NCBI RefSeq assembly: GCF_036345255.1
Contig: NZ_CP107783.1
Coordinates: forward strand, 4,885,501-4,949,500
Origin: Streptomyces sp. NBC_00569
GTDB lineage: Bacteria; Actinomycetota; Actinomycetes; Streptomycetales; Streptomycetaceae
Direction: 5' to 3'
Length of the DNA: 64,000 nt
Shown here: positions 1 through 64,000 of the stretch, piece after piece
Layout of the letters: every line of letters begins with the position of its first letter
Numbering within the stretch: position 1 is the first letter of the stretch
Notes under the pieces: generated by a model
The model's input: only the letters and a program-made list of their open reading frames with translations
The model's database searches: none
What the model was told of the DNA's origin: nothing
Position numbers and translations under genes: made by a program

Positions 1-310
1 GCTCGCCCGGTCCGAGGGGTACGACCTCTCACGCTGCTACGCGTACAGCGACTCGGTGACCGATGTGCCGATGCTGAAGGCTGTCGGCCACCCCTTCGCG
101 GTCAATCCGGACCGGGCACTCCGCCGTGAGGCGCTCGCGCGCGAGTGGCCGATTCTCGACTTCAACCGGCCTGTCCGACTCAAGCAGCGGCTGCCCACTC
201 TGTCCGCGCCGTCGCGGCCCGCCCTCGTCGCGGCCGCCGCCGTCGGCGCCGCGGCGGCCACCGCGGGCCTGGTCTGGTACGCCAGCCGCCGACGCGCCAC
301 GGCCGGCTGA
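1..310 (+). CDS. HAD-family phosphatase, C-terminal end (gene enters from the left)
   Basis: The frame is open from base 2. It gives about 102 residues that begin inside the late part of a HAD hydrolase core. The motif YSDSVTDVPML matches HAD motif IV (acidic pair that binds magnesium), and AVNPDRALRREA follows, as in SerB-like HAD-IB phosphatases. The last 30 residues form an Ala-rich hydrophobic stretch ending in WYASRRRATAG, so the protein probably has a C-terminal membrane anchor. The catalytic DxD motif lies outside the window and the substrate cannot be told. Confidence 0.8.
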   Translation, partial: LARSEGYDLSRCYAYSDSVTDVPMLKAVGHPFAVNPDRALRREALAREWPILDFNRPVRLKQRLPTLSAPSRPALVAAAAVGAAAATAGLVWYASRRRATAG

Positions 311-713
311 CCGGCCCCTTTGCGAAGGCCCGCCACACGGCCGCCGAACAGACCCGCACTCGGCTGCCCGCTTTACCCCTGATTGAACCTAAAAGTAAAG
401 AAGTACGGCCAGGGGTTTCGCTTCCTCGACACCTGGAGTACAAATAAGGCAACGGCCCGCGAGACCAAGGGACATCCGAGAGGATCACCTTAAAACGCAA
501 CCAAGGCCCCACGGACCGAGCATGAACGCCAGGCACCCACGCGACGTCGACCCGTCGATTACGGGCCAGCCGCACCAGGCCACGGGCTAAGTTCCCGACC
601 TGATGGGCAATTTTCGAGGACGCTTGGTAACCAGGTGAACATGCCAGCGGCGGTACGAGGACTCGTACCGCCGCAACCCTTTTCAGGGACTTTCCAGGAA
701 CCCGTCGCGGCGC
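311..713. other. Intergenic region without a convincing gene
   Basis: About 400 bases separate the HAD gene from the convergent Fic-like gene. The sequence is less GC-rich than its neighbours between 370 and 500, and none of its open frames has Streptomyces codon bias. The only clear structure is the hairpin at 647-674. Confidence 0.6.
647..674. terminator. Perfect 13-bp hairpin, likely bidirectional terminator
   Basis: GCGGCGGTACGAG at 647-659 pairs exactly with CTCGTACCGCCGC at 662-674 across a two-base spacer. It lies just beyond the stop of the minus-strand Fic-like gene and could also end transcripts from the HAD gene. There is only a short T stretch, as is usual in Streptomyces. Confidence 0.7.
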
Positions 714-1538
714 CTACGCCGCTCCGCGCTGGAGCGCCTCGCACACCGCCGTCGACTCCCTGGCACCGAACTCCACGGACCGCCCGCAGTGCGCGATCCA
801 TGCGGCAACCCCTTCCGGAGTGCCCGACACGTAGCCTTCGAGCGCGGCCAGATACTCCGCGCGCCCCTGCTCCGCGTGTCCCACCTCGGCCGGACAGATC
901 GACTTGGGATCGAGACCGCTGCCCACCAGGACGATGCGCTCGGCCGTGCGCGCGACCAGGCCGTTGTGCGACCCGAAGGGCCGCAGCGCGAGCAGTTCGC
1001 CGTGCACGACAGCCGCGGTGACCAGGGCCGGGGCCGAGCCGCCCGCAATGATCAAGCCGGAGAGCCCTTCGAGTCGGCCCGCCACTTCCTGCGCGTCCGG
1101 CAGCGGCAGCTCGACCAGCGGCTCGTCCACCGGCTCGCCTCCCTGACGGGGGCGCCCCACCGTGTCGCCGTTGCCGGCCGCCGCCACGAGGTGCAGACGG
1201 GCGAGGACCCGCAGCGGGGACTGCCGCCAGATCGACAGGAGCTGGCCCGCCTCCGCCGTCAGCCGCAGGGCAGCGCCGACGGTGCGCGCCTCCTCGTCCC
1301 CGCCCGCGCCGCTGAAGTCGGAGCGCCTGCGCACCTCTTCGAGCGGCCAGTCGGCGCCGGACAGCGCCGCGCTGCCCCGGGCGCCGCGCAGCGCGGCCTC
1401 GGAGGTGACCGCAGTACTGCGACGTCGCATGACCCGGTGGCCGTAGACCCGGTCCACGGCCTTGCGCACGGAGTCCACGGAGTCGGCCACGCCCGGAAGG
1501 GCCCCGAGGGCGGCAAGGGGGTCGGCTGTCGTACTCAT
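714..1538 (-). CDS. Fic-fold protein with a degenerate active-site motif
   Basis: This 274-residue protein probably starts at the ATG at 1538 (MSTTADP), because the 29 codons upstream look non-coding. Near residue 210 it carries LRPFGSHNGLVAR, which lines up with the Fic core HPFxxGNGRxxR. The catalytic His is replaced by Arg and the GNGR loop is altered. Nearer the N-terminus, RGSAALSGA sits where many Fic proteins carry the inhibitory (S/T)xxxE(G/N) helix, and its Glu is also absent. Classical AMP transfer therefore looks unlikely, and the role is unknown. It is divergent from the ATPase gene to its right. Confidence 0.6.
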   Translation of the reverse strand: MSTTADPLAALGALPGVADSVDSVRKAVDRVYGHRVMRRRSTAVTSEAALRGARGSAALSGADWPLEEVRRRSDFSGAGGDEEARTVGAALRLTAEAGQLLSIWRQSPLRVLARLHLVAAAGNGDTVGRPRQGGEPVDEPLVELPLPDAQEVAGRLEGLSGLIIAGGSAPALVTAAVVHGELLALRPFGSHNGLVARTAERIVLVGSGLDPKSICPAEVGHAEQGRAEYLAALEGYVSGTPEGVAAWIAHCGRSVEFGARESTAVCEALQRGAA

Positions 1539-1639
1539 GGGTACGACCCTACGCAGTTCAGGGCCCCACCCCACGAAGGAGTGGTCTTCTTCACGCCCCC
1601 CGGACACGAACAGCGACACTCCCACTACTCTTGGTGAAC

Positions 1640-2620
1640 ATGAAGATCGCTTTCGTGGGGAAGGGCGGCAGCGGGAAGACCACGCTGTCCTCGCTCTTCG
1701 TCCGTCACCTCGCCGCCATGGGCGCCCCTGTCATCGCGGTGGACGCCGACATCAACCAGCACCTGGGGCCCGCGCTCGGTCTCGACGACGACCAGGCGGC
1801 CGAACTGCCCGCCATGGGCGCACGCCTCCCCCTCATCAAGGACTACCTGCGCGGCTCGAATCCACGGATCGCCTCCGCGGACACGATGATCAAGACGACC
1901 CCGCCCGGCGAGGGCTCGCGCCTTCTGCGGGTACGCGAGAACAACCCGGTGTACGACGCATGTGCGCGACCCGTGGAACTCGACGGCGGGGCCGTGCGTT
2001 TGATGGTCACGGGCCCCTTCACCGAAGCCGACCTCGGCGTCTCCTGCTACCACTCCAAGACCGGAGCGGTGGAGCTGTGTCTGAACCATCTCGTCGACGG
2101 CCGCGACGAGTACGTGGTCGTCGACATGACCGCGGGTTCGGACTCCTTCGCCTCCGGCATGTTCACCCGCTTCGACATGACGTTCCTCGTCGCCGAGCCC
2201 ACGCGTAAGGGGGTCTCGGTCTACCGCCAGTACATGGAGTACGCACGGGACTTCGGCATCACGCTGAAGGTCGTGGGGAACAAGGTGCAGGGCCAGGACG
2301 ACCTCGACTTCCTCCGCGCGCAGGTGGGGGACGACCTGCTCGTCACCGTCGGGCACTCCGACTGGGTACGCGCCATGGAGAAAGGCCGCCCGCCCCGGTT
2401 CGATCTCCTGGAGGAGCCCAACGCGGCCGCCCTGCGCACGCTCAGGTCCGCCGCGGACGCCGCCTACGCGGGCCGCGACTGGGAGCGCTACACACGCCAG
2501 ATGGTCCACTTCCACCTGAAGAACGCGCAGAGTTGGGGAAACGCGAAGACGGGCGCCGACCTGGCTGCCCAGGTCGACCCCGCCTTCGTCCTCCGGGAGA
2601 GTGTGGCCGCCACCGCCTGA
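1640..2620 (+). CDS. CooC/MinD-like P-loop ATPase
   Basis: The protein has 326 residues from ATG 1640. A deviant Walker A motif, KGGSGKTT, sits at residues 8-15. VDADINQHLG follows near residue 35, the place of switch I in SIMIBI ATPases. VVVDMTAGSDSF near 160 matches the Walker B region, and GNKVQG near 215 matches the nucleotide-specificity motif. This order fits CooC-type ATPases, which insert metals or cofactors, as well as MinD/ParA relatives. There is no membrane-targeting helix or DNA-binding region, so the client is unknown. Confidence 0.75.
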   Translation: MKIAFVGKGGSGKTTLSSLFVRHLAAMGAPVIAVDADINQHLGPALGLDDDQAAELPAMGARLPLIKDYLRGSNPRIASADTMIKTTPPGEGSRLLRVRENNPVYDACARPVELDGGAVRLMVTGPFTEADLGVSCYHSKTGAVELCLNHLVDGRDEYVVVDMTAGSDSFASGMFTRFDMTFLVAEPTRKGVSVYRQYMEYARDFGITLKVVGNKVQGQDDLDFLRAQVGDDLLVTVGHSDWVRAMEKGRPPRFDLLEEPNAAALRTLRSAADAAYAGRDWERYTRQMVHFHLKNAQSWGNAKTGADLAAQVDPAFVLRESVAATA

Positions 2621-2648
2621 CCGGCGCGACCACGCCCGACCGGCTCGG

Positions 2649-3935
2649 CTACTGCTTGACCGCCGGCGCTCCCGGCACCCCCTTGGGTGCCGGGGCGGGG
2701 CTGGTCGACATGAAGGATGCCCAGCCCCGCGCGGGGGCCTCTCCGACGCCCAGTGTGGTGAGCCGTTTCAGGGTCCGCGGGTCCTGGGCGTCCAGCCAGT
2801 CGGCGAGCTGGCGGAAGGAGACGCAGCGCACCTCGGGCTTGTTGCACACGGTGTGGATGGTCTCGCCGACGGCGCGCATGTAGGTGCCGCCGTTCCAGGA
2901 CTCGAAGTGGTTGCCGATGACCAGCGGCGCGCGGTTGCCGTTGTAGGCGCGGTCGAAGCCCTGGAGGAGGCTGTCGCGCATCTCGTCACCCCAGAACTTC
3001 TGCTTGTCGGGGTGGCCCTGGGTCGCGGTGCCCGACTGGTCGACCATGAAGTTGTAGTCCATGGTGAGCTGCTCGCCCTTGTGCCCGGGGAAGGGCACGA
3101 GCTGCATCGACAGATCCCACAGGCCGTCGTTCTTGTTGGGCCAGATCTGGTCGTTGACCCCGCTGGTGTCGTAGCGGAAACCGAGGTCGTGGGCCGCTCG
3201 CCGGAAGTTCTTCTGACCCTCCAGGCACGGGGTTCGGGCGCCGATGAGCTCCTTGTCGTAGTCGAAGGGGAGCGGTGCGGCGTTCTTCATGCCCGTGTTC
3301 GTCTTCCAGAACTTCACGAAGGACTTGGCCTGGCCGATCTCGCTCTTCCACTCGGCCACCGACCACTCGCCGACGCCGCCGCCCTTGCCGCAGAAGTGGC
3401 CGTTGAAGTGCGTGCCGATCTCGTTGCCCTCGAGCCAGGCCCCGCGGAGCTGGTCCACGGTGTCCCTGATTCCCTGCTCGTCGTTGAAGCCGATGTCCGA
3501 GCTGCCCGGTGAGTGCTGCGGCGGCCGGTAGAGGTCGCGCTTCTCCTTCGGGAGCATGTACACGCCGCTGAGGAAGTACGTCATCGTCGCGTTGTTCTGC
3601 CTGGCGACCTTGCGGAAGTGGGAGAAGAGCTTCCGGCTGTCCTCTCCCGCACCGTCCCAGGAGAACACCACGAACTGCGGCGGCTTCTGGCCGGCCTTGA
3701 GGCGCTCGGGCCTGGGCAGATGCGGCTGGCTTCCGGTGAACGCGGTCGAGCCGTCCCCGATCAGCCGCATCACGTTCCCTGGCGCGGGGGCAGGGCCGGG
3801 GGCCGCCTCGTTCGGGCCGAGAGCGCCGTTCCGGGGGCCGGTCCCCTGGTGGTCACCGATGGCACAACCGGAGAGGGCTGCGGCACACGCCGCGACGGCG
3901 GTGAGGCCCGCGGCGAGCTTCGTGGTGGCGGCCAT
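2649..3935 (-). CDS. Lipoprotein with a polysaccharide-deacetylase-like domain
   Basis: The 428-residue product begins with a lipoprotein signal peptide whose lipobox is LSGC, with the Cys near residue 24. The mature part has VVFSWDGAGED near residue 92, in the place of the TFDDG motif of carbohydrate esterase family 4. GNEIGTHFNGHFCG near residue 190 resembles the HxxxH metal site, and GNHFESWNGG lies near the end. The spacing suggests an NodB-like fold with a modified active site. It should sit on the outer face of the membrane. It converges on the ATPase gene, 28 bases away. Confidence 0.7.
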   Translation of the reverse strand: MAATTKLAAGLTAVAACAAALSGCAIGDHQGTGPRNGALGPNEAAPGPAPAPGNVMRLIGDGSTAFTGSQPHLPRPERLKAGQKPPQFVVFSWDGAGEDSRKLFSHFRKVARQNNATMTYFLSGVYMLPKEKRDLYRPPQHSPGSSDIGFNDEQGIRDTVDQLRGAWLEGNEIGTHFNGHFCGKGGGVGEWSVAEWKSEIGQAKSFVKFWKTNTGMKNAAPLPFDYDKELIGARTPCLEGQKNFRRAAHDLGFRYDTSGVNDQIWPNKNDGLWDLSMQLVPFPGHKGEQLTMDYNFMVDQSGTATQGHPDKQKFWGDEMRDSLLQGFDRAYNGNRAPLVIGNHFESWNGGTYMRAVGETIHTVCNKPEVRCVSFRQLADWLDAQDPRTLKRLTTLGVGEAPARGWASFMSTSPAPAPKGVPGAPAVKQ

Positions 3936-4280
3936 GTCCGCCCACCTTCTTCCTTGGTCTCTTCGGCTCGGATCTCTTCACGCCCGGGCAGGCGCAGTGC
4001 GGAGAAATGCCGCATTTACCGACGACGCCGCCAACGTCACACGAGGCCCGAGAAAGAATTAATACGACAAGCCGAAGAAAGACCTCATTCACCCATCGAG
4101 GTGAACAACTGCCCCATTTGCTCCGAAAATACGTCCACAACCTTTACTCTGCATTACGATCCATTTACCGAACGTTGATTTATCCCGCCGCTGCACGCCG
4201 TGATCCACGGCCGCGACCCTGCCCCGCCACAGACGGGGCCCCTCATTCCGCGACCGCGCTGCCCCGGAGGAGACGGGAAC
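3936..4280. promoter_or_regulatory. Divergent promoter region, comparatively AT-rich
   Basis: The 345 bases between the lipoprotein gene and the SulP-carbonic anhydrase gene are richer in A and T than both genes, especially around 4040-4190, as expected of a divergent promoter region. I see no gene here. No operator could be assigned. Confidence 0.45.
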
Positions 4281-6638
4281 ATGTCAGCCTGCGTCCCCAC
4301 GCGCCCCGCCGATCCGACACGGACCGACGAATCCAGCCGCACCCATCCACCCCACAGCCCGCCGCCGAAGCCGCCCCGCCGCCTCCGCATCTCGGGCGCC
4401 GACCTGTCCGCGTCCGGGGCGGTCTTCCTGATCGCCCTGCCGCTGTCCCTAGGAATCGCCCTGGCCACCGGGGCCCCGCTCCAGGCGGGACTCGTCGCCG
4501 CCGCCGTCGGCGGACTCGTGGCCGGCCGCCTCGGCGGCTCGCCCCTCCAGGTCAGCGGCCCCGCCGCCGGCCTCACCGTCGTCACCGCCGACCTCATCCA
4601 CCGTTACGGCTGGCGGACGACCTGCGCGATCACGGTCATCGCCGGAATCGCCCAACTCGGCCTCGGCTGCCTGCGCGTGGCCCGCACCGCGCTCGCCGTG
4701 TCCCCCGCCGTCGTCCACGGCATGCTCGCCGGAATCGGCGTCACCATCGCGGTCGCCCAGGTGCACATCGTGCTCGGCGGCACCCCCCAGAGCGCCGTTC
4801 TCGACAATCTCCGTGCGCTGCCCGCCGAGTTGACCCACGTGGACCTGGCCGCGCTGCTCCTGAGCATGCTGACGCTCGCGGTCCTCTTCGCCTGGCCCCG
4901 AATCCCCGGACGCGCCGGTCGGGCCCTGCGAAGAGTGCCCGCCGCGCTCGTCGCCGTCGCCTGCGCCACCGCGACCTCCGCGTTCGCCGGGATCACCGTG
5001 ACCAGGGTCGACCTGCCGTCCTGGAGCAGCCACGCCCTGGCCGGCCTGCCCGAAGGGCCCGTCATGGGCCTCGTGGCGGCCGTCCTGACCGTGACGCTCG
5101 TGTGCAGCGTGCAGTCGCTGCTCGGCGCCGTCGCCGTGGACAAGCTCGCATCCTCGAAGCCCGCCCTGCGCCCGGAGGCACGCCGCTCCGACCTCGACCG
5201 GGAACTGCTCGGTCAGGGAGCTGCCAACATCGTCTCCGGCACCCTCGGCGGCCTCCCCGTGGCCGGGGTCGCCGTCCGCAGCGCCGCGAATGTGAACGCG
5301 GGCAGCGAGAGCAGGAACTCCACGATGCTGCACGGCGTTTGGGTAGTGGTGGCCGCGCTCCTGATGGTCCCGGTGCTCGAGCAGATCCCCCTCGCCTCAC
5401 TCGCCGCCCTGGTGATGGCCGTCGGCATCCAGATGGTGTCCCTGCACCACATCCGTACGGTCACGCGCCACCGCGAGGTCCTCGTCTACGCCGTGACGAC
5501 GCTCGGCGTGGTCGCCCTCGGCGTACTCGAGGGCGTGGCCCTCGGCATCGCGGTCGCCGTCGGCGTCGCCCTGCACCGGCTCACCCGCACCCGGATCACC
5601 CACACCGTGGACGAGACGGGCACCCCGGGCCAAGGCGGGACACATCACGTACGGGTGCGCGGGCAGCTGACCTTCCTCGCCGTCCCCCGCCTCAGTCGCG
5701 TACTGCACCAAGTACCCCAAGGAGTGTGCTGTGTCGTGGAGTTGGACGGGTCCTTCATGGACCATGCCGCGTTCGAGTCCCTGCAGGACTGGCAGAAGTC
5801 GCATGTCGCGCAGGGCGGCAAGGTCGAGGTGACCGGGCGGGCGGGTACGCGTATCGCCGAGCCCGCGTCGACGTCGAACTCCTGCTGCCGGCCCTGGACC
5901 CCCTGGCGCAACCACCACTGTGACCGCCCGCAGACCGAGACCACCGAGCCCGCGACAGGTGGTGGCGGGTATCAACTGGCCAGCGGAATCAGCGCGTTCC
6001 AGCGGAACACGGCGCCGCATGTCAGAGACGAACTGGCCCGGCTCGCCCGTGAGGGGCAGCGTCCCACCCAGCTGTTCCTGACCTGCGCCGACTCCCGGCT
6101 CGTGACGTCGATGATCACCTCGAGCGGCCCCGGTGACCTCTTCGTCGTCAGGAACGTGGGGAATCTCGTGCCACTGCCGGGCGCCGAGAGCGGTGACGAC
6201 TCGGTCGCCGCGGCCATCGAGTACGCCGTCGACGTACTGAAGGTGCAGTCGATCACGGTGTGCGGGCACTCCGGCTGCGGCGCGATGCAGGCACTGCTCA
6301 ACAGCCCGCCCGAGGGCGGCGCGCAGACACCCCTGAAGCGGTGGCTGCGGCACGGCCTGCCGAGCCTTGCCCGCATGGCGGTCGCGAACCAGCCATGGGC
6401 GCGGCTCGCCGGGCGCGCCCCCGCCGACGCGGTCGAGCAGCTCTGCCTGACCAATGTCGTCCAGCAGTTGGAGCATCTGCGGGCCCACGAGTCGGTGGCC
6501 CGCCGACTCCAGGAGGGCTCGCTCGAGCTCCACGGGATGTACTTCCACGTGGGTGAGGCACAGGCCTATCTGCTCACCGAGCAGCCCGACGAGGTGTTCG
6601 ACCAGGTGGAGCCGGAGGCCGAACTGCGCCCTGCGTGA
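4281..6638 (+). CDS. SulP anion transporter fused to STAS and beta-carbonic anhydrase
   Basis: The ATG at 4281 follows a GGAGG ribosome site by about ten bases and gives 785 residues. Residues 40-440 form a SulP permease with about ten hydrophobic segments (GADLSASGAVFLIALPLSLG at the start, SGPAAGLTVV in the first conserved loop). Residues 455-520 read as a STAS domain. From about 565 there is a beta-class carbonic anhydrase with zinc ligands in CADSR (near 600) and HSGCG (near 661). A bicarbonate importer joined to the enzyme that makes or uses bicarbonate is a known actinobacterial arrangement. The likely role is inorganic carbon supply or pH control at the membrane. Confidence 0.9.
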   Translation: MSACVPTRPADPTRTDESSRTHPPHSPPPKPPRRLRISGADLSASGAVFLIALPLSLGIALATGAPLQAGLVAAAVGGLVAGRLGGSPLQVSGPAAGLTVVTADLIHRYGWRTTCAITVIAGIAQLGLGCLRVARTALAVSPAVVHGMLAGIGVTIAVAQVHIVLGGTPQSAVLDNLRALPAELTHVDLAALLLSMLTLAVLFAWPRIPGRAGRALRRVPAALVAVACATATSAFAGITVTRVDLPSWSSHALAGLPEGPVMGLVAAVLTVTLVCSVQSLLGAVAVDKLASSKPALRPEARRSDLDRELLGQGAANIVSGTLGGLPVAGVAVRSAANVNAGSESRNSTMLHGVWVVVAALLMVPVLEQIPLASLAALVMAVGIQMVSLHHIRTVTRHREVLVYAVTTLGVVALGVLEGVALGIAVAVGVALHRLTRTRITHTVDETGTPGQGGTHHVRVRGQLTFLAVPRLSRVLHQVPQGVCCVVELDGSFMDHAAFESLQDWQKSHVAQGGKVEVTGRAGTRIAEPASTSNSCCRPWTPWRNHHCDRPQTETTEPATGGGGYQLASGISAFQRNTAPHVRDELARLAREGQRPTQLFLTCADSRLVTSMITSSGPGDLFVVRNVGNLVPLPGAESGDDSVAAAIEYAVDVLKVQSITVCGHSGCGAMQALLNSPPEGGAQTPLKRWLRHGLPSLARMAVANQPWARLAGRAPADAVEQLCLTNVVQQLEHLRAHESVARRLQEGSLELHGMYFHVGEAQAYLLTEQPDEVFDQVEPEAELRPA

Positions 6639-6801
6639 ACCCGTCCGTGAGAGCGTGCGTGCTGGTGAGTGACGCCATCGGCACGTACGCGTAAGGCCCA
6701 ACAGGTCTAAACCATTATTCGGACCCCCCTTGTCACCGAGGGGGGCCGTCTGATGAGCTGTGGTCTGGGACACAACGGACACCCTGGGAAAGGGAGATGT
6801 C
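6639..6801 (+). promoter_or_regulatory. Leader and promoter region of acsA
   Basis: The 163 bases before acsA contain a small C-run/G-run hairpin around 6724-6746, which may end the SulP transcript. An AGGGAG ribosome site at about 6791 fixes the GTG start at 6802. No catabolite operator could be assigned with confidence. Confidence 0.4.
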
Positions 6802-8760
6802 GTGAGCAACGAAAGCCTGGCCAACCTTCTTAAGGAAGAGCGAAGGTTTGCGCCGCCGGCCGACCTGGCGGCCGCCGCCAACGTCACCGCGGAGGCGTAC
6901 GAACAGGCCAAGGCTGACAGGCTCGGCTTCTGGGCCGAGCAGGCCCGTCGGCTGACCTGGGCCACCGAACCGACCGAGACCCTCGACTGGTCGAACCCGC
7001 CGTTCGCCAAGTGGTTCGCGGACGGGAAGCTGAACGTCGCGTACAACTGCGTCGACCGCCACGTCGAGGCCGGGAACGGCGACCGGGTCGCCATCCACTT
7101 CGAGGGTGAGCCGGGCGACAGCCGGGCCATCACCTACGCGGAGCTCAAGGACGAGGTCAGCCGGGCGGCCAACGCGCTGACCGAGCTGGGCGTGCAGACG
7201 GGCGACCGCGTCGCCGTCTACCTGCCGATGATCCCCGAGGCCGTCGTCGCGATGCTGGCGTGCGCGCGCATCGGCGCCGCGCACTCGGTCGTCTTCGGCG
7301 GATTCTCGGCCGACGCCATCGCGGCCCGTATCCAGGACGCCGACGCCAAGGTCGTCATCACGGCCGACGGCGGCTACCGGCGCGGCAAGCCGTCCGCGCT
7401 CAAGCCCGCCGTCGACGACGCGGTCAGCCGCGTCGAGGGGGTCGAGAAGGTCCTCGTCGTCCAGCGCACCAAGCAGGACGTCGCCTGGACCGAGGGCCGC
7501 GACGTGTGGTGGCACGAGATCACGCAGAAGCAGTCGGCGCAGCACACGCCCGAGGCGTTCGACGCCGAGCAGCCGCTGTTCATCCTCTACACGTCCGGCA
7601 CGACGGGTAAGCCCAAGGGCATCCTGCACACGTCCGGCGGCTACCTCACGCAGGCCTCGTACACCCACCACGCGGTGTTCGACCTCAAGCCGGAGACCGA
7701 CGTCTACTGGTGCACGGCCGACATCGGCTGGGTCACCGGGCACTCGTACATCACCTACGGCCCGCTCTCGAACGGCGCGACGCAGGTCATCTACGAGGGC
7801 ACCCCGGACACCCCGCACCAGGGCCGCTTCTGGGAGATCGTGCAGAAGTACGGGGTGACGATCCTGTACACGGCGCCGACGGCGATCCGCACGTTCATGA
7901 AGTGGGGGGACGACATCCCCGCCAAGTTCGACCTGAGCAGTCTGCGGGTCCTCGGTTCGGTCGGTGAGCCGATCAACCCCGAGGCCTGGATGTGGTACCG
8001 GAAGAACATCGGCGCCGACAAGTGCCCCATCGTGGACACGTGGTGGCAGACCGAGACCGGCGCGATGATGATCTCGCCGCTGCCCGGTGTCACCGAGACC
8101 AAGCCGGGCTCCGCCCAGCGCGCCCTCCCCGGCATCTCGGCGACGGTCGTGGACGACGAGGCGCGGGAAGTCCCCGACGGGGGCGGCGGTTACCTCGTCC
8201 TGACCGAGCCGTGGCCGTCGATGCTGCGCACCATCTGGGGCGACGACCAGCGGTTCATCGACACGTACTGGTCCCGCTTCGAGGGCAAGTACTTCGCCGG
8301 TGACGGTGCCAAGAAGGACGACGACGGCGACATCTGGCTGCTCGGCCGGGTGGACGACGTGATGCTGGTCTCCGGCCACAACATCTCGACCACCGAGGTC
8401 GAGTCGGCGCTCGTCTCGCACCCCTCGGTCGCCGAGGCGGCGGTCGTGGGCGCGGCCGACGAGACGACGGGGCAGGCCATCGTGGCCTTCGTGATCCTGC
8501 GCGGCACGGCGTCCGCCGACGACGAGGGTCTCGTCGCCGACCTGCGCAACCACGTGGGCGCGACACTCGGCCCGATCGCCAAGCCGAAGCGGGTCCTGCC
8601 CGTGGCCGAGCTGCCCAAGACCCGCTCCGGGAAGATCATGCGGCGCCTGCTGCGTGACGTCGCGGAGAACAGGGAACTGGGCGACGTCACGACCCTGACG
8701 GACTCGTCCGTCATGGACCTCATCCAGACCAAGCTCCCGGCCGCGGCGAGCGAGGACTGA
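6802..8760 (+). CDS. acsA: Acetyl-coenzyme A synthetase
   Basis: From the GTG at 6802 the protein has 652 residues, the usual length of Acs. It activates acetate to acetyl-AMP and then acetyl-CoA. The adenylate-forming signature [11 protein letters not shown] lies near residue 262. The acetyl-CoA-synthetase-type WWQTETG is near residue 414. The C-terminal motif [11 protein letters not shown] near 603-613 holds the Lys that is acetylated to switch the enzyme off in characterised Acs proteins. The gene stands alone and ends at a strong terminator. Confidence 0.96.
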
Positions 8761-8781
8761 CCGCACCGCACACCACGAAAG

Positions 8782-8812
8782 GGGCACCCGGCGCCGAACG
8801 CGCCGGGTGCCC
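8782..8812 (+). terminator. Rho-independent type terminator after acsA
   Basis: GGGCACCCGGCGC at 8782-8794 pairs perfectly with GCGCCGGGTGCCC at 8800-8812 around a five-base loop, 20 bases after the acsA stop. The T-tract is weak (ATTTCG), as is typical in Streptomyces. Confidence 0.88.
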
Positions 8813-8968
8813 ATTTCGTGCGTAAAGTGACGATCACCAGCTATGGCCCGCGTACACCCGGTAGGGTGAAAGCTCAACTGGTGTGCCGGGAAGTCTGGTC
8901 GGCAACGCCGTCGGCGACCCCTCGTCGGCGCGTTCGCGAAAGCCGAACCCGACCGGAGGTCGTCCCCC

Positions 8969-10372
8969 GTGGCCGCGCCCGCCCCCAGCAAGAACAGCCG
9001 TAAGGCACTCGGCCGCCTCTCCCTTCCCGAGCGTACGTTCGTGGCGGACGCCCTGCGTGCCGAGACCGTCGGCGGAGTGCTGCTCCTCGTCGCCGCGATC
9101 GCCGCCCTCGTCTGGGCCAACACCCCGCTCAGCGGCAGCTACGAGTCCGTGAGCGACTTCCACATCGGCCCCTCCGCGCTCGGTCTCGACCTGTCCATCG
9201 AGCACTGGGCCGCCGACGGGCTGCTCGCGGTGTTCTTCTTCGTGGCCGGTATCGAGCTCAAGCGCGAACTCGTCGCGGGTGACCTGCGCGACCCCAAGGC
9301 GGCCATGCTGCCCGTCGCCGCCGCGCTCTGCGGCATGGCGGTCCCCGCGCTCGTCTACTTCCTCGTCAACATCACGGGCGGCGGCTCGCTCGACGGCTGG
9401 GCCGTGCCGACCGCCACCGACATCGCGTTCGCGCTCGCCGTACTCGCCGTCATCGGCACCTCGCTGCCGTCCTCGCTGCGCGCGTTCCTGCTCACGCTCG
9501 CCGTCGTCGACGACCTCTGCGCCATCCTGATCATCGCGATCTTCTTCACCAGCGACATCAATTTCGCCGCCCTCGCGGGCGCCGTCGTAGGCCTCGCCGT
9601 CTTCTGGCTGCTCCTGCGCAAGGGCGTACGCGGCTGGTACGTCTACGTGCCGCTCGCCCTCGTCATCTGGGGCCTGATGTACAACAGCGGCATCCACGCC
9701 ACCATCGCCGGTGTCGCCATGGGGCTCATGCTGCGCTGCACCCGGCGGGACGGCGAGGAGCGCTCGCCCGGCGAGCACATCGAGCACCTGGTGCGCCCGT
9801 TCTCGGCAGGGCTCGCCGTACCGCTGTTCGCCCTGTTCAGCGCGGGCGTGGCGGTGTCGGGCGGCGCTCTGGCCGACGTGTTCACCAAGCCCGAGACCCT
9901 CGGTGTGCTGCTCGGGCTCGTCGTCGGCAAGGCGGTCGGCATCTTCGGCGGGACCTGGCTCACGGCCCGCTTCACCAGAGCCTCGCTCTCCGACGAACTG
10001 GCCTGGCCCGACGTGTTCGCGGTCGCGTCCCTGGCCGGCATCGGCTTCACCGTCTCGCTCCTCATCGGCGAACTCGCCTTCGCCGAGAACCCGCTGCTGA
10101 CCGAGGAAATCAAGGCGTCCGTCCTGATGGGCTCGCTCATCGCGGCCGTCCTGTCGAGCGTCCTGCTCAAGATCCGTAACGCCAAGTACCGCGCGATGTG
10201 CGCCGAAGAAGAGCGCGACGAAGACCTCGACGGCATCCCGGACATCTACGAGGAGGACAAGCCGGAGTACCACTTGCGGATGGCGGAGATCTACGAGAAG
10301 AAGGCCGCCGAGCACCGCAGGCTTGCCGAACTGACGGGCGGGGCAAGCGACGGGAGCAGCCGTCCGGCATGA
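8969..10372 (+). CDS. nhaA: Na+/H+ antiporter NhaA
   Basis: This 467-residue inner-membrane protein starts at GTG 8969 behind GGAGGTC. It has about twelve hydrophobic segments. The sequences FFFVAGIELKRELVAGDL near residue 88 and VVDDLCAI near 180 are NhaA hallmarks. The paired Asp in the second motif binds Na+ and protons in the family. GIHATIAGVAMG and AGIGFTVSLLIGELAF complete the pattern. A charged C-terminal tail of about 60 residues (DEDLDGIPDIYEEDKPE) goes beyond the roughly 390 residues of the E. coli protein. It exports sodium in exchange for protons. Confidence 0.95.
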   Translation: MAAPAPSKNSRKALGRLSLPERTFVADALRAETVGGVLLLVAAIAALVWANTPLSGSYESVSDFHIGPSALGLDLSIEHWAADGLLAVFFFVAGIELKRELVAGDLRDPKAAMLPVAAALCGMAVPALVYFLVNITGGGSLDGWAVPTATDIAFALAVLAVIGTSLPSSLRAFLLTLAVVDDLCAILIIAIFFTSDINFAALAGAVVGLAVFWLLLRKGVRGWYVYVPLALVIWGLMYNSGIHATIAGVAMGLMLRCTRRDGEERSPGEHIEHLVRPFSAGLAVPLFALFSAGVAVSGGALADVFTKPETLGVLLGLVVGKAVGIFGGTWLTARFTRASLSDELAWPDVFAVASLAGIGFTVSLLIGELAFAENPLLTEEIKASVLMGSLIAAVLSSVLLKIRNAKYRAMCAEEERDEDLDGIPDIYEEDKPEYHLRMAEIYEKKAAEHRRLAELTGGASDGSSRPA

Positions 10373-10471
10373 TCTGACAGCGGGTCCGCTCACGAGCGCG
10401 GGCCCGCGGCACCTGCCACACCCGATACACAGCCCGCTTCACAAGCCCGCGAAGAGACGAGGGAGTACGCG

Positions 10472-10981
10472 ATGAGCGCACCCGACGGCACACCGGTCGG
10501 CGCCGAGCGCAGCATCGGCCAGCTGGTCGCCACGGCCACGACCGAGATGTCCGCGCTGGTGCACGACGAGATCGCCCTGGCGAAGGCCCAGCTCAAGCAG
10601 GACGTGAAGCGGGGTGCGGTCAGCGGCGGCGCCCTGTCGGCGGCCGGCGTGGTCCTGCTCTTCTCGCTGCCCATGCTGAGCTTCGCGCTCGCCTACGGGA
10701 TCCAGGCCTGGACCGGCGGGCACAACGGTGAGGGCGGCTGGAACCTCGGCTGGTGCTTCCTGCTCTCCTTCGCGGCGAACGTGCTGGTGGCCGCCCTGCT
10801 CGCCCTGATCGGCGTCGTCTTCGCAAAGAAGGCCAAGAAGGGCAAGGGTCCGCAGAAGGTCGCCGCCTCGGTCAAGGAGACGGCAGGCGTACTGGGGAAC
10901 GCCAAACCGCACCCCCGTCAGGTGGCCCCGGCGAACCGAGTCGGCGACACGGTCGAGGCTGTGGCACGCTCGTCTTCATGA
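10472..10981 (+). CDS. Actinobacterial phage-holin-superfamily membrane protein
   Basis: The protein has 169 residues. An N-terminal amphipathic region, IGQLVATATTEMSALVHDEI, is followed by two hydrophobic segments (about 50-72 and 88-118) and a Lys-rich tail. This is the layout of the putative actinobacterial holin-X or DUF1469-type families, common chromosomal membrane proteins with no shown lytic role. Its TGA overlaps the ATG of the next gene (ATGA), so the two are co-translated. Confidence 0.75.
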   Translation: MSAPDGTPVGAERSIGQLVATATTEMSALVHDEIALAKAQLKQDVKRGAVSGGALSAAGVVLLFSLPMLSFALAYGIQAWTGGHNGEGGWNLGWCFLLSFAANVLVAALLALIGVVFAKKAKKGKGPQKVAASVKETAGVLGNAKPHPRQVAPANRVGDTVEAVARSSS

Positions 10982-11928
10982 CGGACCCCGCCACCCCTTC
11001 GGCCCATCCCGCCTCGGTCGTACGCATCGGCGTCCCGGGCGGCGGCGAGCTGACCCACCGGGACGTCGCCGCCAACGGCGCGCGCTTCCATATCGCCGAG
11101 ATGGGCGACGGGCCACTGGTCCTGCTCCTGCACGGCTTCCCCCAGTTCTGGTGGACGTGGCGGCATCAGATGGTGGCCCTCGCCGACGCCGGGTTCCGGG
11201 CCGTGGCCATGGACCTGCGCGGCGTCGGCGGCAGCGACCGCACCCCCCGCGGCTACGACCCGGCGAACCTCGCCCTCGACATCACGGGCGTCGTACGGTC
11301 TCTCGGCGAGCCCGACGCGGCACTCGTGGGGCACGACCTGGGCGGCTACCTCGCGTGGACCGCGGCCGTCATGCGTCCCAAGCTGGTGCGCCGGCTCGTG
11401 GTCTCCTCGATGCCGCACCCCCGGCGCTGGCGCTCGGCGATGCTGTCCGACGTCAAGCAGACCACGGCGGGCTCGTACGTCTGGGGCTTCCAGCGGCCGT
11501 GGGTGCCGGAGCGTCAGCTCGTCGCGGACGACGGCGCCTTGGTCGGCCGGCTGATCCGGGACTGGTCCGGGCCGCGCCTCCCCGACGACGAGGTCGTGGA
11601 CGTGTACCGGCGCGCCATGTGCATCCCGTCCACGGCGCACTGCTCGGTCGAGCCGTACCGGTGGATGGTGCGGTCGATGGCCCGTCCGGACGGCATCCAG
11701 TTCAACCGGCGCATGAAGCGTCCCGTGCGGGTTCCGACGCTGCATCTGCACGGCTCGCTCGACCCCGTGATGCGTACGCGCAGCGCCGCGGGCTCCGGCG
11801 AGTACGTCGAAGCTCCTTACCGCTGGCGGCTGTTCGACGGTCTGGGGCACTTCCCGCACGAGGAGGACCCGGTCGCGTTCTCCAACGAACTGGTCAGCTG
11901 GCTGAAGGACCCCGAGCCCGACCGGTGA
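10978..11928 (+). CDS. Alpha/beta-hydrolase, epoxide hydrolase-like
   Basis: The 316-residue protein starts at ATG 10978, inside the stop of the holin-like gene. The oxyanion-hole motif HGFP lies near residue 51. The nucleophile elbow is GHDLGG near 118, with Asp where esterases have Ser. The catalytic His is probably in GLGHFPHEEDP near 290. An Asp nucleophile points to epoxide hydrolases, haloalkane dehalogenases or fluoroacetate dehalogenases, and the overall sequence looks most like the epoxide hydrolase group. It should be cytoplasmic, and the substrate is unknown. Confidence 0.85.
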   Translation: MTDPATPSAHPASVVRIGVPGGGELTHRDVAANGARFHIAEMGDGPLVLLLHGFPQFWWTWRHQMVALADAGFRAVAMDLRGVGGSDRTPRGYDPANLALDITGVVRSLGEPDAALVGHDLGGYLAWTAAVMRPKLVRRLVVSSMPHPRRWRSAMLSDVKQTTAGSYVWGFQRPWVPERQLVADDGALVGRLIRDWSGPRLPDDEVVDVYRRAMCIPSTAHCSVEPYRWMVRSMARPDGIQFNRRMKRPVRVPTLHLHGSLDPVMRTRSAAGSGEYVEAPYRWRLFDGLGHFPHEEDPVAFSNELVSWLKDPEPDR

Positions 11929-12079
11929 CGTCCGCGCGGCCGCCCTCGCACGATCGGGTGACGCGTTCGAGCCATGTCCGGGAACAACTGTCCTTCGAAC
12001 TGCCAATTGCCTGGCGCATAGGCCAATTGGGGGGCGTGCGCGCGATTACCGACCTTGGGGCACGGGCACACGTCGGGGT

Positions 12080-12268
12080 ATGGGCTGGACGCACGACTAC
12101 AGTGACGCAGCACGCAACCGCCGCTCAGCCACGGTGCTGAGCCGTCACCCGGGGGGTGGCCCGCAGGGATCGGGCCATGACCGAACCCCTCCGGGGATCA
12201 ACATTCCCCGCATCCTGCGCCGTCGGGCCCGCTGGGTCTCGGCCCGGCTGCGGCACACGCGCGACTGA
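12080..12268 (+). CDS. Possible small basic protein, 62 residues
   Basis: This open frame (MGWTHDYSDAARNRRS) shows strong third-position GC, above all in its last 20 codons, which encode an Arg-rich end (RILRRRARWVSARLRHTRD). That suggests real coding. The ribosome site is poor and I recognise no family. The rest of 11929-12304 holds nothing else I can support. Confidence 0.35.
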   Translation: MGWTHDYSDAARNRRSATVLSRHPGGGPQGSGHDRTPPGINIPRILRRRARWVSARLRHTRD

Positions 12269-12304
12269 CGCGTCACCGGCCGGGCCTGCACCCCCTCCAG
12301 AACC

Positions 12305-13513
12305 TCACAGGGCGCAGCTGTCGCTGTCCACCTGCTGGTTGGCCGTGCGGCCGCGGGCGATGTCCGGGCTGATCTCGTCGCGGGTGAGCGCGTACCCGGT
12401 CTGGGCGCTGTCGAGTGACTTCGCGAAGACCACGCCGTACACCTTGCCTTCGGGCGTGAGCAGCGGGCCGCCGGAGTTGCCCTGGCGGACGGTCGCGTAG
12501 AGCGAGTACACATCGCGTCGCACGGTGCCGCGGTGGTAGATGTCCGGGCCGTTGGCCGTGATGCGGCCGCGTACGCGCGCGGGACGGACGTCGTACGCGC
12601 CGTTCTCCGGGAAGCCGGCGACGATCGCGCTGTTGCCGCGCTCGGCGTCCGTGGACGTGAACTGGAGCGGGGGCGCCTTCAGCGTCGGCACGTCGAGTAC
12701 GGCGATGTCGCGCTTCCAGTCGTAGAGGACGACCTTCGCCGCGTACATCCGGCCCTCGCCGCCGATCTGCACGTTCGGCTCGTCCACGCCGCCGACCACG
12801 TGTGCGTTCGTCATGACGCGGCGGTCGGCGAATACGAAGCCCGAGCCTTCGAGGACCTTGCCGCAACTCGGGGCCTGGCCGGTCACCTTGACGATGGAGC
12901 GCTTGGCCGTCTGCACGACCGGACTGTTCGCCAGCCTCGGGTCGGGGGGCTGGACCTCGGTGATCGGCTCGTTCGAGAACGGGGTGAAGACCTGCGGGAA
13001 GCCGTTCTGCGCGAGCGCCGAGGAGAAGTCCGCGAACCAGGAGTTCGCCTGCGTGGGCAGGGCTCTGGACACGCCGAGCAGGACCTTGGAGTTGCGCACC
13101 TCCTTGCCGAGCGTGGGCAGCGTCGTGCCGGCCAGGGCCGACCCGATGAGCCAGGCGACCAGAAGCATCGCCACCACGTTCACCACGGCGCCGCCCGTGG
13201 CGTCCAGAGCTCGGGCCGGCGACCAGGTGATGTACCGGCGCAGCTTGTTCCCCAGGTGCGTGGTGAACGCCTGCCCCACGGAGGCGCAGACGATGACCAC
13301 GATGACGGCGACGACGGCCGCCGTCGTACTCACCTTGGCCCCGTCCGTCACCGCGCTCCAGATGGCGGGCAGGACGTAGACCGCGACGAGACCGCCTCCC
13401 AGGAAGCCGATCACCGACAGGATGCCGACGACGAAGCCCTGGCGGTAGCCCACGATCGCGAACCACACGGCGGCTACGAGCAGCAGGATGTCCAGCACAT
13501 TCACGTGGGCCAC
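12305..13513 (-). CDS. MarP-like membrane serine protease (CvpA plus trypsin domain)
   Basis: The 402-residue protein starts at GTG 13513. Its first 160 residues hold four hydrophobic segments of the colicin V production (CvpA) type. The second half is a trypsin-like domain outside the membrane. The triad is visible as His in TNAHVV near 236, Asp in RDIAVLDV near 269 and Ser in QGNSGGPL near 344. This order matches MarP, the mycobacterial periplasmic protease needed for acid and oxidative stress tolerance. A pair of Cys flanking the catalytic region may form a disulfide. Only four bases separate it from the upstream Nudix gene, so the two form an operon. Confidence 0.88.
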   Translation of the reverse strand: MAHVNVLDILLLVAAVWFAIVGYRQGFVVGILSVIGFLGGGLVAVYVLPAIWSAVTDGAKVSTTAAVVAVIVVIVCASVGQAFTTHLGNKLRRYITWSPARALDATGGAVVNVVAMLLVAWLIGSALAGTTLPTLGKEVRNSKVLLGVSRALPTQANSWFADFSSALAQNGFPQVFTPFSNEPITEVQPPDPRLANSPVVQTAKRSIVKVTGQAPSCGKVLEGSGFVFADRRVMTNAHVVGGVDEPNVQIGGEGRMYAAKVVLYDWKRDIAVLDVPTLKAPPLQFTSTDAERGNSAIVAGFPENGAYDVRPARVRGRITANGPDIYHRGTVRRDVYSLYATVRQGNSGGPLLTPEGKVYGVVFAKSLDSAQTGYALTRDEISPDIARGRTANQQVDSDSCAL

Positions 13514-13517
13514 CCTG

Positions 13518-14234
13518 TCATGACCGCCAGTCGAGTGGGACCTGCTTACTGCGGTCCCAGGGGCGCTCCCAGCCCGCGTAGTGCAGGATCCGGTCGATCA
13601 CTCCGGCCGTAAAGCCCCAGACCAGGGCCGATTCGACGAGGAACGCCGGGCCCTGGTGGCCTCTCGGGTGGACCGCCGTCGCGCGGTGGCGCGGATCCGT
13701 GAGATCCGCCACGGGCACCGTGAAGACGCGGGCCGTCTCCGCCAGGTCGACCGCCTGCACCGGCGTCGGTGTGTGCCACCAGCCGAGGACCGGCGTCACC
13801 ACGAAGCTGCTCACCGGGATGTACAACTTCGGCAGGACGCCGAAGAGCTGGACGCCGCGCGGATCGAGCCCGGTCTCTTCCTCCGCCTCGCGCAGGGCGG
13901 CGCGCAGCGGCCCGTCCGTACGCGGATCGCCGTCCTCCGGGTCGAGGGCGCCGCCCGGGAAGGACGGCTGGCCCGCGTGCGAGCGCAGCGATGTGGCCCG
14001 CTCCATGAGCAGCAGCTCCGGGCCACGCTCGCCCTGCCCGAAGAGGATGAGGACGGCGGACTGCCGTCCGGCTCCGCTCTCGGGCGGCAGGAAGCGGCTC
14101 ATCTGGAGCGGCTCGACCGTGTCCGCGGCCTTCACTACCGGGTCGAGCCACTCGGGCAGCCCTTCCCGGCTCAGCCGCACTGGCTCGTACTTCGTCACCC
14201 GCTCCTCGTGCGTCTCACTGTGTGCATGTGTCAT
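13518..14234 (-). CDS. Nudix hydrolase, CoA pyrophosphatase (NudL-like)
   Basis: The 238-residue protein starts at ATG 14234. SHAGQPSFPGGALDPEDGD followed by REAEEETGL forms the Nudix box, with the acidic REAEEE cluster binding magnesium. The preceding RATSLRSHAGQ pattern is the one seen in CoA pyrophosphatases of the NudL/PCD1 group, which hydrolyse CoA and its derivatives. It is transcribed with the MarP-like gene on its 3' side. The substrate call rests on the motif alone. Confidence 0.82.
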   Translation of the reverse strand: MTHAHSETHEERVTKYEPVRLSREGLPEWLDPVVKAADTVEPLQMSRFLPPESGAGRQSAVLILFGQGERGPELLLMERATSLRSHAGQPSFPGGALDPEDGDPRTDGPLRAALREAEEETGLDPRGVQLFGVLPKLYIPVSSFVVTPVLGWWHTPTPVQAVDLAETARVFTVPVADLTDPRHRATAVHPRGHQGPAFLVESALVWGFTAGVIDRILHYAGWERPWDRSKQVPLDWRS

Positions 14235-14293
14235 AGGCACCCCCGTCCAACTGAACACAACGCCTGTGTCCCCGCCGTTCGTTCCGCGATGCG

Positions 14294-15496
14294 TCACTCC
14301 CCCGTGGCGGGCGGCGCGGTGGCACCGAGCGGGGGCGCCGGGATACCTCCGGCGTCCAGGTAGGACTGCGGGGGCTTCAGTCGCTGGCCGGGGAAGCCGC
14401 CCTTCTCGTACTTCAGGAGCTTCTTCGCCTTCTCCGGGTCGGTCTCGCCCTCCCCGTACGCCGGGCAGAGCGGGGCGATCGGGCAAGCACCGCAAGCGGG
14501 CTTGCGGGCGTGGCAGATCCGGCGGCCGTGGAAGATCACGCGATGCGAGAGCATCGTCCAGTCGCTCTTCGGGAAGAGCTCGCCGACGGCCTTCTCGACC
14601 TTGTCCGGGTCGGTCTCTTCCGTCCACTTCCAGCGCCGCACGAGCCGCCCGAAGTGCGTGTCCACGGTGATCCCGGGCCGCCCGAAGGCGTTGCCCATCA
14701 CGACGAAGGCGGTCTTGCGGCCGACGCCCGGCAGCTTGACGAGGTCTTCGAGACGCCCGGGGACCTCGCCTGCGAACTCGTCCCGCAGGGCTGCCGCGAG
14801 CCCCATGATCGACTTCGTCTTGGCGCGGAAGAACCCGGTGGGCCTGATCAGCTCCTCGACCTCCTCGGGGTTCGCGGCCGCGAGGTCCTCCGGGGTCGGG
14901 TACCTGGCGAAGAGGGCGGGCGTCGTCTGATTGACCCGCAGATCGGTGGTCTGGGCGGACAGCACCGTGGCGACGAGCAACTGGAAGGGGTTCTCGAAGT
15001 CCAGCTCCGGGTGGGCGTACGGATACACCTCGGCGAGCTCACGGTTGATGCGCCGGGCGCGCCGGACGAGGGCGGTACGGGACTCGGGCTCGGCGGCGGC
15101 CTTCGTCACGGACTTGGCCGACTTCGCGGCGGCCGCCTTCGTCACGGACTTGACCGGCTTCGCGGCAGCGGCCTTCTTCTTCACCGACTTGGCCGCGGCG
15201 GCCTTCTTCGCGGGCTCGGCGGCGACGGCCTTCTTCACCGGCTTCGCGGCGCCGGTCTTCTTCGCGGCAGCACGCTTCCCTCCGGAACCTGCGGCACCAC
15301 CGGAGCCCGCGGCACCCCCGGCACCACCAGCACCCTTCCCCGCGGAGACCGCAGGACCGCCGGCACCACGAGTCCCTTTTACCCCTTTTGCCGCTTTCTT
15401 GGGCGCAGCCGAGGCCTGTTCGCCCACAGCGGAATTACGTCCTGCGGTCACCGTCCCAGCCCCCTTGGCCTGTGCTCTCACCGGCGTTTTGGACAC
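14294..15496 (-). CDS. nth: Endonuclease III with a long histone-H1-like N-terminal tail
   Basis: The catalytic core (residues about 140-400) is a standard bifunctional DNA glycosylase/AP lyase for oxidised pyrimidines. The helix-hairpin-helix LPGVGRKTA carries the catalytic Lys, VDTHFGRL carries the catalytic Asp, and a C-x6-C-x2-C-x5-C cluster ([17 protein letters not shown]) binds 4Fe-4S. Before the core lie about 138 residues of Ala, Lys and Gly with AAKSVKK-like repeats, much like the tails of histone H1-type proteins. The GTG at 15496 was chosen because this tail stays in frame; a later start would lose only the tail. E. coli Nth is 211 residues. Confidence 0.93.
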
Positions 15497-15694
15497 TCGG
15501 CCAGCCTAAAGGCAGCCGCTGACATCCGCCGTGGACCCCGCAGATCAGTCCTCGATTGGCCCCCTCCCCCACAGCTTGCGGCGCCCGTGCGGCAGACTTG
15601 TGCCTGAGTGACTGATCACACCGTTTGGACCGTCCGGCAAAATGGGGAGCGGGAACACGGTCCCCGGATGCAGGTCGACATAGGAGAGAAACTC

Positions 15695-16369
15695 GTGGAC
15701 GACGTTCTGCGGCGCGCCCCGCTTTTTGCGGCGCTCGATGATGAGCAGGCCGCGGAGCTCCGCGCCTCCATGAGTGAGGTGACCCTCGCGCGCGGCGACG
15801 CCCTCTTCCACGAGGGCGACCCCGGAGACCGCCTGTACGTGGTCACCGAGGGCAAGGTGAAGCTCCACCGCACCTCCCCCGACGGCCGCGAGAACATGCT
15901 CGCGGTGCTCGGCCCCGGCGAGCTGATCGGCGAGCTCTCGCTGTTCGACCCGGGCCCGCGCACGGCGACCGCCTCCGCGCTCACCGAGGTCAAGCTCCTC
16001 GGCCTGGGCCACGGCGACCTCCTGCCCTGGCTGAACGCCCGCCCCGAGGTGGCCTCCGCTCTGCTGCGCGCCGTCGCCCGGCGCCTGCGCAAGACCAACG
16101 ACCAGATGTCCGACCTGGTCTTCTCGGACGTGCCGGGCCGCGTGGCCCGCGCGCTCCTGGACCTCTCCCGCCGCTTCGGCGTGCAGTCGGAGGAGGGCAT
16201 CCACGTCGTGCACGACCTGACGCAGGAGGAGCTGGCCCAGCTGGTCGGCGCCTCCCGCGAGACGGTGAACAAGGCGCTCGCGGACTTCGCGGGCCGCGGC
16301 TGGCTCCGCCTGGAGGCCCGCGCCGTGATCCTCCTCGACGTCGAGCGCCTCGCCAAGCGCTCGCGCTGA
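15695..16369 (+). CDS. crp: Crp-family cyclic-AMP-responsive regulator
   Basis: The GTG at 15695 follows AGGAGA and gives 224 residues. A cyclic-nucleotide-binding domain fills residues 10-115 (GELIGELSLFDPGPRTATA is the phosphate-binding cassette, with the Arg that contacts cAMP). The C-terminal winged helix contains LTQEELAQLVGASRETVNKAL. Streptomyces Crp controls germination and secondary metabolism. The gene has its own terminator downstream and is divergent from nth. Confidence 0.93.
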   Translation: MDDVLRRAPLFAALDDEQAAELRASMSEVTLARGDALFHEGDPGDRLYVVTEGKVKLHRTSPDGRENMLAVLGPGELIGELSLFDPGPRTATASALTEVKLLGLGHGDLLPWLNARPEVASALLRAVARRLRKTNDQMSDLVFSDVPGRVARALLDLSRRFGVQSEEGIHVVHDLTQEELAQLVGASRETVNKALADFAGRGWLRLEARAVILLDVERLAKRSR

Positions 16370-16386
16370 CACCTTCGTACACCGGG

Positions 16387-16412
16387 TCCCGTCTCCCTCC
16401 GGGGAGGCGGGA
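16387..16412 (+). terminator. Terminator after crp
   Basis: TCCCGTCTCCC at 16387-16397 pairs with GGGAGGCGGGA at 16402-16412 (one G-T pair) around a TCCG tetraloop, 18 bases past the crp stop. Confidence 0.75.
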
Positions 16413-16475
16413 TCACCCGTTCACCGCCGCGAAAAATACCGGGACCAGGGCCGCCCGAACCGGCACAGTGGACCC

Positions 16476-17276
16476 ATGGCGACCACCACCCGCGGCCTCG
16501 ACGACCGCGGATTCATCGAGCGCGAAGGCTCCCTGAGCCGGATCCAGTCCGACTTCCGCCCCGTGGTGTCCGCGGCGCGCGACAGCCTGCTCGCCGCCTT
16601 CGGACCGCGGATGACGAGCGCGTATCTCTACGGCTCCGTGCCGCGGGGCACGGCCCGCCCCGGCCGCAGCGACCTCGACCTCCTCCTCGCGCTGCGCGAC
16701 GAGCCGACGGACGAGGACAGGGCGGAAGCCAGAGCCCTGGGCAACGTGCTGGACGAAGACTTCGACCAGATCGACGGCGTGGGTCTGATCGTCCTCAGCC
16801 GAACCCAGGTCCTCAGCGACCTCGAACGGCACGACCTCGGCTGGTTCGTGGCCTGCCTCTGCACGCCTCTCCTGGGCGAGGACCTGGCCGCGTACCTGCC
16901 GCGCTACCGCCCCGACTCCCTCCTGGCCCGGGAGACCAACGGCGACCTGCGCCTGTTCCTGGCGCGCTGGCGCGAACGCATCGCTCGAGGCGACGACCCA
17001 CGCACCCTGGACCGCCTGATCTCCCGTCACCTCGTCCGCACCGGTTTCACGCTCGTGATGCCCCGCTGGAACGGCTGGACCAGCGATCTGACGCAGATGG
17101 CCGAGGTGTTCGGCACGTACTACCCGCAGCGGGCGGACGCGATGCGACGGGCCGCGCGGGCGGCGTACGAACCGATGGGCGCACCGCACACCCTCAGGGC
17201 GTACACCGAAGACCTGGGCCCGTGGCTGGCGGCAGAATACGAAGCCGTGCACGGAGTGAAAGCCCCCCGCCCATGA
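16476..17276 (+). CDS. Nucleotidyltransferase-fold protein
   Basis: The protein has 266 residues. YLYGSVPRGTARPGRSDLDLLL near residue 52 is the GS-x10-DxD signature of the DNA polymerase beta-type nucleotidyltransferase fold, and both metal-binding Asp are present. A helical C-terminal half (residues 120-260) follows with no recognised partner domain. The layout recalls MNT-type or aminoglycoside nucleotidyltransferases, but the substrate is unknown. It lies 19 bases before the sigma factor gene, so the two may share a transcript. Confidence 0.75.
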   Translation: MATTTRGLDDRGFIEREGSLSRIQSDFRPVVSAARDSLLAAFGPRMTSAYLYGSVPRGTARPGRSDLDLLLALRDEPTDEDRAEARALGNVLDEDFDQIDGVGLIVLSRTQVLSDLERHDLGWFVACLCTPLLGEDLAAYLPRYRPDSLLARETNGDLRLFLARWRERIARGDDPRTLDRLISRHLVRTGFTLVMPRWNGWTSDLTQMAEVFGTYYPQRADAMRRAARAAYEPMGAPHTLRAYTEDLGPWLAAEYEAVHGVKAPRP

Positions 17277-17295
17277 CCCGGGAAGCAGGACACCG

Positions 17296-18171
17296 ATGAG
17301 CTCAGCGTCGACGGACACCCTGGCCGAGCGGTTCGAGGAGTCACGGGGGCACCTGCGTGCCGTGGCCTACCGGATGCTCGGTTCGCTCAGCGAGGCGGAG
17401 GACGCCGTCCAGGAGACGTGGCTGCGGCTCCAGCGGTCCGACATCTCGGCCGTCGAGAACCTGGGCGGCTGGCTCACCACCGTCACCGGCCGGATCTGCC
17501 TGGACCTGCTGCGCTCGCGCAAGGCGAGGGGCGAGGAGCCCCTGGAGACACACGTACCCGACCCCCTGGTCACGAGCCTGGACACCCCGGATCCCGAACA
17601 ACAGGCGCTGCAGGCCGATTCGGTGGGCCTGGCGCTGCTCGTGGTCCTGGACTCGCTGGCGCCGGTGGAGCGGCTGGCGTTCGTGCTGCACGACCTGTTC
17701 GCGGTGCCGTTCGACGACATCGCGCCGATCGTGGAGCGCACGCCGGCGGCGACCCGGCAGCTGGCGAGCCGCGCGCGCCGCCGCGTGCAGGGAGCGCCGC
17801 CGCCGGAGACGGATCCCGTACGGCAGCGCGAGATCGTGGAGGCATTCCTCTCGGCGGCCCGCGAGGGCGACTTCGAACGCCTGGTCGCGGTCCTGGACCC
17901 GGACGTGCTGCTGCGGGCGGACGCCGGCGCGACGGGTCTCTCGCGCCTGGTCCGAGGCGCTCACACGGTGGCGTCCGGGGCGATCACGTTCCAGCACATG
18001 GCACCGCACGTACGCGTCGTGCTGGTGAACGGCGCGATCGGCCTGCTCGCCCTGCCGGAGGGCCGCCCGGCATCGCTGATGTCGTTCACGATCACAGGCG
18101 CCAAGATCACGGAACTGAACATCCTCTCGGACGAGGACCGTCTGAAGTCCCTGACCCGGGCGGCCCTCTAG
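17296..18171 (+). CDS. ECF sigma factor of the SigJ type with a SnoaL-like C-terminal domain
   Basis: The protein has 291 residues. Region 2 (about 10-80) contains AYRMLGSLSEAEDAVQETWLR and region 4 (about 120-165) contains ERLAFVLHDLFAVPFDDIAPI. A C-terminal extension of about 110 residues looks like the SnoaL/NTF2 fold that regulates such sigma factors in place of an anti-sigma partner. No anti-sigma gene lies nearby, which agrees. Its last four bases overlap the convergent MBL gene. Confidence 0.88.
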   Translation: MSSASTDTLAERFEESRGHLRAVAYRMLGSLSEAEDAVQETWLRLQRSDISAVENLGGWLTTVTGRICLDLLRSRKARGEEPLETHVPDPLVTSLDTPDPEQQALQADSVGLALLVVLDSLAPVERLAFVLHDLFAVPFDDIAPIVERTPAATRQLASRARRRVQGAPPPETDPVRQREIVEAFLSAAREGDFERLVAVLDPDVLLRADAGATGLSRLVRGAHTVASGAITFQHMAPHVRVVLVNGAIGLLALPEGRPASLMSFTITGAKITELNILSDEDRLKSLTRAAL

Positions 18172-18998
18172 ATCAGCCCGTGCTCCTTCAGGTAATCGAG
18201 CTGAGCCAGAACGGACAACTCGGCGGCCGGCCACAGGGACCGGTCCACAGCCGCGTACACATGGGCGACGATCTCCGACGCCGAGACATAACCGCTCTCG
18301 ACGGCGGTCTCGACCTGGGCGAGCCGGTTGGCGCGGTGGGCGAGGTAGAACTCGACGGCGCCCTGGGCGTCTTCGAGTACGGGCCCGTGCCCTGGCAGCA
18401 CCGTGTGGACCCCGTCGTCGACGGTGAGGGACCGCAGCCGCCGCAGCGAGTCGAGATAGTCCCCGAGCCGCCCGTCGGGATGGGCGACGACGGTGGTCCC
18501 GCGCCCGAGCACGGTGTCACCGGTCAGCACGGCCCGGTCGGCAGGCAGATGGAAACAGAGCGAATCAGCGGTATGCCCAGGAGCCGCGACAACACGCAGC
18601 TCAAGCCCGCCGACAGTCACCACATCCCCGCCCGCCAACCCCTCGTCCCCAAGACGCAGATCAGGATCGAGAGCCCGCACGTCGGTCCGGGTCAGCTCGG
18701 CGAACCTGCCGGCACCCTCGGCGTGATCGGGATGCCCATGCGTGAGGAGCGTCAGGGCGACGCGCTTGCCGGCAGCCTCGGCGACCGCGACCACATGCTC
18801 CAGATGCGCGTCGTCGAGCGGCCCGGGATCGATCACCACGGCAAGCTCGGAATCAGGCTCGGAAACGATCCACGTGTTGGTCCCGTCCAGGGTCATCGCG
18901 GAGGCGTTCGGAGCCAGCACGTTGACCGCGCGCGCGGTGGCGGGCCCCGACAGCGCCCCGCCGCGGGGCTGTCCGGGAAGGGCTGCGGCTTCGGTCAT
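18168..18998 (-). CDS. MBL-fold metallohydrolase
   Basis: The 276-residue protein has THGHPDH near residue 86, the HxHxDH zinc site. GHT near 135, GDTVLG near 157 and PGHGP near 195 supply the other ligands. NTWIVSEPDSELAVVIDPG near the start and a C-terminal helical part (residues 205-276) resemble LACTB2-like endoribonuclease or hydrolase proteins. The ATG overlaps the stop of the upstream Nudix gene (TGA within ATGA), so the two are translated together. Confidence 0.85.
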   Translation of the reverse strand: MTEAAALPGQPRGGALSGPATARAVNVLAPNASAMTLDGTNTWIVSEPDSELAVVIDPGPLDDAHLEHVVAVAEAAGKRVALTLLTHGHPDHAEGAGRFAELTRTDVRALDPDLRLGDEGLAGGDVVTVGGLELRVVAAPGHTADSLCFHLPADRAVLTGDTVLGRGTTVVAHPDGRLGDYLDSLRRLRSLTVDDGVHTVLPGHGPVLEDAQGAVEFYLAHRANRLAQVETAVESGYVSASEIVAHVYAAVDRSLWPAAELSVLAQLDYLKEHGLI

Positions 18999-19870
18999 GC
19001 GGAGGTTCCCCCGGACGCGGTCGGAATGTGCTTGGTGAACTCATCATGACCGGGCCAGGACAGAACAATCTCCCCACCCTCCAGCCGGGCCTGAGCGAGC
19101 ACAGGGGAGAGATCCTGCGCCGCGGCCCCCGCAAGGGCACCCTCGGCGCTGTCGAAACCGGTCAGCGCCCGCAGCGTCGCGATCGTGGGCGGCATCATCA
19201 TGAGCTCGCCCTTGTCGTACCCCTCGGCAGCCTGTTCGGGCCGGATCCACACGGTCCGATCGGCTTCGGTGGAGGCGTTACGGGTGCGCTGCCCCTCGGG
19301 CAGGGCGGCGACGAAGAACCAGGTGTCGTACCGCCGGGGCTCGAACTCGGGCGTGATCCACCGCGCCCAGGCGCCCAGCAGATCGGACCGCAGAACCAGC
19401 TCGCGCCGCCCGAGGAACTCCCCGAACGACAACTCCCGCCGGACGAGCGCCTCCCGGTCGGCCTCCCAGGACTCCCCGGTCGTGTCCCCCACCACGGACG
19501 ACGCATCGGGCCCGGCGAGCAGCACGCCCGCCTCCTCGTAGGTCTCCCGCACGGCGGCACACACGATCGCCTGCGCCGACTTCTCGTCCACGCCGAGCCG
19601 CGCCGCCCACGCCGCACGCGAGGGTCCGCCCCACCGCACGACCGACTCGTCGTCACGGGGATCCACACCCCCGCCCGGATACGCGTACGCGCCCCCGGCG
19701 AAAGCCATGGAGGCGCGTCGACGCAGCATATGCACTTCGGGACCGGCGACCGCGTCCCGCAGAAGCATGACGGTCGCGGCCCGCCGCGGCACGGCGGCCG
19801 CCAGCTCACCCGCCGCGAGCGCACGAATCCGCTCGGGCCACTCCGGTGGATACCACTGCCCATTCGCCAT
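18995..19870 (-). CDS. Nudix hydrolase, NUDT19-like
   Basis: The protein has 291 residues. MLRRRASMAFAGGAYAYPGGGVDP leads into a stretched Nudix box whose second half is AAVRETYEEAGVLL near residue 107. The long insert between the Gly loop and the REx2EE helix is typical of the NUDT7/NUDT19 acyl-CoA group. It forms a two-gene operon with the MBL hydrolase. The substrate is probably a CoA derivative, by inference only. Confidence 0.8.
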   Translation of the reverse strand: MANGQWYPPEWPERIRALAAGELAAAVPRRAATVMLLRDAVAGPEVHMLRRRASMAFAGGAYAYPGGGVDPRDDESVVRWGGPSRAAWAARLGVDEKSAQAIVCAAVRETYEEAGVLLAGPDASSVVGDTTGESWEADREALVRRELSFGEFLGRRELVLRSDLLGAWARWITPEFEPRRYDTWFFVAALPEGQRTRNASTEADRTVWIRPEQAAEGYDKGELMMMPPTIATLRALTGFDSAEGALAGAAAQDLSPVLAQARLEGGEIVLSWPGHDEFTKHIPTASGGTSA

Positions 19871-20378
19871 GGCCGGAGGCTATCCGCTACCAAGCGGATG
19901 TTCGAGAGCCACAGACGATCAAGTACGCCAGAGCCCCGAAGAACCCCACCGCCCCGCAACCGAACACAAGACAGCCGGACCCACGACCCACCCACCGACG
20001 GGCAGCGGCACACGAACCGAGAGAGACCGGCAGACCACCCACCGCCCCGCACCCACGCACGAACCGAGAGAGACCGGCAGACCACCCACCGACGGGCAGC
20101 CGCGTACGAGACGAGAGGGGCCGTGGCGGGATGTGCGCGCGGAGCCACCAGCACCACATGCGGGCGATTCGCTGGGCAGCGTAAGGCCGTAGAACAGCGA
20201 GCACGTACATCCCGGCGCGGCCCCGCCCTCACTTGGACGGAGCGCACCAGAACGGCCCCGGAGCCGACCCCAGGACCTCAACCGCCGCGACCCCGACCTC
20301 GGCCGAACCCTGAAGCCTCGAAACCCCGAACCTCGAACCCCGAACCTCGGCGGAGCGAACCTCGGCGGAGCGAACCAC
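19871..20378. repeat. Non-coding gap with short tandem repeats
   Basis: About 510 bases between the Nudix gene and ridA hold no convincing gene. A 33-base unit beginning ACGAACCGAGAGAG is repeated exactly at 20012-20044 and 20059-20091. A block containing CCCACCGACGGGCAGC occurs near 19990 and again near 20085. A 15-base unit, GAACCTCGGCGGAGC, is repeated in tandem at 20342-20356 and 20357-20371. All frames through it give low-complexity Arg/Pro/Thr or Gly/Val peptides. Confidence 0.7.
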
Positions 20379-20849
20379 TCAGGCCGAGACGAGCTCCACC
20401 TGAACCTCGACCTCAACAGGCGCGTCCAGCGGAAGAACGGCCACACCCACGGCGGACCGAGCGTGCACACCCTTCTCACCGAGAACCTCGGCGAAGAGCT
20501 CACTGGCCCCGTTCACCACACCCGGCTGCCCGGTGAAGTCGGGCGCGGAGGCAACAAACCCGACGACCTTCACAACACGGGCGACTCGATCGAGATCGCC
20601 GGCAACGGACTTCACCGCGGCGAGCGCGTTCAGCGCACACGTACGGGCCAGCTCCTTGGCCTGCTCGGCGGTGACCTCGGCCCCCACCTTCCCGGTGAGC
20701 GGAAGCTTCCCGTCCACCATCGGCAGCTGGCCAGCCGTGTACACGTACACACCGGACTGCACGGCCGGCTGGTAAGAGGCGAGCGGCGGCACGACCTCGG
20801 GCAGGGTCAGCCCGAGCTCGGCGAGGCGCGCGTCGACGACCCCGCTCAT
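20379..20849 (-). CDS. RidA-family protein
   Basis: The 156-residue protein starts at ATG 20849. YVYTAGQLPM near residue 37 and NALAAVKSVAGDLDRVARVVKVVGFVAS in the middle are RidA/YjgF features. The usual catalytic Arg region is replaced by HARSAVGVAVLPLDAPVEVEV near the end, where the Arg is present. Family members deaminate reactive enamines or imines. The length is a little over the usual 130 residues. Its ATG overlaps the TGA of the small DUF4177 gene. Confidence 0.88.
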   Translation of the reverse strand: MSGVVDARLAELGLTLPEVVPPLASYQPAVQSGVYVYTAGQLPMVDGKLPLTGKVGAEVTAEQAKELARTCALNALAAVKSVAGDLDRVARVVKVVGFVASAPDFTGQPGVVNGASELFAEVLGEKGVHARSAVGVAVLPLDAPVEVEVQVELVSA

Positions 20850-21004
20850 ACCTTCTCCCGCTTCAGGTAGGCCACGAGCTGCTCGGGGTTGTTCGGCCCG
20901 GGCACGACCTGGACGAGCTCCCAGCCGTCCTCGCCCCAGGTGTCCAGAATCTGCTTGGTCGCGTGCACGAGAAGGGGCACGGTCGCGTATTCCCACTTGG
21001 TCAT
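20846..21004 (-). CDS. Small DUF4177-type protein, 52 residues
   Basis: The ATG at 21004 begins MTKWEYATVPLLVHATKQIL. GEDGWELVQVVPG follows, the usual pattern of DUF4177 proteins. It is co-translated with ridA through a TGA/ATG overlap. A divergent Get3-like gene starts 82 bases away. The function is unknown. Confidence 0.85.
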   Translation of the reverse strand: MTKWEYATVPLLVHATKQILDTWGEDGWELVQVVPGPNNPEQLVAYLKREKV

Positions 21005-21085
21005 ACGGCCGACTGTAGCCGCTGGACCGGCGATGACCGACAGCCTCCTGCGTAGCCCGCGCGCGGACTGGTTAGGCTCGAAGAC

Positions 21086-22063
21086 GTGAGCAGGCTCCAG
21101 GTCGTCAGCGGCAAGGGCGGTACCGGAAAGACCACGGTCGCCGCCGCACTGGCGCTCGCCCTCGCCACCGAGGGCAAGCGCACTCTCCTGGTGGAGGTGG
21201 AAGGACGTCAGGGCATCGCACAGCTCTTCGAGACGGAAGCGCTGCCGTACGAGGAACGGAAGATCGCGGTAGCCCCGGGGGGCGGCGAGGTGTTCGCACT
21301 CGCCATCGACCCGGAGCTGGCGCTGCTGGACTACCTCCAGATGTTCTACAAGCTGGGTGGCGCGGGCAGGGCGCTCAAAAAGCTGGGCGCGATCGACTTC
21401 GCGACAACGGTGGCGCCGGGCCTGAGGGACGTACTCCTGACGGGCAAGGCCTGCGAGGCGGTGCGCCGCAAGACGAAGCAGAACAAGTACACCTACGACT
21501 ATGTGGTGATGGACGCCCCGCCGACGGGCCGCATCACGCGGTTCCTGAACGTGAACGACGAGGTCGCGGGCCTGGCCAAGATCGGCCCGATACACAACCA
21601 GGCGCAGGCGGTCATGCGGGTCCTCAAGTCGCCTGAGACGGCAGTGCACTTGGTGACCTTGCTGGAGGAGATGCCGGTCCAGGAGACGTCGGACGGCATC
21701 GCGGAGCTGCAGGCCGCGAACCTCCCCGTGGGCCGGCTCATCGTGAACATGGTGCGCCCGGCAGTCCTCGACGAGGCCGAACTGGCGCTGGCGCAGGGCG
21801 GCGTGCCCCGGACGGCCGTCGCCAAGTCCCTGTCCGCGGCGGGCCTGGGCGGCGCCCGCAGAGGCGGCAACGCCGAACGACTGGTGACCCCTCTCCTCGA
21901 CCAGGCTGCGGAGTACGCGGAACGGCACGAGCTGGAGCGCAGCCAGCGCGCGGTGCTGGCAGATTCCGGCCTGCCCCTGCACGAACTGCCGCTGCTGACC
22001 GAGGGGATGGACCTGGCGGGCCTGTACCGGCTGGCCACGGAACTGCGGAAGCAAGGGATCTAG
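21086..22063 (+). CDS. ArsA/Get3-family ATPase, first of two paralogues
   Basis: The 325-residue protein starts at GTG 21086. The deviant Walker A is GKGGTGKTT at residues 9-17, and VVMDAPPTGRITRFL near 144 is the switch II region. ETSDGIAEL and LIVNMVRP lie where the family has its adenine-binding motifs. Related proteins insert tail-anchored membrane proteins or drive arsenite export, but no arsenic genes are nearby. It is followed six bases later by a second copy, and the pair may act as a heterodimer. Confidence 0.88.
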   Translation: MSRLQVVSGKGGTGKTTVAAALALALATEGKRTLLVEVEGRQGIAQLFETEALPYEERKIAVAPGGGEVFALAIDPELALLDYLQMFYKLGGAGRALKKLGAIDFATTVAPGLRDVLLTGKACEAVRRKTKQNKYTYDYVVMDAPPTGRITRFLNVNDEVAGLAKIGPIHNQAQAVMRVLKSPETAVHLVTLLEEMPVQETSDGIAELQAANLPVGRLIVNMVRPAVLDEAELALAQGGVPRTAVAKSLSAAGLGGARRGGNAERLVTPLLDQAAEYAERHELERSQRAVLADSGLPLHELPLLTEGMDLAGLYRLATELRKQGI

Positions 22064-22069
22064 AGACAC

Positions 22070-23473
22070 ATGACGTCGTCCCTGAGCCTGAACGCGACAG
22101 ACACCCACGTACTCGACGTGGACCCACTCATCGACGACCCCAGGACGCGCATCGTGGTGTGCTGCGGCTCCGGCGGCGTCGGCAAGACGACGACGGCGGC
22201 GGCGCTCGGCCTGCGCGCCGCGGAGCGCGGCCGCAAGGTGGTCGTGCTGACGATCGACCCGGCCCGCAGGCTGGCCCAGTCGATGGGCATCGACTCGCTG
22301 GACAACACACCGCGCCGCGTGAAGGGCATCGACGACACGGCGGGCGGCGAACTGCACGCGATGATGCTCGACATGAAGCGGACGTTCGACGAGATCGTCG
22401 AGGCGCACGCGGACGGCCAGCGGGCCGAGGCGATTCTGGGCAATCCCTTCTACCAGTCGCTCTCGGCGGGCTTCGCGGGCACGCAGGAGTACATGGCGAT
22501 GGAGAAGCTGGGCCAGCTGCGGGCCCAGGACGAGTGGGACCTGATCGTCGTCGACACGCCTCCGTCCCGCTCGGCGCTCGACTTCCTGGACGCGCCGAAA
22601 CGTCTCGGCTCGTTCCTGGACGGCAAGCTGATCCGGGTCCTGATGGCGCCGGCGAAGGTCGGCGGCCGGGCCGGCATGAAGTTCCTGAACGTCGGGATGT
22701 CGATGATGACGGGCGCGCTCGGGAAGCTGCTGGGCGGCCAACTCCTGCGTGACGTACAGACATTCGTGGCGGCGATGGACACGATGTTCGGCGGCTTCCG
22801 CACACGCGCCGACGCGACCTACAAGCTGCTCCAGGCCCCCGGTACGGCGTTCCTGGTGGTGGCGGCGCCGGAGCGGGACGCGCTGCGCGAGGCGGCGTAC
22901 TTCGTGGAGCGCCTCGCCGCGGAGGACATGCCGTTGGCCGGGCTCGTACTGAACCGGGTGCATGGCAGCGGTGCCGCGCAGCTGTCGGCCGAACGTGCGC
23001 TCGCCGCCGCAGAAAATCTTGACGAGCGCGGCATTGTGGATCAGGGGGGCGGGAATGTAGAGCTGCGTACCTCTCCCGAAGCAGGCTCCCCCGCCTCAGT
23101 AAGGGACACGCCCGACGAGCATGCCCAGACGCCGGACAAAACCCCACACAACGCACCCGCAACGAAACCCGCACCCGACTCGCAGGCCACAGACATGCCT
23201 GCCGGTGCGACCACTGACGACGCACCCGCAGACCAGGCGACCACCGATCGAACGGCCACGGACCAACTCACGGCAGGGCTGCTGCGATTGCACGCGGAAC
23301 GCATGCAGCTGCTGGCACGCGAGCAGCGCACACGCGACCGCTTCGCGGCGCTCCACCCGGAGGTGGCGGTCACCGAAGTCGGCGCCCTGCCCGGAGATGT
23401 GCACGACCTGGCAGGCCTCAGGAGCATCGGGGACCGGCTCGCGGCCGGTGCGGACCCGGCCGGAGCTGCGTGA
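22070..23473 (+). CDS. ArsA/Get3-family ATPase, second paralogue with a disordered insert
   Basis: The 467-residue protein starts at ATG 22070. Walker A is CGSGGVGKTTT at residues 26-36, and VVDTPPSRSALDFLD near 162 is switch II. Residues about 315-405 form a low-complexity insert rich in Ala, Thr, Pro and Asp (DEHAQTPDKTPHNAPATKP). Its base use is less GC-biased than the rest. A helical C-terminal end follows (LRLHAERMQLLAREQRTRD). It lies upstream of, and convergent with, wblA. Confidence 0.87.
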   Translation: MTSSLSLNATDTHVLDVDPLIDDPRTRIVVCCGSGGVGKTTTAAALGLRAAERGRKVVVLTIDPARRLAQSMGIDSLDNTPRRVKGIDDTAGGELHAMMLDMKRTFDEIVEAHADGQRAEAILGNPFYQSLSAGFAGTQEYMAMEKLGQLRAQDEWDLIVVDTPPSRSALDFLDAPKRLGSFLDGKLIRVLMAPAKVGGRAGMKFLNVGMSMMTGALGKLLGGQLLRDVQTFVAAMDTMFGGFRTRADATYKLLQAPGTAFLVVAAPERDALREAAYFVERLAAEDMPLAGLVLNRVHGSGAAQLSAERALAAAENLDERGIVDQGGGNVELRTSPEAGSPASVRDTPDEHAQTPDKTPHNAPATKPAPDSQATDMPAGATTDDAPADQATTDRTATDQLTAGLLRLHAERMQLLAREQRTRDRFAALHPEVAVTEVGALPGDVHDLAGLRSIGDRLAAGADPAGAA

Positions 23474-23551
23474 GCCGTTCGGACGTCTCCCGAGGTGCGG
23501 GCCATCACACGGCTCGCACCCCTCGGGCGTCCTCGAGGGAGCTCGGCCCCC

Positions 23552-23896
23552 TCACCCCACGGCGGCGTACCTCTCGTACGTCTCGTCGTCATCCATGTCC
23601 ACGGGCAGCAGGCCCGCACCGCGCTCGTACTCCGTACGAGCCGTCTCGAGCAGCCGGCGCCACGAGGTGACGGTGGGACGCCGGCGCAGAAGTGCGCGGC
23701 GTTCCCGCTCAGTCATGCCACCCCACACGCCGAACTCGACGCGGTTGTCCAGCGCGTCGGCCAGGCACTCGGTCCGCACCGGGCATCCGGTGCACACCGC
23801 CTTCGCCCGGTTCTGCGCTGCTCCTTGAACGAACAGTTCATCTGGATCGGTAGTGCGGCAGGCCGCCTGCGCACTCCAGTCGGTTACCCAGCCCAT
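23552..23896 (-). CDS. wblA: WblA, WhiB-like iron-sulfur regulator
   Basis: From ATG 23896 the protein has 114 residues. Four Cys bind a 4Fe-4S cluster: one in AACRTTDP near residue 13, then CTGCPVRTEC in the middle. The G(V/I)WGG turn is present as GVWGGMTERERRALLRR, followed by a basic DNA-binding tail. WblA triggers the move from aerial growth to sporulation and represses antibiotic production. An in-frame ATG 19 codons upstream (MNMPLPPWG) is an alternative start. The two Get3-like genes beside it match the S. coelicolor SCO3577-3579 arrangement as I recall it. Confidence 0.95.
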   Translation of the reverse strand: MGWVTDWSAQAACRTTDPDELFVQGAAQNRAKAVCTGCPVRTECLADALDNRVEFGVWGGMTERERRALLRRRPTVTSWRRLLETARTEYERGAGLLPVDMDDDETYERYAAVG

Positions 23897-24324
23897 ACCG
23901 GCGCCGTCCTCTCCCGAATCGAGGCTCCCCCACGGCGGCAGCGGCATATTCACCGCCGCCAGTTGAGGACGTTACGGAAGGTGGGCACAGCGCAACACCC
24001 CCTTCGGGCCCAATCTTGAATGGCCCGAACGGACTATGCGTAAGCGGCAGATCACCCGACGGAGTGAGCCGAGGGCATGCGCGACAAACCCGGCAAACCA
24101 GGGTGTTCCAGTTGAGTCACAGCGGACACCGGGTGACACTCAAGGCGGTTTCGGACACGCCCACACCGACCATGGAAGGACCGCGGCGGAGTGGTGAGAT
24201 GACTACCGGAACGATTCGGGTTCGCCGGACGTCTTGATACGTGACCGCACTGCTGTGACAGTTGAGTGCAGCTTAGGCCAAGGCATATACGCCTGTCCGG
24301 AGAATCAGAACGTAGGCTGCCCTC
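23897..24324. promoter_or_regulatory. Long divergent control region between wblA and the PBP gene
   Basis: This 428-base stretch holds no gene I can support. A large control region is expected for wblA, which is developmentally regulated. I could not assign operators for BldD, WblA itself or other regulators by eye. Confidence 0.5.
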
Positions 24325-26547
24325 ATGGGAAAGAAGCGCTCGGGCGGTGGACTGTCACCGACCCAGCAGGCCGCCAAGTTCCTTGGTGTCAGTGTCCTAG
24401 CGGGAGCCGTCCTCGCCGGAATCGCGCTGCCCGCAGCAGGCGCGCTCGGCCTCGCGGCGAAGGGCTCGGTCGAGGGTTTCGACGAGATCCCGGCCAATCT
24501 CAAGCAGCCGCCGCTCAGTCAGCGCACCACGATCCTGGACAACAAGGGCGGCGCGATCGCGACGGTCTACTCGCGCGACCGCACAGTGGTGCCCCTCAAG
24601 AACATCTCGCCGTACATGCAGAAGGCGCTCGTCGCGATCGAGGACTCGCGGTTCTACGAGCACGGCGCCGTCGACCTGAAGGGCATCCTGCGCGCGATCA
24701 ACGAGAACGCGCAGAGCGGCGGTGTCGCGCAGGGCGCGTCCACGCTCACCCAGCAGTACGTGAAGAACGTCTTCATGGAGGAGGCCGGCGACGACCCGAC
24801 GAAGCTCGCCCAGGCCACCCAGCAGACGATCGGCCGCAAGGTCCGCGAACTGAAGTACGCCATCCAGCTCGAGGACAAGCTCGGCAAGAAGCGCATCCTC
24901 GCCAACTACCTGAACATCACGTACTTCGGTGAGCAGGCGTACGGCGTCGAGGCGGCCTCGCAGCGGTACTTCTCCAAGTCGGCGAAGAACCTGACGATGG
25001 AGGAGTCGGCGATGCTGGCCGGCATCGTCCAGTCCCCGAGCCGCTACGACCCCGTCAACGACGAGGAAGAGGCCACCAAGCGACGGAACGTCGTGCTCCA
25101 GCGGATGGCCGAGACGCACGACATCTCCCAGGACGAGGCGGACCGCGCCAAGGAGAAGCCGCTCGGCCTGAAGATCAGCAGGCCGCAGAACGGCTGCATC
25201 ACGGCGGTCAAGGGCGCGGGCTTCTTCTGCGACTACGTGCGCGAGGTCTTCCTCACCGACCCCGTCTTCGGCAAGACGAAGGAAGCGCGGGCGAAGCTCT
25301 GGAACCGCGGCGGCCTGAGGGTGCAGACCACCCTCGACCCACAGACGCAGGAATCGGTGCAGGCGTCGATCAAGGATCACGTCTACCAGACGGACAAGGT
25401 CGCGACGGCGGCCACGTTCGTCGAGCCGGGCACCGGCAAGATCCTCGGCATGGGCCAGTCGAAGCCGTACGGCTTCGGCAAGAACGAGACGCAGATCAAC
25501 TACTCGGTCAACCGCCAGATGAGCGGGTCGAACTTCGGCTTCCCGACGGGTTCGACGTTCAAGCCGTTCCTCGCCGCCGCCGCCCTGGAGCAGGGCACCC
25601 CGGTGACGAAGTCGTATCCGGCGCCGTACCGGATGCCGTATCCGAAGTCCGTCCAGACGTGCAGCGGCAAGCCGTGGGTGAACAACGGCGGCTTCACCGT
25701 GGAGAACGAGAACGAGTCGGAGCGCGGTCCGTACGCGCTGGAGGAGGCGATGGCGAAGTCCATCAACACCTACTTCGTGCAGATGATCGGCGACACCGGC
25801 ATGTGCCCCGTGATGGACATGGCCGACAAGCTCGGCGTCGTCCAGGGCAACGGCGACAAGCTCCCCGAGGTCCCGGCCATCGTCCTCGGTTCCAAGGGCA
25901 TCTCGCCGCTGACCATGGCGAGCGCGTACGCCGCCTTCGCCAACCGCGGCACGTACTGCACGCCGGTCGCCATCGAGTCGATCACGGCCCCCGGCGACAA
26001 GTCGCTGCCGGTGCCGAAGTCGTCGTGCTCGCGCGCGATGACCACGAAGACCGCCGACGCCATCAACACCCTGCTGAGCGGCGTGATCGACTCCGGTACG
26101 GGCAAGGAGGCCGGCCTGACCGACCGGGACAACGCGGGCAAGACCGGTACGACCGACAGCCGTAAGAACGCCTGGTTCGTGGGGTACACGCCGAACCTGT
26201 CCGGCGCGGTCTGGGTCGGCAGCGCCCTGCAGAACGTCCCGATGGTGAACATCCCCATCGGGGGCCAGTACCACGCCAAGGTCTACGGCGCCGACACCCC
26301 GGGTCCGATCTGGCGGGACGCCATGGTCGGCGCCCTCTCCGGCAAGCCGTCCCCCGACTTCAACCTGATCGACATCCCCGACCCGGACAGGGACAGGGGC
26401 CGGGACGGGGACGGGGACCCGGACGAGGACCCCGGCCAGGGCGACGGAAGCCCGGGCAGCAACGGCAACAAGAACCCCTTCCCCGGCATCTCCCTCCCGC
26501 CGGGCGTCCTCGGCGGCGGCAACGGGCACGGCGGCGGACACCGCTGA
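24325..26547 (+). CDS. Class A penicillin-binding protein
   Basis: The 740-residue protein has a short cytoplasmic start and one membrane segment at about 18-45. A glycosyltransferase-51 domain follows, with catalytic Glu in IEDSRFYEHG near 107 and GASTLTQQYVKN near 140. The transpeptidase domain has STFK near 409-412 (nucleophile Ser), SIN near 478 and KTGT near 605. The last 75 residues are an Asp/Gly/Pro-rich tail. It polymerises and cross-links peptidoglycan. The gene faces away from wblA and has its own strong terminator. Confidence 0.95.
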   Translation: MGKKRSGGGLSPTQQAAKFLGVSVLAGAVLAGIALPAAGALGLAAKGSVEGFDEIPANLKQPPLSQRTTILDNKGGAIATVYSRDRTVVPLKNISPYMQKALVAIEDSRFYEHGAVDLKGILRAINENAQSGGVAQGASTLTQQYVKNVFMEEAGDDPTKLAQATQQTIGRKVRELKYAIQLEDKLGKKRILANYLNITYFGEQAYGVEAASQRYFSKSAKNLTMEESAMLAGIVQSPSRYDPVNDEEEATKRRNVVLQRMAETHDISQDEADRAKEKPLGLKISRPQNGCITAVKGAGFFCDYVREVFLTDPVFGKTKEARAKLWNRGGLRVQTTLDPQTQESVQASIKDHVYQTDKVATAATFVEPGTGKILGMGQSKPYGFGKNETQINYSVNRQMSGSNFGFPTGSTFKPFLAAAALEQGTPVTKSYPAPYRMPYPKSVQTCSGKPWVNNGGFTVENENESERGPYALEEAMAKSINTYFVQMIGDTGMCPVMDMADKLGVVQGNGDKLPEVPAIVLGSKGISPLTMASAYAAFANRGTYCTPVAIESITAPGDKSLPVPKSSCSRAMTTKTADAINTLLSGVIDSGTGKEAGLTDRDNAGKTGTTDSRKNAWFVGYTPNLSGAVWVGSALQNVPMVNIPIGGQYHAKVYGADTPGPIWRDAMVGALSGKPSPDFNLIDIPDPDRDRGRDGDGDPDEDPGQGDGSPGSNGNKNPFPGISLPPGVLGGGNGHGGGHR

Positions 26548-26590
26548 GTCGCATGCGGCCGAGGCGGATGCGCCTTGGACGGTGACGGTA

Positions 26591-26632
26591 CGCCGATGGG
26601 GCGCCCCCTTTGTCGGGGGCGCCCCATCGGCG
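26591..26632. terminator. Perfect 18-bp terminator hairpin after the PBP gene
   Basis: The arm at 26591-26608 (CGCCGATGGGGCGCCCCC) pairs exactly with 26615-26632 around the loop TTTGTC. It lies between convergent genes and can serve both strands. Confidence 0.88.
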
Positions 26633-26701
26633 TATGTGCTGTGCGGGTGAGGGCGGCGACGGCGGCGAAACGCGCGGCTCAGCCCCGGCTCACCCTCCCG
26701 C

Positions 26702-27166
26702 TCAGCCGGCGAGCAGCTGCTTCACGACGGCGGCCACGCGGCCACCCTCCGCCAGGCCCGCGACCTTCGGGTTCACGATCTTCATGACCTGACCCATGGC
26801 GCGCGGCCCCTCGGCGCCGGCCGCCTTCGCCTCCTCGACCGCCTGGGCGACGATCTGGTGCAGCTCGTCGTCGGAGAGCTGCTTGGGCAGGTACTCGGCG
26901 AGCACCACACCCTCCGCCTTCTCCCGCTCGGCCTGCTCGGTGCGGCCGCCCTGCGCGAACGCCTCGGCGGCCTCGCGGCGCTTCTTCGCCTCGCGGGTGA
27001 TCACCTTCTGCACCTCGTCGTCGGAGAGCTCGCGCGCCGTCTTGCCCGCGACCTCCTCCTTCGTGATGGCGGAGAGGGTGAGCCGGAGCGTCGAGGAGCG
27101 CAGCTCGTCACGCCCCCGGATCGCGGCGGTGAGGTCTTCCTGCAGCTTCGACTTGAGCGTGGTCAT
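26702..27166 (-). CDS. GatB/YqeY-domain protein
   Basis: The 154-residue protein starts at ATG 27166. It is highly helical and charged. RSSTLRLTLSAITKEEVAG opens the domain, and the C-terminal part GPRAMGQVMKIVNPKVAGLAEGGRVAAVVKQLL matches the YqeY tail domain found in GatB amidotransferases. The free-standing protein has no firmly known role and may associate with tRNA. Confidence 0.88.
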   Translation of the reverse strand: MTTLKSKLQEDLTAAIRGRDELRSSTLRLTLSAITKEEVAGKTARELSDDEVQKVITREAKKRREAAEAFAQGGRTEQAEREKAEGVVLAEYLPKQLSDDELHQIVAQAVEEAKAAGAEGPRAMGQVMKIVNPKVAGLAEGGRVAAVVKQLLAG

Positions 27167-27242
27167 GCAGCGATTGTCGCAGGTACGCGATGCCCTACGC
27201 CCCTTGATTTCCGGGACCTGCCGGGTCTGACACGATGGGTGT

Positions 27243-28181
27243 ATGCGCGCGCGATACGGGATTCCCCTGAAAGTGACAGCAGGCATCACGGCGGCGGGCG
27301 CCGCCGGACTGATCTACGCGGCGGGGTTCGAAGCCCGTTCGTTCCGCCTCCGACGGGTCACGGTCCCGGTGCTTCCCCCGGGGATGCGCCCGCTGCGCGT
27401 CCTCCAGGTGTCCGACATCCACATGGTCGGCGGCCAGCGCAAAAAGCAGCGCTGGCTGCGCTCCCTGGCCGGCCTGCGCCCCGACTTCGTGATCAACACG
27501 GGCGACAACCTGTCCGACCCGGAGGGCGTGCCCGAGGTCCTGGACGCGCTGGGCCCGCTGATGGAGTTCCCGGGGGCGTACGTCTTCGGCTCGAACGACT
27601 ACTACGGCCCCAGGCTCCTCAACCCGACCCGCTACCTCTTCGAGAAGGCTCGCGGCGCCCACGGCCTCAACGGCAACGCCCCCGCGGTCGGCGTCGTCCA
27701 CAACCCGTGGGAAGACCTGCGCGACGGCTTCGGCGCGGCGGGCTGGCTGAACCTCACCAATACGCGGGGCGCCCTCAAGATCGAGGGCATGGAGATCGGC
27801 TTCACGGGCCTGGACGACCCGCACATCAAGCGCGACCGGTACGCGCAGGTGGCGGGCGGCCCGGACTCGGGCGCCGACTTCTCGATGGGCATCGTGCACG
27901 CGCCGTACCTGCGGTCCCTGGACGCGTTCACCGCGGACGGCTACCCGCTGGTACTTGCGGGGCACACCCACGGCGGCCAGCTCTGCATCCCCTTCTACGG
28001 GGCGCTGGTCACCAACTGCGACCTGGACACGGACCGCGTGAAGGGCCTGTCGACCCACGAGGCCGAAGGCCACCGCTCCTACCTGCACGTATCGGCCGGC
28101 TGCGGCGCCAACCGGTACACCCCGGTCCGCTTCGCCTGCCCCCCGGAGGTCACCCTCCTGACCTTGACCCCCAGGCCCTGA
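27243..28181 (+). CDS. Metallophosphoesterase, YkuE-like
   Basis: The 312-residue protein has one N-terminal hydrophobic segment (residues 9-28). Calcineurin-type motifs are SDIH near 57, GDN near 86, GSND near 117 and GHTHGGQ near 240, giving the two-metal site. This matches YkuE-like membrane phosphoesterases. The substrate is unknown. It is the last core gene before the tRNA-Pro integration site. Confidence 0.88.
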   Translation: MRARYGIPLKVTAGITAAGAAGLIYAAGFEARSFRLRRVTVPVLPPGMRPLRVLQVSDIHMVGGQRKKQRWLRSLAGLRPDFVINTGDNLSDPEGVPEVLDALGPLMEFPGAYVFGSNDYYGPRLLNPTRYLFEKARGAHGLNGNAPAVGVVHNPWEDLRDGFGAAGWLNLTNTRGALKIEGMEIGFTGLDDPHIKRDRYAQVAGGPDSGADFSMGIVHAPYLRSLDAFTADGYPLVLAGHTHGGQLCIPFYGALVTNCDLDTDRVKGLSTHEAEGHRSYLHVSAGCGANRYTPVRFACPPEVTLLTLTPRP

Positions 28182-28214
28182 GAAAACCGGATTTCGTCTA
28201 CGGCCGCCGGTCCG

Positions 28215-29983
28215 CTAAAGTAATCGATGTCGCCACGACCTGCGAAACGGCAGGAAAGTGGAGCAACGACATCGGGGTGTAGCGCAGCTTGGCAGCGCGC
28301 TTCGTTCGGGACGAAGAGGTCGTGGGTTCAAATCCCGCCACCCCGACAGCTGAAACACCAGGTCAGACCCCCTGCACTCGCTTGAGTGCAGGGGGTCTTT
28401 CTGCTTATGCGGGCATGCCGGGGAGAAGATCTTGGAATTTCTCTCCTGGACGGACCCTTGAGGACGCGCCCTCGACCGCTCCCGCAAGAGCGCGTCAAGC
28501 ACCCCCACCGGAGACGTGTCGGACATCGCCAGCCGAGCATCGAGCGAGGCTTCCCACTCCGCCGTGAGGTTGGCGAGCAAGTCGTGCCGCATCTCGCGGG
28601 TGATGTGCGTGTACCGCGCCTGCACCGAGCCGTCCATGTGGCCGAGGCGCTCATCCATGAGCTTCGTCGGCGTGCGGAATCCCTCCGTGCGCGTCTTATG
28701 CGTGTGCCGCAACCCGTGAGGCGTCAGCCCCTTCGCAACCGGCACCCAGCACGCATCCGCCCGCCCGGTCGCTCCTCTCCCCCGCGCCGGCACACCCGGC
28801 CACGGATCGGCCAACACCGGAACGGGCCGGGCCTCCTGCGGTGCCTTCTTCGGGTACCAGCCCGAAGCAGCGGGCGTGAAGAGCCAGGTGGCAAGCCCGT
28901 TCCTACGCCAGTGCGCGGCCTGGTCCACGGCACCGCCCCCGCGGCTGAAGCCGAGGACTTCAATCGCCTCCCGGACCCGGCCCCTTGTCGCTTCCGCCAC
29001 CGCGTCAGGCCTGTTGAGGACGTTGGACACGGTGCCGGTGGAGACGCCGGCGCGCCGCGCTACGTCCACCAGCTTCGCCCCGGTCTCCCCGGTGCGAGAG
29101 ACGCCCTGCTCCCGAAAGACGTACGTCTTGCCGTGGCACGGGCAGGACGTCGGTTGAGTACGGGCAATGTGTCCCGACCACAGACGCGTGAGCCAGGGCG
29201 GGGCATCAACGGTGCGGTAGCTGTCGTCCTTGGGCGGGCAGCGCTCGAAGAAGCCCGAGTCGAGTTCGTAGAGCTGCCACTCCACGCGCAGGGCTGCCGG
29301 CCGAAGGAACTCGGTCTCCAGACCCACCAGTTGGCCCCATCGCATGCCTGTGTAGCCCTTGGTGACAACAGCGACGAATTCATCGTCACGGCCGGAGAGG
29401 AGAGAGGCGCGCTCAGCCGAGAGAAGTACGCCCAACGGGTCGGTGATCACCTTCTCTGGGCCCCGGTCTCGTGAGCGGCCGGCGCGCTTGCCTCGTCCGC
29501 GGCGCTTCGTTGCCGGGTTGTCGTCCCGGAGCCCTTCGTCCACCGCGTCTTCAAAGAGGAGATGGAGGGTGCCGCGCCACGTCTTCACGCTGGACGCTGC
29601 GTACAGAGTCCGTTCCTTCTTGTCCCAGGCCTCGACGTCAGCGCGCTGAATCGACGCGATCGTTCGGTCCTCGAATTCGGGGAGCAGGTGCTCCTCGAGG
29701 TGGCGCCGATAGTTCTGCATCGTGGACGCGGCCAAGTCCTGCTCCGCGTACCAGCGTGAGGCGTAGGCGCCGAAGGTGACTTGACCGGCCGATGGGGCCT
29801 TCCAACTACCCGAACGAGCCTTGCCCTCTTCCGCGTCCGCAGCGCGCTTGGCCTCTCGCTTGGTACGGAATCGGATCGTGTTCCCGTCCTTGTCTGCGAC
29901 GGTGCCGTACTTGCCTCGGGTCGGGCACCCGTGTGTGTCCGAGGTTCGGATTTCTGCGTCACCGCGTCACGTGCGTCATTCAC
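28215..29983 (-). CDS. Tyrosine integrase with an internal LacI-type HTH; probable 5' frameshift
   Basis: Numbered from a TTG at 29735, the core-binding domain is at 1-90 and catalytic residues are Arg132 (GYTGMRWG), Lys169 (CPPKDDSYRT), His340/Arg343 (TPHGLRHTHK), His366 and Tyr375 (QARYTH). Between the Lys and His-x-x-Arg motifs, residues 221-262 (KLVDVARRAGVSTGTVSNVL and onward) form a LacI-family helix-turn-helix. The frame continues upstream to 29966 with arm-domain-like sequence (GKYGTVADKDGNTIRFRTKRE) but has no ATG, GTG or TTG there. An ATG at 29983 lies in another frame, so one indel near 29915-29935 would restore a start. The last 50 residues (GWRDLNPRPLRPE) are tRNA antisense. Confidence 0.8.
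28273..28346 (+). tRNA. tRNA-Pro (anticodon CGG)
   Basis: All four arms fold. The acceptor is CGGGGTG with CACCCCG, the D stem GCGC with GCGC, the anticodon stem CTTCG with CGAAG and the T stem GTGGG with CCCGC. The seven-base loop TTCGGGA gives anticodon CGG, and the T loop is TTCAAAT. CCA is not encoded. The gene is intact, and its 3' half from 28305 is the integration target. Confidence 0.95.
28305..28348 (+). repeat. attL core: 44-bp direct repeat within tRNA-Pro
   Basis: Bases 28305-28348, from the anticodon loop to two bases past the discriminator, recur exactly at 33785-33828. This is the usual core of an actinobacterial tRNA-targeted integrase. Flanking bases differ on both sides. 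Confidence 0.93.
28365..28398. terminator. Terminator after tRNA-Pro and before the integrase 3' end
   Basis: AGACCCCCTGCACTC at 28365-28379 pairs perfectly with GAGTGCAGGGGGTCT at 28384-28398 (loop GCTT), followed by TTT on the plus strand. It ends the tRNA transcript and lies inside the integrase 3' read-through frame. Confidence 0.85.
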
Positions 29984-30077
29984 GCCACTGACCTGCGGGA
30001 ATGCGTGACGGAGTCGAGGTGGGGGTGCGTCACTGCCGCGTCACCTGTGTCACTGGGGCGTGACGCAGGTGACGCAG
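29956..30077. repeat. Cluster of GCGTCAC/GTGACGC heptamers
   Basis: Copies or near-copies of GCGTCAC occur at 29956, 29964, 29974 (final T), about 30030 and 30039. Inverse forms (GCGTGAC, GTGACGC) lie near 30003, 30058 and 30069. The cluster spans the integrase 5' end and the region before it. It could be an iteron or regulator array, or what is left of Val-Thr-rich coding sequence from a replication gene. Confidence 0.4.
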
Positions 30078-30258
30078 CGTCTTCCTACCCAGGAAAAAGA
30101 GGGGGTGGTGTCTGTTGTTGTGCGCGGCTCAGGACGTGAAGAAGGAGTCCGCTGCGCGGCACGTCCTTGGGGCGGTGCTGCGCACCGAACAGCAAGAGGA
30201 GCACCTACCCGCGTGCGGCGCCGGGTGCTCGTCTTGCTGTTGTGCGGTGACCTCGTGG

Positions 30259-30507
30259 TCAGAACGCAGCTTCCTGCTGCGGCCCGGGTGCCGGCGCGAG
30301 CTCGGTCAGTTCGATGTAGCGGGCCTCGCGGGTGCGTCCCCAGTCGACGTTCAGGCCGCGGGCGGCGAGGGTGGGCTGCAGGCGCTTGAGTCGGCCGGAG
30401 AGGACCTTGCCGGTAGTCGGCCACCTCTTGGGCAGGGGACGGCAGTCGCTCCGGTGATGCACCTCACACACCTCACCTGTCGCTCGCGTACAACCCTTTC
30501 GCTTCAT
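30259..30507 (-). pseudogene. Fragment resembling the C-terminus of a plasmid/AICE replication protein
   Basis: The frame reads LPKRWPTTGKVLSGRLKRLQ, then PTLAARGLNVDWGRTREARYIELT. This is the type of C-terminal winged-helix end I recognise from DNA primase or DUF3631-like replication proteins of Streptomyces elements. The upstream part of such a protein (hundreds of residues) is missing, and the sequence past 30259 in other frames does not resume it. The identification is from memory of the family and is tentative. Confidence 0.4.
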
Positions 30508-30607
30508 CGCCGATCAAGACTTTGCGGCCGCTGTGGCCGTGCGTGATTAGGGTCCGCCCGTCTGCGACCTGCATCTGCCCATCGATAGTCGATAACGGAG
30601 CCTCCTC

Positions 30608-31534
30608 ATGTCCCAGCACTCCCGCAAAAAGTTGACGTCCGGCAAGAAGGTGACCCTGGGCGCCAGCGCACTGGCCGCCTCCGGGCTCGCCGTCGGCCTG
30701 CTCGTCACACCGTCCGCGATGGCCGGCGGGACCGGCGCGGCTGAGGCGCAGGAGCAGAGCAAGGCCGCGGCCGCCGACGCGTCGGCGGCGAAGGCCGCCG
30801 CGCCCAAGCCCAGGTCCCTGGCCGCGAGCACTGCCGACTCCACCGTCGTCTCCGGCGTCACCGTCAACGGCGGCAACAGCGCCCAGGTCGGGACGACGAA
30901 CACGCAGACGATCACCGTGAAGTGGACGCTTAACGGCGGCTCGAAGCTCTACGGCAGCAACGCGTCGCTCTGGCGCGGCACCGACACCGACAGCGGAATG
31001 AAGCAGTGGTTGAACTCCGAGCAGTTCAACGCGGACACCGACCCCTGCGTTCAGTCCGGCGACGCCACGTACAGCTGCACGGCCACCTACAAGATCGACC
31101 CCCAGACCTACCTGACGAACGAGGATGCCGGAGCCTGGAAGATCTCCCTCTGGGCGGTCACCGACACGGGCGACGTGAACACCGACAACGCCATGACCTG
31201 GTACCTCAAGCGCTGGTCCCGGCTGAGCAACAACGCGGCCCCCGAGCCCGTCGCCAAGGGCAAGACGATCACGATCACCGGCAAGCTGGAACGCGCCAAC
31301 TGGGACACCCACAAGTACGCGGGCTACACCCAGCAGACCGTCCGCCTCCAGGAGCGTTCGCTGACCGGCTCGTACGCCACCACCAGCAGCCACATCACCG
31401 GCACCGGCAGCCTGGCGGGCGTCGAGAAGCAGACTCGCACCGCCACCACCGACCGCTGCTACCGCTACAAGTTCGAGGGCACCTCCACCACGCCGCCGGT
31501 CACCGCCACCGGTGACTGCGTGGACGTGCGGTGA
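30608..31534 (+). CDS. Secreted protein of unknown function, element cargo
   Basis: The 308-residue protein begins with a signal peptide (twin-basic start, hydrophobic core TLGASALAASGLAVGLLV, likely cleavage after SAMA). An Ala/Lys-rich linker reaches residue 75. Two beta-rich segments follow. The second has the KGKTITITGKLERANWD pattern common in Ig-like or carbohydrate-binding modules of Streptomyces exported proteins. Two Cys pairs could form disulfides. I do not recognise the family. GC bias is normal, so this cargo gene looks intact. Confidence 0.75.
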   Translation: MSQHSRKKLTSGKKVTLGASALAASGLAVGLLVTPSAMAGGTGAAEAQEQSKAAAADASAAKAAAPKPRSLAASTADSTVVSGVTVNGGNSAQVGTTNTQTITVKWTLNGGSKLYGSNASLWRGTDTDSGMKQWLNSEQFNADTDPCVQSGDATYSCTATYKIDPQTYLTNEDAGAWKISLWAVTDTGDVNTDNAMTWYLKRWSRLSNNAAPEPVAKGKTITITGKLERANWDTHKYAGYTQQTVRLQERSLTGSYATTSSHITGTGSLAGVEKQTRTATTDRCYRYKFEGTSTTPPVTATGDCVDVR

Positions 31535-31628
31535 GCCCGCCGCCCTGGCTAGAAGACAGCCACCACCTACCTGGCCGGACTCCACGTCGCAAGCATCCTC
31601 TGGTCTGCCCAGTGACGAACGAGAGCCC

Positions 31629-31797
31629 CTAGACCGTTGTCCCACGCAGCACTTCGATGGCCTCCACGATGCCCGTCGTCATGACGTCGGGCTCGGGGAG
31701 GCCATCGACCCATTCATGGCCGTTGGCCACCCAGAGCGTCCGCAGGCCAGCCGCTCTTGCCCCGCCCATGTCCGTCTCGGGGTTGTCGCCGACCGGA
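31629..31797 (-). pseudogene. 3' fragment of a HAD-family phosphatase gene
   Basis: Read on the minus strand, the segment gives VGDNPETDMGGARAAGLRTL, then WVANGHEWVDGLPEPDVMTT and a final GIVEAIEVLRGTTV with a TAG stop. VGDNxxxDxxGA is HAD motif IV. Similarity ends abruptly upstream of VGDN, so motifs I-III are missing. It lies just past a terminator that follows the tRNA-Ser fragment, as if a piece of another locus had been carried here. Confidence 0.7.
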
Positions 31798-31845
31798 CCG
31801 GGAACTCACGGGGAATCACGGTCACCAACGGGCCGTGCGCGTGCC

Positions 31846-31882
31846 GAAGGCCCCCGACCGACGTACCTGGTCAGGGGCCTTC
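31846..31882 (-). terminator. Terminator next to the tRNA-Ser fragment
   Basis: GAAGGCCCC plus GACC (31846-31859) pairs with GGTC plus GGGGCCTTC (31869-31882) with one internal C/A mismatch. On the minus strand it directly follows the tRNA-Ser 3' half, the normal place for a tRNA terminator. Confidence 0.75.
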
Positions 31883-31890
31883 AACATGCG

Positions 31891-31943
31891 CGGTGGGTGT
31901 GGGATTTGAACCCACGGTGACTCGCGCCACGACGGTTTTCAAG
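31891..31943 (-). repeat. 3' half of a tRNA-Ser (anticodon TGA): att relic or translocated fragment
   Basis: The minus strand reads CTTGAAA (anticodon loop, TGA), the 3' anticodon stem ACCGT, a long variable arm, T arm GTGGG-TTCAAAT-CCCAC, acceptor ACCCACC and discriminator G. The 5' side of the anticodon stem does not pair (GCGAT instead of ACGGT) and no D arm follows. Only the 3' half is present, starting in the anticodon loop, which is exactly the part used as att core by tRNA-targeted integrases. Confidence 0.8.
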
Positions 31944-32030
31944 ATCGCTCCCGGGCTGGACTCGCCCATTTACTCCGTCGATCACGTGGATGGTTCGGAC
32001 TCCGCCGTCGGCAGCGTCGACCAAGACAGA

Positions 32031-33356
32031 TCAAGGACCAGTCATCGCCTTGATCGTGTACGGGTACGACTCTTGCTGCCACGTGGTCGTGAACACGGCC
32101 GTCGGACGCGCTGCGACCTGTGGCACGCGGCCGTCCGTCGTGAGCGTCTTCGCGCTGCCGAAGGTGCCGGAGCGGCTGATCAGCCGGGCGGTGGCCTTCG
32201 TGACGCTGTACGGCGGCGTGGAGATGGCCGTGGTGGTCTGCGACACCAGCATGCCGTCGCCGTCGTCGTCCAGGGCGAGGTCGGGGCGGTCGCCCGCGCC
32301 CAGCGACGTGATGGCGCCGAGGGTGCCGCCAGCGGAGAGTTTGCGGCCGTACTGCTCGCGCTTGCCAGCGTTGTTGCGTACCCACACGATCATCGAGTCG
32401 CCGTCCAGGTCCGTCCCGAGGGTGTGGTGGACGTCCACGTTCTCCGTGGATGTCGAGATACGCAGCGGGTTCGACAGCGTGCCGGTGTGGCTCCAGCGCG
32501 AGGCCCAGACCTGCGAGCGGTCGCCGCCGCCGGAACGGTAGCTGATCACCGCGTCGCCGTCCCGGTCCACGCCGACCCGAACCATGCCGAAGCCGCCGTA
32601 CGCCGCGATCGGCGTGGTGAGCACCTTCGCCGCGGAGATCGAGGTCGCGGTCATCCGCTTGGCCACCACCTCGGAGCCGCGCACCCAGGCGACGACGAAC
32701 TGACCAGTGCGGTCCACGCCGATGGCTGGCGGCTCCGCCGAGCCCGAGCCGAGTGTGTGCACCGCTCCAAGCGTGCCGTCGAGCTTCAGTCGACGGGCCA
32801 CCGCGTACCAACTGCCGTCGCGGATCTCCGTCCACGCCACCATCGAGCTGCCGCCGGGCGTCACGGCGACCGAGGGTGTGGTTGCGGGCGACCCGGGGGT
32901 GGAGAGCATCTGCAGCGAGCCGACGAGGCTGCCGGAGGACGCGACCCGGCGGCCGACGACGGTGCTGTCCTGCTGCCACACCACCGACGAGTCGCCGGTG
33001 TCATCGGAGTCGGCCTGCACCCAGCTGATGGCGCGGCCGTCCGGGGACAGGGTGCGGGTCGCACCCAGGGTGCCGTTTGCGTACTTCACACGGGTCTGTA
33101 CGCGGAAGTAGGAGCTGTTCGCATTGTCCATGGCCGCCCAGGCGAGCAGCGCATCGCCGGAGCGGTCGATGGAGACCTGGGGGTCGTCCTGGCCGGACCA
33201 GCCGGACGCGGTGACATTCCACGTGGACGTCCACGCGGCGTCGGCGTTCACTCCGAGCGTCGCGGTGAGCGCGATTCCGGCCACGGTCGCCACGGCGCCT
33301 GCGCCGATGAGGCGGCGCTTTGTCGAACGCCGGTGACGTGCTGCCTGAGGTGCCAC
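32031..33356 (-). CDS. Secreted beta-propeller-like repeat protein, element cargo
   Basis: The GTG at 33356, preceded by GAAGGGA, gives 441 residues. A signal peptide (RRLIGAGAVATVAGIALTAT) leads into repeats of about 50 residues with the theme D-x-SGDALLAWA or DGDxMIVWVR, followed by strands ending in an RxxxxGTLGAxxxL motif. I count about seven such units, which suggests a beta-propeller or related all-beta secreted fold. No catalytic motif is seen. The start chosen discards 52 upstream codons that look non-coding. Confidence 0.75.
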   Translation of the reverse strand: MAPQAARHRRSTKRRLIGAGAVATVAGIALTATLGVNADAAWTSTWNVTASGWSGQDDPQVSIDRSGDALLAWAAMDNANSSYFRVQTRVKYANGTLGATRTLSPDGRAISWVQADSDDTGDSSVVWQQDSTVVGRRVASSGSLVGSLQMLSTPGSPATTPSVAVTPGGSSMVAWTEIRDGSWYAVARRLKLDGTLGAVHTLGSGSAEPPAIGVDRTGQFVVAWVRGSEVVAKRMTATSISAAKVLTTPIAAYGGFGMVRVGVDRDGDAVISYRSGGGDRSQVWASRWSHTGTLSNPLRISTSTENVDVHHTLGTDLDGDSMIVWVRNNAGKREQYGRKLSAGGTLGAITSLGAGDRPDLALDDDGDGMLVSQTTTAISTPPYSVTKATARLISRSGTFGSAKTLTTDGRVPQVAARPTAVFTTTWQQESYPYTIKAMTGP

Positions 33357-33512
33357 TCTTGTATCCCTTCCAGGGCCGCCATGGACTCCACGGCAACGAG
33401 GCTGTCCCATACGACTGCTCAGTAGGTACAGCGGGATTGTGTGCGCATACGTCACACGAGCAACACAGGTCCCCTGCCTGATGACCTCAGTACCTGTAGC
33501 CGGGCCAATCAC

Positions 33513-33554
33513 TGAAGGGGCTGTGCGCCCGCCGCGGGCGGCACAGCCCCTTCA
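33513..33554. terminator. Strong long hairpin terminator
   Basis: TGAAGGGGCTGTGC at 33513-33526 pairs exactly with GCACAGCCCCTTCA at 33541-33554, and the loop itself can pair (GCCCGC with CGGGC). It lies upstream of the propeller gene and would insulate it from the att side. Confidence 0.75.
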
Positions 33555-33655
33555 CCGTGTCCGGGCCCCCGGCCCGGCCAGGGTTCACGGATAAATGCTC
33601 GCCGCATGCGGTGTCATGGGCCCCGTGGCACAACCTCGGAGCGGGCGCATCGAGG

Positions 33656-33694
33656 GCGCTGGGAGAAACCTGGGAGAAGATCTTCTCCCAGCGC
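33656..33694. promoter_or_regulatory. 22-bp perfect palindrome inside a larger inverted repeat next to attR
   Basis: CTGGGAGAAG-AT-CTTCTCCCAG at 33670-33691 is a perfect palindrome. A further copy of GCGCTGGGAGAA at 33656-33667 is the exact inverse of 33683-33694. The site lies about 90 bases inside attR, where arm-type integrase or excision-factor sites are expected. A regulator operator is the alternative. Confidence 0.55.
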
Positions 33695-33784
33695 CCCCCA
33701 TTCACTGGGTGAGACCAAGTCATACCAACTGCCTGACCTGCACAAACCCGAGTGAGACCAGGTACGGATCTTGCCCGGACCTTA

Positions 33785-33828
33785 TTCGGGACGAAGAGGT
33801 CGTGGGTTCAAATCCCGCCACCCCGACA
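33785..33828 (+). repeat. attR core: 44-bp copy of the tRNA-Pro 3' half
   Basis: The copy is identical to 28305-28348. The 5' half of the tRNA is absent here (TTATTCGGG precedes), so it is not a functional gene. It marks the right junction of the 5.5-kb element. Confidence 0.92.
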
Positions 33829-33833
33829 CAGTT

Positions 33834-33869
33834 CAGAGGCCCAATCGGTTGATCGCGATTGGGCCTCTG
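33834..33869. terminator. Terminator to the right of attR
   Basis: CAGAGGCCCAATCG at 33834-33847 pairs perfectly with CGATTGGGCCTCTG at 33856-33869. It probably ended the tRNA-Pro transcript before the 5.5-kb element inserted. Confidence 0.8.
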
Positions 33870-33930
33870 TCGTGCTTGGGGCCGAAGACGGCCCAAAGGA
33901 TTCTGATCAGGCCTCGTGAGCGGTCGGCTC

Positions 33931-34125
33931 TCAGGTCTCGTGAGCGGTCGGCTCGCGTCGCTGGGCAAAGATCTCGTCCATGGCCGCAGGTCCGGCCTTC
34001 TTCACGATGGCTTTGACGTCACGCCGGAGGTTCGCCGCGTCGAGCGGCTCGCCACTGCGGGTCGTGAAGTCGCGGCCGGCTGGGCGCAACGCGGTGTGCG
34101 CTCCCGGCGCCGGCCGGGCCCGCAC
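33931..34125 (-). pseudogene. Tyrosine integrase fragment
   Basis: The frame contains RDFTTRSGEPLDAANLRRDV then KAIVKKAG. This matches the (L/V)FTTxxGxPxxxxNxxRxF...xxAG segment found just before the HxxR box in tyrosine integrases. The HxxR box and Tyr are missing: after KKAG the frame runs AAMDEIFAQRREPTAHET and stops. Nothing convincing precedes it. It is best read as a remnant of a second integrase. Confidence 0.5.
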
Positions 34126-34163
34126 ACCGCGCTCTCAGCTCGCAGCTCGCAGCTCGCAGACGG

Positions 34164-34793
34164 TCAACCTCCGCCGCCACCGCCGTAGCCGCCGCCACCG
34201 CCGCCGCCGTCGCCACCGCCACCGCCGTAGCCGCCACCACCGCCGCCGCCGTAGCCACCGCCACCGCCGCCGTCGCCACCGCCGCCGTAGCCGCCACCAC
34301 CGCCGCCGCCGTAGCCACCGCCACCGCCGCCGTAGTCGCCGCCGCCGTAGCCACCGCCACCGCGGTCACCGCCGTAGCCGCCACCGCCGTAGCCGCCGCC
34401 GTAGTCACCGCGACCGTAGTTGTTGAAGTTGCGACCGTAGTCGTTGAAGTTGCGGCCGCGGTCGTTGAAGTTGCGGCCGCGGTCGTTGAAGTTGCGACCG
34501 TGGTCGTTGAAGTTGAAGTTGTAGTAGCCGCGACGACCGTAGTCGTTGTAGTTGTAGTACCCGCGGCCGTAGTCGTAGTGCCTGTACCTGTGACCGCCGT
34601 ACCAGCAGACCCGGTCCTTCCAGTTCCAGTGCCAGTTCCAGCCACGGTTGTAGCAATCCCAGTAGCCGGAGTTGTAGTGGTTCGAGGAGCCCGAGGCCGA
34701 GGCTGTCCCGGCCGAGCCGATCGCGGCGCCACCGGCCATCAGGACGCCAGTAGCAGTCACCGCGAAGATGCGCTTCACGCGAAGTGCTCGCAT
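34164..34793 (-). CDS. Secreted glycine/tyrosine-rich repeat protein
   Basis: From ATG 34793, behind GAAAGGA, the 209-residue protein has a signal peptide ending near SAGTASASG. Then comes a Tyr/Trp/His/Asn-rich zone with YWDCYNRGWNWHWNW, five or six tandem GRNFND(R/H/Y) heptads, and a C-terminal 85 residues of (GGGGY)n. A pair of Cys (YWDCYN and VCWYGG) may join. Such composition suggests a sticky, low-complexity surface or matrix protein. The DNA of the Gly block is a near-pure CCGCCA/CCGCCG repeat, so its length may vary between strains. Confidence 0.75.
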   Translation of the reverse strand: MRALRVKRIFAVTATGVLMAGGAAIGSAGTASASGSSNHYNSGYWDCYNRGWNWHWNWKDRVCWYGGHRYRHYDYGRGYYNYNDYGRRGYYNFNFNDHGRNFNDRGRNFNDRGRNFNDYGRNFNNYGRGDYGGGYGGGGYGGDRGGGGYGGGDYGGGGGGYGGGGGGGYGGGGDGGGGGGYGGGGGGGYGGGGGDGGGGGGGYGGGGGG

Positions 34794-35143
34794 GAGTCCT
34801 TTCTCCCTTCCATCATCTCGCGCACCCGAGCGCAAGACCGATGGCCGCGCACGCAAGAAGGACAGGGCGCGCGGTCGAAATGTCACCGCTTTGGAAATTG
34901 AGAGACGCGCCGTGGCCATCCACCGGCCGTTCCGGCCGAGTGCGGCTCCACACGCGAACCCCGCAGAAGCAGTCACGCTGCCCACCGCGAGAAGACTTCG
35001 CCGATGTGGCGCGTCCCGGGTTGCGGTCTCAGTAATAAACGCTACTCCCTATCCGCTCCACGTCATCTTGAGCAGGCAACCAAACCGGCAGCCCCTGGTG
35101 AATCGCCCAACCTTCGCCATGCGGCCGAACAGTGCAGCCGGGC
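34794..35143. other. Region without a recognised gene
   Basis: This is the control region of the glycine-rich gene plus AT-richer sequence around 35030-35080. I see no gene or clear site until the att-like copy at 35144. Confidence 0.45.
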
Positions 35144-35178
35144 AATCCCGCCGCCACCCCGACAGCTGAAACACCAGG
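35144..35178 (+). repeat. Third partial att-like copy
   Basis: AATCCCGCC at 35144-35152 is followed by GCC, then ACCCCGACAGCTGAAACACCAGG. The 26 bases 35153-35178 match 28337-28362 exactly, that is the tRNA acceptor end plus 14 bases of the flank right of attL. This flank is absent from attR, so the copy cannot come from simple slippage of the attR repeat. Confidence 0.75.
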
Positions 35179-35233
35179 GCGGAGGCGCGCCCAACCCCTG
35201 GGCGGTCAGTTGGCCGCCTGTTTTACTTCGCGC

Positions 35234-35690
35234 ATGAGAACGGCGGTCTACAACTTCCGGGGCATGGCGATCGGGGCGCTGCTCGCGGCACGGCGAGCGC
35301 GGCGGACTGCTGCTCGGGCCGAGGCGGGGAAAGCGGTCCTGTTCCGGGTCGGGGCCAACCTGCCGGACGAGGGGCGCCGGTACAGCCTCGGCCGAGTGCC
35401 GAGTGGAGGCGAGTTCCGATGGATACCTCGCTGGTCGTGGACGCGGCTGCGCAGCCTCCCCGCAGATCTGCGCTCTGCCCGCGCACGCGAGGCGACCTTC
35501 CGCGAGGTGGCTCCCGATCGGCGTGCTGGTGATCGAGTGTGAGTCGTCTGCGGGACCCGTACGGCTCTGGGCCCGCAAGGAGCATGCGGGTCTCGTCATG
35601 GAGATGATCCGGCGTACGGACACCCCGAACTCACGTGGTCGATGGACCGGGGAACGCAAGGGGAGACACGGCAACCGGGGAGGCCGGCAG
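35234..35690 (+). pseudogene. DUF2550-like small protein gene broken by a frameshift
   Basis: From ATG 35234 the frame reads MRTAVYNFRGMAIGALLAAR, later RRYSLGRVPSGGEFRWIPRW, and stops shortly after REVAPDRR at about 35540. A second frame, open from before 35403, continues the apparent domain as VLVIECESSAGPVRLWARKE and HAGLVMEMIRR. A one-base shift near 35505-35530 would join them into one PH- or DUF2550-like beta domain of about 130 residues. The second frame runs on without stop into the HIT gene. Confidence 0.55.
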
Positions 35691-36152
35691 ATGGCGGGTA
35701 GCGCGTGCATGGCATGCAGGTTCATCCACGGGGACGAACCGCTTCCGGGTGGGACGCTGCTCAGGACGGCGAAGTGGGTCGTGCAGCATTCGAAGGGCCC
35801 TCTGGGCATGGGCACACTGGCAGTCATGCCGGTCAGGCACGTCCTGCATGTGTCCGAACTGACCGGCAGTGAGTCCGCGGAGCTGGGCCCCCTGCTCCAG
35901 CGAACGAGCGCAGCGGTGACCGCCGTCATGAACCCTGAACAGGTCTATGTCTGCCTGTGGTCACACGCCGACGCCGTTCCCGGCCACCTTCACTTCGTGG
36001 TGCAGCCCGCGTGCCGATCCGACATGACCAGGCACAACGCCTATGGCCCGGTACTGCAGTTGGCCATGTTCGAGGCCGATCGGATACCGAGCGAGGCAGC
36101 CGTCGAAGAGGTGTGTACTCGTCTACGGGCCGAGCTCGGCGCCTCCGGGTGA
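35691..36152 (+). CDS. HIT-family protein
   Basis: The ATG at 35691, behind GGGGAGG, gives 153 residues. ACMACRFIHGDEPLPGG resembles the N-terminal Cys-pair region of HIT hydrolases. VPGHLHFVVQP near residue 105 is the histidine triad, reduced to H-L-H followed by Val rather than a third His. That loss could affect nucleotide hydrolysis. DTLR-like helices surround it. The frame is continuous with the broken DUF2550-like frame, but the ribosome site favours a separate start. Confidence 0.75.
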   Translation: MAGSACMACRFIHGDEPLPGGTLLRTAKWVVQHSKGPLGMGTLAVMPVRHVLHVSELTGSESAELGPLLQRTSAAVTAVMNPEQVYVCLWSHADAVPGHLHFVVQPACRSDMTRHNAYGPVLQLAMFEADRIPSEAAVEEVCTRLRAELGASG

Positions 36153-36192
36153 CGTTCGTGGTCCCGGCCTCTCCGTCGCGCGGCTGCGCCGG

Positions 36193-36759
36193 TCACTGCC
36201 AGGCGGGTCGCCTGGGGGTGAGCAGTTCCAGGGCCTCCTCCCAGCGGAAGAGGGCGGCCGCTCCGCCGGCTTTCGGCCGGTGAGGTTCGTGCGTGCCGAT
36301 CAGGATGCCCATGTCGCGCAAACGGTCCAGGCTCTGGCGGTACGCGGGGTGGGCGGCCTGGGCGGCATTGAGGTACGGCAGGACGGCGGTGGGGATGCCG
36401 AGACCGTATGCCTCGCACAGGATGCCCAGCGCCAGGGTGTCGGAGATGCCGGCCGCCCACTTGTTGATCGTGTTGAAGGTGGCCGGTGCGACCGCGATCG
36501 CGTCGGCGGGCGGCAGCGGGCGCGGGTCACCGGGTGCGCGCCAGGCCGAACGGATGGGATGGCCGGTCTGCGCCTCCACCGCCTCGGCGTCCAGGAAGCC
36601 GAGGCCCTGCGGGGTGGCGACGACGCCCACGTCCCAGTTCGCCTCCTGGGCCGCCGTGATCAGCTTGCCGACCTCGCCCGCTATGCCGGACGCGCAGACG
36701 ACGACGTACAGGAATGGGTTCTTGGGCTGCTGGGCCGACTGGTTCGCATGGTCACTCAC
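36193..36759 (-). CDS. Flavoprotein of the PPC-decarboxylase fold
   Basis: The GTG at 36759 follows GGGAGGCC and gives 188 residues. YVVVCASGIAGEVGKLI near residue 18 is the FMN phosphate-binding start of the HFCD flavoproteins. DAIAVAPATFNTINKWAAGISDTLA near 87 is the substrate-recognition motif of that group (PXMNxxMW in CoaC-like enzymes is altered). The partner reaction is unknown. It sits next to a small membrane protein gene on the same strand. Confidence 0.85.
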   Translation of the reverse strand: MSDHANQSAQQPKNPFLYVVVCASGIAGEVGKLITAAQEANWDVGVVATPQGLGFLDAEAVEAQTGHPIRSAWRAPGDPRPLPPADAIAVAPATFNTINKWAAGISDTLALGILCEAYGLGIPTAVLPYLNAAQAAHPAYRQSLDRLRDMGILIGTHEPHRPKAGGAAALFRWEEALELLTPRRPAWQ

Positions 36760-36889
36760 TTGGGGCCTCCCCGTTGGCAGCTGAAGCGGTGCCGTCCGGG
36801 CAGCGTACGGGGGTGGCTTTGGTGGCTCGGACCGTCGCTGCGTGCATGCCGTCGGCCAGGGCGCGGGGAGGGACGGATGCGGAAGCTGC

Positions 36890-37297
36890 TCACCGCGATT
36901 CCGGGCCATGTCCCGTCAGCGCGGTGATCACCGCGTAGAGCGCCGAGGTCACAGCCAGGCTCCCCACCATGACGAGGCCCACGCCGACCGCGAAGAGGCC
37001 GCTCGCGTCGTCCGACCAGTCCACATAGGCGGCCACCGTGAGACCGGCCGTCGGGCCGAGCACCGCGGCTGCGGCGTAGCGCCGGGATGCCGCCCAGTAC
37101 ACCGGTGGCAGCAGGGTCAGTACGAGTCCGATCACCTGCCACGCCTCGTACGGGCCGGTCGTCGAGCCGTCGGGGTGCACGTCACGCCGCTGGTCCCAGC
37201 CCAGCCAGCCGGCCCAAGCCGTCAGTGCCACCCCGGCCAGCGCGATGGTCGCCAGCAGGTGGACGGTTCGCTTCGGCAGTCGCTCGTTCGTGTTCAT
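36890..37297 (-). CDS. Small integral membrane protein
   Basis: From ATG 37297 the 135-residue protein has four hydrophobic segments (about 14-32, 53-68, 74-92 and 103-127) and an exposed loop with WDQRRDVHPDGSTTGPYEAW. I recognise no family. It is in the same direction as the flavoprotein, 130 bases upstream. Confidence 0.75.
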   Translation of the reverse strand: MNTNERLPKRTVHLLATIALAGVALTAWAGWLGWDQRRDVHPDGSTTGPYEAWQVIGLVLTLLPPVYWAASRRYAAAAVLGPTAGLTVAAYVDWSDDASGLFAVGVGLVMVGSLAVTSALYAVITALTGHGPESR

Positions 37298-37802
37298 GGG
37301 CACAGGGTTCCTGCTCGCTCCATGACCGGCCAGGGCGCTGATACTCAGCTGCGACCGAGTACGACCGGCACCCGCCCCTCCCCTGAAGTCCGAGAAGCAC
37401 GACGCGAAACCGGCAGCAAGACGGACGGAAGAGGGAGAAGCGATGCGCCGCAGACCGGAGGTCTGGAGGCCTATCAACTCGCCTACGACATACCCGTGTT
37501 CGACCACGGCCGCGTCGTCACCGAGGGACGCCGCATGAGCTGAAGCGGCGGGTCGGCGGTCACACCTTCCAGGTCCGCCCGACCGTGCCGGCCGCATCCG
37601 CTGCCTGGCTCCCTCCCTGCCCACCGGCGCCGCGCCTTCGGCCGCGCAGGCCTGCACCGAACCGACAGAGCGACTCGCACCAGTCCCGCCTCCCTCATGT
37701 CCCGTCCCAGGACGGGCGATTCCGTACGACTTCGGTACGCCTCTCGGGTGGGTGGGCGGTCACGCCCGTTTCCCCCGGCGCCCGTCGGCCGTTGCTGAAG
37801 GC
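37298..37802. other. Region with only a doubtful short reading frame
   Basis: About 505 bases. An ATG at 37443 behind GAGGGAGAAG gives 31 codons. The same stretch in another frame reads AYQLAYDIPVFDHGRVVTEG with good codon bias up to 37543 but has no start. It may be the tail of a lost gene. The rest shows nothing I can name apart from the control region of the next gene. Confidence 0.4.
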
Positions 37803-38078
37803 ATGATCTCCACACGACGTGTTCTCGCCGCGGTCGCTCTGGCCGCCGGCGCCTCCGCTCTCGCCATGCCCGCGGCCGAGGCCGCTCCCGTCGGTCCTCT
37901 CGGCGGCATGAAGCCGATCAGCCTCGACGACATCGCCACCAGCGCCGTTCCGGCCGAGCACAAGGCCGAGATCCCTTCGGTGAACGAGCAGCTCGGCGGC
38001 CTGAACCGGCTGAACGAACTGCATCAGGCCACCGACCTGGTGGCCCCGGTGACGGGACTCCTCCCCTCGGTCGGCTAG
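37803..38078 (+). CDS. Small secreted protein, 91 residues
   Basis: The ATG at 37803 follows GAAGG. A clear signal peptide (RRVLAAVALAAGASALAMPAAEAAP) leaves a mature protein of about 62 residues without Cys: GPLGGMKPISLDDIATSAVP near its start and LNELHQATDLVAPVTGLLPS near its end. Similar small exported proteins accompany chaplins and rodlins here (compare 56390 and 55439). The function is unknown. Confidence 0.75.
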   Translation: MISTRRVLAAVALAAGASALAMPAAEAAPVGPLGGMKPISLDDIATSAVPAEHKAEIPSVNEQLGGLNRLNELHQATDLVAPVTGLLPSVG

Positions 38079-38131
38079 GGACACCGGACGGCTTCCGGCA
38101 GCAGTCGGACGGCGCACGGCAGGCACGAAAA

Positions 38132-38164
38132 AGCGGGGGCAACCGGACACCGGTTGCCCCCGCT
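38132..38164. terminator. Bidirectional terminator between the small secreted gene and rodlin 1
   Basis: AGCGGGGGCAACCGG at 38132-38146 pairs exactly with CCGGTTGCCCCCGCT at 38150-38164 around ACA. A-runs and a T flank lie on both sides. Confidence 0.9.
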
Positions 38165-38174
38165 CTCGCGGCTA

Positions 38175-38582
38175 CTAGTTGTTGCTGTTGCCGTTGGCGG
38201 CGAGAACCGGGATGTCGTTCAGGATGTGCGAGAGCGGCTCGTCACCCTTGGCCTGCGTGGAGTTCTCGACACACTGCTGGTTCTGCGGGGCCGACAGAAC
38301 CGGGATGTCCTGGACGGCGATCGGCACGAGGCCGACCAGCGAACCGACGTTGGCCTTGGCCGGCAGGCCGACGCAGGGCTTGTTCAGCGAGCCCTGGACG
38401 AGCCCGAGCTGCGGGCTCATGCTGCCGTACGTGGCGGAGTTGCCGAACGCCTGCTCGGCGTTGTTGCCACTGTTCGACGTGGTGCCCGTGTCGTCCCCGA
38501 GAGCGAGGGCCTGGGGGGCGGCGACTGCCGACATACCAGCGACGGAGGCAGCGATGGCCGCGGTTGCCCACAGCTTCTTCAT
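38175..38582 (-). CDS. rdl: Rodlin 1
   Basis: The 135-residue protein starts at ATG 38582 behind GAAGGGA. A signal peptide ([20 protein letters not shown]) is followed by a mature domain with [40 protein letters not shown] and [16 protein letters not shown], the conserved core of rodlins. Two Cys are kept. Rodlins organise chaplin fibrils into the rodlet layer on aerial hyphae and spores. It shares length and most residues with rodlin 2. Confidence 0.95.
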
Positions 38583-38630
38583 GGTGAATCCCTTCAATTG
38601 GCGGGCTCCGGTCACGGAGCCGCATGGTCA

Positions 38631-38658
38631 TCAACTGAGCCGGGCTGATGCGGTTTCG
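38631..38658 (-). promoter_or_regulatory. Sigma-BldN-like promoter of rodlin 1
   Basis: Read on the minus strand, CGAAAC (38653-38658), 16 bases, then AGTTGA (38631-38636). The consensus I recall for sigma-BldN is CGTAAC-N16-CGTTGA, so each hexamer has one mismatch. The -10 lies 49 bases before the start codon. Confidence 0.6.
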
Positions 38659-38691
38659 CGGTGCAACCCGATTGGCCCAGCGCACTTGCGG

Positions 38692-39828
38692 TCAGGAACA
38701 GGCCAGCGTGTTACCGCGCACCACCGTCTCGACCCCGATGCGCGGGGGGTCGGAGGGCTTCACGGTCGAATTGCGCGGGGTGAGGGTCCGGTCCTTGTTG
38801 AGCGTGGCGAACATCTTCTTCGCCGCCGCTTTGTCCCACTTCAGCGTCTCTCCGAGGCCTTCGACGACCGGATTGAAACCGGCGATGGGCACGGAGGTGA
38901 ACTCGGCCCGTGAAGGGGACAGTCGGCTCAGAGCGGTACTGAGGGAGACGAGCTCCTTCGGCGTGAACCCCTGGTCGACCTTCGTGGCACCGAGCACCGT
39001 TCGCGCCAGATCGATCGCCCTGCCCGGATCGGCGAGGATCCCGCCGGTGTCGAGTCTGTGCATGACGCTGATCAGGAAACGGTGCTGGCGCTGGATCCGT
39101 CCCAGGTCGGCGCTTGCGTCCACATGACGCGAGCGGACGTACTGCAAGGCCTGACCGCCCCCGAGGCGGTGCCGGCCGGGACGGAGGTCGAGCTTGGTGG
39201 CCGAGTCGGACAGCCGCCTGGAAGTGCAGACGTCCACCCCCTCGACCGCGTTCACGCTGTCCATGAACCGTCTGAAGTCGATCTGCAGATAGTGGTCGAC
39301 CCTGACGTTCGTCATGGCCTCCACCGTGCGGACCGAGAGTGCGGGACCGCCTTCCGCGAAGGCCGCGTTGATCTTCGCGGGGTGGGCGGGGAACTGCTCC
39401 CCCGTGCCCGGGTCACGGTGCGCGGGGATCCGCGCCAGCGAGTCCCTGGGGAGGCTGACCACGCTGACCTCGTCACGCCTCTGCGAGACATGGATCAGCA
39501 TCAGCGAATCGGTGCAGTCGCAGGCGACGCCACCGGCGTGGAACTTCTTCTTCTCCCGGTTCGAGATGGCGTCCCGGCCATCCGTCCCCATGAGCAGAAT
39601 ATTTGTGCCGGGGCCCGCGGCAGGGCGGTTCGCGGCGCCGCTGAACGCATCGACCCGCTGAATCCTGTAGGGCAGCGCGGATACGGAATTACCCACAACG
39701 GAAACCGCCGTCGCGATAACCGCGCCCAGGGCTGCCGCACTCAGGCGGACATTTCTCCGACGGCCGGTCCGTGAAGGGCGTTGCGTCACCGGATTCGCTC
39801 CACAGCAGGGGGACAGATCTGACGGCAC
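38692..39828 (-). CDS. LytR-CpsA-Psr (LCP) family phosphotransferase
   Basis: The 378-residue protein has one N-terminal membrane segment (about 28-50) and an extracellular LCP domain. Typical motifs are NILLMGTDGRDA near 75, SDSLMLIH-like CTDSLMLIHVS near 103, SLPRDSLARIP near 123, DHYLQIDFRRF near 176 and GGGQALQYVRSRH near 222 with the Arg residues that hold the polyprenyl pyrophosphate. LCP enzymes attach glycopolymers to peptidoglycan. Its place beside rodlins and near an exopolysaccharide operon fits a wall-glycopolymer role in aerial hyphae. Confidence 0.93.
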   Translation of the reverse strand: MPSDLSPCCGANPVTQRPSRTGRRRNVRLSAAALGAVIATAVSVVGNSVSALPYRIQRVDAFSGAANRPAAGPGTNILLMGTDGRDAISNREKKKFHAGGVACDCTDSLMLIHVSQRRDEVSVVSLPRDSLARIPAHRDPGTGEQFPAHPAKINAAFAEGGPALSVRTVEAMTNVRVDHYLQIDFRRFMDSVNAVEGVDVCTSRRLSDSATKLDLRPGRHRLGGGQALQYVRSRHVDASADLGRIQRQHRFLISVMHRLDTGGILADPGRAIDLARTVLGATKVDQGFTPKELVSLSTALSRLSPSRAEFTSVPIAGFNPVVEGLGETLKWDKAAAKKMFATLNKDRTLTPRNSTVKPSDPPRIGVETVVRGNTLACS

Positions 39829-39968
39829 CGTATGCCAGCCGATTAGCTCGCACGGTGACCGCCCCGCGCGCCGCCGGGAAGTAACTCTTTCGCCCTAAAG
39901 GGAACTGTTTCGATTTCCGGAGAAGATGGAACAGAAGCCAGAGATCGCCACGAGGAAGGCGAAGTGCT

Positions 39969-40208
39969 GTGCCGGAGAACAAGAACCGCCGACCGTCCAG
40001 GGGCTTTATTCCGCAGAGCCGGGAGTCGCCCGAATACCTAATCGACGAGCCCCTTTACGGGGCGCTGCTCGACAACTGGAGACAGCAGGGGAGAACGCTT
40101 CCCGGGCTGCCCGACCAGGAGTGGGACGAGATCGTCGCCCGGGACATCTGGCCCGGCGACGGCCGAGGCCGTTGGGCCGCCGGAGAGGCGGACGGCCCAA
40201 CGGAATGA
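39969..40208 (+). CDS. Small soluble protein, 79 residues
   Basis: The GTG at 39969 follows AGGAAGG. Codon bias is clearly coding. The protein has no signal peptide or Cys and contains DEPLYGALLDNWRQQGRTLP and DQEWDEIVARDIWPGDGRGR. I recognise no family. It is divergent from the LCP gene and converges on rodlin 2, whose stop is ten bases away. Confidence 0.65.
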   Translation: MPENKNRRPSRGFIPQSRESPEYLIDEPLYGALLDNWRQQGRTLPGLPDQEWDEIVARDIWPGDGRGRWAAGEADGPTE

Positions 40209-40217
40209 CGCCGCGGC

Positions 40218-40625
40218 TCAGTCGTTGGACGTGCCGTTGGCCGACAGGACCGGGATGTCTTCCAGAATGTGCGAGAGCGGCTCGTCACCCTTGGCCTGCG
40301 TGGAGTTCTCGACGCACTGCTGGTTCTGCGGGGCCGACAGGACCGGGATGTCCTGCACGGAGATCGGCACGGCGCCGATCAGCGAACCGACGTTGGCCTT
40401 GGCCGGCAGGCCGATGCAGGGCTTGTTCAGCGAGCCCTGGATGAGCGCCATCTGCGGGCTCATGCTGCCGTACGTGGCGGAGTTGCCGTACGCCTGCATG
40501 GCGCCGACGCCGCTCGTGGACGTGGTGCCACCGTCGTTGTCGATCGCCATGGCCTGGGGGGCTGCGATCGCCGAGATACCGGCGACCGAGGCGGCGACTG
40601 CGGCAGCCGCCATGACCTTCTTCAT
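40218..40625 (-). CDS. rdl: Rodlin 2
   Basis: The 135-residue protein starts at ATG 40625 behind GAAGGGA. The signal peptide is [19 protein letters not shown]. The mature part is nearly identical to rodlin 1 from [10 protein letters not shown] onward, with [20 protein letters not shown] and the invariant [20 protein letters not shown]. It is divergent from rodlin 3 across 238 bases. The near-identity suggests recent duplication or gene conversion with rodlin 1. Confidence 0.95.
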
Positions 40626-40671
40626 CACGATGAATTCCCTTCTCGTTGCCCCCGACCCGGGAGCCCCCTGC

Positions 40672-40699
40672 CCAACTCCGATTTACGCACATGGTTGTC
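40672..40699 (-). promoter_or_regulatory. Weak sigma-BldN-like promoter of rodlin 2
   Basis: On the minus strand GACAAC (40694-40699), 16 bases, AGTTGG (40672-40677). It stands at the same distance from its start codon as the better match of rodlin 1. The match to the recalled consensus is 3/6 and 4/6, so support comes from position. Confidence 0.3.
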
Positions 40700-40792
40700 C
40701 CGGTTCACTCTGACGGGTTCGCCCGGTCATTGCCGAATAAATGACTATCGGCCGATCGCTCTCTGCACGTGCAGCCCGACCGAGTGAAGTGC

Positions 40793-40821
40793 CGCAACCA
40801 TTTCGGCCGAGGCCCTGTTGT
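40793..40821 (+). promoter_or_regulatory. Possible sigma-BldN-like promoter of rodlin 3
   Basis: CGCAAC (40793-40798), 17 bases, TGTTGT (40816-40821), ending 43 bases before the start codon. The same CGCAAC-N17 arrangement precedes the chaplin at 54970. One -35 and two -10 positions differ from the recalled consensus. Confidence 0.4.
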
Positions 40822-40863
40822 CCGGGCAGCGTTAACTGGCGTCTGTGCGAAAAGGAACTGGAA

Positions 40864-41277
40864 ATGCTCAAGAAGGCAATGGCAGCGGCTGCGGTCGCCG
40901 TTTCGGTCGTCGGCGTCTCGGCCGCGGCCGCCCCCCAGGCGCTGGCTCTCGGTGACGACGGCAGCACGACGTCCACGAGCGGCGTCGGCGCCAAGCAGGC
41001 ATACGGCAACTCCACGACCGCCGGTTACCAGAGCCCGCAGCTCGGCGCGGTCCAGGGCTCGCTGAACAAGCCCTGCATCGGTCTGCCGGTCAAGGGCAAC
41101 GTGGGCCCGCTGTTCGGCCTGCTGGTGCCGGTCGCTGTCCAGGACGTCCCGGTCCTGTCGGCCCCGCAGAACCAGCAGTGCGCGGAGAACTCCACGCAGG
41201 CCAAGGGTGACGAGCCGCTCTCGCACATCGTGGACGGCGTCCCGGTCCTGTCCGCGAACGGCCGCGACAACGGCTGA
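40864..41277 (+). CDS. rdl: Rodlin 3, divergent paralogue
   Basis: The 137-residue protein starts at ATG 40864 behind AAGGAACTGG. It keeps [31 protein letters not shown] and [16 protein letters not shown]. It differs where the others have AKANVGSL, reading VKGNVGPLFGLLVP, with two extra residues. Most Streptomyces I know of have two rodlins, so a third, more distant copy is notable. Confidence 0.95.
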   Translation: MLKKAMAAAAVAVSVVGVSAAAAPQALALGDDGSTTSTSGVGAKQAYGNSTTAGYQSPQLGAVQGSLNKPCIGLPVKGNVGPLFGLLVPVAVQDVPVLSAPQNQQCAENSTQAKGDEPLSHIVDGVPVLSANGRDNG

Positions 41278-41292
41278 TCCACCGGCCCCGGG

Positions 41293-41331
41293 AACCGGGC
41301 CGCCCGCCTTCTCCGGCGCGGCGGCCCGGTT
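41293..41331 (+). terminator. Terminator after rodlin 3
   Basis: AACCGGGCCGC at 41293-41303 pairs with GCGGCCCGGTT at 41321-41331, followed by TTTCTTT. Confidence 0.8.
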
Positions 41332-41447
41332 TTCTTTGCCTTGAGGGCCCTTCTTTAACGCGGACGGCTCAATTCCCTTCCGCCTCACGGCTCGTTCTCA
41401 CACCGAGGTAACGACCTCAGTCAGAACGACGCGAGAAGGGTAAGAGA

Positions 41448-41684
41448 GTGAATCTCAAGAAGAGCGCGACGATCCTCGCCGGCGCTGTGCTGGCCCTGGG
41501 CATGGCCGCTCCGGCGTTCGCCGATACCGGTGCCGAGGGTGCCGCCCTCACTTCGCCGGGTGTCATCTCCGGCAACGTGGTGCAGGTCCCTGTCAACGTC
41601 CCGGTCAACCTCTGCGGAAACACCGTCGACGTGATCGGTGCCCTGAACCCGGCGCTCGGCGACGGCTGCGCCAACGACGACTGA
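41448..41684 (+). CDS. chp: Short chaplin
   Basis: The GTG at 41448 follows GAGAAGGG. The 78-residue precursor has a signal peptide (KKSATILAGAVLALGMAAPAFA). The mature chaplin domain reads SPGVISGNVVQVPVNVPVNL, then CGNTVDVIGALNPALGDGCA. Its two Cys form the usual intrachain disulfide. Chaplins assemble into amyloid-like fibrils that make aerial hyphae hydrophobic. Its place next to rodlins suggests the chpD locus of S. coelicolor. Confidence 0.95.
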   Translation: MNLKKSATILAGAVLALGMAAPAFADTGAEGAALTSPGVISGNVVQVPVNVPVNLCGNTVDVIGALNPALGDGCANDD

Positions 41685-41787
41685 TCACCGATTCAGCGCC
41701 GCGGCCGTCGGGCCGTGGCTTCGCCGGCCTTGGGCGCGTCCAGCACTCCAGGGCCGGCTTTCATCTGCGAGCAGGAAGAACAACTAG

Positions 41788-42567
41788 ATGCGACAGGCCC
41801 TGAACTTGGGAATGGTCGCGGCTGCGGCCGCGACGAGCATTCTGTCCCTGCCGGGCTCCAGTGCGTTCGCCGCGTCGGGCGCAGACGGGCAGGCGGCGGG
41901 CTCCCCCGGCATTCTGTCGGGCAACACGGTCCAGGCCCCCCTGGACGTCCCGGTGAACGCGTGCGGCAACACGGTCGACGTCGTCGCCGCACTCAATCCG
42001 ACGTTCGGCAACTCCTGTGCGAACGAAGGGGGTTCGCATGCTCGCCCTTCGTCCACTCACGGCGGCTCCGACCGGGCCGCCGGCGGTGCGGCCCACGGGA
42101 CCGGGGACCACGGACACGGCGGTGGTGACGACATGTACGGGGGCGGTGCCCACGCCAGGGGTGGCGCACAGCATTCACCGGGCATCCTGTCGGGCAACTC
42201 CGTGCAGGCTCCGGTGGACGCTCCCGTCAACGTGTGCGGGAACTCCGGGAACGTGGTCGGTGCGGTCAACCCGGCCATGGGCAGCCACTGTTCCTCCGGA
42301 GTGGCGACCCCCGAGGAGATCTCCGAGGTGCCTCCGCCCACCGTCCGTACCGTCGAGCCCCCGGCCACGGTCCAGCCGCCGGCGGTGCAGAGACTGACTC
42401 CTCCGCATGTGAAGGTCCCCGCGCAGCACACCCATGTCACGGGCGGGCGAACGGAGTTGGCGCAGACCGGAGCGGACCAGGATCTGCTGGCCGCCGCGGC
42501 GGCGAGTGCGGGGCTGCTGATCGGTGGCGGGATCCTCTACCGGCGGGGACGTGCCGCCGCCCGGTGA
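41788..42567 (+). CDS. chp: Long chaplin with two chaplin domains and a sortase signal
   Basis: The 259-residue protein has a signal peptide, chaplin domain 1 (about 38-78) and a Gly/His-rich linker with a HGTGDHGHGGGDD stretch. Chaplin domain 2 follows (about 129-171), then a Pro/Val-rich wall-spanning segment. The C-terminal sorting signal is LAQTG followed by a hydrophobic stretch and RRGRAAAR. LAxTG is the Streptomyces class E sortase motif, so the protein is wall-anchored. Each domain keeps its Cys pair. It lies 103 bases after the short chaplin, probably on the same transcript. Confidence 0.95.
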   Translation: MRQALNLGMVAAAAATSILSLPGSSAFAASGADGQAAGSPGILSGNTVQAPLDVPVNACGNTVDVVAALNPTFGNSCANEGGSHARPSSTHGGSDRAAGGAAHGTGDHGHGGGDDMYGGGAHARGGAQHSPGILSGNSVQAPVDAPVNVCGNSGNVVGAVNPAMGSHCSSGVATPEEISEVPPPTVRTVEPPATVQPPAVQRLTPPHVKVPAQHTHVTGGRTELAQTGADQDLLAAAAASAGLLIGGGILYRRGRAAAR

Positions 42568-42585
42568 CGTGATCGCCGTACGTCA

Positions 42586-42621
42586 GGCCGGGAAGAACCG
42601 ATGTTCGTGCTCTTCCCGGCC
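42586..42621 (+). terminator. Terminator after the long chaplin
   Basis: GGCCGGGAAGA at 42586-42596 pairs with TCTTCCCGGCC at 42611-42621 across a 14-base loop. Confidence 0.7.
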
Positions 42622-43441
42622 GGCGGAGAGGGCCGTTCAACCACGTGCTGCCACCCCGCGGCGTAATCGCCGACGGCTGGTGGGGGAGGCAGCCGGACCC
42701 CTCTCGTAACCGGGCCAGTCCACCACCGGGCGGCCCCCGCTGCGGAACCGATTCACCCGTTCGCCCGCACCGTCACTCCAAAGGACGCCACAGGCGCGAA
42801 CGCGCCCGCGGCGGACCCGGTCACCTGTCCGACGTCCAGCGGTCGGCTTGCCGTCACCGACGGTCGTGCGCCGACCTGCTGCCCGATGGAGTGAGGCCGT
42901 CCGCGGAGTCCGCCGCCGTCGTCAGGTCCGCGAGGAAGTGACCCGGCCCCCGCCACTCGAAGCCCGACCCGGCGCGGGGCGTCGCGTGAGGGTCCGCGAC
43001 GGGTGAGGAGTTCCTCCCGCGGGCCGACTCACCGCAATGGTTCCCGTGGCGTCCACGGGAATGAGGAAGGCGGGTCCCGCGACGCTCGCCGGGACCCGGC
43101 ACGGCGCGGCGCCGATCTCCTCCGGAGAGACGCCCTGGCCCGGCGCCGGATGCTCCGCGCCCATACATCCGGAGCGCCGTAGGGGGCTTCCCCGCGAGAC
43201 GGACGTCCACTCCCGTGCGGCCGCCTGGGGACCGCACGGCGCCGAGCGTTGCGTGGTGGCAGGGGCCGGGGTCGATCCGCGGCAGCACGGCGGGAACGCT
43301 GTCGTCGAGCACGCGGGGAGAATCCTGGTGATAGCCCGAACGGGCGACGAAAGAGGCGTGCGGACCGGTCCCCGGTTGGCGCATTACCCATTCGTGTGAC
43401 TGAGTGTCAGCAATGAAGGAAGTGCGGCACGAGGAGTAGGC
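42622..43441. other. 820-base gap without a supported gene
   Basis: A minus-strand frame at 42922-43164 (80 codons, MGAEHPAPGQGVSPEEIGAA) has fair codon bias in its first half but no ribosome site and no recognised domain. The other frames shift and give Arg/Pro-rich sequence. It may be a decayed gene. The right end carries the ribosome site (GAGGAG) of the next gene. Confidence 0.4.
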
Positions 43442-44767
43442 ATGTCCCCACAACGCCGAAGGCTCATGAGCCGGCGCATCCCCTTGATGACGGCCGGGGT
43501 CTTCGCGTCAGCGGTGATCGCGTCCGGTTCGGTCGCCGCCGGAACGGCCGGGGCCGCCACGCCCGGCGACACGCCACCGGCTGAATCCGCCTCCCCCGTC
43601 CCCGGGGTGGCACAGCCGTCGGCCGCACCGTCCCCGGTCGCCACGCCCGCCCCCACCAAGGCGCCCACTCCGGCGCCCACCCCGACAGGCGGCGTCACGG
43701 ACGCTCAGGCGGGCACCTCGACGTTCCCCGCGTTCGGTGCCTACCTCGACTACGGGCCGAGCGGCGTGCAGCGCATGGGACGGCTCAGCAAGTGGCTCGG
43801 CGGCTCCGAACTGCGCGTCGGGCACACCTACCTGCCGGGCGACCGGTGGAGCAACATCGAGGCCGCCCCCGGTTTCCTGGAGGACTGGGCGAGGTGGCGG
43901 CGCGAGCGGGACGACCGGCTCTTCGTGCTCAACGTCCCGATGTTGGAGCGCAACGAGGAGCACATCGGTGACACCCAGGTCCGCGCCCTCCTGCGGCAGG
44001 GCGCGGCCGGCGACTTCGACGAGCACTTCCGCCGCCTCGCCCAGCGCCTCGTCGACCTGAAGGTCCCGGACACGGTGCTCGTGCTCGGCTGGGAGATGAA
44101 CGGGACGACGTACACGCACCGGTGCGGGCCCGACCCGGAGGCCTGGAAGGCGTACTGGAAGCGGATCGTCACGACGATGCGGTCGGTGCCGGGGCAGAAG
44201 TTCCGCTTCGACTTCACGCCCAGCCGGGGACTCGACGCCGTGCCCTGGACCAAGTGCTACCCGGGCGACGACGTCGTCGACGTGATCGGCATGGACGCGT
44301 ACGACCAGCCCGAGGGCACGTCGTTCTCCGAGCAGGTCTCGGAGCCGTACGGACTTCAGGAGCACGTCGACTTCGCCAAGGCGCACAACAAGCTCATCTC
44401 GTTCCCGGAGTGGGGCCTGTTCCGTAACGGGGACAACCCGGAGTACATGCGACGCATGATCGGGTGGATCGACCGGCACAAGCCCCTCTACAACACGATC
44501 ACGGACTACTGCCCGCACGGTGTCTGGCAGTGCGCAGAGAACCCCCAGGCGGCCCAGGTGTACCGCTCGATGCTCTCCGGCCGCCTGGAGCCGTCGCTGC
44601 CGAAGCCCACGCAGCCCACGACACCCGAGACGCCGCCGGTGACCCCGCCCGTCACGCCGCCGGTGACGCCGCCCAGCTGCGCGCCGCTCGAACTCGACGA
44701 CTGGGTGGAGTACTGGCTCGGCGGGAAGCTGTGCCTGCGGTTCGACTGGTGGTCGCGGCGCTCCTGA
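43442..44767 (+). CDS. Secreted glycoside hydrolase, GH26-like
   Basis: The 441-residue protein starts at ATG 43442. A signal peptide leads into a Pro/Thr/Ala linker (about 45-90) and a TIM-barrel domain. The general acid is probably Glu in VLGWEMNGTTY near 217 and the nucleophile Glu in SFPEWGLFRNG near 322, the spacing of clan GH-A families such as GH26. A (PPVT)n linker near 395-412 precedes a 30-residue tail with two Cys. It converges on the exopolysaccharide operon and may trim that polymer. Confidence 0.82.
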   Translation: MSPQRRRLMSRRIPLMTAGVFASAVIASGSVAAGTAGAATPGDTPPAESASPVPGVAQPSAAPSPVATPAPTKAPTPAPTPTGGVTDAQAGTSTFPAFGAYLDYGPSGVQRMGRLSKWLGGSELRVGHTYLPGDRWSNIEAAPGFLEDWARWRRERDDRLFVLNVPMLERNEEHIGDTQVRALLRQGAAGDFDEHFRRLAQRLVDLKVPDTVLVLGWEMNGTTYTHRCGPDPEAWKAYWKRIVTTMRSVPGQKFRFDFTPSRGLDAVPWTKCYPGDDVVDVIGMDAYDQPEGTSFSEQVSEPYGLQEHVDFAKAHNKLISFPEWGLFRNGDNPEYMRRMIGWIDRHKPLYNTITDYCPHGVWQCAENPQAAQVYRSMLSGRLEPSLPKPTQPTTPETPPVTPPVTPPVTPPSCAPLELDDWVEYWLGGKLCLRFDWWSRRS

Positions 44768-44803
44768 CGCGCGCCGGTGTCCCGGCCGGTGGCGGCGGGG
44801 TCG

Positions 44804-45925
44804 TCAGGACGTGCCGTCACCCCGGGCCTGCCACGCGTGCAGCGCTCTCTTGCCGAGGCGGCGTGCCGTCACGTCGCCGACGGCGAGGGCGAGCCCCGCC
44901 GACGTGACGGGTCGGGCCAGCACGAAACGCTGGTTGACGAGGCTGTGGGGACGCCAGTGGTACTTGTACGGCTCGGCGCCGCGCAGCAGGCTCAGGGAGT
45001 CGGACGCGCGCTCCTGGACGTGCTCGCTGCACGAGCGCAGCAGCATCGTGGTGATGTCGGCCTTGCGTTCGCGCAGGCCCGGATGGGCGCCGTACAGATA
45101 GCCGCCGACCAGGCGCGGCGACACGAAGGTCAGGTCGGCGGCGAGGACCGACCCGTCGATGCGGAACTCGGTCACGATCGCGTCGCCCGACCTCGCCATG
45201 CGGGAGACCGAGCGGGTGAGGTGCTCGGAGAAGCGTGGCCTGATGTGTTCCGTCGTCACCTTGCGGCCCTGCCACTGAAGTCGGTGCAGTTCGACCAGGC
45301 GCCGTACCGAGCCGACGACCTCGTCCTGCGGGACGACACGGCGTTCGATCCCGAGGGCGTCCAGCTTGCGGATCTTGGCGCGGGCGCGCTGCCCGCGGGA
45401 GGCCGACAGCCGGCCCACGATGTCGTCCATCGGGACGGGCGGCAGCTCCAGGCAGAGGGAGTCGTCGAGGCGGCGCCTCGGCCCCGGCCACCTCTCGTAG
45501 AGGCGCTCGACGGTGCTTCCCGGGCGGGCCTCACGGAAGTCGATCACATGGGTGCGGGCGAGCCGCCACAGCGCGTCGCCCAGCACGCGGGCCCCGGCAC
45601 CCTCTCCCTCACCACCGCCGTCGTCGACGAGGACGTCGCAGAAGTCGGAGATGCTCCCGCCGAGCGGCACCAGGACCGGCACGGGCCGCCACCGCCGCAT
45701 CAGCGGCGCCACGGCGACGAGCCGCCCGCCGTCACGGACCAGGACCACGCACAGGCCGCGCCCGGACCCGTACGAGAGCCACCAGGAGTGCAGCCAGGCA
45801 TGGCTCTGGAATGGGGTGGCGGTGCGTGAACGGCGGTACAGCGCCTCCCACTCCTCGCCCAGCTCGCCGAACCGGACGCTGTCGGTGCACACCTCGACCG
45901 AGAGGTCCCCGCCCCAGGACCGCAT
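44804..45925 (-). CDS. GNAT-fold acyltransferase, CelD/BcsL-like (last gene of EPS operon)
   Basis: The 373-residue protein starts at ATG 45925. ATPFQSHAWLHSWWLSYGSG near 36 and the C-terminal domain with DGSVLAADLTFVSPRLVGGY, then LYGAHPGLRERKADI, match the Acetyltransf_6 group encoded in polysaccharide loci. It could acylate the exopolysaccharide or an intermediate. The start overlaps the stop of the Wzz-like gene. Confidence 0.82.
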   Translation of the reverse strand: MRSWGGDLSVEVCTDSVRFGELGEEWEALYRRSRTATPFQSHAWLHSWWLSYGSGRGLCVVLVRDGGRLVAVAPLMRRWRPVPVLVPLGGSISDFCDVLVDDGGGEGEGAGARVLGDALWRLARTHVIDFREARPGSTVERLYERWPGPRRRLDDSLCLELPPVPMDDIVGRLSASRGQRARAKIRKLDALGIERRVVPQDEVVGSVRRLVELHRLQWQGRKVTTEHIRPRFSEHLTRSVSRMARSGDAIVTEFRIDGSVLAADLTFVSPRLVGGYLYGAHPGLRERKADITTMLLRSCSEHVQERASDSLSLLRGAEPYKYHWRPHSLVNQRFVLARPVTSAGLALAVGDVTARRLGKRALHAWQARGDGTS

Positions 45926-46590
45926 CAGACACTCCCCTGCAGATCCGCGGCCGCGGCGGGCCCGGGGACGGTCGCGTTCGACTCCGTCCGCTCGCGCCGG
46001 GGCCGGACCAGCATCACGAGCCCGCCGAGGAGGCCGCCCGCGCTGGCGCCCACGAGACCGGTCACCTCGGGGGACGCCGAGGACGGCGAGGTGGGCTTCA
46101 TCGCGGGCGAGAACTGGAGGAGTTTCACCTTGGTGCTGGCCTGCGTGCGGTTGGCGGTATCGGTCAGCGCCCGCGCCACCGCGTTGGCCATGTCTGCGGC
46201 CTCGCGCGGCTTCGCGGACGTCGCCGACACCGCGACCATCGGCGCGTCCGGCGACGTCACCGCCTGCACGCTGCTCTGGAGCTTCCGCACGGGAACCTTC
46301 GCCCGCGCCTGGGCGTCGCCGAGCACGGCGATCTGGGTGGCGACACGGCCGTAGGCCTGGGCGAAGCCGAGCGCGGCGGACGGGTCGGACTTCTCGTCCG
46401 GCACCGCGATCACGTAGCTCGTGGCGGAGTACAGCGGCGTCTTCACGACGCCGTACGCGCCGCCCGCGGCACCGCCCAAGAGGACCCCTGCCGCGATCAG
46501 CGACCACAGAGGGAGACGCTTCACGCGGGCGCCCGTCCGGGCGAGGGGACCGGCCGGGCCGACCCGCCGGTGAGGAGAATCGGTCATCAC
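45925..46590 (-). CDS. Wzz-like chain-length determinant / polysaccharide co-polymerase
   Basis: The 221-residue protein has two membrane segments (about 29-50 and 177-198) enclosing an extracellular domain that starts with LYSATSYVIAVPDEKSDPSA. This is the Wzz/CapA layout. No tyrosine kinase domain is attached. It would govern polymer length together with the Wzy-like protein of the operon. Confidence 0.82.
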   Translation of the reverse strand: MMTDSPHRRVGPAGPLARTGARVKRLPLWSLIAAGVLLGGAAGGAYGVVKTPLYSATSYVIAVPDEKSDPSAALGFAQAYGRVATQIAVLGDAQARAKVPVRKLQSSVQAVTSPDAPMVAVSATSAKPREAADMANAVARALTDTANRTQASTKVKLLQFSPAMKPTSPSSASPEVTGLVGASAGGLLGGLVMLVRPRRERTESNATVPGPAAAADLQGSV

Positions 46591-46594
46591 TTGC

Positions 46595-47737
46595 TCACTC
46601 TCGAACTCTCGGATCCGAACCGCCCAGGGCCGTCCCGTACAGCCGCAGGTGCTGTTCGGCGCTTCGGGCGATGCTGTAGTGGTGGGCTGCCGGGGACGGG
46701 GTGCGGCCGGAGGGCCGGGCCGCCACGATCCGCAGCGCCTGTCGTGCGAACGACTCCGCGTCGCCGGGGACGCGGACGGCCGCGGACTCCAGGTCCGGCG
46801 GCAGGTCCTCGACCGCGGGGCAGCTGACGTAGAGGACGGGCAGCCCCGAGGCGAGTGCCTCCACGACGGCCAGGCCGAACGCCTCTTCGTCCGACGGGGA
46901 GGCGAGCAGGTCCATCGCGCTCATGAGGGCCGGCAGATCGGGGTCGCCGACACGGCCCGAAGGCGACGCGTAGGGGCGCTCGCCGGCGAACACGACGCGG
47001 CGCACGACGCCCAGCTCCTGGGCGAGCCCGCGCAGCCGCTGCTCCTCGGGACCGTCCCCGACGAGGAGGAGCCTCACGTAGTCCGGCAGTTGGGCGAGGG
47101 CCCGCAGGAGGACGTCGAAGCGCTTGCCGGGGACGAGACGGCCGACTCCCCCGATGACGAAGTCGTCCCGGTGCAGGCCGAACACGTGGCGGGTGGCGTC
47201 GCGCAGTCCCGGATCGTGGGCGAAGCGCTCCACGTCGATGCCGTTGGGCACGACGTGGACACGGTGCCGGGGCACCCCCCACCGCACGAGGCGCTCGGCC
47301 ACCGACGGGGAGACCGCCAGGGTGGCCCGGCCCACCCGCTCGCCCGCCAGATACAGCGCGCGGACACCGGCGGACAGCGGGCGCCCCTCCATCCGTCTCT
47401 CGCCCAGCGAGTGCTCGGTGGCGACCACGGCGCGGACCCCGGCGAGGCGCGCGGCGAACCGGCCGTAGACGCAGGCGCGGTACAGGTGCGTGTGCACGAG
47501 GTCGTAGCGGCCGTCGCGCACGAACTTGGTGAGCCGGGGCAGCGCGCCCAGGTCGCGGTTCCCCGTCATGCCGAGGTGCACGACGCGGATGCCGTCGGCG
47601 GTCAGGCCGCGGGCGACGGTGCCCGGGTTGGTCAGGGTCACCACGTCGCTGTGGACGGGCAGATGCCGCAGCAGGAGCCGCAGCTGCTGTTCGGCTCCGC
47701 CGGTGCCGAGACCCGTGATGACGTGCAGGGTCCTCAT
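46595..47737 (-). CDS. Glycosyltransferase family 4, second in the operon
   Basis: The 380-residue protein begins HVITGLGTGGAEQQLRLLLR, the acceptor-side glycine loop of GT-B enzymes. VPNGID near 167, GRLVPGKRFDVLL near 199 and the donor-site motif SPSDEEAFGLAVVEALASGL near 285 (EX7E) follow. It adds a sugar from a nucleotide donor, retaining configuration. Its start overlaps the stop of the deacetylase gene. Confidence 0.9.
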   Translation of the reverse strand: MRTLHVITGLGTGGAEQQLRLLLRHLPVHSDVVTLTNPGTVARGLTADGIRVVHLGMTGNRDLGALPRLTKFVRDGRYDLVHTHLYRACVYGRFAARLAGVRAVVATEHSLGERRMEGRPLSAGVRALYLAGERVGRATLAVSPSVAERLVRWGVPRHRVHVVPNGIDVERFAHDPGLRDATRHVFGLHRDDFVIGGVGRLVPGKRFDVLLRALAQLPDYVRLLLVGDGPEEQRLRGLAQELGVVRRVVFAGERPYASPSGRVGDPDLPALMSAMDLLASPSDEEAFGLAVVEALASGLPVLYVSCPAVEDLPPDLESAAVRVPGDAESFARQALRIVAARPSGRTPSPAAHHYSIARSAEQHLRLYGTALGGSDPRVRE

Positions 47738-48543
47738 GTACGGGCCTCCGGCGCGGTGGACGGGCGGCGGCGCAGGCGGTGCAGGCGCAGCTTCAGTTCG
47801 AGGCGCCAGGCGGCGTCCGCCTGGCCGACGTGGACGCGCGGGAGGGCGAACTCGCCGGTGAGGTCGCCCGGCGAGATGGCGCAGGCGTAGCGGTACCCGG
47901 CACGGCGGACGGCGTCCGCGACACGGCGGTCGACGGTGCCGTAGGGGTAGCAGAAGCCGGGGACCTCGCGTCCGGTGAGTTCCTCCAGGCGTCTTCGGCT
48001 GTCCTCGGTCTCCGCGCGCAGGACCCGGTCGTCGACGTGGGTGAGGTCGACGTGCGTCAGGCCGTGCGAGCCGATCTCGATGCCCGCGGACGCGGCGGAC
48101 CGGATGCCCCGTTCCGACAGGAGCGGCTTGCGCGGGCCCAACGGGTCCCACTCGTTGACGCCGTCGAGACGCCCGGGCAGGACGAACAGGGTGGCGCCGC
48201 AGCCGTAGTGGCGCAGCAGCGGCAGGGCGTTGTCGACGAAGTCGCAGTAGCCGTCGTCGAAGGTGAGCCCCACCAGGCCACGGTCCGTGCCGCGCGCGCG
48301 GGCCTCCAGGAGCGCCGCCATGCCCACCCCGCGCAGCCCGCGTCTGCGCAGCCGGCGGAGCTGTTCCTGGAGTCGCTCGGGGGAGACGGTGACGCGGTAC
48401 GGATCGTCGCGGCAGTCGTCCACGGAGTGGTACATCGCGACCCACATCGGCGCGTCCGGGAGCAGCCGGCGCGTGCGGTCCGGGAGCCACCGCCGGGCGC
48501 GCGGAACACCTCCCGTCCCGATGCGTCCTGTGTCAACGGGCAT
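47734..48543 (-). CDS. Polysaccharide deacetylase
   Basis: The 269-residue protein from ATG 48543 contains AMYHSVDD near 36, LTFDDGYCDF near 92 (catalytic Asp pair), IGSHGLTHVDLTH near 148 (HxxxH metal ligands) and CYPYGTVDRRV near 190. This is a complete CE4/NodB active site. It probably de-N-acetylates the exopolysaccharide or a precursor. The start lies inside the end of the flippase gene. Confidence 0.9.
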   Translation of the reverse strand: MPVDTGRIGTGGVPRARRWLPDRTRRLLPDAPMWVAMYHSVDDCRDDPYRVTVSPERLQEQLRRLRRRGLRGVGMAALLEARARGTDRGLVGLTFDDGYCDFVDNALPLLRHYGCGATLFVLPGRLDGVNEWDPLGPRKPLLSERGIRSAASAGIEIGSHGLTHVDLTHVDDRVLRAETEDSRRRLEELTGREVPGFCYPYGTVDRRVADAVRRAGYRYACAISPGDLTGEFALPRVHVGQADAAWRLELKLRLHRLRRRPSTAPEART

Positions 48544-50203
48544 GCCGGAGCCTCCTGGTGGCGGAGCGGACAACGGGAACGAGAGGCGCGAGGGACTCGG
48601 CCCTCAGCGCCCACAGGAGAAGGACGAACACGGCCGTCACGGCGAGACACCCGGCGGCACCCGCCGCGAGCGGCGACGTGAAGGAGGCCGCGGCCATCAG
48701 CCCCGCCACGGTCGCGCCCGCGGCGGCGAGCAGCGGCTTGCCCATCTCGACCAGGACCCTGGAGACGTCGACCGGGACGCTGCGCCGGTCCATCGCGGCG
48801 AGGAGGAGTACGGCGGTGAGGGTGATCCCGAACGCGTTGGCGCCGGCGATGCCCCGCACGCCCCACAGGTCGACCGCCCAGGAGCCCACGCCGGCCGTGG
48901 CGCCCATGCCCACGGCCATCGCGCCCACCGGGTACCAGGTGGGGCGGCCCGCCGAGAAGTAGGAGCGGACCAGGGCACCCACCATGGAGTGGCCGAGGAG
49001 GCCGAGGGCGTAGACGCGCATGACGGACGCCGTGGCGGCGGTGTCGTCGGCGGTGAACGCGCCGCGCTGGAACAGGACATGGATGATCTGCGGGGCGCAG
49101 GCGAAGATCGCGGCCGCGCCGAGGAGGACCACGCAGGCGGCGAGGCCGAGGTCGCGCTCGACGCGGGCGCGGGCAGCCGCGATGTCGCCGCGCGCGACGG
49201 CCTGCGCCACGACCGGGAACGTGACGGTGCACAGCATCAGGGAGAGCACCATCGGCAACTGGGACACCTTCTGCGCGTAGTTCAGGTGCGAGATGGAGCC
49301 CGCGGCGAGCGACGAGGCGAGGAAGCGCTCGATGAACACCTGCGACTGCTTGCACACGGCGAACGTCAGGACGGCGGCGACGAGCCCGAGGTGCACGGCC
49401 CGCCCCTCGGCCGCGGCCCCGTCGCCGTCCCGGTCCTCGCCCGCGCCCCTCTCGGCAGCCTTCGCTGAGGTCAGCCTCCGGTGGAACGCGGGCAGTTGGA
49501 TCGCCACCATCAGGCAGCCGCCGACGGCCACGCCCATCGCGGCGGACCGCACACCGAAGTGTGTCCCGCACACGAGCATCGTGGCGACGATGCCGATGTT
49601 GTACGCGACGTAGATCGCGGCGGGTGGCAGATAGCAGCCGTGGGCCCGCAGCGCCGCGCTGCAGTATCCGGTCAGGCCGAACGTGAGGGCACAGGTGCCG
49701 GTCAACCGGGTGCAGTCGACGGCCAGTCGGGGGTCGGGCAGGCCCGGCGCCAGGACGTGCACGAGGAAGGGGGCACCGGCGATGAGCAGCACGGCCGCGG
49801 CCAGGAACGCGAGGCCGAAGCGGGGCAGTGACGACGAGACGAGGGACCGTACGGGATCGGCGCCTGTGGCCTGCGCGCGGCGGGCGACGGCGGCGCTGAA
49901 CGCGGGCACGAGCACGAACGCCAGGCCGTCCTCGATGAGGAGTGTGGCGGCGAACTCCGGGACCGTCCAGGCGACCAGGAACGCGTCGGTCTCCCTGCCC
50001 GCGCCGAAGAGGTGTGCGAGGGACTGGTCGCGGCCGAGACCGAGGATCGCTCCGGCGGCCGAGAGGAGGGCCGTGAGCAGCGCGGCCCGCGCGAGGCGGC
50101 GGTTCGACGCTCCGGAGGGCTCGGTGGCGGGTGGTTCGGTCCGGAGCTGGACGGGCAGTCCCACGGCCGTCCGGGTCTCGCCGTCCGCGGTGGGGATGGT
50201 CAC
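48533..50203 (-). CDS. MurJ/Wzx-type lipid-linked polysaccharide flippase
   Basis: The GTG at 50203 follows GGAGGAGG and gives 556 residues with about 14 membrane segments. LGLGRDQSLAHLFGAGRETDAFLVAWTVPE near 60 is the MurJ/MviN signature start, and the MATE-like fold continues with CAPQIIHVLFQRGAFTADDT near 360. Its setting among glycosyltransferases points to export of EPS repeat units, not lipid II. Confidence 0.9.
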   Translation of the reverse strand: MTIPTADGETRTAVGLPVQLRTEPPATEPSGASNRRLARAALLTALLSAAGAILGLGRDQSLAHLFGAGRETDAFLVAWTVPEFAATLLIEDGLAFVLVPAFSAAVARRAQATGADPVRSLVSSSLPRFGLAFLAAAVLLIAGAPFLVHVLAPGLPDPRLAVDCTRLTGTCALTFGLTGYCSAALRAHGCYLPPAAIYVAYNIGIVATMLVCGTHFGVRSAAMGVAVGGCLMVAIQLPAFHRRLTSAKAAERGAGEDRDGDGAAAEGRAVHLGLVAAVLTFAVCKQSQVFIERFLASSLAAGSISHLNYAQKVSQLPMVLSLMLCTVTFPVVAQAVARGDIAAARARVERDLGLAACVVLLGAAAIFACAPQIIHVLFQRGAFTADDTAATASVMRVYALGLLGHSMVGALVRSYFSAGRPTWYPVGAMAVGMGATAGVGSWAVDLWGVRGIAGANAFGITLTAVLLLAAMDRRSVPVDVSRVLVEMGKPLLAAAGATVAGLMAAASFTSPLAAGAAGCLAVTAVFVLLLWALRAESLAPLVPVVRSATRRLRHAR

Positions 50204-51579
50204 GGCGTCGCCGCCTCCTCCAGGGGCGCCTGCGGCGCCAGACCCCACCAGGCGACGAGGCCGATGACGAGGGCGGTCAGGACGGTCGACGGACCGCCGA
50301 TGTCGGCGTACACGAAGTCCACGAGCTGCCAGCCGAGCAGGCCGCACGCGACGAGGCCGCAGTCCGCGCCGGGCCGGGTGCCCGCACCGCGCCCGAGGCG
50401 TCGCAGGGCGAGCAGCAGCAGCGCGACCCAGCCGCCCGCGAGCCCGACCAGGCCGATCAGGCCCTGCTCGCTGAGGATCAGCAGATACATGTTGTGCGGG
50501 GACAGCAGCGGCTGACGCTTGAACGCGGCGCCGGCGCCCGCCGTGTCGCTGCCCGAGGAGAGCGCGAGCGAGGCGTGGCTGTCACGTCGGGCGACGAACC
50601 CCTTGAGGCCGACGCCCGTCGCCGGATGCTCGCTCCACATGTCGACCGCCGCGGCCCACATCGTGTACCGGTCCGTGACGGACTGGTCGGGTGCGTCGGC
50701 GACCTGCGTGATGCTGCTCATGCGCTCCTGGAGCAGCTGCGTCCCGACGCCGAAGCCGCCCACCAGGACGACGGCCACCGCGGCGGCCACGGCGAACAGG
50801 CGGACGGCGCGCCGCACCCCGGCGAGCAGCACCTGCGCGCCGCAGGCCACGACGGTCGCGATCCACGCGCCCCGGCTGAAGGACAGCGCGAGCGGCAGGA
50901 GCAGCGCGAGCGCGCAGAGCAGGGCGGGCACGCGCCGGGCGGCCGTGCGGGCGCCGAGGGCCAGGCCGAGGGCGGCCACGAGCCCGTACGACACCACGGT
51001 CGCCATTCCCATGACGTCCGTGGGACCGAAGGTGCCGACGGCGCGGATGTCCTCGCCCATGTACGAGGCGCCGGTCCCGGTCAGGTACTGGTGGACGCCG
51101 ATGCCGCCCTGCCACAGGGCGAGCCCCACGAACGACCGGGCGAGCAGCCGGAAGTCGCGGCGGTCGCGGACCAGGACCAGGACGGACACGGGCACGAGGA
51201 CGAAGATCTGGCAGTACCGGACCATGCCCACGAGCGCGGTCGACGGCGATCCGGCGCCCGCCGCGGCGACGGCGATCCCGACGACGGGCATCCCGAGGAT
51301 GATCGCGGCGGTACGCGTCAGGGGGCGCTCGGCGCGGCGCAGGGCGACGGCCACGCAGACGGCCACGACCAGGCCGGAGACCGCGTCGGCGAGACTGCCG
51401 CCCCCGGATCCGGCCGAGCCGGGCGTCAGCGGCAGGCCGAGCACGGCGACCATGAGGGGGACGGGGAGCACGGGCGCGTACCGGCCGAGGACGGCGACGA
51501 GCGCGGCGGCCGGCGCGGGGCGCGCACCGGTCGGACCTGGAGCCGTACGCAGTCCGGCGTCCGCGGGAGAGGCAGTCAC
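50200..51579 (-). CDS. O-antigen ligase/Wzy-type polymerase
   Basis: The 459-residue protein has about 11 hydrophobic segments and a large loop between TQLLQERMSSITQVADAPDQ and LSPHNMYLLILSEQGLIGL. The paired Arg/His loop residues and the SPHN motif match the Wzy_C (O-antigen ligase) family. It probably polymerises the EPS units outside the membrane. Start and stop overlap both neighbours (GTGA type). Confidence 0.88.
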   Translation of the reverse strand: MTASPADAGLRTAPGPTGARPAPAAALVAVLGRYAPVLPVPLMVAVLGLPLTPGSAGSGGGSLADAVSGLVVAVCVAVALRRAERPLTRTAAIILGMPVVGIAVAAAGAGSPSTALVGMVRYCQIFVLVPVSVLVLVRDRRDFRLLARSFVGLALWQGGIGVHQYLTGTGASYMGEDIRAVGTFGPTDVMGMATVVSYGLVAALGLALGARTAARRVPALLCALALLLPLALSFSRGAWIATVVACGAQVLLAGVRRAVRLFAVAAAVAVVLVGGFGVGTQLLQERMSSITQVADAPDQSVTDRYTMWAAAVDMWSEHPATGVGLKGFVARRDSHASLALSSGSDTAGAGAAFKRQPLLSPHNMYLLILSEQGLIGLVGLAGGWVALLLLALRRLGRGAGTRPGADCGLVACGLLGWQLVDFVYADIGGPSTVLTALVIGLVAWWGLAPQAPLEEAATP

Positions 51580-51583
51580 CCGG

Positions 51584-53068
51584 TCAACTCCCTGTGGAGC
51601 GTACGAGGGCGGCCGCGGTGCGCACCAGGATGCTGATGTCCTGCCACAGCGACCAGCTGTCGATGTACGCGTTGTCGAAGCGGGCGCGGTCCTCGATGGA
51701 GGTGTCGCCGCGCAGGCCGTGGATCTGGGCGAGGCCGGTGATGCCGGTCGGCATGCGGTGCCGCTCGGCGTATCCGGGGTGGGCCTCGCTGAACTGCATC
51801 ACGAAGTACGGGCGTTCGGGGCGCGGACCGACGAGGCTCATGTCGCCGCGGAACACGTTCCACAGCTGGAGCAGCTCGTCCAGGGAGGTGCGCCGCAGGA
51901 ACCGGCAGAACCACCCCATGCGCTCCTCGTCCGCGACGCTCCACCGGGTGGCGGACTCCATCGCGTCGCTCGGGCGGTGCGTGCGGAACTTCAGCAGCGT
52001 GAAGGGCTTCCCGCCCTTCCCGACGCGCTCCTGCCGGAAGACGACGCCGGGCCCTTCGGCCAGGCGCAGCCACACGGCGCACACCAGCAGGACCGGGCTG
52101 GTCAGGACGAGGAGGGTGCCGGAGACGACGAGGTCGAGTGCGCGCTTGCCGGCGCTGCCGCGGCGGCGGGCGGGCGGCCGCGGCCGGTAGCGGAACCCCG
52201 CGAGGTGCCGGGCCGCGTCACCGGAGCGCGCCGGGTACGGGGTGGGGGACGGGTCGAACTCCCAGACACCGCAGCCGTATTCGCCGAGCACCGCCAGCCA
52301 GGCAGCCCGGTCGTGCGCCGCCCCCTCCAGAAGGAGCGCCCGCCGCACCCCGTTCTGGATGATCGCGCGGCGCAGCTCGTCGGCCGTGCCGAGGACGGGC
52401 AGGTCGGGCCCGTCGTGGTCGGGCGGGTGTTCGGGCGGGTGTTCGGGCCCCTTGTCCGCCAGGATACCGACCGGGCGCACCCCCGACCGCGGGTGGCGCA
52501 GCAGGGCGGCGGCGACCGGCCGGGCGAGGGTCTCGGGGCCGATGAGGAGGGTCGGGCAGGGGCGGCGCGCGGCGGCCTCTCGGCGCCGCCAGTAGACGAG
52601 ACCGCGGCCCGCGCCCGCGAGGAGGCAGTGCAGTGCGGCGCCCGCCGCGAGCGTCCCGGCGGGCAGCGGATCGAGCTGGGGGAACCCGGCGAGAACGGCC
52701 GCCATGACGCACCAGATCACCACGATGCGGCCGCCGATCGCGGGCCAGTCGTCGAGCAGGAGACGGGGCGCGTCGCCGCGGTAGAGGCCCGCGCGCGCGT
52801 TCGCCGACGCGACACCGGCGGCCAGCGCGATCACGAGCAGGGGGTGGCGCTGGACCGGCGCGATCACGAGAGTGCTCAGCACGGTGGCCGTACCGTCCGC
52901 CGCGAGGAGAAACGTGCGGGAGGGGTGCCGCGCGGCCGTGCGTCTGCCCGCCGGGGACGGGCGGCCGCCCGTCTCGGCGCGTGGCGGGATGACCGAGGCG
53001 AGGAGGGTGCTCGGCGCAGTGGCGCGTGGCTGCCCCGCGGGGGAGGCAACGGTACGTTCCGCGGTCAC
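51584..53068 (-). CDS. Polyprenyl-phosphate sugar phosphotransferase (priming enzyme)
   Basis: The GTG at 53068 gives 494 residues. Four N-terminal membrane segments and a Rossmann-like middle part are followed by the bacterial sugar transferase domain: KRALDLVVSGTLLVLTSPVL near 312, VFRQERVGKGGKPFTLLKFRT near 352 and the active-site region FRGDMSLVGPRPERP near 415. The enzyme transfers the first sugar-1-phosphate to the lipid carrier, as in WcaJ/WbaP proteins. Confidence 0.92.
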   Translation of the reverse strand: MTAERTVASPAGQPRATAPSTLLASVIPPRAETGGRPSPAGRRTAARHPSRTFLLAADGTATVLSTLVIAPVQRHPLLVIALAAGVASANARAGLYRGDAPRLLLDDWPAIGGRIVVIWCVMAAVLAGFPQLDPLPAGTLAAGAALHCLLAGAGRGLVYWRRREAAARRPCPTLLIGPETLARPVAAALLRHPRSGVRPVGILADKGPEHPPEHPPDHDGPDLPVLGTADELRRAIIQNGVRRALLLEGAAHDRAAWLAVLGEYGCGVWEFDPSPTPYPARSGDAARHLAGFRYRPRPPARRRGSAGKRALDLVVSGTLLVLTSPVLLVCAVWLRLAEGPGVVFRQERVGKGGKPFTLLKFRTHRPSDAMESATRWSVADEERMGWFCRFLRRTSLDELLQLWNVFRGDMSLVGPRPERPYFVMQFSEAHPGYAERHRMPTGITGLAQIHGLRGDTSIEDRARFDNAYIDSWSLWQDISILVRTAAALVRSTGS

Positions 53069-54198
53069 GTGTTGAGGGGCTCCCTGCACTCGGTGGGCTC
53101 CGCGCCCAGTAGTTCGCGGTACACGTCGGCGACCGCGTCGGCGGTGCGCCGCACGTCGTGGTGCGCCCGCGCGTGCCGCAGGGCGAGGCCGGCCAGCGCG
53201 CCGAGCCGGTGGGGGTCGCGCAGCAGACCGGTCAGCGTGCGGGCGAGCGCGGCGGGATCGTCCGGCGGTACGAGGCAGTGGGACGCGAGGCCGGCGGGCA
53301 GGCTCTCGCGGGCGCCGTCCACGTCGGTGACGACGACGGGCCGTCCGCAGGCCATCGCCTCCAGGGGCGCGAGCGCCATGCCCTCCCAGCGGGACGGCAG
53401 CACCACGAGGTCGGCCTGCCGGTACCAGGGCACGGGGTCGTCGGCGCCGACGAACCGCACGGAGGCGGTGGCCTGACGGCGCAGCGCCGCCGCGTCCGGC
53501 CCGTCCCCGACCAGCACGAGCCGCGCCCGAGGGAACCTCTCCTGCACGAGGGGCCAGGCGCGCACCAGGACGTCCTGGCCCTTCTGGCGGCAGATGCGCC
53601 CGACGCAGACCACCAGCGGATCGGCGGTGGCCTCGCGCGGTTCGGGGGCGGGCACGAAGCGGGTGAGGTCGACGCCGTTGGGGATGACGTCCCAGCGCGC
53701 GGTGATCCCGGCACGCTCTCCCGTCGCGCGCTCCGCCTCGCTGACGCAGACGACCCGGGAGGCCCAGCGCGCGCCCCGGCGCTCCCATTCGAGGGCGAGC
53801 CGGGCGGTGGGGCCGTCGACCGCCTCGAAGGACCAGGCGTGCGGCTGGAACACGGTGGGGACCCGGCCGCGCACGGCGAGGCGGGCGGCGAGTCCGGCCT
53901 TGGCGCTGTGCGCGTGGACGAGGGTCGGCCGCACCTGCGCCACGAGCCGCGCCAGGCCACGGACTTCGCGGGCGATGCCGGGCCCGGGCGAGCGGGTCGC
54001 CTGCCACGGCAGGACGTCACAGCCGATGCGGCGCAGCGACCCGGCCAGGGGTCCGTCCGGCGGGCAGGCCACGCTGATCCGCATGCCCGCGGAGAGCTGT
54101 GCCTCGGTCAGATCACGCACGACGCGGGCCACTCCGCCGTCGACGGGCTGGGTGACATGGAGGACACGCGGTCGAGGGGGTGTCGCTGTCGGTTGCAT
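53065..54198 (-). CDS. Glycosyltransferase family 4, first in the operon
   Basis: The 377-residue protein begins RVLHVTQPVDGGVARVVRDL (GT-B acceptor loop). IPNGVDLTRF near 172, VVCVGRICRQKGQDVLV near 195 and SRWEGMALAPLEAMACG near 270 (EX7E donor site) follow. It opens the core eight-gene operon on the minus strand, each gene overlapping or abutting the next. Confidence 0.9.
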   Translation of the reverse strand: MQPTATPPRPRVLHVTQPVDGGVARVVRDLTEAQLSAGMRISVACPPDGPLAGSLRRIGCDVLPWQATRSPGPGIAREVRGLARLVAQVRPTLVHAHSAKAGLAARLAVRGRVPTVFQPHAWSFEAVDGPTARLALEWERRGARWASRVVCVSEAERATGERAGITARWDVIPNGVDLTRFVPAPEPREATADPLVVCVGRICRQKGQDVLVRAWPLVQERFPRARLVLVGDGPDAAALRRQATASVRFVGADDPVPWYRQADLVVLPSRWEGMALAPLEAMACGRPVVVTDVDGARESLPAGLASHCLVPPDDPAALARTLTGLLRDPHRLGALAGLALRHARAHHDVRRTADAVADVYRELLGAEPTECREPLNT

Positions 54199-54233
54199 GC
54201 GCGTTTCCCTTCGTGATGGAGGAGGGAATCGCG

Positions 54234-54671
54234 CTAGGGCCTGGTGTCGACCGCTGCGAAGAGCACGCCGGTCCAGGCCGTGTCCCGCCGCGATGTCATC
54301 CGGTGGCCGAGCCCCGGCCCCCGCTGTCCGATGCTCCGGCCGAGCGCGAAGACGTCCGAGTCGTAGCCGAGGGTGGTGGCGTACGCGGGGACCCTTCGCG
54401 GCTGCGCGCGTCCCGGTTCACTGATGCTCGAACTGAGCACGTCGTCGGCCGGGTCGGCCGCGTTGCCGAGCGCGACGGGCCGGGCCCGGCGCCCCGGGGA
54501 GACACGCGGCGCGTCACTCTCGACGCCCCGGTCGCCGTTGTACGCGACCATGCCGACGCGCCCGTTCGCCCCGCCCGAACGGGCCGGGGCGCCACACGTC
54601 GCGGAATTCGCGGCAGGAGAAATGACGCCCACCTCCGTACGGGGCAGGAGCGAGCCCAGGTGATGACGCAT
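54234..54671 (-). CDS. Truncated DUF3344-like protein
   Basis: The ATG at 54671 lies behind GAAAGGGAA and gives 145 residues. GRVGMVAYNGDRGVESDA, later VLSSSISEPGR, YATTLGYDSDVFALGR and DTAWTGVLFAAVDT follow the order of the C-terminal half of DUF3344 secreted proteins. The usual signal peptide and N-terminal domain are missing and the first 40 residues look unrelated. It is 35 bases upstream of the EPS operon on the same strand, so it may be co-transcribed. Confidence 0.6.
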   Translation of the reverse strand: MRHHLGSLLPRTEVGVISPAANSATCGAPARSGGANGRVGMVAYNGDRGVESDAPRVSPGRRARPVALGNAADPADDVLSSSISEPGRAQPRRVPAYATTLGYDSDVFALGRSIGQRGPGLGHRMTSRRDTAWTGVLFAAVDTRP

Positions 54672-54882
54672 GACCGATTCCCTTTCAGGGACAAAGAGCT
54701 TCTGAATCACGGAATGAGGATGCGAAAGTCACATTGGACGGGAAGTACTTCTGCGCCCCGCCTCGCCGGGCCGGGAGGTGAGCCACTGTAGCGACAGATG
54801 AGTATTTATCTGGGAAACCCGACATGTGTGTCGGAATGGTGAAAGCAGTGACGTCTGCGCCATGCAGTCACCCGATCGGGGG

Positions 54883-54911
54883 CGCAACCCCGCACGGGTG
54901 GCGCGCGTTGA
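54883..54911 (+). promoter_or_regulatory. Sigma-BldN-like promoter of the chaplin at 54970
   Basis: CGCAAC (54883-54888), 17 bases, CGTTGA (54906-54911). The -10 fits the recalled sigma-BldN consensus fully and the -35 has one mismatch. It lies 58 bases before the start codon. Confidence 0.6.
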
Positions 54912-54969
54912 TCCACGAGCCGGGCGCCCGCCCCGGAGACATACCAACCCACCGAGGAGCACTTCCCCC

Positions 54970-55206
54970 ATGTCGCGTACCGCGAAGGCCTTTGTCTTTT
55001 CCACCGTCGCCGCCGCCGCTCTGGCCGGCTCGGCCGGCGTCGCCGCCGCCAGCAGTGACGCGCAGGGCGGGGCCGCCCACTCCCCCGGTGTGATCTCGGG
55101 CAACACCGTCCAGGTTCCCGTCCACGTCCCCGTGAACGTCTGCGGCGACACGGTCGACGTGATCGGCCTGCTGAACCCGACGTTCGGCAGCCGCTGCGCC
55201 AACTGA
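54970..55206 (+). CDS. chp: Short chaplin
   Basis: The 78-residue precursor starts at ATG 54970 behind GAGGAG. After the signal peptide the chaplin domain reads AAHSPGVISGNTVQVPVHVP, then VNVCGDTVDVIGLLNPTFGS and RCAN, with the usual Cys pair. It resembles the ChpF/ChpH type. It stands between the EPS operon and a set of small secreted proteins. Confidence 0.95.
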   Translation: MSRTAKAFVFSTVAAAALAGSAGVAAASSDAQGGAAHSPGVISGNTVQVPVHVPVNVCGDTVDVIGLLNPTFGSRCAN

Positions 55207-55229
55207 TCCGGCTCCCCCGGACCCTTCCG

Positions 55230-55253
55230 CGGCCGCCCCGTTCGGGGCGGCCG
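55230..55253 (+). terminator. Terminator after the chaplin
   Basis: CGGCCGCCCC at 55230-55239 and GGGGCGGCCG at 55244-55253 form a perfect stem with a GTTC loop. Confidence 0.82.
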
Positions 55254-55438
55254 TTCCTGCGTTCGTTGCGCCGTATGGGGGGAGTGCCCCGAAACACCCG
55301 AACGGGCGCCCCACCTGGCACGACACGCCGATCGACGAGGGTGATCGTGCACGGTGCGTCGCCGCTCGGTTGCACAGCGCGATCGACCATCCCACGGTGG
55401 TCACAAGATCGGACACACACCACCGAAAGGGAACACAC

Positions 55439-56122
55439 ATGCTCCATCAGCCCGTACGGCGCATTGCTACCACCGCTCTTTGCGCGACATTCCTCCTCGG
55501 CACCGCCGCTCCCGCGATAGCCGCCGAAAGCGACCCGGGAAGCTCCAACAGCGTCGAGGCTCTGCGCGCACCGGTTCCCGGAGCGGATGCGCTGCTGGGC
55601 CAGGTAGGCACGCTCGGCAGCATGAGTTCCGTCGTGACCCCGGTCACGGACCTGCTCACCGAGGTCCTCAAGGCCGACGACGGAAAGCTGACCGCCGAGG
55701 CGGCACAGAAGCACGCGGACGCGATCAAGGCGGCCATCGACGCCGCCAAGGCCACCGTCCCCGCCACCACCACGACACCGAAGTCGGCCTCCCCCGACGA
55801 CGCCAAGGCGGCCCGGAAGGACGTGAAGGGCGACGCCCTGACCGCGCTCCAGACCGCTGTCGACGCGCTGCTCAAGGCGGCGACCGCGGGTGACGTCGCG
55901 GGCGTCGCCACCGCGGCCACGGGCGTCGTCACCGGCCTGGTGAACCTGCTCGCGGCCACCCTGCTCGGCGCCGGGCTGCCCGTGCCGACGCTGCCCGGCC
56001 TGCCCAAGCTCCCCACACTCCCGTCGACCGGACTCCCGCTCCCGTCCACGGCGTCCCTGCCGTCCACCTCCACGCTCCCGAAGACGCCGGTGCTCCCCCA
56101 GGCTCCCGCCCTGCCCAACTGA
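55439..56122 (+). CDS. Secreted Ala/Pro-rich protein
   Basis: The ATG at 55439 follows GAAAGGG. The 227-residue protein has a signal peptide (ATTALCATFLLGTAAPAIAA) and a helical Ala/Lys/Asp-rich region (about 70-150). The C-terminal 60 residues are rich in Leu, Pro, Ser and Thr with repeated LPS/LPxxPxLP pieces. It has no Cys in the mature form. The family is unknown to me, and its neighbours suggest an aerial-surface role. Confidence 0.75.
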   Translation: MLHQPVRRIATTALCATFLLGTAAPAIAAESDPGSSNSVEALRAPVPGADALLGQVGTLGSMSSVVTPVTDLLTEVLKADDGKLTAEAAQKHADAIKAAIDAAKATVPATTTTPKSASPDDAKAARKDVKGDALTALQTAVDALLKAATAGDVAGVATAATGVVTGLVNLLAATLLGAGLPVPTLPGLPKLPTLPSTGLPLPSTASLPSTSTLPKTPVLPQAPALPN

Positions 56123-56162
56123 CGGGCGCGCCCGCCACGAAGCGGGCACCCTCACGCACTCA

Positions 56163-56200
56163 CCCGCCGCGCCGGTCACGCACCGGCGCGGCGGGCTTTT
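56163..56200 (+). terminator. Terminator with T-run
   Basis: CCCGCCGCGCCGGT at 56163-56176 pairs exactly with ACCGGCGCGGCGGG at 56182-56195, followed by CTTTT. Confidence 0.88.
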
Positions 56201-56389
56201 CACGTCCCGGCCGTGCCCGATCGGGCGCCCTGCGCCGGCAATTCACCTCTTCCCAAATCTCATATGAGAACTCCGCGGCCCTTCATTCGAGTGGGTTCGG
56301 CAAATCCCCTGACCTCAGAGTTTCCGTTGTCGGGGACGCTCGTTGGGTATTCCGTCGCTGGTGACAAATCGTCACCCCAAGGAAGGAAC

Positions 56390-56677
56390 ATGATGAAGCC
56401 CCTGAAGGCCGCCGCCGTCGTCGCCGGATCCATGGTCATCGCCGGCGCAGCCGCGCCCGCGTTCGCCTCCGACCTCACGCCGACGAGCCTCAACGGCGCG
56501 GTCGAGACCCTGAGCCACCAGTCGGTGCTCGACGCCCAGCCGCTGCACACCAACATGCTCGACACGGAGCGGGGCGGCTCGGTCCTCAACACCGTGCAGA
56601 ACACGGCGGACAACGTGAACGACGCCGGTGCGGGCGCCCCGGCCGGACTTCTCGGCGGCCTTCCCCTCGGCAAGTAG
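56390..56677 (+). CDS. Small secreted protein, 95 residues
   Basis: The ATG at 56390 follows GGAAGGA. A signal peptide (KAAAVVAGSMVIAGAAAPAFA) leaves about 68 residues with SLNGAVETLSHQSVLDAQPL and a Gly/Ala-rich end (GAGAPAGLLGGLPLGK). No Cys. It lies 82 bases before the interrupted chaplin and may share its promoter. Confidence 0.78.
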   Translation: MMKPLKAAAVVAGSMVIAGAAAPAFASDLTPTSLNGAVETLSHQSVLDAQPLHTNMLDTERGGSVLNTVQNTADNVNDAGAGAPAGLLGGLPLGK

Positions 56678-56759
56678 CCATCTGCGCGGGCGCGTTCCTG
56701 CCACCCGCCGCACAACCAGCTTCACAGGCTGCAAAACCCCTATCGGGAAGGTTTCAGTG

Positions 56760-57002
56760 ATGAACACCGCCAAGAAGGCTGCTCTGGTCATGGCCGCCGC
56801 CGGTCTCGCCGCGGGCGCCGCTTCGGGCAGCGCCTTCGCGCACGGCGCCGACGCGGAGGGCGCGGCGGCCGGCTCCCCCGGCGTCGGTTAGGGCAACGTC
56901 GCCCAGGTGCCCGTAAACGTTCCGGTCAACGTCGTCGGGAACACCGTCAACGGCATCGCAGGCCTCGACCCGGCCTTCGGCAACAGCGGCCACAACGGCT
57001 GA
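56760..57002 (+). pseudogene. chp: Cys-less (ChpE-like) chaplin interrupted by an amber codon
   Basis: The frame from ATG 56760 gives a signal peptide (NTAKKAALVMAAAGLAAGAA) and EGAAAGSPGVG, then TAG at 56889-56891. Reading on in frame gives GNVAQVPVNVPVNVVGNTVN and GIAGLDPAFGNSGHNG, a complete chaplin domain without Cys, ending in TGA. Other chaplins have Ser at the stop position (GVxSGN), so a single C-to-A change (TCG to TAG) explains it. ChpE also lacks Cys. Without read-through the product is a 43-residue signal peptide plus stub. Confidence 0.85.
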
Positions 57003-57195
57003 CGCACCCCTTCGCGCGCTCTTGGCGCGAGGCGGCACACAGGCCGACGAGAGGCTGGTCCCACCGCGCCGAGCGGCCCCGGACCGGCCTCCCGGCATGT
57101 CCGGCGCGGCCCCAATTCTCGTTCGGGTGGGGGCCGTTCCCCCAAGCGGGTGAAAGGTCGCCGGGGCGCCCGTCGAGCGTGGCTACGCTGCCGTG

Positions 57196-57696
57196 GTGAC
57201 TTCAATGCCGACTGAGAACCGCGCCTTCCGCGCCATCGATCTGGGCACCCTCGCCGTCATCGCGTGGAGCGGCGAACACCCGGACGAGGAAGGGGACATG
57301 CCTTTCCTGCTGGCCTACTCCCTGGGGGACGGCGCGGGCGGGCAGGAGGCATCGACCGAAGCGGTACGGGCCCTGCTGGAGAACAACAGCCTGCCGGTCG
57401 GCAAGGTCGTGGACGCCACGGGCAACCCCAGCTTCCCCGTCTCGCTGCTCGTCGAGGCCGGCCAGGCCGTCGTCAACATGCCGTATCTCAACGCCCAGTG
57501 CGTCGCGCCCCCCGAGTGGCTGGCCGCCGCGGCCGAACGCGGTTACGCGTACTTCGTGTTCACCACGCGCCCCTGGACCTCGGCGGTGCCCGGCAGCCCG
57601 GTCGCCGAGGAGGATCTCGCCTCGTTCGCGGGCGACGAGGCCACGCTGACCGGCGCGGCCCACTGCCTGCTCCCCGTACGCAAGCTGCGCGTCTGA
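57196..57696 (+). CDS. DUF5949-like soluble protein
   Basis: About 166 residues (possible starts are GTG 57193, GTG 57196 and ATG 57205; no strong ribosome site decides). The protein includes RAIDLGTLAVIAWSGEHPDE near the start and VNMPYLNAQCVAPPEWLAAA in the middle, a pattern I associate with the Streptomyces DUF5949 family. No signal peptide. It lies 17 bases before the VKOR gene. Confidence 0.75.
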   Translation: MTSMPTENRAFRAIDLGTLAVIAWSGEHPDEEGDMPFLLAYSLGDGAGGQEASTEAVRALLENNSLPVGKVVDATGNPSFPVSLLVEAGQAVVNMPYLNAQCVAPPEWLAAAAERGYAYFVFTTRPWTSAVPGSPVAEEDLASFAGDEATLTGAAHCLLPVRKLRV

Positions 57697-57713
57697 CCAG
57701 AAGGAAGTGGCCC

Positions 57714-58361
57714 ATGGGAACCACGAACACCGAGGGACGTCCGGCCCGGCACAGCGACAGCGCGGTTGAGCCGTCACGTGCCGCCCCGGAGTCCCGTTCC
57801 CTGGGTTTCGCGCTGCTTCTGGTGTTCACCGGTGCGGCGGGGCTGCTCGCGGCGTGGGTCATCACGATCGACAAGTTCAAGCTGCTCGAGGACCCGAACT
57901 TCACGCCGGGCTGCAGCCTCAACCCCGTGGTGTCCTGCGGGAACATCATGAAGAGCGACCAGGCGTCGGTGTTCGGGTTCCCGAACCCGATGCTGGGGCT
58001 CGCGGCCTACGCCGTCGTGATCTGTGTGGGGATGAGCCTGCTGGGGCGGGCGAGGTTCCCGCGCTGGTACTGGCTGACGTTCAACGCGGGCACGCTGTTC
58101 GGGGTCGGGTTCTGCACGTGGCTGCAGTTCCAGTCGCTGTACCGGATCAACTCGCTGTGCCTGTGGTGCTCTCTGGCGTGGGTCGCCACGATCGTCATGT
58201 TCTGGTACGTGACGTCGTTCAACGTGCGCAACGGGTTCCTGCCCGCGCCGTCCTGGCTGCGGTCGTTCTTCGGTGAGTTCACGTGGGTCCTGCCCGTGCT
58301 GCACGTCGGGGTCATCGGGATGCTGATCCTGACGCGCTGGTGGGACTTCTGGACCAGCTGA
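57714..58361 (+). CDS. Vitamin K epoxide reductase (VKOR) family oxidase
   Basis: The ATG at 57714 follows AAGGAAG and gives 215 residues with five hydrophobic segments. CSLNPVVSCGNIM near residue 70 has the loop Cys pair, and CLWC near 150 is the CxxC quinone-side active site. Bacterial VKOR replaces DsbB in making disulfides in exported proteins. No DsbA partner is fused to it or seen beside it. Its place among Cys-containing chaplins suggests that these may be substrates. Confidence 0.9.
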   Translation: MGTTNTEGRPARHSDSAVEPSRAAPESRSLGFALLLVFTGAAGLLAAWVITIDKFKLLEDPNFTPGCSLNPVVSCGNIMKSDQASVFGFPNPMLGLAAYAVVICVGMSLLGRARFPRWYWLTFNAGTLFGVGFCTWLQFQSLYRINSLCLWCSLAWVATIVMFWYVTSFNVRNGFLPAPSWLRSFFGEFTWVLPVLHVGVIGMLILTRWWDFWTS

Positions 58362-58468
58362 TTCACACATCGGCCGATTGCACCGGGCGGGGGAAGTTTG
58401 CACTGATACCACCCGTCCGGTCGTTACTCCTTTCGCGGTGACAAGTACCGCGAAGCCCGAAAGGATCC

Positions 58469-58984
58469 GTGTCCGACATGATGTCAACTGCCAGAGGGAC
58501 GCTCGCTGTACTGGCCGGCTGCCTCGCCGCCGCGGGCGCGGGCGCCGCTCCCGCCGCCGCGGGCGAGCAGGTACCCGTAGCGGTTCCGCTGACCGGCGTG
58601 GAGAACGCGCTGCACGTGAAGGCGCCCGAGCTGTCGACCGGCGTGCCGATCCCGCTGCCGGGCGGGCCGGACGCCCCGCGCTTCGTGGCCGGGCGGATGC
58701 TTCCCGAGCCGCTGCTGCCGGCGGTTCCGCTCAGCAGCGAGCTGCCCGACACGCGGGTCGAGGCGCCGCTTTCCCAGGTGACGGGAGACCACAAGATCGA
58801 TCACCTGGGCCTGACCACCGCGGGATCCGACGTGCGGACGGCCACCCCCGGGGCGTCGGTGAACCCGCCGCTCACCGGCCCGGTCGGCGACCGGTTCGGA
58901 CTGCCGGGCATGGCACTGCCCGAGGCCGCGCTCGTCACGCCGCTTCTGACGACGGCGCCGGGAGCGGCGCTCGACCTCGCGTGA
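58469..58984 (+). CDS. Secreted protein of unknown family
   Basis: GTG 58469 or ATG 58478 could be the start; GAAAGGATC lies just upstream of both. About 170 residues: signal peptide (TLAVLAGCLAAAGAGAAPAAA), then a Pro/Leu/Val-rich mature part including VAVPLTGVENALHVKAPELS and LPEPLLPAVPLSSELPDTRV. It resembles small exported proteins of chaplin loci and has no mature Cys. Function unknown. Confidence 0.75.
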   Translation: MSDMMSTARGTLAVLAGCLAAAGAGAAPAAAGEQVPVAVPLTGVENALHVKAPELSTGVPIPLPGGPDAPRFVAGRMLPEPLLPAVPLSSELPDTRVEAPLSQVTGDHKIDHLGLTTAGSDVRTATPGASVNPPLTGPVGDRFGLPGMALPEAALVTPLLTTAPGAALDLA

Positions 58985-59025
58985 CCCGGACGCGCAGACC
59001 CTGAGGCCCGGAAGAGGAGACGTCA

Positions 59026-59487
59026 GTGAAAGCCGGTACCCCGCCTGTCGGTCTCGGTCCCGCCGGCCGTGGGCTCGTGACGCGCCGGACCATGGTGCGG
59101 CGGCTGGTCGGGGTCGTGCTCGCCGCCGCCGTGGTGCCGGTCGCCGCCCTCGTCGGCCGGGCCTTCCGCCACCCGCAGGACGACCTGAAGGACGCGGCCG
59201 GCGGGGACTTCGAGGAGACCTACCGCGGCCGCCACATCCGCGGGACACGAGGGCAGGGCTCGATGACGCGTGCGCACATCGGGCAGCGGTCCGGGCAGGA
59301 CTCCGGGCAGCGGTCCGGGCGCTGGGACGTCATGGTGGACGGCCGGCCGCTGCATCTGATGCGTCGCGCCGACGGCAGTTATCTGAGCATGGTCGACCAC
59401 TACGAGTCGTATCCCACCCCCCTGGCCGCGGCGAGGGGGGCCGTGGACGAGCTCGGTGGCCAGATGCTGCGCCGGCGCGCACTCTGA
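59026..59487 (+). CDS. melC1: Tyrosinase copper chaperone MelC1
   Basis: The 153-residue protein starts at GTG 59026 with a twin-Arg/hydrophobic signal ([19 protein letters not shown]). The conserved MelC1 block is [10 protein letters not shown] near 66, then [20 protein letters not shown] and [24 protein letters not shown]. MelC1 binds apo-tyrosinase, helps insert copper and carries it out of the cell. A linker with repeated [13 protein letters not shown] is unusual. The tyrosinase gene follows 39 bases later. Confidence 0.93.
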
Positions 59488-59526
59488 GCGCCGCGGCACA
59501 GCCGAAGTCGAAGAAGGGGGACGGCG

Positions 59527-60384
59527 TTGGTCCACACACGGCAGAACCAGAGCTCGCTCACGGCGGCGCAGAAGAAGCGGTTCGTGTCCGCGCTGCTCGC
59601 GGTCAAACGCAAGGGGCAGTACGACGAATTCGTGCGCATGCACGTGGCGTACTACAGCGGCGACGGGGACGGCGGGCAGCTGGTCGCGCACATGGCGCCG
59701 ACCTTTCTGCCCTGGCACCGGCAGTTCCTCCTCGAGTTCGAGGGCGCGCTGCAGCGAGTGGATCCCGGGGTCTCCGTTCCTTACTGGGACTGGACGGTGG
59801 ACCGCTCCCCGACCTCGTCGCTGTGGGGCGAGGGCTTCCTCGGCGGAAACGGCCGCCGATCCGACCGGCGGGTGATGACCGGTCCTTTCGCCTACGGGAG
59901 CGGGCACTGGCCGATCACGGAAGGCGTGACGGAGGACAAGTTCCTGACCCGGGACTTCGGCCGCCCCCACGATCCGATCGAGCTGCCCACGAAGGACGAA
60001 CTGGCGTGGGCGATGCGGGATTCGCTGTACGACTCCGCGCCGTGGAACTCGACGTCATCGCACGGTTTCCGCAACAAGGTCGAGGGCTGGACGTCGGGGG
60101 CGGGGAAAGGCAAGTTCCGTAACCACAACCGGGTGCACCGGTGGGTGGGCGGGCACATGCTCGGGGCGGCCTCCGTGAACGATCCGGTGTTCTGGTTGAA
60201 CCACGCGTTCGTCGATCTGCTCTGGTCACGCTGGCACCGGAAATACCCTGACTCGGCCCCCTATTTGCCCGCCGGAGGAACGACGGGGACGGGGCGTGTC
60301 GTGACCCTTGACGAGCCGATGCCGCCCTGGAAAGTGAAGCCGAGTTCGATGATCGAGCACGGGCATTTGTATCGGTACGCATAA
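59527..60384 (+). CDS. melC2: Tyrosinase MelC2
   Basis: The start is a TTG at 59527 behind AAGAAGGGGG; no other start fits. The 285-residue type-3 copper enzyme has CuA ligands His39, His55 and His64 (FLPWHRQF) and CuB ligands His200 and His204 (HNRVHRWVGG) and His226. The residue before His226 is Asn (FWLNHAFVD), where MelC2 enzymes usually have a second His. The waterkeeper Glu in VEGW and the Asn of HNRVH are kept. The enzyme oxidises tyrosine or o-phenols to quinones for melanin and cross-linking. Confidence 0.94.
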   Translation: MVHTRQNQSSLTAAQKKRFVSALLAVKRKGQYDEFVRMHVAYYSGDGDGGQLVAHMAPTFLPWHRQFLLEFEGALQRVDPGVSVPYWDWTVDRSPTSSLWGEGFLGGNGRRSDRRVMTGPFAYGSGHWPITEGVTEDKFLTRDFGRPHDPIELPTKDELAWAMRDSLYDSAPWNSTSSHGFRNKVEGWTSGAGKGKFRNHNRVHRWVGGHMLGAASVNDPVFWLNHAFVDLLWSRWHRKYPDSAPYLPAGGTTGTGRVVTLDEPMPPWKVKPSSMIEHGHLYRYA

Positions 60385-60401
60385 TCCGCGTCCCTCATGA
60401 G

Positions 60402-60436
60402 AAAAGGCCCCCGCGCATCCGCGCCGGGGGCCTTTT
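60402..60436. terminator. Bidirectional terminator between melC2 and a chaplin
   Basis: AAAAGGCCCCCG at 60402-60413 pairs with CGGGGGCCTTTT at 60425-60436. The T-tract on the plus strand and the A-tract on the left let it work in both directions. Confidence 0.88.
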
Positions 60437-60444
60437 TCGGGGTG

Positions 60445-60762
60445 TCAGCCGCCGTAGCCGCTGTCGTCGCCGCCGTAGCCGCCGTAGCCGCCGTTGTCAC
60501 CGTTGCCGCCGCCGTTGTCGCCGCCAAGGTTGGCGCAGGCGTTGCCGAAGGCCGGGTTCAGCAGGCCGATGACGTCCACGGTGTCGCCGCAGACGTTGAC
60601 CGGGACGTGGACCGGGACCTGGACGGCGTCGCCCGAGACGACGCCGGGCGAGTCGGCAGCCCCACCCTGGGCGCCGGCGTCGGCCATGGCCAGGCCGGCA
60701 CCGCTGATCACCACGGCGCCGGTGCCGAGCGCGACAGCGGCGGCCTTCGCGATGCGAGACAT
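60445..60762 (-). CDS. chp: Chaplin with a glycine-rich C-terminal tail
   Basis: The ATG at 60762 follows AAGGAG. The 105-residue precursor has a signal peptide and a standard chaplin domain (ADSPGVVSGDAVQVPVHVPV, then NVCGDTVDVIGLLNPAFGNA with its Cys pair). A 28-residue tail rich in Gly, Asn, Asp and Tyr (GGDNGGGNGDNGGYGGYGGD) follows. Short chaplins normally end right after the second Cys, so the tail is an addition. Confidence 0.92.
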   Translation of the reverse strand: MSRIAKAAAVALGTGAVVISGAGLAMADAGAQGGAADSPGVVSGDAVQVPVHVPVNVCGDTVDVIGLLNPAFGNACANLGGDNGGGNGDNGGYGGYGGDDSGYGG

Positions 60763-60818
60763 CACGTTCTCCTTCTGCTGGACGGATACGGCCGCAAGAT
60801 CGCGTCCGCATACCGGGT

Positions 60819-60846
60819 TCAACGGGCTCACCCCGCCCAGGTAACG
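60819..60846 (-). promoter_or_regulatory. Sigma-BldN-like promoter of the glycine-tailed chaplin
   Basis: On the minus strand CGTTAC (60841-60846), 16 bases, CGTTGA (60819-60824). The spacing and the -10 are exact, and the -35 has one mismatch to the recalled sigma-BldN consensus. The -10 ends 57 bases before the ATG. Confidence 0.65.
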
Positions 60847-61024
60847 GCCTTAACGGCACCCATCCGACGGACCCCCATTTATGGGGATTCCTGCGGAATA
60901 GGGCAGTCGAGTTCTGTTGTGCACGGCTGCCTGCGCAGAAATCGTCGGAAATTCGTGGCGTGAATTATTGCCGGGCGGAGGGCACACATCGTGGCGCGGT
61001 GCCGGACGGACCTTCGTGACCCCG

Positions 61025-61633
61025 TCACTGTGCCGACACCAGTGGCCGTAGGCGGGTCGTTCTCAGGCGGTCCACCTTGGGGGCGGCCCGGGCCGCGAGT
61101 GGGGTGAGCAGGAGGGCCAGGGTGGCGCCCACGGCCAGGCCCACCGCCACGTCGTGGGGGTAGTGCACGCCGATCCACACCCGGGAGGCGCCCATGAGGA
61201 CCGCCGCCGGGACCGCGATCAGGCCGATGCGGCGGTCGGCGAGCAGCAGCGTGACGGCCGCCGCTGCGGCGATCACCGCGTGATTGCTGGGGAACGACCA
61301 GTCCCCGGGCGCCGGGCACGCCTCCACGGTGACCGTGTGGAGCGTGCGGCACGGGCGCTGTTCGTCGACGACCGACTTGAGTACGGAGTTCGCCGCGTAG
61401 GCGATCACGACGACGGCCGGGGACGCGAGGACCCGGGCCATCCGGACGCCGCCCTCGCCTCTCGCGCGCCACCACGCCGCGATCATCAGTGCGGCGAAGA
61501 GCGCGAGCCCGTAGTCCGACCAGCCGGACACGACGGCGTTCACCGCGTGCGGAGTGCTGTGCGCCAGGTCGGTCACCCACGTGTAGAGACCGCCGTCCAC
61601 GGACGCGCCGCCGAAGGCGAGAGGCGCGCTCAT
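61025..61633 (-). CDS. PAP2-family membrane phosphatase
   Basis: The 202-residue protein has about five membrane segments. The three phosphatase motifs are KSVVDEQRP near 87, PSNHA near 116 and SRVWIGVHYPHDV near 150, all with key Lys/Arg/His residues. Such enzymes dephosphorylate undecaprenyl pyrophosphate or related lipids. The start overlaps the stop of the DedA gene, a pairing that suggests shared work on lipid carriers. Confidence 0.9.
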   Translation of the reverse strand: MSAPLAFGGASVDGGLYTWVTDLAHSTPHAVNAVVSGWSDYGLALFAALMIAAWWRARGEGGVRMARVLASPAVVVIAYAANSVLKSVVDEQRPCRTLHTVTVEACPAPGDWSFPSNHAVIAAAAAVTLLLADRRIGLIAVPAAVLMGASRVWIGVHYPHDVAVGLAVGATLALLLTPLAARAAPKVDRLRTTRLRPLVSAQ

Positions 61634-62307
61634 GAGGTGCCCTCCTCCGCCGCGCGGCGCTCGCGTGACCGGGCGCGGGAGCGCCACACCTCCATGGCCA
61701 GCGGAGTCAGGGAGACGATGACGACGAGGGCGACGATCGGCAGGAGGTACCGGTCGACGTTCGGCACCGACGAGCCGAGTCCGTAGCCCGCGAGGACCAG
61801 GCCGACCGTCCAGACGAGGCCGCCGACGATCTGCCACACCGTGAAGACCCGTGCCGGCACCCCGAGCGCTCCGGCCAGCGGGTTGAGCACCGTACGGACG
61901 ACGGGGACGAAGCGGGCCAGGACGATCGCCTTGGCGTGCCCGTACCGGTCGAGCAGCTCCTCGGCGCGGGCCGCCCCCTCGCGCAGCCGCTTGGCTCTGC
62001 CGCGGGCGAGGAGCGCGCGGCCGCCGCGCCGTCCGATCCAGTACCCCGCCTGCGCCCCGGCCAGCGCGCCCACGACGGCGGCGGCCAGGACCTGAGGCAG
62101 CGAGAGGTGGACAGGTCTGTGCGAGCCGCCCGCGCAGAGCAGGCCGGCCGTGAAGAGCAGCGAGTCCCCCGGCAGGAAGAACCCGACGAGCAGTCCGGTC
62201 TCCGCGAACAGGACGGCGGCCACGCCGAGGGCGCCGAAGGCGGCGAGGAGGGAGCCCGCGTCCAGGACGTTCACCGCTTGGGCGGCGGCGAGGGGGTCTA
62301 CGGCCAT
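61630..62307 (-). CDS. DedA-family membrane protein
   Basis: The 225-residue protein has ETGLLVGFFLPGDSLLFTAG near 37 and a conserved basic stretch with YGHAKAIVLARFVPVVRTVLNPLAG near 122, the re-entrant loop Arg/Pro features of DedA proteins. DedA relatives move undecaprenyl phosphate or phospholipids across the membrane. It is co-translated with the PAP2 gene. Confidence 0.92.
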   Translation of the reverse strand: MAVDPLAAAQAVNVLDAGSLLAAFGALGVAAVLFAETGLLVGFFLPGDSLLFTAGLLCAGGSHRPVHLSLPQVLAAAVVGALAGAQAGYWIGRRGGRALLARGRAKRLREGAARAEELLDRYGHAKAIVLARFVPVVRTVLNPLAGALGVPARVFTVWQIVGGLVWTVGLVLAGYGLGSSVPNVDRYLLPIVALVVIVSLTPLAMEVWRSRARSRERRAAEEGTS

Positions 62308-62378
62308 GGGGGCCGCTCCTCTCTCAGTCGTCTCATAATGGGCTGAACGGCGACCGCGAGTCGGCGCCGACCATGCGA

Positions 62379-62413
62379 CTACAGTCGTGTAGACGGTCTA
62401 CTCAACTGTAGAC
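62379..62413. promoter_or_regulatory. BlaI/MecI-type operator array
   Basis: CTACA-GTCG-TGTAG at 62379-62392 and GTCTAC-TCAACT-GTAGAC at 62396-62413 are perfect inverted repeats. The half-sites between them also pair (GTAGAC-G-GTCTAC, 62389-62401). TACA/TGTA cores are the known BlaI/MecI/CopY recognition type. They lie 25 bases before the blaI-like start codon and so would autoregulate it. Confidence 0.82.
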
Positions 62414-62437
62414 GAAGAAGAGCGGAGGATCGTTCCC

Positions 62438-62854
62438 ATGGCCGAGGAGCAGGAACGGCGTCCCGCGGGCGAGCTCGAGGCGAGCGTCCTCGCCGCGCTC
62501 TGGGCCGCCGAGACACCGCTCACCCCCGGCGAGGTGCAGCGGGCGCTCGCCGACGACCTGGCCCGCACCACCGTGACCACGATCCTGACCCGGCTCCACG
62601 CCAAGGGGACGGTCACCCGTGACCGCGCGGGCCGCGGCTACGCGTACCGGCCCGCGCAGGACTCGCACGGGCTCACGGCCCGCCGCATGCACGCCGAGCT
62701 CGACAAGGACGAGGACCGCGGCACGGTCCTGGCCCGTTTCGTCTCCGAGCTGAGCACCGATGACGAGCGGATGCTGCGCGCACTGCTCGACGGCGGAGCC
62801 GACAGCGGCGCCGAGGGCGGCTCGGGCGACGACCGCGGAGGTACCGGCCGATGA
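62438..62854 (+). CDS. BlaI/MecI/CopY-family transcriptional repressor
   Basis: The 138-residue protein has a winged helix at residues 10-75 (LTPGEVQRALADDLARTTVT, TILTRLHAKGTVTRDRAGRG with YAY) and a dimer helix with LARFVSELSTDDERMLRALL. A Gly/Asp-rich tail follows. Members are inactivated by cleavage by an M56 sensor protease, and the next gene encodes one with an overlapping start. Confidence 0.93.
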   Translation: MAEEQERRPAGELEASVLAALWAAETPLTPGEVQRALADDLARTTVTTILTRLHAKGTVTRDRAGRGYAYRPAQDSHGLTARRMHAELDKDEDRGTVLARFVSELSTDDERMLRALLDGGADSGAEGGSGDDRGGTGR

Positions 62855-63789
62855 TCTTCGCCGTGTGGATCCCGCTGCTCATGCCACTGCTCGCCGTGCC
62901 CGCCGCGCGCCGCGCCGCCGAGTGGCTGCCGCCCCGCGCGGCGGCCTGGACGCTGGCGGGCGTCTCCGTGGTCCTCGCCGGATCCAGCACGGCCGCACTC
63001 GGCCTCCTCGCCTCCGCCGGGGCGCTGCGGCTGCCTCCCGTGGCCGCACTCGGGCATCTGTCGCCACCGCTCCTCGGCGACGACTCCCCGGCGCTCGTTC
63101 CCGCGTCGGTCCTCGCCGCGCTCGCGCTGGCGGCGGGCGCGTTCGCGCTGGTCCGTACGGGACTGCGGCAGCGGCGTGAGTTGCGGGCGGCCCGCGCCGG
63201 GTCCGCCGCCACCGACGAACTCTCCGTGCGGCCGGACGAACTCCCGTACGCCTACGCCCTTCCGGGGCGCCCGGACCGGATCGTTGTGACGACGGGGATG
63301 CTGCGGGCGCTCGACGCGCGGGAGCGCGAGGTGCTCTTCGCGCACGAGCGCGCGCACCTCGCGGGCCGCCACCACCTGTTCCTCGCGACGGCCGAACTGA
63401 CCGTCACCCTGCACCCGATGCTGCGCGGACTGCGCGAACCGCTCGCCTACGCGCTCGAGCGCTGGGCCGACGAGTCCGCCGCCACCGCGACGGGCGACCG
63501 GGCGCTCACCGCGCGGGCGATCGGCCGGGCCGCCCTCGCCGCGGCCCGCGTCCCGGGGGCCGGGTCACGGCCCCGTACGGCGCTCGCCGTCGCAGCCGGT
63601 CCGGTACCGCGCCGCGTCACCGCCCTGCTGACCACGAGTCCCGCGGCGGGCCGCCCGCGCAGGGCGCTGCGGCGCGCGCTGGCCGGCGCGCTCCTGGTGT
63701 GCGCGGCGCTCTCGGCCGGCGCGGTCGCCGACGCGGCCCACGACCTGCACGCGGGCGTGGAGGTCGCACAGGGCGAGACCGGCCGCTGA
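62851..63789 (+). CDS. M56-family (BlaR1/MecR1-type) membrane metallopeptidase
   Basis: The 312-residue protein has four hydrophobic segments and a cytoplasmic zinc site HERAH near 165 (HExxH) with a downstream Glu in ERWADESAA near 208. There is no penicillin-binding sensor domain, so the signal is unknown. The ATG overlaps the blaI-type stop, giving a repressor-protease pair. Confidence 0.92.
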   Translation: MIFAVWIPLLMPLLAVPAARRAAEWLPPRAAAWTLAGVSVVLAGSSTAALGLLASAGALRLPPVAALGHLSPPLLGDDSPALVPASVLAALALAAGAFALVRTGLRQRRELRAARAGSAATDELSVRPDELPYAYALPGRPDRIVVTTGMLRALDAREREVLFAHERAHLAGRHHLFLATAELTVTLHPMLRGLREPLAYALERWADESAATATGDRALTARAIGRAALAAARVPGAGSRPRTALAVAAGPVPRRVTALLTTSPAAGRPRRALRRALAGALLVCAALSAGAVADAAHDLHAGVEVAQGETGR

Positions 63790-63814
63790 ACGGGCCCCAC
63801 GCACGCGTGGCCCG

Positions 63815-64000
63815 TCACTTGCCCGTCTTCACCGTCCAGCTGACGCTGTTGGACGCCGCCCGGATCGCGGCCGGGTCCCGGAGCGACGCGCTGTTGTCGA
63901 CGGCGGTCGCGGTGACGGTGTGCGTGCCCTTGCGCGCGCCGAGCTCCTTGCCGGTGACGGCGTGCTCGGCGGCGGCGCGGCGCACCTCGACCCCGTCGAC
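63815..64000 (-). CDS. 3' end of a gene coding for an Ig-like domain protein (runs off the window)
   Basis: Sixty-one codons are open to the window edge, ending in TGA at 63815-63817. The end reads KELGARKGTHTVTATAVDNS and later NSVSWTVKTGK, the pattern of a bacterial Ig-like or Ca-beta domain at the end of exported proteins. Nothing more can be said without the upstream part. Confidence 0.7.
   Translation of the reverse strand, partial: VDGVEVRRAAAEHAVTGKELGARKGTHTVTATAVDNSASLRDPAAIRAASNSVSWTVKTGK

Follow-up and report, generated by a model that had tools for sequence, protein, structure and literature searches.

Truncated integrase and decayed element at tRNA-Pro(CGG)

The window, a 64,000-nucleotide stretch of the Streptomyces sp. 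NBC_00569 genome (contig NZ_CP107783.1, positions 4,885,501 to 4,949,500), contains on its minus strand an ORF of 506 aa at 28215-29735, which opens with TTG as the first available start. In the frame of this ORF, Pfam PF00356 (LacI) matches aa 222-264 with E = 3e-14 (53 bits against a cut-off of 27), and the LacI-type helix-turn-helix (HTH) lies at 28944-29072 on the minus strand. The HTH follows the catalytic Lys (PPKDD) and precedes the HxxR box, and all six catalytic residues (R, K, H, R, H, Y) are retained, as the first-pass annotation had proposed in placing a LacI-type HTH between these two catalytic elements. Including its linkers, the inserted stretch has approximate ends at 28920 and 29114 (minus strand) and no counterpart in insert-free relatives.

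Above or near the cut-off, the Pfam scan of the ORF returned the LacI HTH and integrase domains only, the integrase matches being weaker than LacI. PHROGs gave an integrase match (2.3e-24) and a separate DNA-binding match spanning the HTH. The sequence match of the insert to the CytR headpiece (2l8n) has an E of 9e-7, and the R and K of tyrosine recombinases are present in 92 of 92 aligned rows. The Pfam scan found no ligand-binding domain of LacI regulators in the window protein, and no hinge helix is conserved after the HTH in the family. The window protein has a PF00356 domain and is not a LacI-family transcription regulator.

The recombinase had also been called otherwise standard, which does not hold for the window copy, N-terminally truncated within a decayed element. 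Homology to the integrase family (core-binding and catalytic domains, with the first ~19 codons absent) covers 28461-29915 on the minus strand, from the family end as seen in P0001 and P0002 to the homology limit at 29915/29916. In 65 of the 80 named loci of intact relatives, the nucleotide alignment with the window breaks off at 29915 or 29916. The alignment with one of them, L083, restarts 13 bases on in the window and about 550 bases on in L083, as L083 9460-9507 aligns to window 29929-29976 and int homology resumes at 29915. Because the homology gap is 13 bases in one and about 550 in the other, the window copy, by alignment to L083 as reference, lacks ~0.55 kb that hold xis together with the first ~19 codons of int. 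The deletion scar is 29916-29928, where L083 and L087 hold xis and the int start.

No in-frame ATG, GTG, TTG or CTG occurs between the stop adjoining 29966 and the TTG at 29735, and 29983, previously given as the end of the gene, is a GTG belonging to a different frame. A complete N-terminal arm-binding part with a start codon is lacking in the window copy. P0001, which is 98% identical to the window copy and comes from a source whose longest contig is only 3600 bases, begins at the next ATG after TTG 29735. At the other end, the final ~80 residues of the ORF are a read-through tail past the usual family end (P0002 ends in RSRARP) and include the antisense of the tRNA-Pro gene; a similar tail is found in two relatives, P0083 and P0113.

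The element around the window integrase is a decayed actinomycete integrative and conjugative element (AICE) of 5.5 kb, located at tRNA-Pro(CGG). The integration site is this tRNA gene at 28273-28347 on the plus strand (ARAGORN; Rfam RF00005). A 44-nt att copy at 28305-28348 (plus strand) overlaps the 3′ end of the tRNA gene, and is directly repeated with 100% identity at 33785-33828 (plus strand), the distal end of the element; the chance expectation for the last 24 nt of the repeat is 0. A 3′ remnant of a gene, probably rep, occupies 30058-30447 on the minus strand (blastn 69-75% to L083 and L087); both relatives carry this gene ahead of xis-int. ORF 30259-30507 within this region aligns over 58 aa (71%) with the end of an L083 frame of 743 aa, and a Pfam scan of this rep-like remnant ORF gave no match. 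A possible arm-type repeat close to the far att, at 33647-33684 (plus strand), resembles the int-side repeat 28418-28433 and is identical in 25 of 25 nt to the corresponding region of L082.

An intact relative, L080, carries in order DUF2637, a weak FtsK match (below cut-off), DUF3631, an HTH_17 protein (xis-like) and int, which is a typical AICE gene set. When its xis, rep, tra and spd were searched against the whole window by tblastn at E ≤ 0.01, nothing was found. The window element is classed as a decayed AICE because xis and the int start are missing and those four L080 genes were not found. Instead of the full AICE set of int, xis, rep and tra between att repeats, it retains the att repeats, the int body and the probable rep remnant, and so has the truncated integrase and cargo between direct repeats that mark an AICE remnant. 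Decayed AICEs with a truncated integrase are described in Streptomyces in the available part of PMC9513070.

Two further ORFs within the element, 30608-31534 (plus strand) and 32031-33512 (minus strand), look secreted by eye and may be cargo; no Pfam family exceeds its cut-off in either. The stretch 31897-31955 (minus strand) looks by eye like the 3′ part of a tRNA-Ser, possibly an att scrap of another element, and no tRNA is called there by ARAGORN or at the Rfam gathering threshold. Another decayed element, distinct from the first, is probably placed in tandem to the right of the second att, since 33829-33920 resembles the tRNA-Pro-adjacent DNA of L224, L241, L242 and L246 (GGGGGCC repeats, GATTCTGATCA). 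On the same side, the short ORF 33931-34125 (minus strand) is integrase-fragment-like by eye with no Pfam match. A third, partial att-like copy at 35151-35186 has 28-36 nt matches to the att regions of 13 relatives. Finally, 36212-36500 matches at 82-86% the DNA ~7-8 kb upstream of int in L117, L137, L145 and L153, possibly as shared cargo.

Distribution, insertion point and predicted fold

A search through 5.8 billion proteins scored 7990 candidates, of which 1070 were relatives. PF00356 is present in all of the best 120 of the 1070. A relative at E ≤ 1e-60 occurs in 48 of 199 genomes of the genus, the window's own genome counted, and the 80 named loci that were fetched are all from Streptomyces but one (Streptantibioticus), so the earlier belief that other Streptomyces have similar proteins was correct. 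A frame of at least 480 codons is open in 79 of these 80 loci. A second search found LacI-bearing members also in Kitasatospora, Nocardiopsis, Streptomonospora, Saccharopolyspora, Actinoplanes, Catellatospora, Saccharothrix, Lentzea, Embleya and others. The integrase, that of a mobile element, occurs widely among soil actinobacteria. The tRNA-Pro 3′ end was found near 65 of the 80 LacI-type named loci, and the full tRNA-Pro(CGG) in 25 of 35 relatives' loci scanned. Phages or plasmids as carriers were rejected, as at E ≤ 1e-20 no carrier appeared among phage records and only 2 among 72,556 plasmid records.

The span from YVF to HWRR is 68-73 residues with the LacI-type insert against about 9-29 in most rows without it; L054, L065 and L066, which also lack the insert, are misaligned at this place and were judged by eye. 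The insertion point is identical in all aligned rows, across genera. Insert-free relatives occur in other families of the class, and also appeared in the second protein search.

An AlphaFold2 model of an intact relative, P0002 (pLDDT 89.3), contains a three-helix LacI headpiece (helices at 301-308, 312-320 and 327-340) on two low-confidence linkers (293-296 and 346-348, pLDDT below 50). In this predicted structure the segment does form an HTH, the outcome on which the first-pass annotation had made its proposal depend. By Foldseek, the model matches lambda Int (6.5e-9), PurR (46 columns, rmsd 1.4, E 0.028) and CcpA (46 columns, rmsd 1.0, E 0.033). The core-binding and catalytic fold was found on the relative P0002, by its lambda and Tn1549 Int matches. 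The model of an insert-free relative shares this fold; a short loop occupies its insertion point, and no HTH is present.

Just before the insert there is a CxCH motif, and the residues concerned are C277, C279, H280 and C408 in P0002. As a zinc site (CxCH plus the C of ACW) it was rejected, because the first two Cys are kept in 88 and 89 of 92 rows but the His in 71 and the last Cys in 57. A metal site at these four residues is possible, judged from the alignment.

Gain and loss of the insert were followed on a tree of 69 of the 92 alignment rows (47 with the insert and 22 without), built with the insert columns omitted after close duplicates were thinned and short and very distant rows dropped. 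On this tree the trait changes at least 4 times, at least 3 of which are forced by starred branches. A single origin as one clade without loss was rejected (p 7e-41, on a quick tree with long branches). P0127 has no insert, though it lies inside a starred LacI-bearing clade, and P0203, P0207 and P0212 have a degenerate form of it. The HTHs of Nocardiopsis-type integrases are about equally close to LacI regulators and to Streptomyces-type integrases. The insert may have been gained early and then cleanly lost, or it may have been gained repeatedly at one loop.

Constraint on the insert and search for its DNA target

The pN/pS ratio is 0.246 for the HTH, 0.377 for the C-terminal linker, and 0.106-0.184 for the other regions (79 of the 80 loci; 2133 of 3081 pairs, those at 80-97% identity). 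By this measure of sequence divergence, the insert is under purifying selection, slightly relaxed relative to the enzyme parts.

The DNA-reading positions of LacI proteins are 17, 18 and 22 of LacI. At these three specificity positions, 49 of the 59 LacI-bearing integrases in the non-redundant set have T-G-N, as do 74 of the 80 in the close set. For comparison, LacI regulators of the window's own genome have 13 different triplets among the 15 stretches, out of 24, with a readable LacI motif. Within the domain, variability at surface positions rises to 2-3 bits, whereas the specificity residues belong to the most conserved positions; the stretch following the HTH is highly variable. Eight LacI regulators recruited by HTH similarity have mostly V/L-G-N. 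Because these regulators close to the insert already carry such residues, the donor group may have been G-N from the start, and part of the T-G-N conservation may be inheritance.

Two candidate sites were examined as the DNA target of the headpiece, and both failed. The first was a ~10-bp block (GAAACAC and similar) between the tRNA core and CAGGTCAG, which at first tracked the insert, including in L051, L169, L170 and L171. Against it, L172 and L173 have the insert without the block, L174 has the spacer without the insert, and the block also occurs at tRNA-Pro sites resembling other elements (L221, L223, L227, L229 and L236). Insert-free relatives use the same site type (L063, tRNA-Pro), with CAGGTCAG and GGGAG repeats as well, so the insert is not required for recombination at tRNA genes.

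The second candidate came from a dyad search in 39 non-redundant upstream regions among 79, which a non-palindromic single site would escape. The strongest dyads were the palindrome GCCGGTT-N5-AACCGGC and coding-sequence repeats. The palindrome precedes an XRE-type gene (one example scanned, L102) at 45 of 79 loci; the other 34 have the same insert but lack the palindrome. Allowing up to 2 mismatches, it was found in none of 8 insert-free loci and none of 2 further insert-bearing loci. It was rejected as an operator of the LacI headpiece because it occurs at those 45 loci only, before the XRE-type gene.

Possible roles of the headpiece

The best explanation is that the headpiece is an accessory DNA contact of the integrase, at or beside att DNA, for which we estimate a probability of about one half. 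In this model a LacI-type headpiece of about 45 residues is plugged on two flexible linkers into a catalytic-domain loop, and each integrase protomer would read extra DNA at or beside the attachment site. The extra contact might steady the synaptic complex or help choose between integration and excision, akin to arm-binding domains. The headpiece would bind as a tethered single unit rather than as a repressor dimer, because it has no LacI hinge helix and no sugar-binding domain. The constancy of the insert beside varying upstream regulators makes att DNA the likelier target. The estimate stays at one half because no site was found and relatives lacking the insert recombine at tRNA genes too. 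Of the second DNA contact that had been proposed, the idea stands as the best reading, backed by the frozen DNA-reading residues, and the contacted DNA was not found among the candidates tried.

A broader proposal, tentative and somewhat doubtful, is that repeated gain or loss of a LacI headpiece at one catalytic-domain loop has provided a class of actinobacterial integrases with a third DNA-reading module beside the arm- and core-binding domains, which would read a sequence common to the elements and set site choice or the direction of recombination.

The insert could instead be a passenger, a folded module kept by inheritance or stability and with no present DNA-reading role. Insert-free relatives are widespread, and the trait comes and goes with a degenerate form among its states, yet the pN/pS of the HTH is only slightly above that of the catalytic parts and the specificity residues vary least in a domain with variable surface positions. 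We regard this as unlikely.

Repression of the integrase's own promoter, also suggested earlier, is unsupported by the upstream regions. According to this idea the integrase would use its headpiece to repress its own xis-int operon, and integrase copy number would then set excision. LacI headpieces are repressor domains, of the type that repressors of sugar genes use. Self-repression of an integrase by att binding has a precedent in KplE1 IntS (PMC2951348, available part). However, the palindrome among the strongest upstream dyads precedes the XRE-type gene and is lacking in 34 of 79 loci with the insert, and xis-int of L080 comes directly after rep, making the idea quite improbable.

There is little chance that the headpiece binds a partner site elsewhere, in host DNA or another element copy, and controls accretion or immunity at the same tRNA; tandem relics do lie at the window tRNA-Pro and other element kinds share the site, but no sequence evidence points to a distinct target. 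That a sequencing or assembly error joined two genes is practically excluded, because the architecture recurs among relatives with an open frame and an identical insertion point across genera.

With the AICE tyrosine integrases in the available part of PMC3218068, the present family has in common the catalytic residues and integration at tRNA 3′ ends. Intact relatives likewise have xis just upstream of int, and L080 has rep (DUF3631) and an FtsK-type tra. The LacI-type catalytic-domain insert of the present family is absent from the integrase descriptions in that part, where the sole mention of LacI is a 'transcriptional regulator LacI' coloured in Frankia AICEs in the Figure 7 legend. The integrases of Tn1549 (6en2) and lambda (1z1b) are without a LacI-type domain. 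A catalytic-domain segment of Tn1549 Int is said to shape DNA in the available part of PMC8138268, and is a precedent for useful inserts; that part also sorts tyrosine recombinases into classes and refers to further insertions in the catalytic domain. The LacI/PurR/CytR/CcpA type of headpiece matches the insert structurally over 46 residues (rmsd 1.0-1.4), whereas the integrase headpiece has no hinge helix and no effector domain and sits within an enzyme. LacI does not occur in the main text of PMC8138268 or in PMC9513070. No paper describing the LacI insert was found in the open-licence literature, and the role of the extra domain in integrases appears unstudied.

Integrases are central to mobile elements and to genome-engineering tools. 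A naturally pluggable DNA reader in the catalytic domain that close relatives either carry or lack would make it easy to compare what an extra DNA contact does; if the headpiece reads DNA, it would also be a natural template for integrases whose site choice is altered.

Most named relatives in the best-120 listing bear the NCBI name 'LacI family DNA-binding transcriptional regulator', which is misleading in view of the LacI HTH and integrase domains alone found by Pfam in the window protein and the lack of a conserved hinge helix in the family. Many publicly annotated LacI-family regulators are integrases, and the counts of both are distorted. The window's own genome has a second, partial LacI-bearing integrase at C1:8377989-8378660 (L002, L190), 69-70% identical and with HGLHH replacing HGLRH, which is a relic.
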